Shown: one piece after another, positions 1-64,000 of the stretch | How the letters are laid out: each line of letters opens with the position of its first letter | Position numbering within the stretch: the stretch's first letter is position 1 | Source of the DNA: Lentinula raphanica | Taxonomy: Eukaryota; Basidiomycota; Agaricomycetes; Agaricales; Omphalotaceae | NCBI GenBank assembly: GCA_027919835.1 | Contig: JANVFP010000038.1 | Span: 1-64,000, forward strand | DNA: 64,000 nt | Direction of reading: 5' to 3' | Notes under the pieces: model-generated | The model's database searches: none | Seen by the model: the letters and a program-made list of their open reading frames with translations, nothing else | Told to the model about the DNA's origin: nothing | Made by a program: the position numbers and the translations under genes

Positions 1-754
1 AGAAACAGTCGAAACCAAGGACTCGCCAGACACCATGCACCTCTGTTTTGACGCTTGGGGCACCTGTTTCATTCTTATCTCCAACGAAAAGGCGGAACCG
101 GCCATCCTAGAACGAAATCTCATCAAGCGGATTGACAGAGGTCGGATCACGCCCAAGCTGGAGTATCACCCTAGGGTGAATCTCCGTCTGGAAGAATGGC
201 ATGTGGCATCCTGGGCGCGAGAACATCATGATGCCAAACTGGAGATGAATTCGATGGAGGAAGGGTCCATGCCAGTGGTGCCAGTGGATGAAGTCGACGA
301 AAAAGGATCGGCAACGTATCCGAAGGCGCCTGTGGCCATGGATGCACTCAGAAAAGAATTGAGAGACATCAAATTGCTCGAGGAGTCGAGCGGACTCATT
401 ATCTCGAACAAAGATTTGCTGATTCATGCGATTCTCATTCATCTACAGAAAACGTGTTGGCTGTCGCTCACGGAAGAAGAACTGAAGAAGAACCTGGAGA
501 AGCCTCTCCTTGACCTCATCTATGTAGAGCCCATTGACGACACCTCCGCTCCATCTTCCAATCCGAGTCGCAAGAGACCCGGGCCTTTGGAGCGCGCAGG
601 CCATAATGGTGCTCACAATTCTGACACCAGTTTGAGTCGTCTGAGTCCTTCCAAGAAAACAAAACTTACCACTACGGAGTCCATTTCTATGCCTTCTCGA
701 GAAGGCAGGTCAGGCCTTCATTCTTCGACAACGTCATCGAGATCAGAAGGCTGA
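1..754 (+). CDS. C-terminal part of an orphan protein, cut by the window edge
   Basis: The reading frame is already open at base 2 and runs to a stop at 752-754, so the ATG at 35 is probably internal. It is a paralogue of the broken gene at 18537-20034 on the other strand: both share a block reading LCF-x2-WG-x-C, then a motif like IKLLEES, then a lysine/leucine-rich stretch ending in KPLLDL, and a Ser/Pro/Lys-rich tail. In the paralogue this block follows a signal peptide, so the full protein is probably secreted. The tail (residues about 170-239) is low complexity with basic clusters. I do not recognise a functional domain. Confidence 0.5.
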   Translation, partial: ETVETKDSPDTMHLCFDAWGTCFILISNEKAEPAILERNLIKRIDRGRITPKLEYHPRVNLRLEEWHVASWAREHHDAKLEMNSMEEGSMPVVPVDEVDEKGSATYPKAPVAMDALRKELRDIKLLEESSGLIISNKDLLIHAILIHLQKTCWLSLTEEELKKNLEKPLLDLIYVEPIDDTSAPSSNPSRKRPGPLERAGHNGAHNSDTSLSRLSPSKKTKLTTTESISMPSREGRSGLHSSTTSSRSEG

Positions 755-1289
755 AATCCAATGGATGTTTTCTTCTTTCCAACTGTTCTCGCATAAGAAT
801 CTAGGTGTGTGCTGTATCATTTCCTCCTCCCTAGTCCTTCCTCCACTTGCTACTGTTGGTACCTTGGCTAAAGCAATATTTCTACCTACAGGAACAGTAT
901 GTAGAGCTCATCCGTCATATGGACAACTGTCGAGGTGTAGCTACGCAATAGGTATGAGCTAGGCTGGAATCCTGAGCCACCACCGTATCGACCTTCTTTA
1001 TTGCCATTCACGAGTCCGTTCCGATTGTTTCAAATTTTGTACTATTTATTCATCCTCATACTGTATTTGTACCCAGTCTAGCTCCAAACTAGCAACTCTT
1101 ATACGTTGATTATTCTCAATAAAATCAATCCTTACTTCCGCGAGGTCCCTCGATATTTGGAAGAATCTATCAATCGAGATCAATCGAGTCTTTTGCATGT
1201 GGCCATTGAAGCGTCAAGTTCGAGAACGAGTCATGGTTATGAGGAGATTTAAGCGAGTGATGTAGTACTAGAGGGATGGGCGCTTAACG
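755..1289. other. Intergenic spacer
   Basis: No convincing coding sequence. The first about 100 bases after the stop resemble the 3' flank of the paralogue at 18.5 kb (shared AGGTGTGTG block followed by pyrimidine-rich DNA). The remainder is AT-rich unique sequence before the segmental duplication starts. Confidence 0.5.
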
Positions 1290-2181
1290 AGGCTTAACGC
1301 CTCCTTGCCTCCCTCCTCTTGTCTCCCATCGTCCTCTCTGACAGAAGAAATTTTTCCGCCTTACCTTTCGCTCATTCAACATAGTGTCCTGGGAAAGCCA
1401 AGAGCAATCTCTTCTCGGTTCTTTGGCGCACCTCAAGAGTTATCCCTCCTGCATGCCTGGCCCTCCATCTACAGCCATCTGTACAATCCCCCGACAACAA
1501 TCAATAGTCTTCAATGATGCAGGACTGGACTGATTGAAATGAGTCCATTTGAAGCGTTGTGAATGACGGCCGTGATTCAGTCATTGTAACCACCCATTGC
1601 GCAATAATTTGGCCAAGTCAGTGATGTGGCAGGATGTGGCCCAAGTATTTGGAGGCTCGCTCACGCCTGCCACGCCAATTGATGAGAAAGGTTCCATACG
1701 TAGGTCGTCTATCCATTGCAGAGGCTGGAGGCTTTGACGGATAAGCGGAAGGTCCATACGCTATGAGACGCCACAGTGGTAGGTATGTCCTTATCGAAAG
1801 TCCGGCGGGCCAAATAAACAGCATAGAAAACATCTCCATCAGGTTTGCATCAGACGTGTGGCTACAGGTGGCTACGTGTGGTCACCGGTGAGGCAGTGTA
1901 ACTTGAGGGAAATTCGAATACTATATGGGTCTGCAGCTTCGTTCAGGGAAGCCCACTTCACTGATTCTTCCCTCCCACCACAGTATCACTCTCGATTCTG
2001 CTAAAGAACCACACCGGTGCGTTAGGCTTTGAAACTCGAATGTTGCTCTTCAAAATGCGATTGCTGATGATGATCATAGTAAAACTTGGACCCGAACCTA
2101 GATCTGCTGGTCATATCTAGTAGCTTTTGAAGTTTCTACTAGCATCCCTTCGCTGAATTATCGCGTATACGTTGCCGAATC

Positions 2182-3292
2182 ATGCTCCTCATCCCTTTCA
2201 ACTCGCGTTCATCATCTTCTCGCCTGTGCCGTACTATTTTGCTCGCGGTCTACTTCCTCAGGACCTTTACGGCGGCTCGACCCGTAGGGGAAGAAGGGCT
2301 AGAGATTCCCCGTGCGAACCAATACGGTGAGAGTTCTTTATGTGGCTTTTCTTCTAGCATACACTAATGGACTATTGGGACTTAGATCTTATTCTCCATA
2401 TTTTTCACGACAAGAAAAACTACGAACCGCATTTTGACGGGTACAAGGTCGTGAAACTCTGTCTGCAAATCCCAACGCTGAGATCTCAAAAGTATTGCGC
2501 CTCTTCTTTGCCCTCTGTTCAGTCATGGTTTCCGGTTCAACCGGTTAACCTTGGTCAACTAAACTTGCCCAGTAAAGAAATCGGAGATCGTGTCTTCGAG
2601 GAGTTGGAGAAGTTGCCAAAAGAGAAGAAGACTAAAGTTAACCCTTGGGAAGATGTCGATGCGGCTATGCGCTCTCTAGCCAACTTGGACCCGTATGTAT
2701 TTGTCGAAAAAACCGATCCCATGGGAGACTGGGAAACCACGTTGGTCAACGAGGCGCCTGCAAGTGAGTGAATCGGTTCAAGTACTCTGCGAATGATGTG
2801 ATGAATTGGATGTTAGAGTTCGTGATAGTCAAAGATGGTAAAGAACAAGGATACCGCCTCCAACTCTATTGCGGTGACGAGAGCAAGGACCGTGTGGAAG
2901 GTCCAGTGGTGTTCTCTGGACATCTTCATTTTCGAAATGAAGCATTGATGAAGAATGCTTTATCAATAGATGACAAAGCTGCCACTGGAACACCGTATCC
3001 AGTCTGGCTTTCTAAATTGGCACAAGATGAAGGCTGGGACCTTCTTAGACCAGTACCAGCCCGGATTAAACCTTGGCTGCACTATGACAGATTCATGGAG
3101 CGCCTATCGAAAACAGATTCTGGGTGGAATCCGGAATATCACAGTATAGCCAAAGCAATAACCTCAGAGACTATGAAGGAATGGGAGAAAGATCGGGAAA
3201 AGGGGGTGGCAGCCGCGGCCAAGTTTGTGCAGAGCAGAAAGAAAACAAATGCAGACTATTTCCGAAACCAGAAGGAGCAAGCTCAGAATTAA
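2182..3292 (+). CDS. Secreted orphan protein, copy A (332 aa)
   Basis: Three exons: 2182-2326, 2386-2763, 2817-3292. The introns are 59 and 53 bp with GTGAG donors; the first has a CTAAT branch point. The joined frame is 999 nt and closes exactly. Exon 1 encodes a basic serine-rich start followed by a hydrophobic stretch (LLAVYFLRTF) ending at a small-residue cleavage-like site (TAA/RP), so secretion is likely. The mature part is rich in aromatic, charged and proline residues, with motifs NPWEDVD, VFSGHLHFRNE and KAITSET. No known domain is recognised. Its paralogue at 13350-14530 has the same exon structure, but the mature part is much more divergent than the surrounding DNA. A plant- or host-directed effector role is possible but unproven. 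Confidence 0.75.
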
Positions 3293-4189
3293 GGTGTACC
3301 CTCTTCGTAGGATCGCAGTCTTACTTCCGTTCATATGTGAGCCCGATACTGTTCTATTCATACACGCAGAATTACGACTGACATTCTTCCTAGTTTTTAT
3401 AGACCAGCATCTTCCCTTGAAATTGGGCGATGGGTACTTTACGTCTAGAGTACTGCTTTGCCTATAGACTATTTATTCACAATCGTTTTCACTGTTATTG
3501 TTCTTACCGGTATTTAGTAAGTACTCGTTTGTTGCCCGCCTCTCATCATACAGCCTTGAGCCAGTAGCTTCGAGGTAGATGTGCCTTGCCTGCCGAGAAA
3601 GTGAATCCACTCATTGTGCATTGCGTAGCAGTGACTTCTAAATACCTCGACTCGTTAGTGTCAAGAGGTATAGATCTGGCCTTTGGGAGACAAGTAGTGA
3701 CTGGGTTTCCTTGCTAAACACGCCTTCGTACGAGGTTTAGTCCAACTGGCCTCTACATATCATCATGTCAAGCTAGCATATCCATGCCTATCCATGCTGT
3801 CGACAGGATTGTCATTGTCTTGCTCAATTTTTCGTTCTCTTTCTTACACATCTCTCCGAGTAACTCCGATTCCCATTGCGTCAGTCCCTCTATAGAAGAA
3901 TTTCCTTCAGGGCTGAACAAACCTCATTACTATGGGTTTATGCTCTGAGAGCTTTTCATTGATTCTGTCGTAAATACTTCATGCTGAATTTAGTACTCTT
4001 CACTGCCTCCAAATCGTCCGTGTCAGTTAATAAAAATCATGATATCGAAAAACCCAGCAGGGCTCAGTCTCTTCTACAGATCTAGACACGCGCACATGCT
4101 CTCGTTAGTATCTCTCCCGGAGTCCCAACTTCTCCCGAAGAGCACCACCCAGGTCCTAGATCCTCAGCGTCGACTTTCTCTTTCTACCC
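3293..4189. other. Intergenic region between converging genes of copy A
   Basis: Part of the duplicated block and alignable with about 14531-15410. It separates the 3' ends of the secreted gene (+) and the dehydrogenase remnant (-). No gene seen; short open frames here are unsupported. Confidence 0.5.
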
Positions 4190-5445
4190 GCTCAGTTTCA
4201 AATTTGGAGTGTTCATCTTCATATGTACCCTCTTCCCCCTCGTCAATTGGTCGTATCCTGTGTCAAGAGAATGATTAGAGGAGAGTTATGTGTGAATGAG
4301 TGACGTCGAGCATCAAAGGGCTGAAGAAAGAAATGAAAGCGGCAAGATAAAATAAAACGGCGATAACGAGACAAACATCACCAAATGGTCAACGAACGAA
4401 TGACTTGAACAACATTCCAGCGAAACAACACAGAAAACAACCAGACGAACATGAAATTTACTCACCAAACTGACTCAAGCTAACGCCCGTCCAAAGAAAG
4501 GCAGGATCCAAATAATCACATCTATTCAGATACACCGTGCCTGTTTCTATCCCATCTGTGATCCTCGTGAACGCGTCTTCCCTGTCACCATCCTCTTTCC
4601 CATTGTCGAACGGAGCAGAACACGAAGACCAGACGGACGCAGTGAGCCCGTAGGGAGAATGGTTCAAAGGTTTGATTGCTTCAGAGTCGGAGAAGACTTG
4701 TTGGATGCCGATGATTGGGCCGAAGGTTTATTCCTGTGGGATTGAAGGGGTGAGGGAGGAACGCCAGGATAAGGAAGAGGAAGGCGGACAAGAGAGGAAA
4801 GGAGGAAGGGGAAGCGCAAGAGGCCGTCAGTATGCGACGGAAGGGAAGGGAAGGAGGAGAAAAGAGAGATGCACCATCATGACATCCATCGCTGCACAAA
4901 GGAACAGGGAACGTCAGAGAACATCGAAGGACGGGAGGGAAGGACCGCGTCTTCGACCTGTTTTCTTATCCGTACTGCACTAGCTAGGGAGACAACGGGA
5001 CCGAGATTGGTGCTTGGGAGTGTAGGGCCTGAGAAGACGTAGGATCCCTGCACGTCGCGCGTCAGTAAACCATTTGAAGAAAACTCGAAGAACAGAAGAG
5101 GTTAGGGAGAAACAAAATACACAACATACCTTCACCTTCTCAACGTAATTGTCCACAGACACATCATAAACAGACTCATGCACGTAGATTCTCTCGAGTC
5201 TCTACCACACAATAGCTCTGTCCAGAATGATGCATCGCCCATTGACCAACTCGCCCACTGCATACACAGTCCAAATCAACATCTTTCCTGTCTTTGCCTC
5301 CTAGTTCAAACACGACAGCTTTAAACCCCGCTTCTCCTTTTGGTTTCCCTTGGATAAGTTTCGTAGATGTGTAGTTGTTTGCTATGTTGGATTATCGTCG
5401 TTTGAGTCGTCGCAGAGTATTCCATGGTCATTGTTGATAGTGTTG
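4190..5445 (-). pseudogene. Aldehyde dehydrogenase pseudogene
   Basis: Degenerate copy of the intact gene at 15413-17621. Recognisable pieces, reading down the minus strand: the start region near 5440; part of exon 1 around 5130-5330, including a GQSYC block where the intact gene has GQSCC; exon 2 around 4950-5040; the 17-nt microexon near 4880; exon 5 (4458-4740) with SPYGLTASVWSSC and VYLNRCDYLDPA; and the last exon near 4190-4258. Damage includes an internal deletion of about 0.6 kb removing most of the N-terminal NAD-binding half, a short insertion just after the catalytic cysteine region that breaks the frame, and loss of the KNSGRG block. It should not give an active enzyme. Confidence 0.85.
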
Positions 5446-5545
5446 AGGTTAAGAATCAAGATGGTACTACAAATTCGGAGAATGGGCGCTTATGTAGTAA
5501 TGCAAAGATCTGCTCCGAGCAATATGATTATGTATAGACAGTTTT

Positions 5546-6373
5546 CGAGTCGCCAGCGGACTTCCCACGGACCCGCTGGGTACCGTCACGTGAGGTAACC
5601 TCCCGCCATTCGGAACCTCCGGCGGATGACTCATCCCTCCCTGGTTACCTCGTCCTCTTTCCGCTCGTCGCGCCTTCCGTTTCCGACTTCGATCGCTCGC
5701 TCGGGCACATTTCAAAGACGCCAATCGAGGACCTCATATGTTTTCGCCTCGTTCGACTCATTTCAGCACCTCGATCGTGACGATCGTTGCATTTGGACTA
5801 CTGATATCGACTCATTATCTTTTCTTCGCTGGTTTACACCCTTCTATATCTCATATCTACACATATTATCATCAATAAAGGCTTTATGGACTATCACTCA
5901 TATGCATCACACTCGAACAAGCAAGAAAAGTAAGGAATGATTTGAGCATCACCAGAGTAGACATCACACTGCCTCGTTCAAGGGTTTCGGAGGTAAGAAA
6001 CTCCTCGATTGACTTGAAACACCTCCTCATTTTCTCATTTGGGGCTTTTCAGATAATATTGTGTCAATCGGTCTCGGTTTAACCTGCCATATCTCAATTG
6101 GGGGTGTTTGAGATGGAATCATCTCAACTGGTGTTTTGCAGACCTCAAAGCTCTCGAACGGTATGATAAAGGCTGAGAGATCTCAGACGGGGTGTTTTCT
6201 ACACTGGAACTTGTTGATCAGGGTGGTTTCAATGAAACAGACCAATCGTGTTGTTTTGGACATGCCAATTCACATTTATTCTAACAGCCTTGCGCTATGA
6301 TCCCACTTCCCTATCTTCATTGCTGATAGAACCATCCGGACCCATACATCAGACCTATTATTCGCACACTAGT
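5546..6373. other. Spacer upstream of the Crypton partner gene
   Basis: Unique sequence between segmental copy A and the first gene of the recombinase locus. It contains several short repeats of a CAATTGGGGGTGTTT-like phrase between about 6050 and 6240. No coding region is supported. It probably holds the left end of the Crypton-type element, but no boundary can be fixed. Confidence 0.4.
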
Positions 6374-8139
6374 ATGTCTTCCAGCAGTGAGCATCCGACT
6401 CCGAGAGACTATGTAGATGCAGATTTTCCAAGGTGAGTATGTCATATCACCTTGTACAGTGACTTTGCCTTAGACTCGTTCCTTCATCAGAAATTGGAAG
6501 AAAGCTGATTATGTTGCGCTTGTCCAACATCAACTGCCGAACTGGCCCAATACTGAACCTCCATTCAGTCCGTCCAAAACTAGCATCGCCGACATCAAAC
6601 GAGTCCTCAAAGACCCATCGACTCGATTCAAAACTTCAACCCCCTTGCCGACAGCTCAAACTCTGATTCCTGGATACGGCGTTGGCATGAACTCATCTAA
6701 AGTTGCCAAATCAGCGTCCACTCAAGCTGCGTCATCCAAAGACAGAAACACAATGGTAATGCGAGCACTTCAATGATCCCATCTTTGACCTCATGAACGA
6801 ATCAAAACCTGTCAGGTTGAAACTCAAACCCAAGATCAAGCTTCAAACACAGCTATTCAGAATATAGTGAGTGTATCATTTCTACTCGTATTGTTTTAGC
6901 AGTGGTCTCAACGCTTTAAAAGTCAATCACTCTTCTAATCACAGATAAACGTTCTGAAGAGATATCATATGTATCTCAAGAAATCACTGTACCTCGTATT
7001 GATAGCGTTGGTTGCAAGCCAAATGAATTCCGCGCGCGCTCCGAAGACATCCTCAATGCGTTACAACAAACACCTGCCTGTCTCGAAGGTAAGTACAGTT
7101 TCTCCGTAGATCGAAATGTGTGTGTGCTTCATATTTTTGCAGATGCAGGCCAACTCCTCAAGTCTGATCCTCAACATCCTGGATTCAACCAAATTTTGGT
7201 AAAGTCAGGAGCATTTTCGAGCGCAATTCCCAGCCCCGAATTCCTCGTTGTTCCCGAATCTAGGGTGATCACGTTCATTGTCGAAAAGGTCTGATTCGCA
7301 ATTTACTCTTGTGTTTTTCAATGTTAAAGCCAAATCCTCAATACTATTAGGAACGCTCAAAGATTGCTCATGGAACTGGCTCAACGACAAGAAACCAGCC
7401 CTTACCTTTGCTGGATGTCAATGGTATGAGTTTCAGAATAATCACTGTATCTAGACTAACTCGTACTCGCGCTTCTTAGTGCATGCTTCAACTTCCGTGG
7501 AACAAACTAATAAACCACCTCAGCAGCTTATAAATCTAGACTTGGATTGGAGTAAGCACGGAGACGATATTACACCTCTGGAATTTGCTCGGAGAACAAA
7601 ACCTCAACGCCAAGAGCAGAAAACAAAATCCAAAGGTGCAAGAAAAGAGCGTATGACTACCTGGTTGCGAGGGGAAGCGGAGAAGTTACCTGGCTTCAAG
7701 GAGTTCCAAGAATCTCGTTGTCATCGGCTCTCAAATCCTGATATTGTTGAGCATTGGGCTTTTGCAGCAAATTTATCGGAAACCAAATTTCGAACAAAAT
7801 GCGAAGTGACCGTAAGTCAAATCGATCATATTGAACATGAATACTGAATTTAGATTGATGTTTGAACAGGGTTTGACGATCACCAAGAAGGTTATCGCCA
7901 AAGTCCTTGGGTTAGGGGAGACATCTCTTGCAACTGCTGAAGAAGGACACAATCTCATTGCACTCTATGGGATGGGCGGTAGCCATGAAGCTCAAGAAGT
8001 AATTGATGCTGTCGAAGGTAACAATGCCGATGTGACTGGAGCAACTGAACTGTTAGAATTCCTTCGGGATTGGGAGGTGGAGCATCCTGTACCAGGTTCG
8101 AAGGCAGAAAAGAGACGTGAGAGGCGCCAACGAGGATGA
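6374..8139 (+). CDS. Crypton-associated partner protein (447 aa), function unknown
   Basis: Eight-exon model: 6374-6432, 6491-6755, 6816-6870, 6945-7088, 7143-7288, 7351-7423, 7480-7811, 7870-8139. It closes only if the third intron uses the weaker donor GTGTAT at 6871. The N-terminus has a motif NWKKADYVALVQ followed by PFSPSKTSI, reminiscent of a helix-extended-loop-helix DNA-binding unit, but I cannot name the family. The middle is polar. The C-terminal half has a conserved-looking globular block (LGLGETSLATAEEGHNLIA) and ends in a basic tail (KAEKRRERRQRG). It converges on the Crypton recombinase gene, with 96 bp between stop codons. That arrangement recurs at 58-62 kb, suggesting a functional partner of the recombinase. 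Confidence 0.6.
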
Positions 8140-8235
8140 TTGTACATTATTGGTTTATGTCATGGGATGGTCCGTCAGTTGCGCGAAATGACTAGATTTA
8201 TTACTATGTACTTCGACAATGTCACAAAATAAGAT

Positions 8236-11200
8236 TTACGGATAATTACTTGCTGCTAAAAGGACTGCCGTCATACCCGAGCCATCCTTCTTCTGAAGAT
8301 AAGTAATGAAGCTGCGTGCAGTCTTCAACTCTGGTACTCCCTGGGTTGGTATTGGAAAGCGCTCATCAAGGAATCGCCAAACTAAATCCATTGTCCAGTT
8401 TGGGCGCGAATGCAACTGGTCAATGAGCTCATATAGCTTCCTGTACCGACTCTTTTCAGTCTTCAGCCCACTTTGGTTCCTGCACCATCGCGCCTCCCAG
8501 CCTTCATTCAACTCCCGGACCGACAGATACCCATTTCGTCCAATTGTCCATTCCTCCCAGTATTCACGAAGGGTTGGCGGCGTTTGGAATTTGTAAACAG
8601 GAAGCGGCTCGGCGGGTAGATTCGGTTTGGGTTTCACCCACTCCCACTCATGTCTGTCAACCTTTGCTGCACCGTATCGTTGTCGAAGCATGCTCATAGC
8701 AGCTTCTCTTGTATAGTCCAGTTGCTGAGATCGAGTATCTGGAGCCGGCGAGGCAATACCAGGATGAAACGCATGTAACGAAGGTGCAGGGATGACTGCG
8801 AGAGGCTCGGGAACACTGGGCGTCGGTGATGTATCAATAGATAGAGTTGTTGATAAGAAGGGTGTCGATTGCATAGTAGTTATGGGGACAAGACCAAAAG
8901 GCTCGGTATTGGAGTCAAGCGTTGATGATTGGTCTATGATAGTTGTGGTTGCGGGTAACACAGATATCATTGGAATAGGGCTAGAACCTGATGCCAGGGA
9001 ATGTTCGGTGTCTAGAAAACCAAACCTTGTTTAGCTGAAGCTAAATGAACAATATCATACATACCCGCTTTACGTTTACGCTTCCGACTCTTTGTTTTTG
9101 CACTAATGTTGTTCGAGAACTCCTGCGAAGTTTGCTGAGCTAAGAGATCTTGGCGTAAAAGTTGATGTTGGCGATGAAGCTCGATTTGCTGGTTCACCAT
9201 GATACCACGTAGACTTCCAATGAGATAATCTGGAAGATTCTGAAATTGTTCGCGCGCACATGCTTCGGCGCGTTCAACAACAGAGACAGCAGTACTAGCC
9301 CAGTCACGAAAGATGTCGGAGTCGAACGGTGCGATGGAGAAGATAAAGGAGTTCGGGAAATCGGTATACAGGATTGCTGCATCTTGTATTAGGACTCGAC
9401 GAAGAAAGATTAACAGATTGAGGAATTGAATGAGGGCATAATCTTCCGCACGCTTTCCATGTCGGTCACGTCTTGCAGCCAGTGCAGCTTGTTCAGCCTC
9501 TACCCAAGGAAAAACCTCACGAAGAAGAGTTGAGGGTGGCTCAAGACAGTCCCGGCTACACGTGTAACTTTCCGGTCGCTTTGCATCGAACATAGCGATC
9601 CCAAGCATGGCGTCGATAGGATGCTGATGGTCATATGCATTCTCAAACGCTCCTCGACCTTCCTTCCATTTCCCGACTGCCTTCCTGCCTTCGAGCGAAG
9701 CTGAGTGGTCTCCAGCGACTTTAGGTGCATAGTGCCGACCGCCGTGTGTGACTGATGAGACATGAACGTTGTTCAATGTATAAAGGAGATTCGTTCGATT
9801 ACGCTGGTCTGTGTGAAAAGAGTGAATACGGTTGCTTGCTGCAGAGCAGAACCTACTCACTGCCGTATGACATTTGGGAAGTTTCACCTTTACTGCCGTG
9901 ATAGAGAATGAGTTTCCACCAATCGCGCCGCCCAATTTCTGGATAGTCTGGGTCCGCAAAGTCTGGAGCAAAGTCCGGGCAAGGTTTTCCAAGGACATGG
10001 TATTGGCTGAAGAGATAAAAAGCCAATCCGCCGATCCCACACATTCGAGCGTCAAGATGGCGCAACGCTGCATGTTGCTCAGTACGGCCTTCCTTGTTGT
10101 GTTTCCCATTGTCCCGTGTTGCGGTTATGATCTATGAATGCGATTTGTGAGCATCTACATAGCACGACATCAAATAATAACTTACCTTGACTGTGTACCC
10201 GGGCTTGATTTGAGGTAGCGGTAGATCTTCAACACCAAGATCAGATAGCTGGACGGCACGAAGGGAATCACCACGAAAAGCGAACATCGAGCACATGAGG
10301 ATCATGGAACGATCACGAAGTGCTTTAGCGAGTGATGTGCGAGAGGGATGAATGCTCTCAAAAACGGACATGGCAATTTTCTTGAGCTCTTCAGGAGTAT
10401 ATGTAGCTGATCCACGAAGTCAATTGGCAGCACTAAACAAGGGAGAAAGCACCATACCGGATAGAGGTCCAGCTGTTTTCATCTTTTGAGCATTTAAGGC
10501 TCGTAGAGGTTCATTTCGTCTTGCAGCTGACTCGAAAGTTTTGATCCGGATATCACTTCGAAGTGGTTTGTGAGATTTAGTATTCGCCACATAGTGAGGC
10601 AAATGTTGCCGCTCGGAACGATGTTTTTCGAGGGCACTAATAGTCTGGCTGATAGATTCAGAGCCGACCGAACCAGTGCCTCCCTTAGCCTGAGATGTTC
10701 TGATCAGTACAGCAATGACTGACATACAAAACACATACACACCTTTGGCCGACTAACTTCATATTTCAGAAAAAGAGCCACCTTTCCTGCAGTAATTGGT
10801 TCTGCGGTCAAAGTTCGATGTCGAGAGGGATTCGCCTCCAAACGTAACTGTTGCTGATGTTCGATCCAATCAAAGTAGGCATTTACATGCCTACTGTAAT
10901 TGTCCTTCTTGGAGTTTCGGTTACGAGCCTCGTCCTGCATTTGAAGCCGATAAGCATGTGTTTCGCGATCTATTTCTTCATCTTCATCATCAAGTCCCAG
11001 TTCGAGCTCGGAACAGTCGGCAAGAAAGGAAGAGTCTTGAATAGTTGTGAGGTCTGCCAGCTCGTCCTCGTGAAGATCGGATATGAGCGTGAACTCTTCA
11101 CCAGTAGTTTCGGTCGAGCTTGTGGCAGAAGATGACAACGTTGGTGGTGCTGTGTCCGGGGAAAGACGAGCATCGATTCGAGGTTTCTTGCTTGGTGGTC

Positions 11201-11345
11201 CATTTATTTGCTGGGAACTCGAGCACTGTTCGGATAGTGACGTCGAAGATTTCATACTCCCTGGACCGGAAAATGATACAAGAGGATCAAGCTGAAATGT
11301 ATGATAGTGAGAAAACTGCGAGACGTTTTCAGAATCTGCAGACAT
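8236..11345 (-). CDS. Crypton-type tyrosine recombinase with GCR1_C DNA-binding domain (948 aa)
   Basis: Six exons on the minus strand: 10743-11345, 10458-10689, 10186-10406, 9861-10131, 9065-9808, 8236-9011; the joined frame is 2847 nt and closes exactly. The same frame is open upstream to about 11654, so the start at 11345 is a choice based on the first methionine before a polar, acidic N-terminus. The catalytic fold shows Arg in FRGDS (about residue 323), the HxxR box in VTHGGR (His464, Arg467) and a candidate tyrosine in NAYDHQHP (about 501). This matches the Ndc10/Crypton recombinase pattern. Residues about 810-885 match the GCR1_C domain (EYWEEWTIGRNGYLSVREL and the tryptophans after it). 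A basic patch (KSRKRKRK) near 685 could be a nuclear signal. All catalytic residues seem present, so it may be active. Confidence 0.85.
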
Positions 11346-12149
11346 GTTCAGAAAGACTCTCAAACTCACTTTTGCCTGATTATAAGACCTCCCTGAACAA
11401 TGACAGTGCTTGGACCTCAGGAAACTGTGGCCACGCCAAAAATTGGGCTCGCAAACAATGGAAGGGTTTCCGGGTGGCCACACTTGTATGAATGAGGATA
11501 ACGATGATAGATTGAATCGAGACGACGATGATAACAGGGCAGATAGATATGTACTTGTTGTTCGTTTGAAAGACCAACAAAGGTCAAAATCAAGGTGATC
11601 GAAGAAAGAGAAAATGGTGGAGATGAAATAGGTAGTCCCGATCGTTGCAGTCATACCGTTATTGGCCGAACCCTGTGATAGTCAATGAGTAGTGTCTTCC
11701 AGAGAGTCAAATGAGCACTCACCTGAGCTGTCCAGAGAACAATCCATGCCAATCTCATATCTAGCATTGAAAGGACTGAGATGTTCAAAATTGTTTCTGA
11801 ATGGGCTTAACAATGCTGATCATTTCAGCAAGTGAACGAGGATTAACTTCCAGAGCTTTTCAGTAGAAAAACAGACGTTGGTCAATAATACACAATTTGG
11901 CAGTGAGCTGTAGCCGTTGGATAGAATGTAGATGACGACGACAAACAAACGAAGAAACCTCAGGTCACACAATCCCACGATTGGGGTATTCCGGGCCTTG
12001 CCATATTAGGAGTGTCCCGATTGGGGTGAATTTGGGTATTTTCACTGGTTACGTGCCCAGCACCGAATCCCATTGTTCTTTGGGGTGCCCAAGGGCACTG
12101 GGCACTACGATATACACTCTATATATCCCTTGAACTTGAAGCTGACTTT
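11346..12149. other. Spacer between the Crypton gene and segmental copy B
   Basis: No gene supported apart from a possible upstream extension of the recombinase frame to 11654. Around 11980-12100 there are repeated GATTGGGGT-like phrases, loosely echoing the CAATTGGGGG phrases near 6100 on the other side of the recombinase locus. They could be subterminal element sequence, but this is weak. Confidence 0.35.
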
Positions 12150-13349
12150 TGAAGTTTGTCTCATAGCCGTCATCCTCTCTCTCTGACTAGGACCTTGTTC
12201 TTTCTCCCATTTATTCGACGTAGCCGGATTGGAAACGGGAATCTCGGTCCTTTGGCGCTCAAAGGATTTCGTTTTTCCCGCACGCTGAACTTCCTGACTT
12301 GGGTGAAAGCTTTCTTCCTATGGCTCATATCAACAATCCCCGGGGCCCGTACGCTATCAAGACGCTATTCGAAGATGATTGACGCATGCAGGCAGCAGCA
12401 TGAAAGCGCGGCACTGTTTAGATGTGACCTCATCACTCGATTATCATTATCGCTACGGTAAACGTTTTCTTCTTGAACAGTCAGTACTCAGCCTTCAGCG
12501 AAATCACCCTCTATCATTACTAGCACCTAGTCCTAGCAGCCACTGTCCCGCACTTTGCTTTCAATAGCCTTAGACGAAAACAGATATTTCGCGAACAAGT
12601 TATTGCCAGACAAGTACACTGTGTTCCCTTCCATCTGCAGCCATTTGTACAATCTCCTGAAAACGATCAGTAGTTTTCAAAGATGCAGGACCGGATCCTA
12701 CTATTCAAAGTGTTGTGACCGACGGCAGTCTGATTCGTCAGAATCATCGTAACCCACCCTTGCCTCCCCTTGCGCGATGATTTGGCCAAGTCAGTGACGT
12801 GGCAGGATGCGGCCCAAGTATTCGGAGGTTCGCTCACGCCTGCCACGCCCATCGATATACGTAGGTCGAAAATTCACTTCAGAGGCTGGAGGCTTCGACG
12901 GATAAGCGGAAGGCCCATACGCTATGAGACGCTACAAGTGGTAGCTATGTCCTTATCGAAAGTCCGGCGGGCCAAATAAACAGCATAGAAAACATCTCCA
13001 TCAGATTTTCATCAGACGTGTGGCCACTGGCTACCGTGTGGTCACTGGTGAGGCGGTGTGGCTTGAAAGTTGAGGGAAATTCGAATACTATATGGGTCTG
13101 CAGCTTCGTTCAGGGAAGCCCACTTCACTGATTCTTCCCTCCCACCACAGTATCACTCTCGATTCTGCTAAAGAACCACACCGGTGCGTTATCCCTTCGA
13201 AACTCGAGTGTTGCTCTTCGAAATGCGATTGCTGATGATGATCATAGTAAAACTTGGACCCGAACCTAGATCTGCTGGTCATATCTAGCTCTTTGAAGTT
13301 CCTACTACTACATCCCTTCGCTGAATTATCGCATATACGTTGCCGAACC

Positions 13350-14530
13350 ATGCTCCTCATCCCTTTCACCTTGTGCTCATCATCTTCTCGCCTGTGCCGT
13401 ACTATCTTGCTCGCAGTCTACTTCCTCAGGACCTTTACGGCGGCTCGACCCGTAGGGGAAGAAGGGCTAGAGATTCCCCGTGCGAACCAACACGGTGAGA
13501 GTTCTTCATATGGCTTTCCTTCTAGCATACACTAATGGACTATTGGGACTTAGATCTTCTTCTCCATATTTTCTACGACAAGGAAAACTACGAACCGGAA
13601 TTTCACGGCTCCAAGGTCGTAAAACTCTGTCTGCATATCCCAACGCCGAGATCTCAAATGTATGATTGTGCCTCTTCTTCGCCCACTGTTCGGTCATGGT
13701 TTCCGATTCGACCGGTTCACCTTGGTCAACTAAACTTGCCCAGTGAAGACATTCAAGATCGTGTCTCCAACGTGTTGGAGACTTTGCCCAGTCAAGGGCC
13801 GGCTAAGCTCAACCCTTGGGAACATGTCGATGTGGCTTTGCGCTCTCTACTCAATTTCTCCCCGTATTTATTCGTCGACAGAGAAGACCCGCTGGGACAA
13901 TGGGAGACTACATTGCTCAACGAGGCATCTACAAGTAAGTGAATTTGAGTACTCTCCCTATACTATGACATACTGAATTGGATGCTAGAGTTTCGATTGG
14001 TGATTGGGTATAATCGAGGATTCCACTTTGAACTTCAATATGGTGGTGACGAATCGGACCATTTACGATTCGGTAGTACCACTGACACGAGAGAGTCAGG
14101 TCCATGGCTGGGTCTGACAGTGTTCTCAGGATATCTTCATTTCCGAAATGAAGAAACCATGAAGGAGGCCTTCTTGAAAATACACGAGTTTGCTACGAGT
14201 ATGAAGGATTTTCCACAGTGGTATTATGACCTGGCAGAGCGGGAGGGATGGGACCGCTACCGCCCGTCGTTCCTGATTTACCCTTACATTCAATTCGACA
14301 AATTCATCACACGTCTATCGGAAACAAATTCTGGATGGTCTTCGGAGTATGAAGCTGTGGCCAAAGCGATAACATCAGAGACTGTGGAGGAATGGGTAAC
14401 TGATCGAGTAAAGGGTACAGCATCTACGGCGCATAAGATACGGGGCGAAAGAGCCAGTGCTAAGCGCTTGCGATTAATAAAAGAAAGCAAAAAAACAGAA
14501 GGAGCAGGAGCAGGGGGGCCATTCCAGTAG
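13350..14530 (+). CDS. Secreted orphan protein, copy B (355 aa)
   Basis: Three exons (13350-13494, 13554-13934, 13989-14530) with the same phases as copy A; the frame is 1068 nt and closes exactly. Upstream in-frame methionines are ignored because the copy A start aligns with 13350. A signal peptide-like stretch matches copy A almost exactly (LLAVYFLRTFTAARP). The mature protein keeps landmarks such as LHFRNE, KAITSET and QLNLPS, but exon 3 is strongly diverged, with an insertion near GSTTDTRESG and a different C-terminal tail rich in lysine and glycine. Exon 1 and the 5' flank are about 95% identical to copy A, so the divergence is concentrated in the secreted portion. No known domain. Confidence 0.75.
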
Positions 14531-15412
14531 GTCATAGAAAGTTGGACACTGTACAATCTCAATGTTCGGAATGGGACCGCGTACCAATGATAGTCCTTCC
14601 CTTCATATGTAAGCCCAATCCTGTTCTATTCATTCACACAGAGTTACGACTGATATTCTTCCTAGTATTCATCAACCAACGTTTCCCCTAGAAATCGGGC
14701 GAGGGGTACTGTACGTCGTAGAGTACTGCTTTGCATATAGACTATTTATTGACAATCGTTCTCGCTGTTCTTGTTCTCTGACTCGAGCTCACCGGCGCTT
14801 AGTAAGTTGCCCGTCTCTCATCATGTCCAGCCTCGAGCTGGTAGCTTTTAGATGGGTCGATAGACTGAAACTCCAGCGCTCACTGGTAGACGCCTACCGA
14901 TTCCCGAAAGAATCAATCCTGCATTACGTCGTCTGGCTCTTCCTGCAACAACTCTTTCAGTGCACATACTAGACTGGCCAAAGTTCAACAATCATCTACA
15001 AATGTCATGCACCTCTGCAGCTCAACACAGCTAGTCCTTTTTCTAGTCTTTGAAGTCATTGAAGACTCCCGACTGGACTCATTCTGGGACGGCGCGTCGC
15101 TCACTTAGCTTGTTCTGAGTCAGTCCTTCAGTGAGAAAATTGCCTTCAGGGCCGAGCAAATCTCGGTTCGTGCTGAAGAACTGTTGGTCGGCTTTGTCAC
15201 CATCAATTTAGTACTCTTCACCGCCCTCCGAATCGTCCGTGTCATTTAATCATAGTCATGATATACAAAACCTCAGCAGGTCTCAGCGCTTGAGTCCCTC
15301 CCTTCTATAGATCTAGACGCGCGCGCACACGCTCTCTTCATCTTTCCTAGGTCCCGACTTCTCCCAAAGAGCACTACCCAAGTCCTAGAATCTCAACATC
15401 GACTTTTTCTTT
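14531..15412. other. Intergenic region between converging genes of copy B
   Basis: Alignable to 3293-4189 of copy A with moderate identity. It holds the 3' flanks of the secreted gene and the aldehyde dehydrogenase; nothing coding seen. Confidence 0.5.
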
Positions 15413-17621
15413 CTACCCACTGAACTTCGGAGTGTAAATCTTCATATGGACGCTCTTCGCCCTTGTCAGTTGGTCGTATCCTGTGTCAAAAGAGCGATGA
15501 GCGAAGAGTGATGAGCAGTGACGTCGAGCGTGAAAGGGTGAAGAAAGAGATGAAAGCGACAAGATAAGAGAAAACAGCGACAACAAGACAAACATCAACC
15601 ACCCACAACCAACGAATGAGGAAACAACCAATTGAAGAAGCATGAATGACACCAACACCAACACCAAATGGTCACAGTCAACGAGCGAAGGACTTGAACC
15701 TTGAACAACACCCCCAACCCCCCGAAACAACACGGACAACAACCAGACGAAGAATATACAAATATACTAGTCCAATTTACTCACCGAACCGACTCAAACT
15801 AACCCCCCTCCCGCTATTCTTGACCCCCGTCCAAGGAAGAGCAGGATCCAGATAATCACATCTATTCAGATACACCGTGCCTGTTTCTATCCCGTCCGCG
15901 ATCTTCATGAACGCGTCTTCCCCGTCATCCTCTTTCCCATCGTCGAACGAAGCAGAACACGAAGACCAGACGGACGCGGTGAGCCCATAGGGAGAGTCGT
16001 TCATGAGTTTAATCGCTTCAGAGTCCGAAGAGACTTTTTGGATGCCGATGATTGGGCCGAAGGTTTCTTCCTGAGTGGGTGGCTTGTGTCAGCACGCGGA
16101 TGAAGGAAGGGAAAAGGAACGGAATTGGAAGAGAGGAGGAGAAACGCACCATCATGACATCCATCGCTGTACAAAGGAACAGAGAATGTCAGAGAACATC
16201 GAAGGACGGGAGAGAAGAGAAAAGGGAACACTCACAATGATCAACGTCCACTAAGACCTGCGGTGCTACGTACGTGGTTCCACTACAAGTACAACCGTTA
16301 ACAGACAATCATTAACTTTCAGGCAACATCCCAAGGACGACGAAACGCTAAAGAACAACGAACAGCCCCGTCGCCGAGGCCAATGAAACCCAACGAGCGA
16401 ACAACAAGAACCAAGAAGTCAAGAACTCAGAGATACTCACACTTTTGCCTCTGGGAACAGCTCCTCCGGGATCAACTTCTTTGCCCCAGCTTTGACAGCG
16501 TCTTCAACCTGTTTTCTTATCCGTGTCGCGCTAACTAGGGAGACGACAGGACCGAGATTGGTGTTTGGGAGTGTAGGGTCTGCGAGGACGTAAGATTGCT
16601 GTTGACAGGTGAGCCCATGAGTAATGTATCAAGGAGGATTAAGAGAAAACGGAAGGAGAGAGAAATATTAAAAAACACACACCTTGACCTTCTCGGCGTA
16701 TTTCTCCACAAACGTATCATAAACAGACTCATGCACGTAAATTCTCTCTACCGCACAACAGCTCTGTCCAGAATTGTACATCGCCCCATCAACCAACTCA
16801 CCCACCGCGTAGTCCAAATCGACATCTTTCCTCACATATGCCGGGTCTTTGCCTCCTAGTTCTAACGCGACCCCTTTGAACCCGGTGTCTGCTTTGCCTT
16901 CCTTCGACGAGTTGACCACGGCCTCCTCAACATTCCTACCTCCAACGACACTCCCCGTGAAACTGACAAACCCCACAAGAGGATTCTGTACCGCTTTCCT
17001 TGTAAGCTCCGGTGTGAGATGAAGAACGTTGAACAATCCTTTCGGAAACCCGGCTTTATCCATCGCTTCCTTGATCCTCTCAGCCGTCAGCGGAGACTGT
17101 GGAGAGGGTTTCAATATCACAGCGTTCCCTGCGATTAGCGCAGGGAGGATAGAGTTGATAGAGGTGAGGTAGGGATAGTTCCATGGGGCGATGATGAATA
17201 TGACTCCGAGTGGGACGCGTTTGATGAGCCGTTTGAACCCAGGTTTCTCTTCGATCGGAACGTCAGCGAGAGATTGAGAGGCGATGGATAGCATGTATCT
17301 CCCTCTATCGAGAAACCCAGCGAATTCTGATTTGACTTGGGAGATAGGTCGACCGATTTGAAGTGTGAGCTCGAGTCCTAGCTCGGTAGTCTCGGATAGA
17401 GCTTGGAATTCATCGATAAACTTCCATCCGATCTTGATTCTCTCGTCTAATCCGACTTTGGCCCAAGATTTTTGAGCTTCGGATGCCTGGATTATGGTTG
17501 CTTCGACTTGTGATAGAGAAGGATAGGTTCTGGTGATATATGGTTGTTGACTGTGTGGGGTTATCGTCGTTTGGGTCGTCGTGGAGTATTCCATACTCAT
17601 GAACGATAGAGTTGAGGTCAA
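15413..17621 (-). CDS. NAD(P)-dependent aldehyde dehydrogenase (504 aa)
   Basis: Six exons on the minus strand: 16683-17621, 16441-16598, 16236-16282, a 17-nt microexon 16150-16166, 15785-16070 and 15413-15480. The frame totals 1515 nt and closes exactly, a normal length for the family. It should oxidise an aldehyde to the acid with NAD(P). Visible family motifs: APWNYPYL and the KPSPQSP loop of the cofactor site, FTGSVVGG, the ELGGKDP block with the general-base glutamate, the catalytic cysteine in NSGQSCC, EETFGP, and a C-terminus (YDQLTRAKSVHMK) typical of the superfamily. No signal peptide, so probably cytosolic. The substrate is not determinable. It is the functional member of a duplicated pair; the other (4190-5445) is dead. 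Confidence 0.92.
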
Positions 17622-17950
17622 GATGGTACGAGTTCAAAGTTGATAAGATGTGGCGCTTATTTGCTTAGTAATGCAATCTGCTCAAGTTATCCATCATGAT
17701 CGAGATTCGACCGTACCCAGATTCTCTGCCTTTTCCTGCAGACACACAACTAGCTTAACGAAGGGTTTCTCCTTCTCACACCAAGAAAGCCAACATCTTC
17801 ATGTTCCATCATCCTAGAGTATACTCCGTTTCGGTTTCAACTACTTCACACCGTTTCCCCATCTTGCTTTGGGTGAATACAGGCCGTGAATACGCGTATA
17901 AACAACGAGGGTTTAGACTAATACCCCGACTCCTAGATTCTCATTCCGCG

Positions 17951-18080
17951 ATGGCATCACGAACAAGGAAGAAGACGATAACAAAGGTGACGAAGACGAT
18001 AAAGACGACGAAGATAATAAAGACGGTAAAGATTATAAAGACGACAAGGAGGACGAGGAGGACAAAGATAACAAGGAAAT
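17951..18080 (+). repeat. Low-complexity purine-rich (GAY/AAR) tract
   Basis: A run dominated by AAGACGATAAAG-like units. It is open in more than one frame (Lys/Thr-rich or Asp/Lys-rich), which is expected of simple sequence and not evidence of a gene. It lies in otherwise featureless DNA between the dehydrogenase promoter and the broken orphan gene. Confidence 0.6.
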
Positions 18081-18536
18081 AACGAACGCTACGTTCGTTC
18101 AGGATAAAGCGAGGGTGTTGAAGGAGCAAAAGAGATCATAGGCGGAGAGTCTTGTTCATCACGATAGTTGTCAGACGCAGACAATTTGGAGAACAGTGCT
18201 GGAGAGTTGTAATATGATGAACGTTGTACTCCAATTATACGTGGATTCAAAGGAATCTCATTATTGTACATACATAGCTTGTAGCTGATCGGGAGAAATT
18301 TACAGGAGGCATAAAACGTGTGATAGAAATCGAGGTAAGTCTAACAGGGGGGGTCCTTCCAAGCCGACCCATTCCTACTACGCATTGCCATGCTTTACGG
18401 TCGCCCATAGGAAGGGTTGAGCTCTAATGTGCCTGTTGGGAGAAATACCATGAGCTCTGCACCAAGGGCAAACGATAAGGATAAGAGGACTCGGAGGAGG
18501 AAAGGGAGAGCGTTTGAAATGCGATACACACACCTA

Positions 18537-20034
18537 ATTTATAATCGTTCTGAAAAAGTCAGTCGTGGGCTTCGTTGAAGAATGAGATGGTTCTGACTCG
18601 CGGGAAGCTGCGAGTCCAGACTGTCCAGTGTTTGGTCGATGAGAAGTCGCAGGAGACTCCGTTCCAGTTTCCGTTTTCGACATCTTGGAGGGATGATCTG
18701 GATATAGGTGGGACTGGCTAGGGCCACTTTGGCCTGGCGCACCGGTATTTAGAGAAGACATTGGCAATGGTCTCTTGCGAGTGGAAGATGAAGCTGAAAG
18801 ATCGGCATCAGATCCGCTGTGACGCTCGTTATAGAGGAGGTCCAGGAGTGGCTTGTCAGGTTGATCTCCAGTTCTTCTTCCGTGATTGACAACCAATGTC
18901 CTTTCTGAAGATGGGTGAGAATAGCACGGATGAGTGACTTATCATCCACGATCATGACTCGAGTCGATTCCTCTAACAGCTTTATGCCCGTCAACTCTTC
19001 CCAGAGTGCGTTCATAGATTCCTTTTTCTCGAGATGGTCCGTCCGGAACCTGACGTACAGAACATCCAGTCGGAGGTTCAGCGCTCAGCTTGCGATAAAG
19101 AGCATGCTTAGTAACCGGTTCTTTTTTCTTGTTGGTTCGCGTCTCATATTTTTCGGCATGGATGTATCCCGCTTCAAATATAAGACACATACCCCAGAAG
19201 TTGAAACAGAGGCTCAGCGTGGTGTCCTTATCATTTGCACGTCTGGTCGGTTTCCATATCAAGTTTCCTGTGTTCGATTGTTTGCGTTCGAAGACCACAA
19301 ACCGGAGTGTCGCCCATGAGGGTTGCCCATTGGACGCCATGTTCTGCTCGAGAGTCTGATGCTTGTCATAGTAGCCACGCATACTTAGCCTTCATTTTTT
19401 CCATGAACTGTAACATGGCAGAACACAACGATTTGCCCTCTGAGATCATGATGTCTATGCGGTGTTCAGTGAGGGCAAATTGAAGCTTCTCGTGTGTTGA
19501 AAAAGTATCGAAGAGAGCCTCCTTCGATATCTCAAACTGAGGTGCATCCGGGACGAGTGACGCCAGCATGCGCTTGTGATACTTTTTGGTGGAGAGGTTG
19601 AGACGAAGATCCTTTTTGATTCCTGGGCCTCCATTTAAATCCTTTTGGTAGGCGAAACAAGCTTCGATCCCAAAACAAAGAACCGGTGTCAGTACTGCGT
19701 AATTCGTCCTCTGAGTAGTTTTCAACCTCCGCGTCCTTTCTGGCTTCTTTACTTCCATCTTTTCTTCCGCATTCTCTTCTTTCCCTCTTCCCTCGTTTTC
19801 TTCCCTCGCTTTCATCTCGGCCAACCTTAGTTCTTCAACGTCGCCTAGCTTGAGAAAATGGTCGACAATGAAGTCGTAATATCCGAGCGTGATGCTGAGA
19901 CCCTTGGGTTCTGATGGGCTGGGCTGGGAAAGATCAGAACCTGTGGGGACAGGCAAGGCAGTGACAAGAGCGACGCGGAGGTAGGCTATGGCTAATTGAA
20001 GCCACATCGGTCGAGATAGGATTCGGTGAAACAT
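18537..20034 (-). pseudogene. Broken secreted orphan gene, paralogue of the gene at 1-754
   Basis: From an ATG at 20034 the minus strand encodes a hydrophobic leader (WLQLAIAYLRVALVTALPVP) typical of a signal peptide, then an acidic/lysine-rich stretch, and runs to a stop near 19366. Similarity to the paralogue continues in a second frame (LCFNFWGMC), then a third (IKLLEES), then another after about 18830 (DKPLLDLLYNE). No splice pair with correct phase restores the frame at these breaks, so at least three frameshifts are inferred. It is either a decayed gene or, less likely, sequencing error. The 3' flank resembles that of the first copy. Confidence 0.6.
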
Positions 20035-20889
20035 TGCTGGGTGAGAACGGGCACAAGGGGCAGGCAGGGGAGGGGGCAAAACACAAAGTGGCGATCTTTT
20101 TTTCGGTTTCGCGCGCACGACAGCGGCAGGAAGAGATGATGATGGGAAGGGACAAAATACAGTACGTGTTGTTTCGCTGCGGTTTATAAGACGCAATAGT
20201 ATGATAATTGGACAGGGACAGAACACGAAGTAAGGTTCTTTTTTCCTGCGCACGATAGCGAGCAGCTGGCTGGTGACAGTGACAGTGGAATGATAGAGTA
20301 AGTTTTGCCAGCAAAACTATCTATCCAATATGATTGTGAATGGTGCACACTGCAAGGCGCACTGAAGTGATAGTCTTTAAGCCAGTCAGGATATCAGATA
20401 ACAGTAGAAGATGGATGAGAACCTACTAGAACCTACTGGACAAAGGAGAGTAATGAAGAAGAGTGAAAGTTCCGACTACAAGTTCCGATTGCGAGTGTAT
20501 GAAACACATCACTTGGAGGCCTGGCCCTTTGGAGGCTGAGCGCTGAGCATTGCACTGCATGATCAAACCGACGAACCTATGTACTGGGAGAGCAACCTAG
20601 AGCAACTTGTTACAATTTGGAAGTTGACCTTCCCCGACACGGTGACACCCGTCATTGGCAACGATTGAAAGTTGCAGTCAGATGTTGAATGCAAAGAAGG
20701 CTTGAGGCTTTAGCAGAGTTTCAGCAGAGTTTTCTTCTGGCGTTATACGCAATTCAAGGCCAGATATTTGATTCGAAGAGACGGCTTGTGCGTGAGATCC
20801 TGAGAGTTCGGGCTAGTTCGGGCAGATGGTACAAGCGCCCTGCAAGCGCGCAGAGAGCCACCTTTCTTTCCTACTGTCACAGTAGACAT
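20035..20889. other. Intergenic spacer
   Basis: No gene supported. The stretch close to 20034 is presumably the dead promoter of the orphan pseudogene. From about 20890 similarity to the RNB exoribonuclease gene begins. Confidence 0.4.
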
Positions 20890-22575
20890 ATCGTCGTGTT
20901 TCGCGACAACGGCAACGACACAAGGGCTCTACTACGCAGGATGCGAGTTGTGATGATACGAGCACGAAGCTCACCAGCTGTTTGTCCAGACCATCCCCTC
21001 TGCAATGTGATATGAGCTTGCTCTCATCGAACCACTCAACTTCACAACTTCTTTGTCCACCTCAGTCCACTATGATGAAAACAGTGGCCGTCACCCTCAC
21101 AAAAACCCTCATGCACACCCGGGCTCTCACCCAGCCTTTCTTCCTCTGCTTCTTCCTCTGGTCCTCGTAAACCTAGGCTCGAAACACCGAAGCTTAGGAA
21201 TCTTCGAGCGTTTCTTCCACCGAGAAGCCACCAGAAAGCGATCCGCATTGGTCGTTTCTCTCATCTTTTCTGCGTGCAGAATGAGAGTCGTGATCAATAC
21301 AGAGTCACGAGTGGTGGTCAATCCTCAGGCCTCATCTTCAACTTGCCATCATCCGGGGAGTCCAAACCCAAACACAAGTGCAAAGCTCTAACTGAATCAC
21401 GCATAATGTTCAACGTGGCCTCACCGATATCTCATGCGTCTGGTCCACCTTCTGGATTGATGTATGCCGCAGAACCTCCTTCGCCTGGGTTAAACTTCCT
21501 CTCAGTTCCCTCGATAACATCATCGCGCGCCGCATTTTCAACCCTAGCACGCTCAGTCCCAGACTCAATGGATACAGACGAAACGAATGCCGATCTCTAG
21601 TGGGTAATATACCCAGTGTGGTTCAAAAGAGAGGAGAATCACTCGAGAAAATGGCTTTTGAAAGAAGATCCGTGGAAGTAGGCTCGCACGATGGCTCAAG
21701 TCGAAGAGGAGAAAGAGCGGTAGGGAAGGAAGAAGATGCTGATGGCGCTGGACGTTTTCTACGACTGGCATGCTTTTGGAATCACGGAGGTAACACTTGT
21801 TTGGCTTTCTTCTTGCTTTCACCAAATTCTAATTGTATTTTTTTTTGAAACATAGTCAAGTCCTGTATCAACGCCATCCGATTTTCGTCCTCTTCCTTTA
21901 CCAAGAGAGTTCACCCACAATCCGACTTTGGGATGTACGACGACGACGACGAGTGCTGAACAACCGACTGCGACGCTTCCTGCTCGGATTTCTTCTGACA
22001 GTACAGAGATATTGGATCATAGGATCCGGGCAGAGAAGGTCAACAATCTGATTGTCTGCTCGTATGTCGAAGTGGTTCGAGTGTTAGAGTTTGGGAATAG
22101 GAAAACACTTCTCGGACATGTCTCCCCTTCTACTCCATCTTCCAAAACATCAGAGAATCCTCAACACAGTACTAATCTCGCCGTCGCGCCCTTTTTGTAC
22201 AGGGAAATTCGAGCTCTGGTCGAGAAAAGAGTCGAAGAAGCGATATATATCCAATTCAGACCTGTCTTGAAGCTCGCTGGCATAAGGCGGCCGCAGCGAG
22301 CGACTCTGACATCGTTGGCTTCCCAATCAAGTCTGCACGCCAGTATATAACCACACGGTCCATTCTTCGTTCATTCTCACCGCAATTACGCTCAAGAACT
22401 CTTTTCCAATCCAACCTCCTTCATATCTTGATCAATACACCACCGACACCGCCTAACGTAGCCTCGACGCCTAATCCCACTCGCTCGTCAGTGACCACAC
22501 GGAGCTTGCCTCCTTCCCGTGCTCTATATTTTGCCGCGATTGCGATGGGCCCATTGTGGGCTGATGGGTGGGGAG
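20890..22575 (+). pseudogene. RNB exoribonuclease pseudogene with internal deletion
   Basis: Direct-orientation, decayed copy of the gene at 28731-32865. Aligned landmarks: start region near 20940; IPSVV-x-KRGESLEKMAFERR near 21600-21660; the first intron, still present (about 21790-21858), which argues for a DNA-level copy and not a retrocopy; then an abrupt jump near 21895 from exon 2 to sequence matching parent position about 31340, deleting roughly 1.6 kb including the DDTDAKELDDG catalytic motif. It resumes with GCTTT, EYKVRAG-like and LKLAGIR motifs to about 22575. There are stops and frameshifts throughout. Confidence 0.85.
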
Positions 22576-23008
22576 AACATGGTGAGCATACTACAGACAA
22601 CAATGATGAGCAGGACACATTCGTCATGCGCTTCATCTTGCACTTGCTGAATCGAGGTGTAGAATAGGGCAGAGGACTCCATTCAGTCGACTTGAGTGTT
22701 CTTGCGGGTTTGTTCGTCTGTGCCTCATTTGCTGGTGCTTTCGATTCATCGCAACGATGTTGTGGTTCAGTTCCCGTTTCTTAGCAGATTGATCTTGCTC
22801 CCTTACTCTCATTGGACAGGACTTGACAATTTGCAGAGCACACAATGTCAATCAAACGATACTCAATGAATACTGTGCAAAAGTACATGAAAAGATAACT
22901 AACTGAGAGAACGTATGTATCTTGCTTATCCACCAACTCCGATTCAACTATCACCAAACATCTATTGTAAATCAAGCTCCTCGCCCCTGCCTCAAGTCTC
23001 CCAGTTGT
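22576..23008. other. Spacer downstream of GTPase gene 1
   Basis: No coding region supported. Contains the presumptive 3' end of the minus-strand GTPase gene. Confidence 0.4.
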
Positions 23009-24664
23009 TCAATTGGTAACTGTGTTGAGAGTCTCGTCGAATTGGACCCTCTTTGCCCTGCGTCTCTGATCCTCTGCATTTCGGAGCACCTGTCTCATCT
23101 CCTCAAATTGCTTGATTGTTCCTCGCATCCTCTGCAACACCTCATCATCGGCATCCTTGTCTTTCATGCTCTCATAGCGGAGCTGCAGCAAATCAATCGC
23201 AGATGAGAGATACTTGACGAAGCTTCCAGACAGTGCAAGCTGGTTGTATTTTTCACAACGTTCAGAAAGCTCCTGCTCACGATCATGAATCTTCTGATCA
23301 AGTTCTTCACAGGTCTTCTGCACTTTGTCCATCATTTCACCCAAGTTGTCAAATTCCTCGTCATCGCGCCTCTTTGCATCCTCGTCGAACACTGGGGCCT
23401 CAGGCTTGGTCTTCTCCACCCAGAGGGAGCGGTATTTTCGATGGCCCTCAGCCGAATGTTTACATTCATTGCAGATGCTGTCGCGATGATTGCTAAAGAG
23501 GGAGAAAGTTGCTTTTTCAAAGAAGTTCCTTTCTGTTTTGAAGGCACGGCAATATGTTCCAAGTTGGTGGGCAAGACTTCTATACAAGGGAAAGCCTGAG
23601 TCGTGAACACGGCAGCCTGTGTGGCAATTGCTATAACAATCAGGAGCCATGCAGACGGTGTTGAACTGGTCATGAGTAGTTTCAAGTTCATAGAAGGGGA
23701 TGTTGTGAATCTCCTCATACTTTGCAAACATTTGCTGACTCTAATCATTGGAAGAGTTGGAGATTTCAATTTCGGTCTCTGACAACAGAAGGAAATAACA
23801 AACCTGTTCTTTGGCAGCCTTTTGAAGCTTTCTAAGCTCCTCCTGCTTCATGCCCAACTGATCCATACATGCAATCACATTGAATATACCAGCCTCCATG
23901 TCTATGGCCATCATGAAGAGTTCATGAATGGTATTGGTTGGCTGTACCTGGCACTCATCCAAGAATTGGAAAACCTTGGAGAGAATCTTCAATGTTTTCT
24001 TGTAGCTCCGTCTCACATCCTCACCCATTTCTTCCAAGCTTTCATCATCATCATCAAATATCTGTGGATTCTGCATGATCTTTTCCTGATACTTGGCCCA
24101 CTGAGCAAAAGGGTTATTGATGGACCAAATTTTGGCTTTTCTGAGTTCAATGGGAAGACAGGAATGATCAAAGTTCAGGTCGGCAGGATTAGAAACCATG
24201 GTGCAAATGAAAGTGATGTTATCAACAATCGAGCGAGGGAACATGCCAGAGATAGTGCTCAAAGCATATTCAGTAGATGTGTTCACTCGAGGGACAGTGC
24301 CGTTGACAAGTACAATGATAGCATCAACTGTTTCAAGATGCTCCTTGATAGCATTGACAATTTCTCTTTTGTGTTGGTTGTCCATGTCAATCCCACGAGT
24401 ATCAGCCAGTCCAGGGGTATCAAGGATGTTGATTTCATTCCCATTGGCACAAGGAATGGTGTAGAGCTCTGGTTTGTTTGTCTGACTGCCAGTTTGTGAG
24501 CCACCTTGTTCATTTTTGGCATGGTGGAAGGCTTTGAAATAGTCAAGTTCGATCCCCGCGCAGGTATTTGCAAGCAAGTTGAGCAAGGCAGTTTTACCAC
24601 TGCCAGTTTCGCCAATGAGAATCAGATTGATTTGAGGTTTCTGCCAGCAAGGCTGAATTGTCAT
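23009..24664 (-). CDS. AIG1-like GTPase with Cys/His-rich C-terminal region (530 aa), gene 1
   Basis: Two exons: 23804-24664 and 23009-23740; the joined frame of 1593 nt closes. A P-loop (GETGSGKT, residues about 17-24) and a Walker B/G3 motif (LDTPGLADTRG, about 75) identify a G domain of the AIG1/GIMAP-septin-like class. A canonical NKxD G4 motif is not evident. The second exon starts a Cys/His-rich region (CMAPDCYSNCHTGC, then CNECKHSAEGH) that looks zinc-binding, followed by a coiled coil (about 400-510) rich in Glu, Arg and Gln. The start aligns a few codons downstream of its paralogue. It is head-to-head with gene 2. GIMAP-type proteins act at membranes and in immunity in animals; the role here is unknown. 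Confidence 0.85.
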
Positions 24665-25630
24665 TCTTCTAGTTGGAGCACTGTCACCAAGTAAGAATTA
24701 ACAACTGGAATGGGTATGGCCATGACACTTAGGTATCACAAAGACTTACTAATACCCAATTTCACTGGTGCCAGTATTCTTTCCATCAGGGGCAATTGAA
24801 ACCCAATTATCAACACCGGCTCTATGTTCAGGAATTCAATCAATATGCGTGAATACTCAGAGCAAGAAACCATAAGAATTTACTTAACATACTCGAGAGC
24901 TCCAATGAATTGTGTCATAGATGAAAATGTAATGGTTCAAAGTTTGAGGAAGTGCCAGTGGTTGAGTAGATCGAGCAGCATTATGTAGTAGTTTGAGAAA
25001 AATTCCCGAACTAAGTGCGCCATACTCATGGTGCCATACTACTATTGCACAGTACAATTTAAAAGTTTTATGCAACATGATACAGGCCTGGGTCCTGTCC
25101 TAATCAGAATCATTGTGTCATTGGAAGCCTTAATAATTATAATGGAACTTCTATCAATTAGACTCACCTCTAGGCCTGCTGCGGCAGCTGCGTAGCCCAC
25201 ACCTGCCCACACTTAAGCTGGTGGTTGGTATTCTAAATCAGCTCATGAATTTCTAGATCTATATTGCCTGAGAATGAGGGTCATATCAACATCAATCTGG
25301 GGTCAGTGTAATTGTAGCTATACAACTTGTTGCATCCAAACATCCAGATTATGTCATGGCACTGATTCCTTCAAGAAGGCATATGGCTCAGAACCAGTCG
25401 AGTTCACCCTTTCTGACCTTGATTCATGTCATCCAACTTCTCTCAACCAATGGTCATTTATGAGTATGTCTGAGAGCTGTGAACTGTTGTTTGCTCCAAT
25501 TTCTTACTGATACAAATGTAGATCTGACATGGGAGCTTCAATTGCGGCGCCCAGCACAGTGACCAGTGCAGCTGTGTAAGTCTTTCCTATGTGATATTCC
25601 ATCAATACTCACTCAAAAGTTAGTGCTCCA
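24665..25630. promoter_or_regulatory. Shared divergent intergenic region of the two GTPase genes
   Basis: About 970 bp separating two head-to-head GTPase genes, so both promoters must lie here. The last bases before both starts are similar (a GTGCTCCA phrase precedes each), as expected if the pair arose by inverted duplication. No other gene is supported. Confidence 0.6.
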
Positions 25631-27443
25631 ATGGCCAATTCAAGGAAAACAACCATACAGCCTCTTCAGTGGGCTAAGCCTCAAATCAATCTGATCCTAT
25701 TGGGAGAAACTGGTGTTGGAAAGACAGCTATGCTTAACCTGCTTGCAAATGTCTGTGCAGGAGTTGAACTGAAAGATTTCAGACCTGCCCATAAAACAGA
25801 AAATGAGCGAGGTGGCTCTCAATCTGGCAGTCAAACCAATATACCTGAGCTCTACATCATCTCTGGTGCTAATGGGAATCAGATCAGAATTCTTGATACT
25901 CCTGGACTGGCTGATACCCGTGGAATTGACATTGACAATGAACACAAAGCTGCTATTGCTAGTGCCATCAAAGAGCATTTTACAATGATAGATGCCATTA
26001 TCATCCTTGCCAATGGCACTCTTGCTCGACTAGGTGCAGCTACTCAATTCACTCTAACCACAATCTCCACCATGTTTCCCAATTCCCTTGCCAAAAACAT
26101 TGCTTTTATTTTTACCATGGTTTCTGATTCTATGATATTCAACTTCGACAAATCCTCTCTTCCAGTCCAGCTCAGAGAAGCCAAGTTCTGGTGTACCAAC
26201 AATCCTTTTGCTCAATGGAGCAAGTATCAGCAACTTTTAGCACAGAATCCACAGACAGTGGAAGATGATACCTTGGAAGAGATGAATGAAAGTGCTCACC
26301 ACAATTATGTGAAGGCTTTGAAGACTCTTTCTCAGGTTTTCCAATTCCTAGACACATGCAAGGAACAGCCAACAAAGGTCATCTATGAATTCTACATGAG
26401 AATCATAGAAATGCAGGCTGTGAAATCAAATGTGGAAGCACGCATTCTGCAGATTGAAAATATGTGCAAAGAACTCCAAAAACTTCAAACCAACCAGCCT
26501 CTTCAGGCACAGGTTTGTTGGTTCCCCTGCTCAAGTTGTTGAAAGGCAATACTAAACAAACCATAATTAGGCTATGAAAATATATGAAGAGTACAAGCAG
26601 ATAATCAACATGCCTTTCAATGAGCGCAAAGACACTGGATCCAAGTACAATACACTTTGCCTTGCCCAGAATTGTTATAGCAACTGCCACGAAGGCTGCG
26701 ATGATGTACTAGATCTCATCCTCGAGAGTCAGTGCACAAACCTTGGGGATAAGTGCAGTGCCTTTTCCAATTCTACAGGCTCGGTGGACCTTGAATATGT
26801 CTGCACCATCTGTAAACACCCAGCTGAAGACCATCAGCACCACCACTCAAAGTGGGTGGAGAAAACTAGTTCACAAGTGGTTGTGCAGGATGCCGAAACA
26901 CTTAGTGATGACACTGATGAGGCTAATACAGAGGCTGGGAGGTTGGCTTTAGTGATGAACATTGTGCAAAAGAAGATAGAAGACTTTGAGCAGGATATTT
27001 TCAATCTCAAGGCAGAACTTTCAGAGCTTCACAGCTCCAGCCATTCGCTCATGCTGTCTGGAAGCTTCAGTGGGTTTATCTCATCCAGTATCGAGAACCT
27101 GAAGCGCCGCGAGGAGAAAATGAAATTAGAGGGTGCGGATGCAGAGTCATTGCAAAGGATGACTGACGAGATTGGGGAACTTGAAAATCAGAAAGCGGTG
27201 CTCCAAAATGCAGAGCAACTCGGCAAAGTATTGGAGATTCCAAAGGCAACTGACCACAATTACAACAGCTCAGGTATATCGCACCAACACCAGCAGATCT
27301 CTTTTGACATAGTATTTGCTTGGGTGCTGAAATTACTTCCCAGAGCCGCTCAGGATAAGATGCGAAAACTGTTTGCCGCTTTCAGAGCCAGTGAGCACAC
27401 AAGGAATTTGGAGAGTAATTCTGATAGCCTCTATTTGCTTTGA
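25631..27443 (+). CDS. AIG1-like GTPase with Cys/His-rich C-terminal region (584 aa), gene 2
   Basis: Two exons: 25631-26512 and 26571-27443 (1755 nt, closes). Same architecture as gene 1: P-loop GETGVGKT, G3 ILDTPGLADTRG, then exon 2 with CLAQNCYSNCHEGC and CTICKHPAEDHQHHH as a likely metal site, then a long coiled coil. The C-terminus is extended by about 50 residues relative to gene 1, with a hydrophobic-basic stretch (FAWVLKLLPRAAQDKMRK) that could form an amphipathic membrane-contact helix. Intron position and phase are identical in both genes. A further intron near 27274 is possible but not required. Confidence 0.87.
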
Positions 27444-28730
27444 TCACTTTTCCATTTTTGGGCGATTTGAAGGAATTGAAAGAGCTTGTAGGTGATATAT
27501 TTGAGGCCCGAGGGTGGTTGATTGAAACATGGACTCTGAGATCGAATCAGATGGGAGATACCAGGCTTCTGAGCGGTGTACGCTCTTGCAAAATCCTATG
27601 ATCTATGTAGATAGGTGTATCGTGATATGATATGACTCAGATTCATTGCAATGAAACTAACATACGTTACTTGAACCCCAGATCAAAGTTCTCAGCTGTT
27701 TCTGATATAAGTATAAGGGATCATCAGCGCAGCTCAGAAAGAACGGATTAGAGAGCACAGCTTACTATTAGTTAAGATGCTAGCTCGCTAGCATCAACGT
27801 CCAGCCGAGCGGCAAGAGGAGCGGGTTAGTTTAGTTCGCACGGTTCACCTTTTCTTTCTCGACAGTCAGTTTCGTCGAATACAGCTCCGAATATCTCAGA
27901 ATCTCAGTCTTTCCTTTCGTTTTGCCCTCCCTCCACCGATTCCCTTAATTGTTGGACAGTTATTTTATGCAATAGCTAATATTAATAATGAAGTTCAATT
28001 GATACTATTTACTGGGATAAGCAAGCTAACTACGAGGAAACATAACAAACGAGCGGAGCCCGCCCTCCCGGCGGCGTTTCTCCAGCGCTTTTCCGAGCTA
28101 ATGCTCGGCCCCTACCCAACCTACAGTTTGTTTGTGTCCTCGGTAGTTCTGAGCTCAGCGGTAGACGAGGCTGGAGGCAAGTTACAGAATGAGCGCAGCA
28201 GGGTGAGAGTCGATTCCATTTGGAATCTCTGGGACGGGGACCAAAGGTTGATGTCAGATCATCGGATTCGTTAGCATCTAAGTTTTGTCACATGAGTTCG
28301 AAATAGCTGAGTACAATTCTGGGGTTCCGCGCGAGATCGAGGCCAGGATACTGAAGGTTGTTCGAACTACGATGACATGAGAGCAACATGAGAGTCGAGA
28401 GCAAAGATGTAAGCGCCCGTAGAATTATCATCCTAGATAAGATTAGATAAAATTTTGAGAAACAACTCTCCTTTCAATTCTGACCGTGACCTAGTAAACG
28501 CGTTTGAACGAACGCCTCAAGCATTGGCAACGCGCAAAGAGCTTCTTTTTGGTTCTTTTTACGACCGCCTACTCTCTCACTCGGAGTCGTTGAGCACTGC
28601 CCAGATATCCATACTGCTCTGTTCTGTCTTCTCACTTCTTCGTAGACATCGCAGTCGAATAACTAGGGACTAGTCAAACAAGCTCTACGTCGACGCTTGG
28701 GTGGCGATCTCTCGCGAGCTACTACGTAGA
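27444..28730. other. Intergenic region, promoter side of the exoribonuclease gene
   Basis: About 1.3 kb without supported genes. Contains an imperfect palindrome GCTAGCTCGCTAGC near 27779. The part next to 28731 should contain the exoribonuclease promoter. Confidence 0.4.
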
Positions 28731-31700
28731 ATGCGAGGTGTAAAGATACGAGGAGGCTTTGCGCGAAGAACATCAGCTGGGTGCCCGGACCGCTGTCTCT
28801 ACAATGTGGTGAACTCGAACTTGCTGTTATCGAACCAGACAACGAAGGCATTCTCAACTTCTTTATCCGCCTCAGCGCTCCATGACAAACGAAAGGGCTA
28901 TATAGTCAGGGACGAAGAAGAAGAGAAAGGCGGGCATAACTCTCACGAAAATCCTCACACATTTGGGCCCTCACGCAGCATCTCTTCCTCTGCTTCTTCT
29001 AGTCCTAGTCAACCTAGGCCCGAACGACCAAAGTTCAAAGAAAAGAATCTCCGAGCGTTCCTTCCACCAAGAAAACTTTCGGGTGCTAATGATACACCTC
29101 ATTCATCTCAATCGTTCGCCTCTTCTTTTCTTCGAGCAGAACGAGAATCGGGATCAATACGGAGTGGTGGTCAATCCTCGTCTTGGCCGCCGTCTGGAAA
29201 ATCCAAACCCAAACAGAAACACAAGCACAAGACTCTACCGGAATCACGTATAGCATCTAACGTGGGCTCGTTGATATCTCATTCAGCCAATCCACCTCCT
29301 GGATGGGTGTATTCTTCTAAACCTTCTCCGCCCGGGTTGCACTCTTCCTCGTCTTCATCTTCCCCGTCAAGCCCAACCCCTACACGTTCAGTCCCAGATC
29401 CAAACGGGTCCAAACGGAAGGAATACAAGTCCCTAGCGGGTAATATACCCAGCGTGGTTAACAAGAGAGGAGAATCGCTCGAAAAGATGGCTTTTGAAAG
29501 AAGACTCGTAGAAGTAGGATCGGACCATGGCTCAAGTCAAAGAGGAGGAGGAGCAATTAGAGAGGAAGAAGATGGTGATGGTGATGGAGGTTTCTCTACC
29601 ACAGGGATGCTTTTGGAACCAGGCAGTTTTGTCGAATTACGGAGGTAATGCTCGTTACCTCTTTGGTTTTTCGCCGAATACTAATTGGACACCTCTCAAA
29701 ACAGAGCCACAACCTGTATCAACGCCATTCTGCTTTCGTCCTCGTATGCATCTCGTATGTTGATATACTCTTCCTTGTCAAACACCGGAGAAGTCTTTGT
29801 ACATCAACAGGATGATGTGTACTTTGATGCGCCAGGTTTTGTGGCGAAAGACGTTATTGCGAGGTGTGGAGGAGGGGAAGGAGAGGATGGTGAGCTTTGT
29901 GTTTGTGTTGACTGAGATGGCTGAGACAACTGACTTTTTGATAGTTCCGGATATAGCAGAAAATAAAACTCAACTCCAAGCCCGGGTAGAGGTATTGAAG
30001 AAGCTGAGAGAGGTGCAGAGAGAGGTAGAAAATGCGACGAATGTGTTATTGTCTCGACAAGGTATAGCTATCCTTGATCTTCAACTCTCGATAAACGATT
30101 ACATTCCTCACCTTAATGTAGGTACAGAATCTCTGGACGTCTACGCACTCACGAGTGAGGAACGAAATTGGGGAGAAACAACCGTATGGGAGGTCGCCAA
30201 ACTCTTAGGACCTCTCAATCGAAACCACACAGGCCAACTCAACCCCTCCGACCCCTCCCTCAGCTCTACTGATACAACAGACACCAATCTCCCCGCATCA
30301 GCATCTTCATCATCTCCAATCCGAACCCCCTCATTCTATCAAATCCTCGCCGCACATAAATATCTCCTCGCCAACCCTCTCTATTTCGTCCCCGCGCACG
30401 ATTATGGGACGAGCAGACGGGTGAGGGTGAGGCCGAGGGAGGATGTGAGGAGGATGACTGAGATAGATGGGTGGGTTAGGGAAAGGGGGAGGATACGGGA
30501 AGGAGAGGAAGAGAATCCGAATCCGTTGGAGAGGTTTATTGAGAAGGCTAGGTTGGTGATCGAAAATCAGAAATCGAAGACGGGGGAAAGAATCAATATT
30601 CTTCATTCACCTCCTACGCGGGATACTTCCAAGGCCGGCTCTGCGTTGACCTGGACTACCTCTGAGCAATCGATCATCACCTTTCTCGTCCAATCTTTGA
30701 GGACCTTGAATCGTGCTCAAGCAGACGCGTTTCTTATCGGCGTTCAGTACATTGTTAAAAAAGTCTATAGGGATGTAGACGATGTTACAGATGAAGTCGT
30801 TCATAGGTGAGAGCGTTTTCTATGCATTGTATTCGAGTCTCTTTTTGCTGATACTTGGCATTCGCCCGAAAGACTTTTGATAGAGATAGGAGCGTTCCCG
30901 CCCTGGCAAGACCTCACGGAAATCAAAGCCATAGTCGAGCAAGAATTGTATCTAGACACAACAGGGGACAAAGAAAACGGGTTCTCCAGGAAGCAAGAAG
31001 AAGTTCTCGATCAAGTCCAACACTCTGAGTCTCTTCCTTATCAAACTCAACCCAACGGGCCTCTCGGTCCAGACGATTTTTACCCTTCCGACCTCGCCGC
31101 TTCCTTCCGACACGATTTTGAGGAAATGCCAGTGTATGTGATTGATGATACAGACGCGAAAGAGCTGGACGACGGGATTAGCGTCGAGGCTGTGGAACAG
31201 AACCCGGACCAAGTTTGGATCCACGTCCATATCGCTGATCCTACCTCTCTTCTTCCTCCTACTCATGCGTTGGCAAAGGAGGCAGAGAAGATGACGGAAT
31301 CGATGTATCTCGTTCATCGGTCCTATCCTATGTTGCCCAGAGGGTTTACCCATCATCCGACTTTGGGCTTTTCGTTGGGGTGTACGACGACAGCGACTTC
31401 CGGACAACCGACCTTGACGTTTTCTGCTCGAATTTCTCTGGATAATGCGGAGATACTGGAATATAAAGTCCGAGCGGGGATGGTTAAGAACCTGATCATT
31501 TGCTCGTACGACGAAGTGGATCGAGCGTTAGGGTTTGGGAATAGGATATGGAACAAGCCCTTTAGCCTGGCTGATGTGTCTTCACCTTCTACTCCCTCGT
31601 CTGGAACATTAGAAAATCCTCAACACAAAACCAGTCTCACCCTCTTGTACAAAGCAACTCAGTCTCTGGTCAGAAAAAGAGTCGAAGATGGCGTTTTCAT

Positions 31701-32865
31701 CCAATCTAGGCCTGTCTCAAAGCTCGCCGGCATACGATGGCCGTCAACAAGCGACTCCGGTATCGTTGGCTTCCCAATCAATCCTGAACAACCGGTGTAT
31801 GAATACAAAGGCTATCCTTTTTTCGCTTCGTTTTCACCACAAGCAAACTCAAACACTCCCTCCCAATCCGACCTCCTCTCATACCTCAACCAATACGCCA
31901 CCACCGCCCAGCATACCCTCGACGGCCACTCACACTCGCTAGTCGCTGAATGCATGAAGCTCGCTTCCCGTGCGTGCTCTATGTTCTGTCGCGATCGGGA
32001 TGTGCCCATTCTTCGCAGATGGGCGGGACCACCGCTAATCAGTGGCGAACAAGGTCTCGCTGATCTCTTGAACGCAAGAAACAAAGACGGGTATTTGGTT
32101 TGGGGATCCGAGAACGACAACAATACTGCATCTCCCAATGGCTGGAAGCTCGCAGGCGCTCATATTCTCGGTGATTCTGCTGCCGGGTATACGCTCGACC
32201 TTCGGGCTCACTGGGGTCTAGGAATTCCTGAGGCCGAAGGGTATGTCCGGTGCACGAGTCCCCTGAGGAGGTACGCCGATCTAGTGGTCCACTGGCAAAT
32301 CAAAAGTGTGTTGATAGACGAAGAGAATAACAAACGAGCAGGTTTGCCTGCCACGAAACCGAAATACCTTTACCCAACTTCCTACCTCTCCTCATTCGCC
32401 ACGAGCAACAAAGCAGCGGAAAGGTTCCGGAGAAGGATTGCTGGTCAGCATGAGGCATGGTGGTCCATTGCCTGGTTGATTCGCTGGGCGGAGGCTTATC
32501 AGTCCTGGACATCGGGAGAAAGCTTGGGAGCCTGGTACGAGTTCACCCCGACCGCGATGACAGCCTCTACTCGTCCGAATCTCTCAGAGTCTTCGTCTCG
32601 GAACCTTCAGGGCCTGCCAAACCCATTCGCGGACCTGACTGCCACTCTGAGCGCTCGACCCGAGGCGAATAGGGATTCTAAAAAGTGGCAGGCAGCGGTG
32701 ACGCTCACCGGGCTAGGTATCAAGGCGGTTTTGATCGAGGGGGGAGGTAGTGGAGGTGGATATCATATTTCTGAGCTATCTGTTGGAGATACTGTTCCTG
32801 TCAGAGTAAACGCGATGAGGTTAGGTGTCAGGCCCCAGGTGCAGGTTGTTCCCAGGACAGATTGA
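28731..32865 (+). CDS. Mitochondrial RNB-family 3'-5' exoribonuclease (DSS1/CYT-4-like, 1317 aa)
   Basis: Four exons: 28731-29644, 29705-29889, 29945-30806, 30873-32865 (3954 nt, closes). The N-terminus is Arg/Ser-rich without acidic residues for about 50 residues (AFSTSLS), typical of a mitochondrial presequence. The RNB domain is clear: the metal-binding motif DDTDAKELDDGIS at about residue 742, and TSPLRRYADLVVHWQ at about 1113, with IHVHIADP and RWAGPP between. The C-terminal segment looks like a small beta-barrel (S1-like). Family members degrade or process mitochondrial RNA, in yeast together with the SUV3 helicase. The ATG at 28731 is chosen because the frame upstream lacks another ATG. 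A deleted copy lies at 20890-22575. Confidence 0.9.
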
Positions 32866-33378
32866 ATATCCAAGGGTAAACTGGAAACCGATCTAGATAA
32901 TTTGGATGCAGGCAGTAGAATCGGATGATAATAGAAACGTAGGTCTGGCAAGACGTTCAGTCCACCTTCATACTGATCATGCTTGCCTAGATTAAAATAC
33001 TGCTTGCAAATGCACATCACGATCTATTACAGTACACACAACTCAATACCTCTAATACACTTAAGTCGCTTCTAATTTCAACCCTACTTACTCGATAACG
33101 ACAACGTCACAACGACGAATACGAGGAAACTGCACACGCACACTGGCAAGACAAACGCTAGTGAGGCAGCGTTTTCGCGGCAGATGTCACCGCCAAGAAC
33201 AACTAATGGTATTGCATGGGCGCACCAACGACCTTCCAAGTTTCTCCAGGCAAATGCTTAGTCCGAGTGCAATCCTAGAAACACTTCATAAGCAAGGGAA
33301 TACGATGTACATTCTACTGTACGTCAATTGACTCTGAGCGATAGACTAGATATACTACTGCTGGTTAAAATCTAGACT
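32866..33378. other. Intergenic region between convergent genes
   Basis: 3' flanks of the exoribonuclease (+) and the amidase (-). No gene or notable repeat seen. Confidence 0.5.
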
Positions 33379-35635
33379 TCATTTCCCGATAACATCCCTC
33401 AGCTGCGTCTTTGGGATTGCTGCCGGGAACGCTTTCCCCCCAAGCCTCGTTTTCGTCCTTTGTTCATACGCGTACGCAAAACCTATCAAATCAAACTCCG
33501 AAAACGCTGTTCCTATGAAGGAGATTCCATAAGGAACACCAGGAGCAGGATACACAGTTTCGGGACCTGCACTTCCGATGGTCACATTGGAAGGGAAGAA
33601 ACCAAGGGGAACTTGATGCAAAAGAGAGATGAATTGATGATTAGACACTGCGCAGATACTCAAGACAAACTCTTGTAATTAGCTTACCTGTCACAACAGG
33701 ATAACCAGCGATAGCTTGAAGATGAACCAGAGTCAATCGGACGCTCAAGGTGAGAAGCTTTCAAAATCCTCACCCGCAGGAGTCGCACTGATCCCTTGTG
33801 CAGGGAGTACCAATGCATCCAGATCAAACATCTCCAACGCTGCATCAATACCTTGCGCACCGCCAAGCTCATAGTCATAAGTCAACGATTGAAAGTATGC
33901 ATCGGTGTATCCAGTGGTAGCTTCTGAATCGATGAATCTGAATGTGTCCACAAATAAGAGATTCGAAGTTGCTGAAGATTCTCGTTACTACTCACTGAGA
34001 CTGGGAAGTATAGTTCATCGGTTCTTCCAACGAAGGATTGGCATCATCGAATGCTATGAGGTCTGCAAGACTGCGAACGCCACTGGGGTTGCTGACAAGC
34101 CCTTCGAGCCAGGCATTGATCTGAATCTAAGGTACGATGCGATTATTGTTATATATAGTCGCAAAGTAAAGAGAAACACTTACCTTGAAATCAGTGTCAA
34201 TCACAAGCGTCTCATTTTCCGAGCTCAAAATTGCCTCTGCAGACGGAAGATCAGCAGGATCAACGATCGTCGCTCCGAGTGCTCTGATCACATCCAATGC
34301 ATTTTCGAAAGCCACTCCGATGTCCGACATAGACCCGTTAGCTGTGAAATTGCTTTCATTGTCCAGGAAAACTTTTCGAGGAACGCCGATACGAGCTCCA
34401 TATAAGGCGTTGGGGTTCAGGGCTTGGCTGTAATCAGGAACCACTGAAGGCTGAGCAAAAGTGAAGTTGTCGTTGGGGTCTGTCCCAGCGATGAGTGATA
34501 GAACGATGGCAGCATCGGTCATAGACCGTGCCATTGGGCCTACAGTGTCTTGATGCTCAGACAATGGTATCACTACATGAACAGCGCTCAGCATTAATGC
34601 CTATAATGGAAGCAATGCATTTACCTCCAGCACGAGATGTCAATCCTACAGTGGGCTTTATCCCCGCTAAGTTGTTGTTCCCCGATGGACATGTGATGCT
34701 CCCATCCGTCTCAGTCCCCAGTGCTACAGCCGTGAGTCCGATGGAAGTAGCAATGCCAGGCCCGGAGGACGATCCACAGGGATCAGCATAGGGGTAATAT
34801 GCACTGGATGCTTGACCACCGCGTCCAGACCATCCAGAAGGGAGGTGCCCTCGGAATCTGGCGAACTCGGAGAGGTTTCCTTTGCCTACAGGGGAGGATC
34901 GGTGAGCAGGGAGAAGGTGATTCGAGATTTGGGAATGCTAGTACCTAAGATGATAGCTCCTGCTTCTCGAAGTTTCTTCACGACCCCTGCATCGTCCGGG
35001 ACGACAGAACCAAGCAAAGCATATGATCCGGCTGTAGTGTTCATTCCTACAACGCAATGAAAGGCAGGTTGGTCTGTGCTTTTGAGGGAAAGAGCTTTTG
35101 AGAGAATCACCTTCGGAAGCGATAGTAGCCATGTTATCCTATGTGGGAAGCTGTAATACGCATGCTGTGACTCGCAAGTGTACTGACCTTCAATAGTACG
35201 GGGATGCCATGTAACAAGCCACGTTTACCAGTAGTTGTCCTTTCAGCATCCAACGATGCAGCTTGCTCCAAAGCAGAAGGATTGATCTCGAGTACGGCTC
35301 GTAAAGCCGGTCCTTGCAGATTGACTTCTTCTATACGCGCAAAATACGCCTACATGTAGCCACGTCAGTCTGTCGCGTAGGACTTAGGAGTAGAGAAAGG
35401 CAAGACTTACTTTGACGAGGTCCACGCTGGTGAATTGACCGGCGTCCAATCCGTTTTGGAGTTCCAAGATAGAGGCCTCATAGAGATCAGGCAGCGGTGC
35501 ATCTCCTGTGTCAACGTCGGCTTCCCTCGCTAGTGTGCTTGCAGTGATTGGAGTTCTCAGGCAATGCACAGACAACGTCTGTAGCGCGCCTAAGAATATC
35601 ACGCTGCACCACAGAGTACGGCAGAGGAGCTTCAT
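33379..35635 (-). CDS. Secreted amidase (amidase signature family, 573 aa)
   Basis: Ten exons on the minus strand: 35411-35635, 35188-35349, 35111-35138, 34945-35046, 34625-34885, 34184-34572, 33996-34126, 33774-33937, 33688-33714, 33379-33611; 1722 nt in total, closing exactly. Exons of 28 and 27 nt are unusually short. The N-terminus ([20 protein letters not shown]) is a signal peptide. The catalytic Ser-cisSer-Lys triad of the family is visible: Lys in GIPVLLKDN, and the serines in [12 protein letters not shown], followed by [12 protein letters not shown]. Several NxS/T sites fit a secreted glycoprotein. It should hydrolyse an amide bond; the substrate is unknown. Confidence 0.9.
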
Positions 35636-36639
35636 TGGGCAGGTTTTGTGCGTTTGAGCGGGGGTCTGAACTGATGAAGACTTGGGATCGTAAGAGGGGA
35701 TCAACGACTTCTTTTATCCAAGTATGGAATGAGTGGATGATTTAAAGCTCAGCTCACCATATCAAGCCATCAGACCGTAAATCGTCAACGATTATTAGTC
35801 TCGCAACTTAGCGAGCAATGAACAATCAACGTCTCTATTATGGCCATGCCTTGGACTGCCTCAAGGAGGTTCAGAATGAATCATGTATTTAGTTTCGGTT
35901 GGTAAATACCTCTTATCTTCTGGAAATTTTTGATGGGTCTAAGGGCTTTCAAGGGCTGACGAAAACATAAAACAAGAACGCACATGATTCTACACAATCC
36001 CGTTGATCAAATATCCACAAGACACGGAAAGGCATGTGAAGTGAGGGGAAAAATTGAGACTTCCACTGGAAGTCTTCCATCCAGGGTGAACCGGAAAACG
36101 AGCTTGCAACACCTCAACAAGAATAGTAGTAGTACAACATGTGCTCAGAGGTGCTCAGTGCTGCTTACAAAAGTGTACATGGAACACCAGGAAACACCTT
36201 GAAATACACGTCGATAATCGATTCCAATCAGGGCCAAGCCCATTACTGAGTTTCTCCCTAGAAAACACCTCAAGGCTCAAATGATTAGCATGAATTTATC
36301 CGGACGCGAACGTACCTTGTGAGCTTCCAGTGAGCTGCCTGAGGTCTTCCCTTGCGCTGGCTGAAAGACCACAAATATCAGGTGGATACGCGTGAGTAAA
36401 TCAGTCGGCGTCGCGACACACCTTCGGACTCTTCAGTGGGTCAATTCGATGTCGCTGACCATGCCTTTCGCTTCGCGCAAGTTCCTGTGGCAAAGCTGGT
36501 CTTCCTCGGGTCATCGATTCAGCTCGAGGCAAATTTTACAACGACTTTCAAGCGTGAATACAATGGGGTCCTTGGCTACGAACGTCGAAGCGTGTCGTGT
36601 CTTCTCGTTAGCTGGCTGGACGACGTACATCAGCGTACA
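35636..36639. other. Intergenic region
   Basis: No reliable gene. A 72-codon open frame at 36436-36654 (+) has no recognisable features. Runs into the inverted duplication at about 36640. Confidence 0.4.
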
Positions 36640-36889
36640 TCAGACTTGAACTGAATCATTCTGGGCCTCGAGTTCTGCAACCATAGCGTTGTACAGTGTT
36701 GGACGACTCAGGAGGAGAACCCCCAAGGTCGATGAAACAAAACCAGCAGGTCGAGGCCAACGTCTTGGATGAAGATATAGAACAGGAGGACTTGAATCTA
36801 GATTCTAGTACACTAAGGTCATCACAGTTGTCGTATATCTCAGCTATTATACACTCACTAAAGCCATCGTTGAGCTTTGTGGCGACCAT
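36640..36889 (-). CDS. Possible small protein divergent from the cyclin, copy 1 (62 aa)
   Basis: Two exons: 36859-36889 and 36640-36797, with a 61-bp GTGAG...TAG intron. The matching locus at 63489-63742 encodes a 61-residue protein with the same ends: start MVATKLNDGF here, MVVTELSDGF there, and similar C-termini (LLLSRPTLYNAM here, LLLSRPALYSAM there). The middle 16 residues are read in different frames in the two copies, yet both stay open to the same stop. No known domain. Real coding status is uncertain. Confidence 0.4.
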
Positions 36890-37197
36890 CTCAAGGGCAG
36901 AAGAAGTTGAGACGAAGTACAATTGTGAGCGCATTGGGCAACTTGTGTACAGTAACAGTGTGACGCGTCGGCGCGTATAATTAGCCCCTGTCTTGGTGAG
37001 TCTCACAGTCTCGTGCTCGAGACCACCTCCCCTGATTTTTTTCTACTCCTGCCTCACATCTATGCCTTCCCCTGATCTACAGTGTCGTATAAAGCCATGG
37101 ACTCGAAGCCTCCAACTCTTCAACCAAATCTACCATCAGCTTACCCAACTCTCTACACCAACTCGAACTTCATTAACGAACTTTACTCTTCATCGAC

Positions 37198-38606
37198 ATG
37201 GCTTGTCTTATGATGGATCCTTCTTATTACAATTCGCTACAAACCACCACTCGTACACAACGCTCGCGCGCCGACAAACCCACCCGAGTTGTTCACCCTG
37301 CGAGTCTTGTCGATCCTAATTCGCATTCATCAGCTCTTCTTCTGCTCATAAACGCAAGGGTGACTTCCCACGTTGCTCGTAAGTGGATGACTTCCCGTAA
37401 CGATTTTTAATAAAACGTCGTATTTTCTAAACATCTGTCACAAATTTGTAATAGCAAAAATACAGAATTAATACAGAGTGTTTTCCCGTAAGCTTCTGAG
37501 CAAGGCGCTGCATGAGGTAAAAATATTGATGGGATTTCTGATCCCTCCTCTTCAAACACGACGTGCGATCATTCTTGAGTGCATAGCCGACGTTAGCCGA
37601 CTCGCCTAGGGAAAAATACAGCGCATTCCAATCTACAAGAGGGTCGGGACCCTCTTGTAGATTTGAGCATTTAGAAAAGCCCCAAAATTTCAAATTTCTT
37701 GATGTGACACGATGCCGCTCTCCGGCAGACATCGCTTATAGTTCACGTAACGATTAATACGACGTTAATAAACGCAAAATGCTTACGGGAAGTCATCCAG
37801 TATCAATTACCATTCTATACTCAAACAATGTCCTGACTTCCGTGCTTCTGTCTTGTAGAATACGCTGCAGACAATGTTGCTGATTGCCTGGGTTTCTATC
37901 TGAACATACGCCCAAGATTGTCGGAGGAAGAAATATCATATCGTCAGGCTGTCCGCCTGCGCTTCAGATCGTTTGTCCAAAACCTCTTTGATCGCTCTGG
38001 AGTCACGATCCCTGTCATTATAACCTCAATTATCTATATCGAAAGGGCACAACTTTACCTTTCGTACTCCAAGATCGACGAACGAGAACTAGCAAGAATT
38101 TACCTTGCTTCTATCATCGTTGCGTCAAAGGTGTGTATCTACTGTTGCTCATACATTGCAATCGTCATTGACTGATGTGTCCTCTCTAGTACCTCAACGA
38201 TTGTATCATGAGCAACACCATGTGGGAAGAATTCAACGCCGTCTTCGGAGCGCAAGAAATTGCTGAATTCGAATTGTCATTCCTTGCATGTCTCCGTTGG
38301 AAAATGAAGGTCTCTGACCGCGATATCCTTCTTCATTACGACGAGACGTTCTTCGAAGACCCGGCCATCGTGAACAACCCTCATTATTTCTGCCGCTCCG
38401 ATCCCTCCCAACCTCGAACGCAGGTCTGCTTGAATCCTAGTGGATACGACCGCTGCCCCGGACTTGCTTCGCCAAGCTCGTTCTCGTCAGGAGACGCTTC
38501 CTTACCACATACACCTATCGATGTGAAGACATCCTCCCGCAAGTCTCCGTCCAAACATAAATCGGCTTTCCGGAAAATTCTGCACGCATTTCGCGTTCAT
38601 TCGTAA
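37198..38606 (+). CDS. PHO80/PCL-type cyclin, copy 1 (289 aa)
   Basis: Three exons: 37198-37378, 37859-38130, 38190-38606 (870 nt, closes). The cyclin box covers about residues 80-200: RSFVQNLFDRSGVTIPVI, SIIYIERAQLYL, ELARIYLASIIVASKYLND, FELSFLACLRWKM. This pattern is typical of PCL cyclins that activate the Pho85 kinase (cell cycle, polarity, phosphate or glycogen control). The C-terminal 80 residues are a Ser/Pro-rich, probably regulatory tail. Intron 1 is 480 bp because a MITE is inserted; in copy 2 it is 63 bp. The donor still reads GTAAGT because the first base of the MITE supplies the T, so splicing may be intact. Confidence 0.9.
37384..37799. mobile_element. MITE-like non-autonomous DNA transposon (about 416 bp)
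   Basis: Present in cyclin copy 1 and absent from the otherwise near-identical intron of copy 2. The ends are inverted repeats: TGGATGACTTCCCGTAA at the left and its exact reverse complement at the right (17 bp perfect). Similarity continues to about 45 bp, including ACGTCGTATT. The flanking duplication is only 1-2 bp (G or AG) by comparison with the empty site. No transposase: the one open frame inside (37427-37732, -) resembles nothing. The superfamily cannot be assigned from this single copy. Confidence 0.88.
37630..37663. repeat. Perfect 16-bp hairpin inside the MITE
   Basis: Arms AATCTACAAGAGGGTC and GACCCTCTTGTAGATT separated by GG. It lies slightly right of centre of the MITE and would form a strong stem in single-stranded DNA or in the unspliced cyclin RNA. 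Confidence 0.85.
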
Positions 38607-39067
38607 CGAAACCTGGCTCATGCTTTCACTTGCGGCTTGATTGACGCATATACCCTTTTGCTTGCTTGCATCATTGTTCGTTCTACCAACATATGTAGTT
38701 AGTGAACGAATTATACCTGCCTGTATTGCGATCAAATATCACACCATTTTTAAACCTTCTTCATCTGGTGTTTTGAGTTGCCTGATCTTAGTTTTGAGTC
38801 TCAAAAGTCGTATCATCTCTTTTCTCATCGAACACAAAATGCTTGTCCCATCTTCAACTTACTCAAAGAACGAGACGGCTCTGGATGCTATATCTAATCT
38901 AATCTGAATTCAGTCAACGGGACCAATTCACAACATGGTACGACTTTTTCAAAATTAGCGCCAGGGAAACTTTCCACCTTAAAATATCCAACATTTTTAC
39001 CACCTAACACTCATTCTCCGCACTCCTTTGCTTCTTGGTCTTCTTCCTTGAAGAAACCTGGTGAAAG
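38607..39067. other. Intergenic region upstream of CYP51
   Basis: First part (to about 38900) belongs to the inverted duplication. The remaining about 165 bp should contain the CYP51 promoter and leader; it is pyrimidine-rich just before the ATG, as is common for fungal promoters. No specific sterol-response site recognised. Confidence 0.5.
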
Positions 39068-41150
<2,083 letters not shown>

Positions 41151-41997
41151 GACGCTAGAGAAGTCGAATACCAATTCTACCATTATCATATATAGATTAT
41201 TACTGATGCCCCGTAGTCGCGACTTCATCGTAACACACAATATTCCCATCCCGATTAACAATGCGATGAAAGTTTTCAGATGAGATTCAGGAGTCAGGAC
41301 AGACTTTTATTAGTCTCACTGCCTGACTTGCCACCTCGTTCACTGCTTCTTGTAATCTGGCATGTAAGCTACGCATCGTATTGGATGAATCGCACATTAT
41401 CGTACGTCTTAACTTGGCTCTCCGTGGCACACACATCGCGACGCATGTTGAGTTGCCTCAGCTCGTATCCGAACAGGATCTGCCACCCATCTGCCCTACT
41501 AGTAAGTAAACTCGTTGAAGTTCTTTGGTATTGTAGCCTCAAGGCCACACCAGGATGAAGGTATTCGGTGGAGTTTCACCAGGAGGCAAGTTGCAATTCG
41601 CCAAGATTCAGACTGAGACATCTTGAAGATGCACTCCCTGTACGTCAGCGGGCATGGCCACCACCATTACTTACGTCTAGGGCTCGTGGGGTACGTGCTG
41701 GTAGGTGTGGGTATTGGACAGGTGGTTAGTATCATTGACATGGCAAGCCACCGTTCGGTTTTGAGTTTCTTCATGGTCTTGATTTAATACGGCGCATCCC
41801 CGTCTTTCTGACTGTCAGCAAACCTGATTGGAAGCGCATTGTAACATTGTAAAGCGGCGTTGCGTCCACTACAGTTTCTCTCTCCGCCACCGTCGCCGCA
41901 TGCAGTCAAAATTTGGATTTGGGAAGGAGATTCACTGTATTGATACTCTGATACTACATACGCTTCTTCTAGAATTTCCCGAGCACCGTCACCTCTC
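41151..41997. other. Intergenic region between convergent CYP51 and SDR genes
   Basis: No gene supported; short frames at 41280-41558 (+) and 41784-42137 (-) show no recognisable features. Confidence 0.5.
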
Positions 41998-42981
41998 CTA
42001 CTCTTCATAGTATGGTTTAATGGATACTCCACCCAAACCTTGAATCGCGACCTTGAGAAAACCGGGCTCCTCTTGCAATCGGTTAGCGAAATTCTTATCT
42101 GCCTTGAGCTCATCGACGTCCCAATGTGCCCAAACAAAACGACCGTGCAACCAAGATGCCTCTGGAGAGGCAGCCCAGACAGAGAAATCTGCCGGTAACG
42201 CCACTACAAATTTGAAAGGCATGTAATTATCAAGTTCATAAGCACGGAGATGAGAACACGTACTCTCGTCCCATTTAGGGAGTTTTTGACCAGCGAAATA
42301 ATTCTGTGCGCCCTCAGTATAGAGTAATCCTGGGTGGTACGATATGATTTGAACGTCCTCGACGGATCGTTCATATGCAATGCGTCCAAGGACAGTTGTG
42401 AAAGCTGCTTTGGAAGATGTATACGGTGTTTGAGTCATTGCTGGATACCTCTGAATCGCAGCCGTAGAGACGTTGACCAGCTTCAACTGCTGTCCCACAG
42501 GACGAAGAGGCTGTTTAACGAATTTGGCTGTCATGAGGAAGTTACCTCCGACGTTAATGTCAAAGGCTTCCATGAACTCTTTCTTGTCGATACTCAATGT
42601 ATCTGGTACCAACGGGAAAAGCGTAGCTGCGTTGAGTACCAGTACATGAACGAAGATCTTCTGAGAGTGGAGGTAGTCCCAGAGCGCCGTAATAGAAACG
42701 TCGTCAGCCATGTCACCTACTTGAGAGATGAAGCTGGTATCGGGTGATTGGAACTCGTCACGGAGTTTCTGGATTGCAGCATCTAATGCGGGACGCTTGC
42801 GACTCAGGATGATGATCCTGGAAGCAGAGGCTTTGGCAAAAGAACGGGCGATCTCGAAGCCTAGTCCTTGGGCTCCTCCGGTTATGAGGACCGTTTTGCC
42901 AGCCTCACTGAGAGCGGGCTGCGTGGGCGAGATCGCTGGATATGTATCGCGGTGGTGAGTCAGGTTACTAGGGAAAGACAT
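41998..42981 (-). CDS. Short-chain dehydrogenase/reductase (307 aa)
   Basis: Two exons: 42264-42981 and 41998-42203, with a 60-bp intron (GTACGT...TTGTAG) whose removal joins KWDE to MALPADFS; left unspliced it stays open, so the frame alone does not prove the intron. Classical SDR signature: TGGAQGLG cofactor motif near residue 34, an NAA motif near 117, catalytic Ser in NVSTAAI, and YTSSK (YxxxK). The first residue after the second beta strand (SRKR) suggests NADP preference. The substrate is unknown; many fungal relatives are in secondary metabolism or detoxification. It converges on CYP51, but no joint pathway can be claimed. Confidence 0.9.
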   Translation of the reverse strand: MSFPSNLTHHRDTYPAISPTQPALSEAGKTVLITGGAQGLGFEIARSFAKASASRIIILSRKRPALDAAIQKLRDEFQSPDTSFISQVGDMADDVSITALWDYLHSQKIFVHVLVLNAATLFPLVPDTLSIDKKEFMEAFDINVGGNFLMTAKFVKQPLRPVGQQLKLVNVSTAAIQRYPAMTQTPYTSSKAAFTTVLGRIAYERSVEDVQIISYHPGLLYTEGAQNYFAGQKLPKWDESTCSHLRAYELDNYMPFKFVVALPADFSVWAASPEASWLHGRFVWAHWDVDELKADKNFANRLQEEPGFLKVAIQGLGGVSIKPYYEE

Positions 42982-45293
42982 CGTAGAAGACGAATTTACC
43001 CTCAGCCTCGCAGGAGTTGATATTTATACGGTAGGAAGGATATAGTACCTAGCCTGAATGGTCCTGGATGCTGACTGAGCTCGGCGTCCGCTGAGTAAAG
43101 AGAGACCTACACAAAATATTCTTGCGGGGCAAGAACGCTTCAAGGTTTCGTGATTAGTAAAACCCTGCAGAATTTCTGAAATTTAACCGTCATGACGAAG
43201 CACAGATTGATCACTACAGTGTTCTGAATTTCAGCGATTAAATCAAGGAGCGCGCAGAAAGAGTACCAGTAGTTTATGAGCTTCCGCATTGAAATTGGTT
43301 GATTCTTTGTCGTTCGAGTGTCAACCTGAGAATATGTTTTCGTCACTGGTGGAAGAACTTTTTTGTCTAAAAAGGAAACCGTTTTGAACAGAACATCTTA
43401 TCTTATCTTCAACCTCGAATCGCAGTTTTGTCCCCACAATAATTTCGACTGAACTCTCTAACCTCATGTTGTCTGTTCCCTATATTGAACAAAGAAGGCA
43501 CGACTTCCACAAGCCCGGAAAAATGCACCAGGGTTTCGTCAATGATGAAAATGAATTACCGTTTTAGTACATAAAGGGAACGACAAAGTGAGCGATGGTT
43601 GATGGAATTGCTGTTACTTGCTTTCTTGTTCCTTGGCTTTGGCTATCTTTGGGTCCTTTTCATTCTCTCCTCCTCAGCAACCTTACATCTTCACCGAGAA
43701 GGAGGTCAGTTGAAGGCACTGGATTGGGGAGTAATCCTGAGGAATTTGGGAGTTCAAGGTATGTAGAGTATCGAGTGTATCACAGTGCTCGTTGAACTGA
43801 TGATGTCGAATCACCCTTCCATCTCTTCTCGACCTCGTTGGACATCCTCAATCGCTGTGACCCCAAAATGACAACCTTGGACATATCTGTCGGCCTCGGG
43901 CGCTTTGTTGCCTCGGCACTCTTGTTTTTGACCCTGCGCCTTCGACGATGAACCGACAGACCGGCTATTTGACCCGATTACTGCTCCCGTATCAAGGAAA
44001 TCAACTCTCTTTGGTCTCTTTGGCACTCACTGAGCCTACAAATCCCAATTTCATTGCTGTAACACTCGAAGAACGAGGTAGTTCGTTGAAGAATTGGACA
44101 AGAAAGCCGAACGGAAGGGAATCTTAGCGGAGGACGCGAAGAAAATTTTGTCATTATACCGGTGTGTTTCGTTAGATTTGTCCTCATGCAACTTCTGACT
44201 CGAGAAGCACGTCCCATAGGCCTTCCCAGTACATATCCTTACGACTTCTTCCCTTCTGTACGTCCTAAACGAATATAGGATCTATATACTGGCTCTTGGA
44301 CGCGCGTCACCCTTCAAATTTCTGCCAAAGATCCTCTGTGACTGTTGAACTTGAGGCAAATCACATAATACACCACCGCCAGGCGTGTATATAATTACCA
44401 GCTTCTCTTCCTCGTTCAGCTCGTAATAATATACATCCCTTCCTCACTGCCAACACACAACCACCACTACGAAAGATATGTGAGTTTGCCATTTCGTTCT
44501 GGTCCCGTCCTCAAACATTCATCCCCTCATCGACTTAATCTCATGTATATTGAAATTTAACGTTCAACAGTCACACTACATCCGGAAGGATCATATCCCG
44601 TCGCACATCCCTCCTGTCATAAAGATCTTCGAGGGAGAAGTACTCCCTGCATTAGCTCGTCGTTGGTACGTTCGTCTTATCCTGTTTGTTGCCCTCTTTG
44701 TTCTGTTAGTCTGGATCAATCAATTCAATGCACTTCTCATTCCGTCAATGTTCAAATCTCACTCTATTCCTTCTCCCGCATCATACATATCTCATGAACT
44801 CCATCTTCGCCGCGTCGCGTATGAACCTCCTCAATCCCCGTTTTTTCTCATAATTTCTTCTCTGCTGTCTCATTTTTATACTCGTGTTCATCTCTTCCCG
44901 TGTCCGCGGAAGGCATTCAACTTGATTTGTGGAGTGCCTCGTGCTGACTGGAACAATTAGAACTCAAAATCTCGAACCTGTGGCGAACGTCCGTAACTAT
45001 CAGCTCACCACATTCACTCTCAATCATCTTATCCATCGCCGGAGATATCCGAGATTAACCGTAACGTTGCAGGGGAAGTGAACGAAATCAGCAGGGTGCA
45101 TTGTACGGTGAGCGGCGCGTCAGTCGGTGAGTGATCAATGACTGTAGAGGTATAGCCTCTTTCATATCTAACCGACAAACCAGTACACAAAATACAGCTT
45201 TGTTGTTCCGTACAGCACAGGACCAAGCATCCTAGACCCAGCGAACATACGAACCCCGCTCCGGTATCCAATTTCCGACATCCCCATACCGAC
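42982..45293. other. Long intergenic region, no reliable gene
   Basis: About 2.3 kb. It holds the SDR promoter at its left end and the HMG gene leader at its right end. A 136-codon frame at 44550-44960 (+) has a hydrophobic stretch (YVRLILFVALFVLLVW) but contains plausible splice signals that break it, and no family is recognised. It may be a 5' leader exon or small gene. Minus-strand frames at 43811-44217 are unconvincing. Confidence 0.4.
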
Positions 45294-48200
45294 ATGGATG
45301 CCACGCATTCCTACAATCCCAGCTCCACCCAGAAAGGTCAAAACATTGACCCTTCTGAAATTCATGACCTCCCATACCAGTCTGCAACCCAGACTAGGTT
45401 CCTCCCACCCATCGACGATCTGGACGATAATTCAGAAGACGATGATGATGACATGCCTCCTGGTATCATGGTAGATGATCTACCGATTCTTCCACCGCCA
45501 GTAATGTTCACCCATGACAATGCGGATGAGGGTGTCCCTCCTCCAGGCATCATGCTGAATGACAACGGGCTTGACTTCCATGATCGAAACCAAGGCGAAG
45601 CCAACGAAGAAGGGAGATTACCTCCTCACAGCGGCTCCTCCGCTTATACAGAAACCTCGGGCAATATCAACGAGCCAACTAGTGAATCCGGCACACCTGA
45701 TGCGCGCACTGGCCCTCTTACATTCAACTACACGTTTCTCCCGGATATGTCGTTGGCAACTGCTAGCGATGGCTCATCTGGTACTGGAATCACAGACGTC
45801 GCCAGCTCATTTGGTGAATACAATTCAGGAGGCGCCACGGATCATCCTATGGAGTCCATAACTAGAACCGACTACGATTCGGGATCCATACAAAGTGTTG
45901 CTTATCCTGCCTACCCGATAACATCCTACCCACCCACATCTTACCATCGTATCCCTCGCCCGCCCAACGCCTTCATTCTCTTCAGAAGTGCATTCATTCG
46001 AAGCCGTAAGATCTCCTCAGATATCGAGGGGAACCATAGCACTTTGAGCAAGATCATCGGAAGGTTATGGCGAAACCTACCTCCGGATGAACGTGCTGAA
46101 TGGGAAGCTCGCGCGAGACTCGCGCAAGAGGAACATCGGCAGAGGTACCCAGATTGGAGATTTAGTCCTGCTGGAGGCGGAGGTGTGTCCGGGAGAAGGC
46201 GAGGAAATCGAGGACGAGGGAGGGGAAGAGGGAGAGGGAGACTGAAAGCTGGACAGGGAGGAAGAACTTCAGGCTCAGGTGCAAGTGCAGGAGATGATTC
46301 CGCAGAGGCGGGGCCTCCGTTGAAACAGGACAAAGGCAAGGGCAAGGAGAGAGAAGTCGATTCAGATGCGGGCGTCGATGATATGTCTAGTATGGGTTCT
46401 GATCAGGCTGGGAGTGGACAAGATACAAGAGCGGTTGTACAGGTCGACTCCTCTGCCTGGCCTATAGTTCGTGGCGCTTCATCTAGTCATGCGGAGTCGT
46501 CCAAGAGGGTTCTTCATCGCTCTACGACCTCTGAAATCATCCAGGACTCATCCAGTGATTTCGATTCCCGTCTTCATTCGACGTCGAACTTGACAATGTA
46601 TCCCCGTTCCCTCTCACCTCAGGAACGCGACGATCCCGCTCCTCTGGGAGATACTCTTGCACTCGGTCCACAAGAATCAACATCAAGTAATCCTAGCGTT
46701 TCTTCTTCAACACTGTCACCGATAGACGAACAAAAGAAATATCACTCTTCTCTCGTCTCTGCCTCCCACGTTAATCCAGATAAGAGCCAGGAGCGGGAAG
46801 GGGAACCACAAGCACTCCAAGAACAAACCCACAACGCCGATTCTCATTCCAGTCTGTCCTTAAGAGAGGTCTCATCTGTCAAAAAGGAAGCGGACGCACG
46901 TGTGGACGCGATTGCTGACATGCTCATACGTGGTTACGAGGGTAAAGCGTTGGAAGCTGCAGTACAACAATGGGAAACAGCTGGTAGGAAAGAAAGTGAC
47001 AGGCGTATGTTGGATAGCAAAGGGAGGAAAGACAAGGACCAAAGAGACAATGGAAAGAAAGGGAAGACGAAAGAAGCAGAGACGAATCCGATAGAAGATA
47101 CGGCAGGCCAAGAACATGCTCTGGAGGAGGGGTTCCGCCCAAACATTGAGGTATCGGTATTACGGGAGCGTCAGATAGGTTCAGAAATCGCAGTCCGAGA
47201 GCAGGGTCAAAACGAGAACAGACCTGGGCATACTCATGATCTACAATCATCCGACCTCCACGTCGGAGAAGACGCTTTCCCTGAAGGTCATGACTGGTTC
47301 ACTGATTATAACTCCGGACCTACAGCCCTCTTGGATAGTGTCCAAAGTACGTATCTTCGCTGCCTGTTCTCTTCTGTGCTCGCTCATCAATTATTGTGTT
47401 CTACAGCTTCAAGGTCAAGTTCTAGCAACGAGACGGAAAGAGAACGCGGACGTGCTGGTGGTGAATGGGGTTTGTTTGACACAGTTGATGCTACAGCTGG
47501 TGCGATATAACATCTCGGTCATATTGGCTTGGAATCTGATTCAATTTGATTTCCCTTTAAATCGCCAGGTCCTGAACATTTCGCTTCTCCTAATGCATTA
47601 TTTCCTACCTCCATTCCCATCGCTCGTGTGTTTCTGAAACGGTCGCTCTCTGAACCAGCTGCTCCACGCCCGACTAGACCTAGATTACAGCTTCCCACGG
47701 AAGAGAACATTGAAACTGCAGAGAAAGATGGCCGCGACGAGGGAGGTGTTCGCACGGAGTATCATGAGGGATACCCTCAATTCGGTTTAGACCCTACGCT
47801 ATCGATGGCACATTCTATCCATCCGTTCCAATCACACGAAGAGCTCCCGACAGAAACCTCTCGGCCACCTGAAGATACAGTTTATCCCTCTCTATCCTTC
47901 CGGCATCTTTCCTCTTCCGACTTCTCTGGGGGAAGATATGCTCTGCGGCGCCATCACGCAAACAGTTATCCCGCAGTGACCCCAGGGTCGGCTCGAGGAC
48001 GGTCTGGGTATCCTATGTCTCCACATCCAAATCCAATACCTACATACACGACATCTTTGGCGCCACCTCAAGTACTTGTCCGTCGCTCCGAGGATACAGT
48101 AAGCAATATAAACAATGACTATTTGTGGTCCATATCTACCTTATCCGCAAGCCCGCCGTTGTCTTCTGTGTCTCGAACGACTTCATCTGATCCTGGGATG

Positions 48201-49424
48201 CTTTCTACGTTAGCGTTTGAGCATCCTTTGTCACCATATTCGTTTTCCAGGCCAGTGGCTGCTGCTATGGGCCTTCACGACAACAACGAATCTGATCAAC
48301 ATTGGGAATATGATGTCAGTGGAAGAAGCGAAAGTGGAAGCCCCATTCGTTCTGAAATGCATACTGGTTTTCCTTCGGCTCCTTTGCCGTATAATCCTAC
48401 ATATTTTCATGGTAATGAGATCTATCCGCGTCGAAGAGCATCATCAACCAGATCTTCATTGATTGCGCGAGATGCCACTCCAACTACGTCTCCGTTCTGG
48501 CATTCGAGCACGAACAGCAATATGCTCATGCCTTCTGCTTTCGAAGAAGCTCGTCGGCGACCCCTCAGTCGGGCTTCCCCACCTCCCTCCAGCCCTGCTT
48601 CTCCAGTCAATGAACTGCGGCCAGGACGACGGAATATCTTCCCTGTACATGAACATCGAAGAACATCGACATGGGGCGGCCGCTGGAGCAATCGGCAGCC
48701 CTCCAGTCCGGCTTCCTATGCAAGTCCTTCTCCCACGCCATCTTTATCCCCTCATCGTGAGCCCGTTGCGATGCATACGAATCAGACATGGGAGCAAGTG
48801 GAGAACGATCGACGCAGGGAACTTGCTTCCGAGTCCCCACTGGAACTGGAAAGGATACATGAGGCGGGTGAGAATAAATCCGTGGATATAACGCAACTAA
48901 TGAGTACAGAACAGATGGGCTGGGAACAGGTACCTCTTTCTATATCGTCTAGTATTACATGTACGATGATGACCCAATCACAACAGACGCGCTCTTCGTG
49001 GCCATTGCATCATGCGGTGTCGGAAGAAGAGATGGCCAGGACACAAACCCGCCAGGTCAATGATTTAGAAATGTCGCCGACCACATGGACGTCAGCATCT
49101 GTAGGACGTACGGGATATGTTGCGTCTATCATCGATCCACAACTTTCCGCTTCAGAGCCATACCTTGGCTCTCCGAAAACAAGTCAAGACCTTGCAGACG
49201 TCCGTTTGGAAGGTCATTCGATGCCATCTACTGCTCACTTACAGCCTAGCAATTTTACTTCATCATCATATAGTAGTCTGAGCGGCTGGGCAGGGGAGGA
49301 AAACAGTCCGAGCGTGTTATCCCCTTCACCTTTTGATGACTACCATTACCCTTCGGGTACGGGCGTTCTTGGGGATCCGGTCACCAACTCTACAACACCG
49401 AGTCCACCGTTGGTTCCTCAATAA
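45294..49424 (+). CDS. Large HMG-box transcription factor (1323 aa)
   Basis: Three exons: 45294-47346, 47407-47469, 47569-49424 (3972 nt, closes). A single HMG box of the SOX/MATA type lies at about residues 218-290 (RPPNAFILFRS, IIGRLWRNLPPDE, YPDWRF), so it should bind and bend DNA in a sequence-specific way. It is followed by a Gly/Arg-rich basic segment (RGRGRGRGRL, about 305) and long disordered Ser/Pro/Gln-rich regions with acidic patches near the N-terminus. In agaricomycetes such proteins act in mating and sexual development (for example pcc1), but orthology cannot be fixed here. A further in-frame intron near 48929-48985 is possible. Confidence 0.88.
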
Positions 49425-49916
49425 GTAGGCAAAACTTATTGGGGGCCATCTTCGAGAAGACTGGCAACGAGGACAACGATATAACCCGTTCTTGACTCTC
49501 GATCTGCCTCCAATTCTGAGAATTGCATAAAAAGAGACTCTTGTGACCTCACATTATTTCAAGTTTGTTCCCCTCCTTTTCTACAATCATATATGTTCAT
49601 GATGAAAGATTGATGACTCTCTTTTTCTTACTTTGCAAAGTACTAGTCGACCAGACGTGACAGTTTTCCTAATTATCCCTTGAATCTTGATTTCGCTCGG
49701 TGTGCTTGGTGATATACACAAATGAATTACATCTGCTTCTTTATAACATACATTCTAAAAGCCCAGGACAAATGATAAAGTCTGGTGAGATTTACTGAGG
49801 GAGGTTGGTGGTCATCGACCTTCAGCATCCCTGTAAGTAAGTAGTTTGGACTTCAAATAGAAACAAACGTTCCTCTTTCCGCCTTAGCTCCTACATCGAC
49901 GTGGTAAGAGGTATTG
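49425..49916. other. Intergenic region between convergent genes
   Basis: 3' flanks of the HMG gene and of the secreted repeat protein; no gene or repeat seen. Confidence 0.5.
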
Positions 49917-51319
49917 TTACAGCGGGAAGACTAATTTCCCCTGGCAATGCCAGCAGCAGGAGATCTTTGCTAATGGATTCTGATCAGCGACGAGTGCCAA
50001 AAAAACAGTGTACCGAAAGCAAACCTGTCCCCTCTCAAACAATACTTCATTACCTTCAAGATCTCGTATCTCCCCGGTGAGTTCGTCTTTTCTCAGCCTG
50101 AATTGCCCTTTACTGTTCTTCTTCAAACTATTCTTCCAATCGATGCGTCCGGCATAAATAGGTTCAACACTTCGACTAGGAACCGACCACTTTCGATCAT
50201 GCTGATCGAAGACACTGATCAAGGCGATCTGAAAGTCCTGGTCGGTCGCCAATTCTGGGTTTTCCGTATCTTGAACTATTCGCAGGTCTAAACTCCGATG
50301 TAGCTCGGGCAAATTTGGAATCTGTTCCCTGATGTTGTCCTCCGCCTGAGAACTGACTGACGCCAGGAGTCTTTGAACGGCGAGTACGAAAGCATCCTTG
50401 AAATCATCAGACTTGGTAGCATGATCTGGATGATAGTAGAGCTGGACTCTGCAACGTCCCCATTTGATCGATCCAGGATCAACAGGCTGGGAGTCAAGAC
50501 TCAATATGCGATGTTCAGATGAATAAACGCTGATCGCTAACCTTTCCATACTGGTACGATACCAGTGCCCTGTTTTTCTGGTCTCGTAACTCCCCAGTCA
50601 ATTTGTTGAGGTTGATCCTGGATTCCACTACTATTCCTTCGGAGTCCCTGTCCTCTTCGACACAGTTTGCCCAATCGATTTGCCCAGTATAACGAAATAC
50701 ATCCTCGAAAACAGAGGGTGACAGATTTTCCTTCTTCGGGTCATAGAGAGAGAAAACGAGTATGAAATCGTCGCGAGCCTTGATGTTGTCGTCCTTAATG
50801 ACTCTGGTGATGACAGCATCGTACTGTACTCCTTTCGACTTCGATATCCCGTATTTGGATCGAATGGATTTCCAAAAAGTCGTTCCCAAGGCGTCAAGGA
50901 GTTTTTGAACGGGACGTTTGTATACTAAAGGAACTTGGGAATCATAACGGATCCCGAGCTTGCTGGAAATATGAAGAGTCGCATGTATCCCTTGGTCCGT
51001 CACGAAATCATTTGGCTTGCGTGGTGGTAGGAAGAAATTCTTCAACCTGGTTGTAATTTTAGGTGGCTCAGGCTGGTGGGTCAAAGCACCACTCATGCTA
51101 GTATCCTGCAAGGGAATCAACATCAGTCGAAGATGGAATACTAAGCGAAGCGTATTCTACAAAAACAGACAAAGATCAATTGACACTCACAATTGTCGGA
51201 GAAGATGGACGGTGATGTGTTGGTTGAGTGGGGGCGGCAACGGCCCCTAGCGCGAACAAAGCTACTACACTCACGAAAAGGATTGGGAGGTGAATTTTCC
51301 CGGGAGACAGAGACCGCAT
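49917..51319 (-). CDS. Secreted orphan protein with an internal duplication (420 aa)
   Basis: Three exons: 51191-51319, 50542-51105, 49917-50486 (1263 nt, closes). Exon 1 encodes a signal peptide (LPILFVSVVALFALGAVAA) and a short Pro/Thr/His linker. The mature part is two related halves, each ending in a matching unit: GQIDWANCVEEDRD...LTGELRDQ in exon 2 and GRIDWKNSLKKN...LTGEIRDL in exon 3. This is an internal duplication with intron positions at the repeat boundaries. No known domain recognised. An alternative last intron (donor GTTTGC after FERGQ) would trim the C-terminus. Confidence 0.75.
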
Positions 51320-51499
51320 TGTAACTACTTGAGGAGCGGAAGGTTTTTGTGATTGCAAAATACTTTTGTCGAATGTCGAGAGGAATGTGTGTGACCCGCC
51401 GGCGGTGTCGAACAGTGAGCACTAGTGAGTGTTAAAGCTGAGGTACTTGGTGGGAGTTTGGTGGAAGACTGGTTGAGTTATTTACACGAGTTTGTCCAT

Positions 51500-51779
51500 C
51501 GGATTCACCGTTGGGAGCGCTGATACTGCCAAAGGGAGACTAGACTGCTGATAAAGACGACGGGGACATGTTAAGTTAGGATGGATAAGTATTTTGTGTA
51601 CGATGAGGAAAGAGATGATACGACTCCTTGTTTCAAAACACAAAACTAGAATCGGGCAACTCAAAACACCAGATGATGAACACGGTTTAAAAATGTGTGA
51701 TATTTAATCGCAATACAGACAGGTATAATTCGTTCACTACCTAGATATGTTGGTAGAACGAACAATGGTACAAGCAAGC
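51500..51779. repeat. Distal part of cyclin-locus copy 2, cut off by the insertion
   Basis: The reverse complement matches cyclin copy 1 from about 38665 to 38900 (shared GAACGAATTATACCTG, CTGGTGTTTTGAGTTGCC, CGTATCATCTCTTT). It begins exactly where the other part of copy 2 (62121 onward) ends, showing that the two were once joined. The outer edge near 51500 is approximate. Confidence 0.85.
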
Positions 51780-51784
51780 AGAAG
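51780..51784. repeat. 5-bp direct repeat AGAAG, left side of the insertion
   Basis: Identical to 62116-62120. The uninserted cyclin copy 1 has a single AAAAG at this place. This fits a target duplication or a recombination crossover site for the element at 51785-62115. Confidence 0.8.
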
Positions 51785-52010
51785 TGCAATTGAGACACGA
51801 AATGAAGACGATAGTAGTCACATCAGTCACGAATGGGTGACTGACGTGATGCGGACCGAGTGAACGGAGACCCGAATTCGAGCTCCACGACGGGAGCAAA
51901 CGAATCCGGCGTAGGACGGGGCAGTCGACGGCGATGGAAGCAAAAACGTCGCCGACGGAAACAAAAGAACGAAAGAACGCGGTCGCGGGTGCGCTGAGTG
52001 TATTGCAGTC

Positions 52011-52054
52011 TAGGAAAATGGTAGGAAAATGGTAGGAAAATGGTAGGAAAATGG
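52011..52054. repeat. Four tandem copies of an 11-bp unit
   Basis: Unit TAGGAAAATGG repeated exactly four times, near the left end of the 10.3-kb element. Confidence 0.95.
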
Positions 52055-52219
52055 TAGTGTAGGTGAACGGTGAAAAAAGGAGCAGCGGTACTTGAGGAAG
52101 GAGAGAAATTTGGAGATAGAGAGCGTTGGTAGGCAAGGAAGATGCGTGAATGTAGATAGGGAAGCATTAAAACTTGAAGGCACTCCAGACTAGAGAGACA
52201 CCCTTGAGGCATCTAAGTG

Positions 52220-52599
52220 ATTAGGTCCTTGTGAGCTGGCTGGAGCCCGAGCAATCTTGCGGTAGATGGAGACTGACAAGAGAGAAAACTGAAAAGGTGT
52301 GCGCGCGTACGCGCGCGGACGAAAAATGGAGAGATAATGACTTACGATCTTGAGGAATCCATATAGCAGGGAAGGGAGTTGGCAGGTAATACGGTGCTAT
52401 GTTGCAAGAACGAGGGAGTAGGAGTGTAGACTAATGCCGAAAGATCGATTCAAAGATGGAGTCAGTATCAATTGAGAATACAAATGTATAGGTACGTACG
52501 GGCATTATAACCGCCTTCCATACCACATCGTCTCCATGACCGAGCAACATCGTCTTCACATAGGTCCAAATCGTCGTTCCAGTGTTTCTTGCCAGCCAT
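52220..52599 (-). CDS. Possible small protein gene near the left end of the element
   Basis: From an ATG at 52599: exon 1 (52500-52599) begins MAGKKHWNDDLDLCEDDVAR, then exon 2 (52346-52396) adds a Pro/Tyr-rich stretch (PPYYLPTPFPAIWIPQD). The donors are good (GTACGT, GTAAGT) and phases agree. The last exon is unclear; an AAG acceptor near 52257 would add about ten residues before a stop near 52220. Total about 60 residues. No known family. It is divergent from the ubiquitin-derived gene. Confidence 0.4.
52301..52316. repeat. 16-bp perfect CG-rich palindrome
   Basis: GCGCGCGTACGCGCGC, an isolated alternating purine-pyrimidine palindrome in the left part of the element. It could adopt a cruciform or Z-DNA form; the role is unknown. 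Confidence 0.9.
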
Positions 52600-52902
52600 A
52601 AAAATCTCGAAGTTTTGTGATAGCAAAAAAAAGACGTTGTGAAAGAGGCGCCGGCCAGCTCAACAAGCGCGAACCCAATCTATTATCTAACCCAATGCAG
52701 CATGTGACCGTATTATTTAATTCATCTGCCAACGTTCTGAGTTTCGTTCTTCATCTTCTTCCACCACCACCACCATTGTCTATTTCAACGTTCTTCATAA
52801 TCTGCCACTGTCATTTGCCTCGATTCTCTCTGCATCACTCTGCATCACTCAACCGACTACATACTCTGTCGAGCGCTCTGGCTCTGACACGGCTATTACA
52901 AC

Positions 52903-53398
52903 ATGCTCTCACAAGAACATCGTTCACCACTAATACACGTTGTATTACTCAAAGGTTTCTCCACTCGACAGAAAGTAAGTTGCGCTTATATCCCGGCTGT
53001 TTTCTCTCTCATCTGTTCACCCAAGGTACAGCCCTTCGTCAAAACACCAATGGGTAGGACAATCACTGTTAAGATGGCGTCCTCGGACACCATTGACAAC
53101 GTTAAGATGGCGTCTTCGGACACCATTGACAACGTTAAGATGGCGTTCTTGGACACCATTGACAACGTTAAGATGGCGTCCTCGGACACCATCGACAACG
53201 TGAAGGCCAAGATTCAGGCCAAAGAAAGGTATGTAATTTGCTGTTCTGTTTTCATCGCTGCTGCCGCTCATCCCTTTCCATCATAGTGTTCCCATTTGCC
53301 AACAACGTCTGATCTTCGCTGGAAAGCAACTCGAAGATGGACGAACACTTTCAGACTACAACATTCAGAAGGAGGCGACCCTTCACTTGGCTGACTAG
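52903..53398 (+). CDS. Ubiquitin-derived protein with fourfold internal repeat and no diglycine tail
   Basis: Three exons: 52903-52974, 53026-53228, 53287-53398 (387 nt, closes; 128 aa). After a 24-residue leader it reads [15 protein letters not shown], the ubiquitin N-terminus with changes. It then has four tandem copies of [11 protein letters not shown] (the ubiquitin residue 16-26 region), then KAKIQAKE and the ubiquitin middle and C-terminal part ([29 protein letters not shown]). It stops at AD, lacking the LRLRGG tail, so it cannot be conjugated. The extra copies would disrupt the ubiquitin fold. Either a decaying captured ubiquitin gene or a new protein; the open frame and conserved splice sites keep the second option alive. 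Confidence 0.65.
53071..53202 (+). repeat. Four tandem 33-bp coding repeats
   Basis: Four in-frame 33-bp units (53071, 53104, 53137, 53170) differing at a few bases, lying inside the ubiquitin-derived gene. Normal ubiquitin has one such unit. Confidence 0.95.
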
Positions 53399-53846
53399 TA
53401 CGTATCATTCATTATTTACCCTTAGCCTTCAACTGATATATTGTTCAGAGTCGCCGTACCCTCTTCGATTGGAGAAGACACGTCGAAATACGCCCACCTA
53501 CCTCCTCCTGTACCTAGTTCGATGACCGGTTCCTTATCGTCCTGTATGCCGATGTATGTTATGCTATACAGATGCATGAGCAATTGAATTTCAATTTACT
53601 ATATCTTGTGTGCTCCGATCCTTCACAATCAGAGTATGGACTTTGAGAATTACTAGTAGTGTTTGCCAGGTGTTTGCGCCAGGTTCGCGCATTTCTTAGA
53701 TTTCATGTTGGAGAACTCGGAGAGAATTCTGTCAGTGTAACGGGAGTACATACTGACATACATACTCATACATATTACTGTGTACATATTACTGTGTACA
53801 TATCTATCAGTATCAAAAATTCTCTTCGTCGCTAATATCAATTATA

Positions 53847-55637
53847 TCATTGTAGTCCACCTGTGAATTTGAACTGGAGGCTAGGGTAGTTGAAGAGGTG
53901 GGAACACCGTGGAGGACTGGAACATACTCCGCATTCAGTTACAAGTACACCAAGCAAGGAAAAATTCTGACCGGGCAAATTGTTTTGATAAGAATTTTTC
54001 ATGGCATACGAAAGGAGAACAGCATGAACGTTCATTCGTCGAGTTGAGATTGAGTCAGCGGAGTTCGCCAGGCCAGCTAATCGCATGAGAACGGCGGTAC
54101 TGAAAGTGACCAGAATCCGTTTGGTCCACTTCTTGTTCTTGGTGTCGAGAGCTTTCTTATTGTTGATGATGATAGAGTAGGTTGGGATGAACGGCTTCCC
54201 AACGTTGTCAAGCAAAAAGTTTCCTTGAATAGGCTCAACTTGAGTTGCAAGAACTTCTGCGTTGCTGGGATTGTAGACGACAGATTGCTAGGGAATTCAA
54301 ATGTATCTGTCAATCAATCAGAGACAAGCATACCCATGCACTTACCGAACAGAGCATTTGAACAATAACGGCCGGCCATAGATTTGAATGGAATTTTTTC
54401 CGCATGAGGTCCGAACCCCAGCAGAAATGTTCCCTGCAGAATGAGGCGATTCCTCCTATGTCTGGAAGCCTTGGGGGACAGTGAGGGATAAGGGTCGAAG
54501 TGGGTGGTGTGAAGAACGCCTGGATTCCCTTCAAGTCACCAAGTGAAGGGAAATCCGACTCACGAATCTTCCGAGCACGGCTGGGACTGCGCTTGCCGAT
54601 CTTCCCGTGGCTGTCAAACTCAAGTTCGTTTGCCATGTCATGGTTGATACGTAGGAATGCTGATGCCAAAAGCTGTGGGGCCGCTGTTGAATATTGATGA
54701 TAAACCTCTAGGAGCCTATCCCCGAATCCACATTTTGCAAGGCTGAGAGCGGTCTTTGCTCCTATCCCATCTACACCTTCAGTGATATCGTTCGTTAAGA
54801 GTAGAGCGATAAGGATGAAGCCTCCTCGTGAAATGCCTATTTTTGTTTGAATATCAACAGTGTTGAAAACGTTCACCTCCAACTCATTACTCCGCTGAGG
54901 AGCACTTCAAGAAATGAGCTTCATATTCTCAGATAAAAATGTATCCACATACAAAGGAAGAGCCCGCAAAACGCAGACGGCACCAAACGGAAACACATCA
55001 CTATCCTTGGTGAGGACAGCATTAATGTGTCCGGTTCGATTCAGTTCTGCTAATTCAGCATCAGCATCACCCTTGGCCTGCGAAAGTTCTGAATGAGTCC
55101 AGAGCACCGGTGTCGGTAGCTATCCTGACATACAGTGAATGCGTAGTACCCGAATAATTCGATAAGATCCCGGGCATGCTTGTAGAAATCAGGCTCTCGG
55201 TTGATGACTTTCCGGCCTCTTTTCACCGCAGGGCGTTGGAGACCATCAAAATAGAAAACACAGTTAAGTCCGGCCTCTGCCAGCTGGCATAGAAACCGGT
55301 AGAATTGAGTTAAGGTGGAATCCGAGGTATGGAGGCTTGATCTGTACTTGTGCATACCCCTATCTGCAGCACGGAAGGTATCAAGCATGATACTATGGAA
55401 GAGCACTGTAATGAACAACTAAATTGTATTCAGCAAAGATCTTGGACTTACCTTGCATCTACGCCGACAACAGGCGCACCAACGTTGCCATAATTCTTCA
55501 CGAATCGATATTCAATATTGAAATCTTTGAGGCTTTGTTCAATACCGTTCTGTTGTACGAGCTGAATCGATCCATTAGAGCTCATAGCGGCTTACAGTGA
55601 GTACTATGCTTACACTCCAGAGGCCCTCGATTCCCAT
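53847..55637 (-). CDS. Rad2/XPG-family structure-specific nuclease (PIN-like domain, 503 aa)
   Basis: Six exons: 55614-55637, 55452-55561, 55134-55392, 54949-55077, 54346-54894, 53847-54287 (1512 nt, closes). The start MGIEGLW and the following GVDASIMLD form the N region of the Rad2 family. FDG (about 99) and the I region AKGDADAELAELN...VLTKDSDVFPFGA carry the acidic metal ligands; DITEGVDGIGAKTAL is the helix-hairpin-helix DNA clamp. It should cut branched or flapped DNA. The C-terminal half is lineage-specific. It starts 234 bp from the divergent dioxygenase gene inside the 10.3-kb element, suggesting a role in element replication, excision or repair (inference). Confidence 0.87.
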
Positions 55638-55871
55638 GCTTAAGGCCGTCGAGGAAAAGAGTAAGAGGTTTGATAGTTAGGAGCCAATTTGGCTCGAACG
55701 GCGCTTCAGGGCTTATTACAATTGGTTTCGGCATTCACGGCTTAACGCCTTTTCACGTGAATGATCTTGCTCCGCGGCTCAACCTTATATCATCAGGTTC
55801 AACTTAAGATTTCAACCCTCAACTCTCAACCTTTAACGCTCCCTGTTCCCCACGTTCAACGGCCATCTTCG
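55638..55871. promoter_or_regulatory. Divergent intergenic region between nuclease and dioxygenase genes
   Basis: 234 bp between the two start codons; must contain both promoters. It includes an imperfect repeat of CGGCTTAACGCC-like and GCGGCTCAACCTT-like phrases. No specific factor site is recognised. Confidence 0.5.
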
Positions 55872-57804
55872 ATGTATGCAAATGATGCGCGGTGAGCTCT
55901 CTTTTATACTTCTCCAGCCTATGCTCGAATCCGTAGACCAAGCCGCCGCCCAGCCCCTCATCTAGGCAAGGCTCGGCATGGTTCTATAACTCGAGCAGGG
56001 CTTTCGAAGCACACCCAGCCGTTCTTTCAGAGTGCTTGGTTTGAGTTTCTTTCTCTTCATTTCTTACCAGCCAAGCGTCTTCTAAACGAAAACTCATGCA
56101 GCTCCCCCGGAGCCAAACCTAAATTGCAGTCGCATCAAGACTCCTTTCTTTGACTTGCAAGCCGCGCTCGAACGCGACAACCGAGCTCGGATGGAGGCTG
56201 AGGACGCCGGAGAGAGTTTAGACGACGGGGAAAATGTTTTTGAGAGTAGTGATGAAGAGGAAAACGCGCTTGAAGACGGCGCTGAGGAAGAGAACCTCTC
56301 AGGTACGTGTTGGCGTTGAATCACTCCCTTAGACCGCGTCTCATGGGCTTGTTTAATTTCAGGTGCATATTCTGAAGGAGATCTGGCTTCTGTAACACCA
56401 TCTGAAGGCAATAACGCGACTGGACCCTCACGACGCGACAAGAAGCTTCAAAAACTCACAAAGCGCTCCCGTAGCAAACGCGTCGCAGATGCTGTAAAAC
56501 GCATCTCAGAGCACGGCCTCAAGCCGCATGCTGTCGAACTCGCACACGGCGCCAAACCCATTAGCTTAAAGGCCTTCGATATGCGTTCTCTTCCTGTGTC
56601 TGCAACCGGCTGGACTGCAAACAGTAGGAAGAAGCTATCCCCTGGCTTACAAAGGGTATGGAAGAACCTGGAGCTTCTCAGCTCAATCAACGGCTTCGAG
56701 CTCCTGGAATGGGATGGCGAGTGCGTGCCTGTTTGCTTGCAGAATTTGTGACCCTAATCTCCTGCCTCTAGGACACCTCTAGCGCTCGTAGATGTCCAGG
56801 ACCGAATCGTCACCGCCCTTGGGGGCATTCCAAGCGGGTCTGCGGGTGAAGACTGGCAAAGCGTCTGCGACGATGCCTCGACCGCGGTCGAGCGATGCTA
56901 CACAACCAGCAGCTTTTCGAAAGCCCAAACCCATGGCCGACGTGGGGATTTCGCCTCTCGTACGGTCGGCTTTGGTTATGGGAACGGTCGGCTGAAACCG
57001 CAAAACTTTCGCGTGGCGGGAAAAGCTAACCAAGCAGCCATGAACTCCCTTCTTGGTGAACACTCTATTCGCCGAATTTGCATTTACCAAGGCTGTAAAT
57101 AGTATCTCGTTATTGCTCCTTTTTACTGCTCGTTAACTGCAGAGTTTTCAGCCATCTTCAACGCCTTCAACCACAAATGCTACAAGGAATGTATGCAGTT
57201 GAAGTCGGAGCTTCTTCAGAAACAGCCGGAGCTTCGCACCCCCTTCTCGCGCTCCCCATTCGCTGCTCTCACTGTAAACCTTGGTCCACAGTCCTGGTCG
57301 CCACCTCACATGGACGCTGACAACTATGTTTCTTCATGGTGCGCAGATACACCCCTTGGCTCTTTCGACCCTGACAAAGGTGGCCAGCTAGTGCTTTGGG
57401 ACCTAGGGATCGTTATTCGTTTTCCTGCTGGCTCCACTATCCTCTTTCCATCTGCCCTCATCACTCACTCGACCCTTCCAATCCAAGCCAATGAAACGCG
57501 GTATGCAATCCTTCAATACAGCTCCGGAGGCCTCTTTCGTTGGCGTGAGAATGGTTTCCAGTCAGACAAGGCTGCACTGGCAAAGGCCTCTCCAGAACAG
57601 CTCAAAGAACGGGAGTCCAACCGGTTGAATCGCTGGAAACTCTCCTTATCGAAATTTTCCCACTGGGCAGATATATCCCGAGGCGACTGGAAGGGAGTCA
57701 TACGAACACAAGCCGGGCTTGACGATTTGAGTGACCTTTCGGACCTAGATGAAGTTGAAGATTCTTTACTGTTACCTCAGAGAAAACGCGTTCGAAAATT
57801 TTAA
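55872..57804 (+). CDS. TET/JBP-like 2-oxoglutarate/Fe(II) dioxygenase (about 510 aa)
   Basis: Proposed exons: 55872-55891, 56130-56302, 56363-56720, 56772-57091, 57143-57804 (1533 nt, closes). The first exon is tentative, and the fourth intron needs a GC-AG splice (the nearby GT donor would create a stop). Catalytic fold in the last exon: HMD (His346, Asp348) in WSPPHMDADN, then GGQLVLWDLG, distal His399 in ALITHST, Arg410 in NETRY for 2-oxoglutarate, and an FRW motif near the end. This matches the dioxygenase family expanded in agaricomycetes and assigned to TET/JBP, enzymes that oxidise 5-methylpyrimidines in DNA. The N-terminal half is acidic then basic (RRDKK, KRSRSKR), plausibly DNA-binding. 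Substrate is inferred. Confidence 0.75.
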
Positions 57805-58014
57805 TGTGTATGTATGTGTTTTTGTGCTGAATTTGAAGACTCGTGTTGCTTTCTACGTGCCTCTGAGCTATCAAGTTACCGTCGCTAAGCCTTTGCTCCC
57901 CGCTCCTCCATTCCTTGCTAAAGAAACACAGGCTGTAGCTGCCCCTCTGTCAGATAAAAGGGGCTCGTTTCTAAGCCATGAGACCTAGGACGATCCTTGA
58001 CCCCTTTCCTCACC

Positions 58015-59715
58015 ATGAGCGTCGAGTCCTCCGTCGAGTCCTCTGTTGATCTCTCAGAGGATGAAGCCTACAAAGGGCTTTTCAAAGCTATTACAGATAC
58101 AGAAGAGCAGCAAACAAATGTCGCAGAAATCCTCGATGACTTAGAAGGGACGCAAGACGGTGCAGACTCAGTCGACTTGAACCAGGAGGAGAATTCATTC
58201 GATTCTTCCACACTTCAAGGCCAAGTCCAAGAGGCTTCCAAGGGTGTTTCAGCCAAAACTTCTGTGGAATATGCTCAGTACGTTCAGGACATTTATCGTT
58301 TGAGCTGTGTTGATCGTCTGGAAGGCTCATGCGAAAATGCGAGAGGTTTCTCATTGAACAAGGTATTATAAGCAAGGAAGGCCAATTTTTCTGTAAAACG
58401 CCTCATCCCCAGTCTGCTGTATATATCGTGGCATGGATTATGGACTCGTACGTATGCTGGTCTCTTTCTCAAACTAGCCTCTGTTCATTCCCTCTACTAG
58501 CTGCGACCTCATCAAACTTGACGGCAGCCCAGTCGCCGCTAACAAAGAACGATCTACCTATACAACTGCTCAGAAAATGCGAGCAGCAGCAACGTTTGGC
58601 TTCGGACGAATGTGTGGGTTAGGCAATTTGGGCTGGCACCGAAGCGAGTTTTCTGGCAAGATGCTCGGCAACCCCTCTGTATCTGAAACTGTGTCCAGCT
58701 ACATGCTGAGTCTTCGCCGACGAAAAGTAGACCCTCTATCGTTCTTTGCCTATCTACCACTTACATACCTACTAGACACAAGCAGGAGAAACTTCGACTA
58801 GCGCTAGGGCAGTCACTGCAGTGAGTATCTCTTCAACGCTCATTTTTCTTACTCACATTGATCACAGGATTTATTGAAGAAACTCTTCTATTTCAATACT
58901 CAGCCCAAATACCGAAAGCCCCAGCCTCATCAGCCATCAACTCGCGGCACTCGTACTGGGGGAGAGTTAGGCTGTCGTGCACGAACCATGCTGACTCTTG
59001 CTTATAATATTGCGTTCTGTGGCCTACTCCGAGTCGACGAGCTTTTGAAGATCCAGTTTCATGACATCCGGATCACGAAAGATCCCAAGACTGGGCTAGC
59101 CAAGCTTACACTTACACTCCCTTTCCGGAAAACAAGTCAATTCGGAGGTGAGCCTTTATGAATAAGCTAGACATCATTGAGTTCTCATAGCATTTGACAA
59201 GACATCAAACCGTTCGTCTGGTATTCGATGCCATATAACCTCCAACATATCTGCGTCGTATCATCATTCGCGAGGTGGATTACAGTTTCAGGCCTATCAG
59301 AAGGATTCGTGTTTCGCAAGATCCGTTCAGGTGATTCTCTAGCTGAAGGAAATGAACCAATGGCAAGTAAACCCTCCTGCTATCTTCAATGATACTGACT
59401 TTGCATAAGACCTCAGAATATTTTCTTGAAATGTTCAGAAATAACCTTGTTGACATCGGGACCGACTTTGTTCCTTATGGCACTCACTCGTTTCGGCGCG
59501 GGGGATGCCAGTGGTTATCAGTAGAAAGGCGTTGGCCCTTGCGTCAAATATGTGAGTGGGGAGGATGGAGCCAAGAGTTTACCCATCTCACCATTGTCAA
59601 ATATCTCATTTCTTGGAACGATAATCCTCACATTGACCGTGATGATTTCTTTAATATGCATCGAAAGCCTACTACAGTTTGTCCTACATGTAACCGTTCA
59701 TGCCACTGTGCTTAG
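58015..59715 (+). CDS. Tyrosine recombinase of the 10.3-kb element (467 aa)
   Basis: Seven exons: 58015-58277, 58325-58447, 58501-58726, 58776-58820, 58868-59147, 59202-59362, 59410-59715 (1404 nt, closes). Intron 6 is GC-AG with a perfect GCAAGT donor. Catalytic set: Arg274 in FCGLLRVDELL, His392 and Arg395 in GTHSFRRGG, Trp419 in EWGGWS (the second His/Trp position) and Tyr431 in IVKYL. All are present, so it may be active. The N-terminal 200 residues contain an acidic leader then a helical core-binding-like domain. The C-terminus ends in a Cys cluster (CPTCNRSCHC). Unlike the recombinase at 8.2-11.3 kb it has no GCR1_C domain. The convergent SAP gene ends 100 bp away. Confidence 0.87.
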
Positions 59716-59814
59716 ATTTTTTTGGTGAATAAACTCGTCATTTGATATGAAGCTCTACATAAAATAAGGAAACTAAGCTATAGAGATTATCAAAAAAATT
59801 TAAACTAATTGAGT

Positions 59815-61698
59815 TCAAGTGGAACGGTGTGAAAGCTCAGCAAGGTAGTGTTTAGCAATGGCCGATGGTTTTCGAAGCACCTTGCCCTGGTTATTGACAA
59901 ACACCTCTGAAAACCGGTCACCGTATTCTTCGCGTGCTCTGTCTGCGAGCACCTTTTCTTCCTCAGTTCGAAGGTCGCGAAGTCGATCAGTGATCCGTTT
60001 CCAAGTGAAGGGTTTGACTTTGCCAGTGGACTCGTCCTTCTCAGAAAACTCCTTCCAGAAATCCTGAGGGCTGCCAGATTGGTAGCGTTCCACAACATAC
60101 TGTATATAAAGGTGAGTAATTGGAACGAAGCTGAAGAGAGAACAACACACCCTCCACTCATTCCAATGCTTCTTCAACCAAGGCCAGATTGAGCTGCGTT
60201 TGCCACAGAATACCTCCTGCCAGTAGCGTAAAGCAATAGGCACTCCATTGATCTTGAGGAGATTCTGACCACAATCTGTGGGATCCCAATTTGGCCGTTC
60301 GTCATCCCAGACACGGTCGAGCCGGTCAATGCTACCCGAGAAGGATATCATGTTGGGCTCACGGATGCTGCTGAGTCGGTATCTGATAACCTGTCCATGT
60401 CCGATGGTAAGCTCATAGACCCTCTCTGCATCAGCTGCGTTTGGCGTAGAGGCTCCATCGCCTGAGTCTACATGAGCTGTCGGTGTTTCGTTGGCCAAGG
60501 AGCTCAAGCCAGGTCTGTCGTTTGAGGTAGCTTCCGTGGAGGATAAGAGAGGTGCTGAAGAAGTTGCATTGGCGATAAATGAAGGGTGTGTGAAAGAGGC
60601 GGCAACGGCACCGGTATCCAAGGATTGAGGAGGTTGTTGAGGTGCTGCGTTTACAGGTGGATGATAGACGGAGGGGATAGGAAGACCAGAAGGCTCTTGA
60701 AGCAAAGGTAGACGGCTAGTGTTGAAGCCTTGAAATGCGCCGTTAAGAGATATCATCTCCCCTAGCATAGACTGCATCAAAGCCGCTAACACGTTCTGCC
60801 CACAAAACACTTGAGAGATGATAACAGAATGGGAAAGTATGCTACATACAGGGCTTGCAGCCTCGTCCTTTGCCCTTTGCTCCTCCTCTTCCTTTTCCCT
60901 GCGAGTGACCTCTTCTTCGCTGAGGTATGGATACTCTAAGCAGTGCTCGTGTGCCTACGATCAATGCAATGAAGGCAGTGTTGCCAAAAAGGGCTCGAAC
61001 AAAGACTTACCCAAGTTATCAGCGCGTTCTTTTCTTCAAGAGTACGCATATCCTTCGAACGCTCGGTGGCAAAGAGCTGTGTCCCAAGCGGAGCATCGAG
61101 AGGTAGACCCATGAGTTCGTTCCTTCGTAAAGTAGATGGCTTGAGCGCTTTAGCCTTGGGAGCAGAGGAATTCGATGATTTCTTGGCTGGTTGCTTGTTC
61201 TTGGTGATACCACCGCTGCGGACACCGCGGTGAGCACGTTGAGCTTGAGGAAGGAGACTAAAAGAAGATATTGAGCATGAGAAAGCTAAAGTTGAAGATG
61301 ACAACGCACCTTTGCCAACGCATTCTGTTCTCACTAAATGCGATCAATTTCTGCCTCAGCAGATCCTTATTTCCAACCGATCCCAGGGAGTAAGATTTGC
61401 AGAGCTCAAGGAGCTCCGGACGTTTCAAGGAATTGCTATGTATTTGAGAGTCAGTGAGGGAAAGAAAACGAGAACGACTCTGAAGTTCTACTCACATGTT
61501 GGTATACGTAGTCTGGAAAACCCCGTCGTCTACTTTTCTTGGCAGTAATATTGTATTCTCAGGCTGAGATTCAACAGGTAGGGCGACTTGAAGTTGGTAT
61601 CCGTCGACTTCAATGTCCTCGATACGGGCCGAGGGTAGAACTTGAGGCTGAGATCCAGCGTCGGGCTCGTCGACCTCCATAGCGTTAGATTCGAGCAT
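59815..61698 (-). CDS. SAP-domain DNA-binding protein of the element (542 aa)
   Basis: Six exons: 61496-61698, 61310-61435, 61011-61257, 60846-60954, 60151-60809, 59815-60099 (1629 nt, closes). Exon 2 encodes a SAP motif at about residues 70-105 (LKRPELLELCKSYSL, NKDLLRQKLIAF), a helix-loop-helix that binds AT-rich DNA. It is followed by a Lys-rich segment (KKSSNSSAPKAKALKPS), a Glu-rich coiled stretch, a disordered Ser/Pro region and a C-terminal domain with conserved tryptophans (RYWQEVF, WPWLKKHWNEW) and a charged end. It converges on the recombinase gene, as the partner gene does in the Crypton locus. Likely an accessory DNA-binding protein for recombination; start could be any of the first two methionines. 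Confidence 0.8.
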
Positions 61699-62115
61699 AG
61701 TGTATGTACAGTGTGAAATGAGCGACAAAGCAGATGCTTGTATCTGCAGAAATCTGGTCAAGAAAGTGAGAGAGTCCGAGTCGAGCTCGCTGATGGTAGA
61801 GACGAGGGAGGAGAAAGGAAAGGTTCCGGTGACGGTGCCTGCGCCATTGGTGATCTCGATCGACCTGGAGGGGTATTCAGTGAGCCGAGCGTCAAAACAT
61901 GTAGCAATGTAGAGGAGGACGGGGCGAATAACGAATGGTAAGGGAGAGAAACCGGCCAGACGACGGCGAACGCGATCGTGGTACAGGTATGTATAGTGTA
62001 ACGTGATGAAAATGATGGAGACGATATGTGATTCGGCAGGAATCACATCGTCGTCAGCCGAACTACGGGCCCGGGACCGGTTACCCGAGCGTGACTATAG
62101 TGTCTTTTTACAGAT

Positions 62116-62120
62116 AGAAG
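62116..62120. repeat. 5-bp direct repeat AGAAG, right side of the insertion
   Basis: Pairs with 51780-51784; see that entry. The sequence to its right (GGTATATGCGTCAATC) matches cyclin copy 1 without a gap. Confidence 0.8.
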
Positions 62121-62183
62121 GGTATATGCGTCAATCAAACTGCAAGTGAAAGCATAAGCCAGGATATCTATGCAACTTGGGCG

Positions 62184-63175
62184 TTACGAATGAACGCGGA
62201 ACGAGTGCAGAAATTTCTGGAAAGCCGATTTGTGTTTGGACGGAGACTTGCGGGAGGATGTCTTCACATCGATAGGTGTATGTGGTAAGGAAGCGTCTCC
62301 TGACGAGAACGAGCTTGGCGAAGCAAGTCCGGGGCAGCGGTCGTATCCACTAGGATTCAAGCAGAACTGCGTTCGAGGTTGGGAGGGATCGGAGCGGCAG
62401 AAATAATGAGGGTTGTTCACGATGGCCGGGTCTTCGAAGAACGTGTCGTCATAATGAAGGAGGATATCGCGGTCAGAGACCTTCATTTTCCAACGGAGAC
62501 ATGCAAGGAATGACAACTCGAATTCAGCAATTTCTTGCGCTCCGAAGACGGCGTTGAATTCTTCCCACATGGTGTTGCTCATGATACAATCGTTGAGATA
62601 CTAGAGAGGACACATCGGTCAATGACGATTGCAACGTATGAGCAACGACAGATACACACCTTTGACGCAACGATGATAGAAGCAAGGTAAATTCTTGCTA
62701 GTTCTCGTTCATCGATCTTGGAGTACGAAAGGTAAACTTGTGCCCTTTCAATATAGATAATTGAGGTTATAATGACGGGGATTGTGACTCCAGAGCGATC
62801 AAAGAGGTTTTGGACAAACGATCTGAAGCGCAGACGGACAGCCTGACGATATGATATTTCTTCCTCCAACAATCTTGGGCGTATGTTCAAATAAAAACCC
62901 AGGCAATCGGCCACATTGTCTGCAGCGTATTCTACAAGACAGAAGCACGGAAGTCAGAAGATTATTCGAGTATAGAAAGGTAATTGATACTTACGAGCAA
63001 CGTGGGAGGTCACCCTTGCGTTTATGAGCAGAAGAAGAGCTGATGAATGCGATTTAGGATCGACAAGACTCGCAGGGTGAACGACTCGGGTGGGTTTGTC
63101 GACGCGCGAGCGTGGTGTACGAGTGGCGGTTTGTAACGAATTGTAGTAAGAAGGATCCATCATAAGACAAGCCAT
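62184..63175 (-). CDS. PHO80/PCL-type cyclin, copy 2 (289 aa)
   Basis: Three exons: 62995-63175, 62660-62931, 62184-62600 (870 nt, closes), the same structure as copy 1 but with a 63-bp first intron and no MITE. Protein differences from copy 1 are few and mostly outside the cyclin box (for example RLLEEE for RLSEEE, AQVYL for AQLYL, DDTFF for DETFF, FQKFLHSF for FRKILHAF). Both copies look functional. The 10.3-kb element begins 63 bp beyond the stop codon and may have replaced its native polyadenylation region. Confidence 0.9.
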
Positions 63176-63488
63176 GTCGATGAAAAGTAAAGTTCGTCAA
63201 TGAAGTTCGAGTTGGTGTAGAGAGTTGGGTAAGCTGATGGTAGATTTGGTTGAAGAGTTGAAGGCTTCGATTCCATGGTTTTATACGACATTGTAGATCA
63301 GGGGAAGGCATAGAGGTGAAGCAGGAGTAGAAAATAATCAGGCCTAGGTTGTGGAAACTGGACAAGGGGAAGTGGTCTCGATCACGAGACTGTGAGACTG
63401 AACAAGACAGGGGCTAACGCGTCGCGTCAAACACAAGTTGCCCTGCGCCCTCACAATCGTACTTCGTCTCAACTTCTTCTTCCCTTCA

Positions 63489-63742
63489 GATGGTCGTCAC
63501 AGAACTCAGCGATGGCTTTAGTGAGTGACTATAATACTAGCTGAGATACACGACAACTGTGATGACCTTGGTGTACTAAAAATCTAGATAAGTCCCCCTG
63601 TTCTCAATCTTCATCCAAGACGTCGGCCTCGACCTTTGGTTTTGTTTCATCGACCTTGGGGGCTCTCCTCCTGAGTCGTCCAGCACTGTACAGCGCTATG
63701 TTTGCAAATCTCAAGGCCCAGAATGATTTGGTTCAAGTCTGA
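63489..63742 (+). CDS. Possible small protein divergent from the cyclin, copy 2 (61 aa)
   Basis: Two exons: 63489-63519 and 63588-63742 (186 nt, closes), with GTGAGT...TAG intron. A Ser-rich centre (QSSSKTSASTFGFVSST) is followed by a hydrophobic LGALLLSRPALYSAMF stretch. Conserved start and end with copy 1 at 36640-36889. No known domain; coding status uncertain. Confidence 0.4.
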
Positions 63743-64000
63743 TGTACGTCATCCAGCCTTCCACATTTCCTGCCCCCAGATCTCTGTGATAATCTACACC
63801 CTGGTTATGACCAGCTGCAGTATGACAGGAACCTTCTTGCGATTCTTGGGAAGGGCTACGTCAAAAACGTCCGTCGCCTGAGGCGGCCAACTGACTATGA
63901 TGATCCTCGTTGAAAGCTCCTTGATTCACTTGACTCTGAACCGTTTGACTGTGACTGGACCCGAAGTTCCTTGAAACCAGATAGGATGAAAGACGATGAG
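63743..64000. other. Right window edge, unassigned
   Basis: After the duplication ends, a short open stretch (about 63790-63910, +, with YDRNLLAILGKGYVKNVRR) ends at a stop. It may be a fragment of an unrecognised gene or transposon cut by decay or by the window. Confidence 0.3.

Follow-up and report, generated by a model that had tools for sequence, protein, structure and literature searches.

When characterizing the window, the whole 64,000-nucleotide stretch of Lentinula raphanica DNA analysed here, we found a cyclin locus split by a mobile unit and, elsewhere in the window, a continuous paralogue of the same locus (Table 1). The unit encodes a Rad2/XPG-family nuclease, a dioxygenase of TET/JBP fold, a Cre-like tyrosine recombinase, a SAP-domain protein and a ubiquitin-like protein. 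The cyclin assignment itself is weak (Cyclin_N 19 bits, cut-off 23).

Table 1. Features of the element and of its insertion site in the window.
Feature	Position	Strand	Basis or remark
Complete mobile element	51785..62116	+	10,332 bp; paralogous empty site and seven full copies with like ends
Left GAAG repeat	51781..51784		GAAG precedes 10/10 left ends found by similarity
Right GAAG repeat	62117..62120		7/7 located right ends
Conserved subterminal hairpin, GTCACATCAGTCAC-GAATGG-GTGACTGACGTGAT(GCGG)	51817..51854		Genome-wide pattern search and alignment
Ubiquitin-like gene	52903..53399	+	Pfam ubiquitin 33.3 bits, cut-off 25.4
Rad2/XPG-family nuclease	53847..55637	-	XPG_I 56.2 bits, cut-off 24.9; exons by eye
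TET/JBP-fold 2OG-Fe(II) dioxygenase	56101..57804	+	Start uncertain
Cre-like tyrosine recombinase, Cys-rich C-terminus	58015..59715	+	Exons by eye; junction near 58.31 kb provisional
SAP-domain protein	59815..61698	-	99% in best local alignment to deposited protein P0122 (468,520-bp contig)
Conserved right-end block (ACCCGRGCGTGAC plus 21 bp)	62074..62116		Alignment of copies
Cyclin paralogue with the insertion site empty	36667..38861	-	Alignment to joined flanks

The joined flanks aligned to the cyclin paralogue (38861-37799, minus strand) without a gap at the join and with 92% identity over 1087 columns (a gap of 15 bases falls about 45 bp to the right of the join), which bears out the earlier suggestion of a split locus beside a continuous one. 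At the join the empty paralogue has AAAAG where the joined flank has AGAAG. The sequence-only reading had placed a 10,331-bp unit between two copies of AGAAG, and AGAAG does stand at 51780-51784 and at 62116-62120, on either side of the window unit; but in the seven complete copies described below, the base preceding GAAG was A at the right end in 7/7 and at the left end in just 5/7. Therefore, we take the shared repeat to be GAAG and the unit to be 51785-62116, one base longer than first proposed. GAAG occurs in the window at a frequency of 1 in 136 per strand position, whereas it precedes every one of the 10 left ends found by similarity. The left end of all seven complete copies has TGYAATTG and the conserved hairpin, and a genome-wide search for the hairpin pattern with up to 3 mismatches gave 10 matches, every one at an element left end, and 0 for the reversed-pattern control; we presumed that the hairpin is a putative binding site of the recombinase or its partner. 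At the other end a conserved GCGTGAC block lies 21 bp from the right end in six copies and 22 bp in one. No terminal inverted repeats were found in the 150-bp ends of the 7 copies, where the longest exact inverted match was 6-9 bp and lay off the tips, and no tRNA or known RNA family was found inside the unit. A 45-bp stretch near 55.94 kb of the unit also recurs elsewhere.

A similarity search of the whole genome located 10 left ends, each starting at the first base of the unit and each after GAAG; given this recurrence of the left end at ten loci, an assembly artefact at the junctions was rejected. Seven complete copies of 9.96-10.57 kb, assembled from fetched sequence pieces and obtained from 7 of 11 left ends, have GAAG at both ends, the right end being located by long similarity at three places (the window, C4 and C39:244880) and, at the other four, by the short block and its spacing with the boundary set at the next GAAG past the block. 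The gene order in all seven is Rad2-family nuclease (minus), TET-fold dioxygenase (plus), tyrosine recombinase (plus) and SAP protein (minus). Thus the proposal made from the window alone, of one mobile unit whose ends are fixed to the base and in which these four genes occur together, held in every complete copy, and as far as copies, gene linkage and junctions were tested nothing contradicted that proposal. The remaining places are less regular: the C15 copy gave neither a dioxygenase match nor a right end, C13:1094978 retains only some 77 bp of the left end, with none of the genes matched in 5.1 kb of sequence, the C19 copy is interrupted (and was left out of the GAAG count because its search pattern contained GAAG), and the C17:407931 copy is split by a 24-kb insertion with no right half seen in 1.5 kb past the last match. 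Wherever dS could be measured, the four element genes showed purifying selection, with a dN/dS of 0.07-0.31 in 16 comparisons (four genes in four copy pairs, dS up to 2.4), out of 28 comparisons of which 11 were saturated and one, with dS 2.77 (ratio 0.10), lies outside the quoted range. Some matched stretches of the copies contain stops, which may reflect introns or damaged genes.

Across the genus we compared three families (recombinase, SAP and dioxygenase). Sixteen Lentinula contigs from six Lentinula taxa, one of the sixteen being C4 of the L. raphanica genome, each carry two or all three of them, and a 10,264-bp L. raphanica contig holds three of the element's genes. This comparison used rows named Lentinula (25 recombinase, 42 SAP and 40 dioxygenase contigs) and took entries of equal contig size as the same contig; 10 of the 16 contigs are shorter than 50 kb, and the long ones show co-occurrence on a contig, not adjacency. 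In Collybiopsis, among the matches listed, the tags of the recombinase and the dioxygenase are not neighbouring.

The recombinase matched Cre both by profile (1.2e-5) and by Foldseek (P0001, 1.2e-6), its six catalytic residues R-K-H-R-W-Y are present in 7/7 copies, and it is the third or fourth gene of the element. The Crypton-type Pfam models (DUF3504, and GCR1_C for CryptonF) were unmatched by 40 recombinases at E 0.01, and Crypton and Starship models were also unmatched by four recombinases and four SAP proteins at E 5; DUF3435 was likewise unmatched in the 40 recombinases at E 0.01 and in the four at E 5. Because no Crypton or Starship Pfam model matched, domains of these types were discarded as candidates and we use the label Crypton by anatomy only. 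The hallmark of Starships is a DUF3435 captain as the first gene. Our element resembles Starships (PMC12134995) in being a fungal tyrosine-recombinase element carrying cargo. It differs from Starships in its size of about 10 kb, in a recombinase that is not the first gene and in the unmatched DUF3435. Cryptons are described in PMC3212892 as having a tyrosine recombinase, no terminal inverted repeats and terminal direct repeats of 4-6 bp, with a circle model proposed. With Cryptons so described the element shares the tyrosine recombinase, the direct repeats (GAAG) and the lack of inverted repeats; it differs from them in having four or five genes, a TET and Rad2/GEN1-type cargo, a separate SAP protein, and a recombinase that is nearest to Cre among solved structures and matches no Crypton-type Pfam model. 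A reverse transcriptase, which a DIRS or Ngaro retrotransposon would carry, was looked for in the gene models, in the ORFs of their exons and in ten additional ORFs, and no such family was found.

Some DDE transposons, namely TTAA or TA users, also make fixed target duplications, and this genome is rich in KDZ transposases (rows reduced by hand to at least 113 places). The element might thus be mobilised in trans by a DDE enzyme that always targets the same 4 bp, the recombinase being cargo or a resolver of intermediates. We consider this improbable: the element is without terminal inverted repeats, no transposase family appears in the gene models or ten further ORFs, no KDZ or Plavaka place lies inside 51785-62116 among the matches listed, and the recombinase residues are kept in 7/7 copies. 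Taken as a whole, the best explanation, and a probable one, is that the unit is a DNA transposon of the tyrosine-recombinase kind with an anatomy like that of Cryptons.

The dioxygenase resembles CcTET in fold comparison, with a double-stranded beta-helix of TET type and an HxD...H...R arrangement whose ligand residues are kept in 7/7 complete copies; FTO and PHD2 rank lower among its fold matches. The TET/JBP-like identity given earlier therefore stands by fold but not by Pfam, since the window protein scores 13.2 and 11.9 bits against Tet_JBP, below the cut-off of 34.9. In its family 4 of 29 members reached Tet_JBP at E 0.01 (best 1.2e-6). All seven copies have HxD and thus lack the HxE of PE-type TETs. 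Sequence comparison does not suggest close kinship with AG-type TETs (CcTET relatives) either: CcTET chains, though in PDB, were unmatched in phmmer and profile searches at E 1. Speaking against the main reading, the enzyme has Asn and Cys where CcTET has Gly331 and Asp337 (PMC12730594), the positions being read by eye, by counting from the HxD without gaps, and not from structure. The sequence distance from CcTET, the lower-ranking matches to FTO and PHD2, and the finding that CcTET itself also oxidises 6mA (PMC12730594) leave a minor but real possibility that the substrate is another one (6mA, RNA or protein) and that the enzyme serves the element otherwise than by 5mC removal. The copies show no footprint of methylation, their CpG observed/expected ratio (0.85-0.91) being like that of the flanks (0.87); the host genome has three DNA_methylase matches above cut-off.

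Relatives of the dioxygenase also lie near KDZ transposases, at a distance of up to 6 kb in 17 of 73 places among the KDZ matches listed, and 48 of the 73 are near neither KDZ nor recombinase among the matches listed (73 places being 91 rows reduced by hand, with 84 of 142 candidates scored). Moreover, a Kyakuja-type element did enter the C17:407931 copy, recognised by a 7-bp TTTGATA duplication, CA..TG ends and an internal KDZ match. One could thus imagine a nested composite, a TET-bearing KDZ element inserted in a small recombinase element, but we rejected it as extremely improbable, because seven diverged copies have both ends and the gene order in common and because of the dioxygenase tree. 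In that tree, which took in 5 of the 17 KDZ-near copies, the recombinase-linked rows group together with one truncated locus (C53) inside, and the five KDZ-linked rows lie outside. The grouping is not a clean one: support for these 17 rows is modest (82/89), and a clade made up of the 16 recombinase-linked rows alone, with C53 outside, is rejected in an AU test (p 0.0036).

In the nuclease, seven acidic positions are readable in 6/7 copies, with Asp replacing Glu at E158, at E160 or at both (FEN1 numbering); in the C17:1083633 copy four acidic positions are unreadable. Its best PDB sequence matches are GEN1-type (5cnq and 6grb, E about 1e-22; also 5t9j), suggesting by sequence a likeness to GEN1/Yen1 Holliday-junction resolvases, from which it differs in being encoded by a mobile element. 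The SAP domain scores 12.8 bits in the window model, below the cut-off of 23.9, and 26.5, above it, in the family member P0145. The ubiquitin-like gene has a tandemly repeated segment and is without a C-terminal LRGG; it is also present in the C4 and C17:407931 copies and unmatched in the other five complete copies. This gene of one element sub-lineage was absent from the sequence-only reading.

For the Crypton-like transposon we propose that the recombinase would release a circular form of the element with a single GAAG and would recombine this circle with a chromosomal GAAG, the left hairpin and the conserved block at the right end acting as guides. The SAP protein would probably be a DNA-binding partner of the recombinase, the TET-fold enzyme may keep the element's genes expressed by oxidising methylated bases on it, and the Rad2/GEN1-type nuclease may trim or resolve branched recombination intermediates. 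The functional part of the sequence-only reading, in which the element could mark or demethylate its own DNA while recombinase and nuclease bring about transfer, is likewise a hypothesis. In a more specific scheme, which we regard as rather unlikely, the recombinase would make only the first strand exchange at GAAG, the GEN1-type nuclease would resolve the Holliday junction, and the TET enzyme would keep element and junction demethylated; if true, this would be a self-contained system of recombinase, resolvase and eraser, founding a new superfamily of Agaricomycete transposons.

The element shares with the TET transposons of a 2025 survey a TET/JBP-fold dioxygenase inside a basidiomycete mobile element. 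Because the 11 TET-carrying fungal transposon lineages which that survey describes are all of DDE transposase or Helitron type, and the words Crypton, tyrosine and recombinase are absent from its main text, a Crypton-like tyrosine-recombinase transposon with TET cargo is, as far as that text goes, a new variant. The combination of recombinase, TET-like enzyme, junction-type nuclease and DNA-binding protein was not found in the literature searched. The unit is small, with precise ends and an in-genome empty site; therefore excision, integration and demethylation are each assayable. Further, the Rad2/GEN1-type nuclease offers a test case for the idea that elements of the tyrosine-recombinase type can supply a junction resolvase themselves, and a TET-fold enzyme in such an element suggests that mobile DNA profits from an eraser of DNA methylation regardless of the chemistry by which it transposes.

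The sequence-only reading had proposed a mobile unit with base-precise ends, and this is borne out by an empty site in the cyclin paralogue, ten like left ends and seven complete copies in the L. raphanica genome (49.06 Mb, 75 contigs), of which the window's contig is C38 (468,520 bp). When the element flanks were joined with one AGAAG and aligned with this paralogue, which carries the unoccupied version of the site, identity was 92% with no gap at the join; the nearest gap, of 15 bases, lay ~45 bp to its right, and the insertion site in the paralogue reads AAAAG. The first kilobase of the element, used as query, matched ten genomic loci, each starting at the element's first base and each with GAAG directly before it (10/10). 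A pattern for the 38-bp hairpin that lies 32 bp in from the left end had ten matches (<=3 mismatches), all at those left ends, and the reversed pattern, used as control, had 0 matches genome-wide. Only three right ends were recovered by long similarity; the located right ends have in common a GCGTGAC block, 21 bp before GAAG in six copies and 22 bp in one. No terminal inverted repeat was found in the window element: when its 150-bp ends were compared, the longest exact inverted match was 7 bp and lay away from the tips.

The four genes named as travelling in one unit did so in this genome, as the order Rad2(-), dioxygenase(+), recombinase(+), SAP(-) was present in 7/7 complete copies. The two C39 copies are full elements placed head-to-head, with left ends 267 bp apart. 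Three copies (window, C4 and the broken C17:407931) also carry a captured ubiquitin-like gene, which lacks the LRGG tail and whose N-terminal segment is repeated in tandem. The insertion splitting an element copy on C17 has a 7-bp TTTGATA duplication and CA..TG ends, and is a nested element of Kyakuja type. The short stretch upstream of the dioxygenase gene also occurs at seven other places outside element copies, one of them ~2 kb from a KDZ transposase, and may be part of a promoter that these places share.

Element copies, associated features and gene-sharing Lentinula contigs
Feature	Location	Size or detail
Complete copy	window, 51785-62116	10,332 bp
Complete copy	C4	10,330 bp
Complete copy	C38:401966	10,568 bp
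Complete copy	C24	10,443 bp
Complete copy	C39:234734 (+)	10,169 bp
Complete copy	C17:1083633	9,958 bp
Complete copy	C39:234466 (-)	10,548 bp
Cyclin paralogue	38861-37799	
HMG-box protein gene, beyond the element	45294-47510	Pfam HMG_box 2.1e-12
Ubiquitin-like gene	52903-53399	
Stretch upstream of dioxygenase gene	55937-55982	~45 bp
Insertion splitting an element copy	C17:381638-405750	24 kb
KDZ transposase match inside that insertion	C17:390114-390888	
Contigs with two or three genes	L. raphanica	7
Contigs with two or three genes	L. edodes	3
Contigs with two or three genes	L. lateritia	3
Contigs with two or three genes	L. aff. lateritia	1
Contigs with two or three genes	L. guzmanii	1
Contigs with two or three genes	L. 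novae-zelandiae	1

A profile built from 40 recombinase sequences matched Cre (E 1.2e-5). The model of the relative P0001 (93% identity over 70% of query, mean pLDDT 74.8) had Cre as its top structural match, followed by XerH, Flp and Ndc10; TM-scores were low (~0.4 for Cre). The catalytic Arg, Lys, His-x-x-Arg, Trp and Tyr residues were conserved in 7/7 copies. The best 120 of 272 relatives include Mycena, Agaricus, Suillus, Lactarius and Auricularia proteins, many named 'DNA breaking-rejoining enzyme'. The nuclease scored 56.2 bits for XPG_I, and its top PDB sequences were 5cnq and 6grb (E ~1e-22, entry name 'nuclease-like protein'), presumably Chaetomium GEN1, followed by human GEN1 (3e-14), Rad2 (1e-13) and FEN1 (1e-10). 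The SAP domain was under the cut-off in the window protein and over it in family member P0145; the deposited L. raphanica protein P0122 was 99% identical to the window SAP gene in the best local alignment.

Nei-Gojobori dN/dS on exon blocks was calculated for the window copy against C4 and for C38:401966, C24 and C39:234466 in all three pairings (dS 0.20-2.41). It was 0.10-0.20 for Rad2, 0.12-0.22 for the dioxygenase, 0.07-0.23 for the recombinase and 0.11-0.31 for SAP; 11/12 deeper comparisons were saturated, the remaining one giving 0.10 at dS 2.77. Synonymous distances between C38:401966 and C24 were 1.34 (Rad2), 1.00 (dioxygenase), 0.23 (recombinase) and 0.42 (SAP), and this unevenness along the pair points to exchange of segments between element copies. 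Three DNA_methylase matches above cut-off were present in the genome. Set against the remaining window sequence (0.87), element copies had no CpG depletion (0.85-0.91), and the C-to-T difference between the window and C4 copies was highest at CpG, in mild excess (0.137 vs 0.084-0.103).

At least two of the recombinase, SAP and dioxygenase genes, the three compared across species, occur together on 16 Lentinula contigs, one being C4 of the present genome; a contig was recognized by equal size in bp across protein records, no size was shared between different species, and 10/16 are <50 kb. A 10,264-bp contig from L. raphanica, nearly one element in size, has all three genes (proteins P0010, P0147, P0178) and may represent either an extrachromosomal circle or a collapsed repeat.

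At the distant recombinase loci on C3, C14 and C19 (<=62% identity in any stretch), a SAP-protein match lies <=~1.1 kb from the recombinase, weak at C14 (E 1.1e-5) and C19 (7.4e-5), and no dioxygenase or Rad2 was among the matches listed within 40 kb. This suggests, from match lists that are lower bounds, that recombinase plus SAP may be the older core of the element.

In a December 2025 survey, none of the 11 TET-bearing lineages listed has a tyrosine recombinase, and the words Crypton, tyrosine and recombinase are absent from its main text (PMC12730594). Among the open-licence matches listed, no title or abstract start describes such an element; subscription papers, including the 2014 PNAS TET/JBP paper, were outside this scope, and priority is thus not proven. 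The unit is thus a genuine tyrosine-recombinase transposon with base-precise ends, several copies and TET-fold cargo, whose mobility chemistry and accessory-protein roles we infer.
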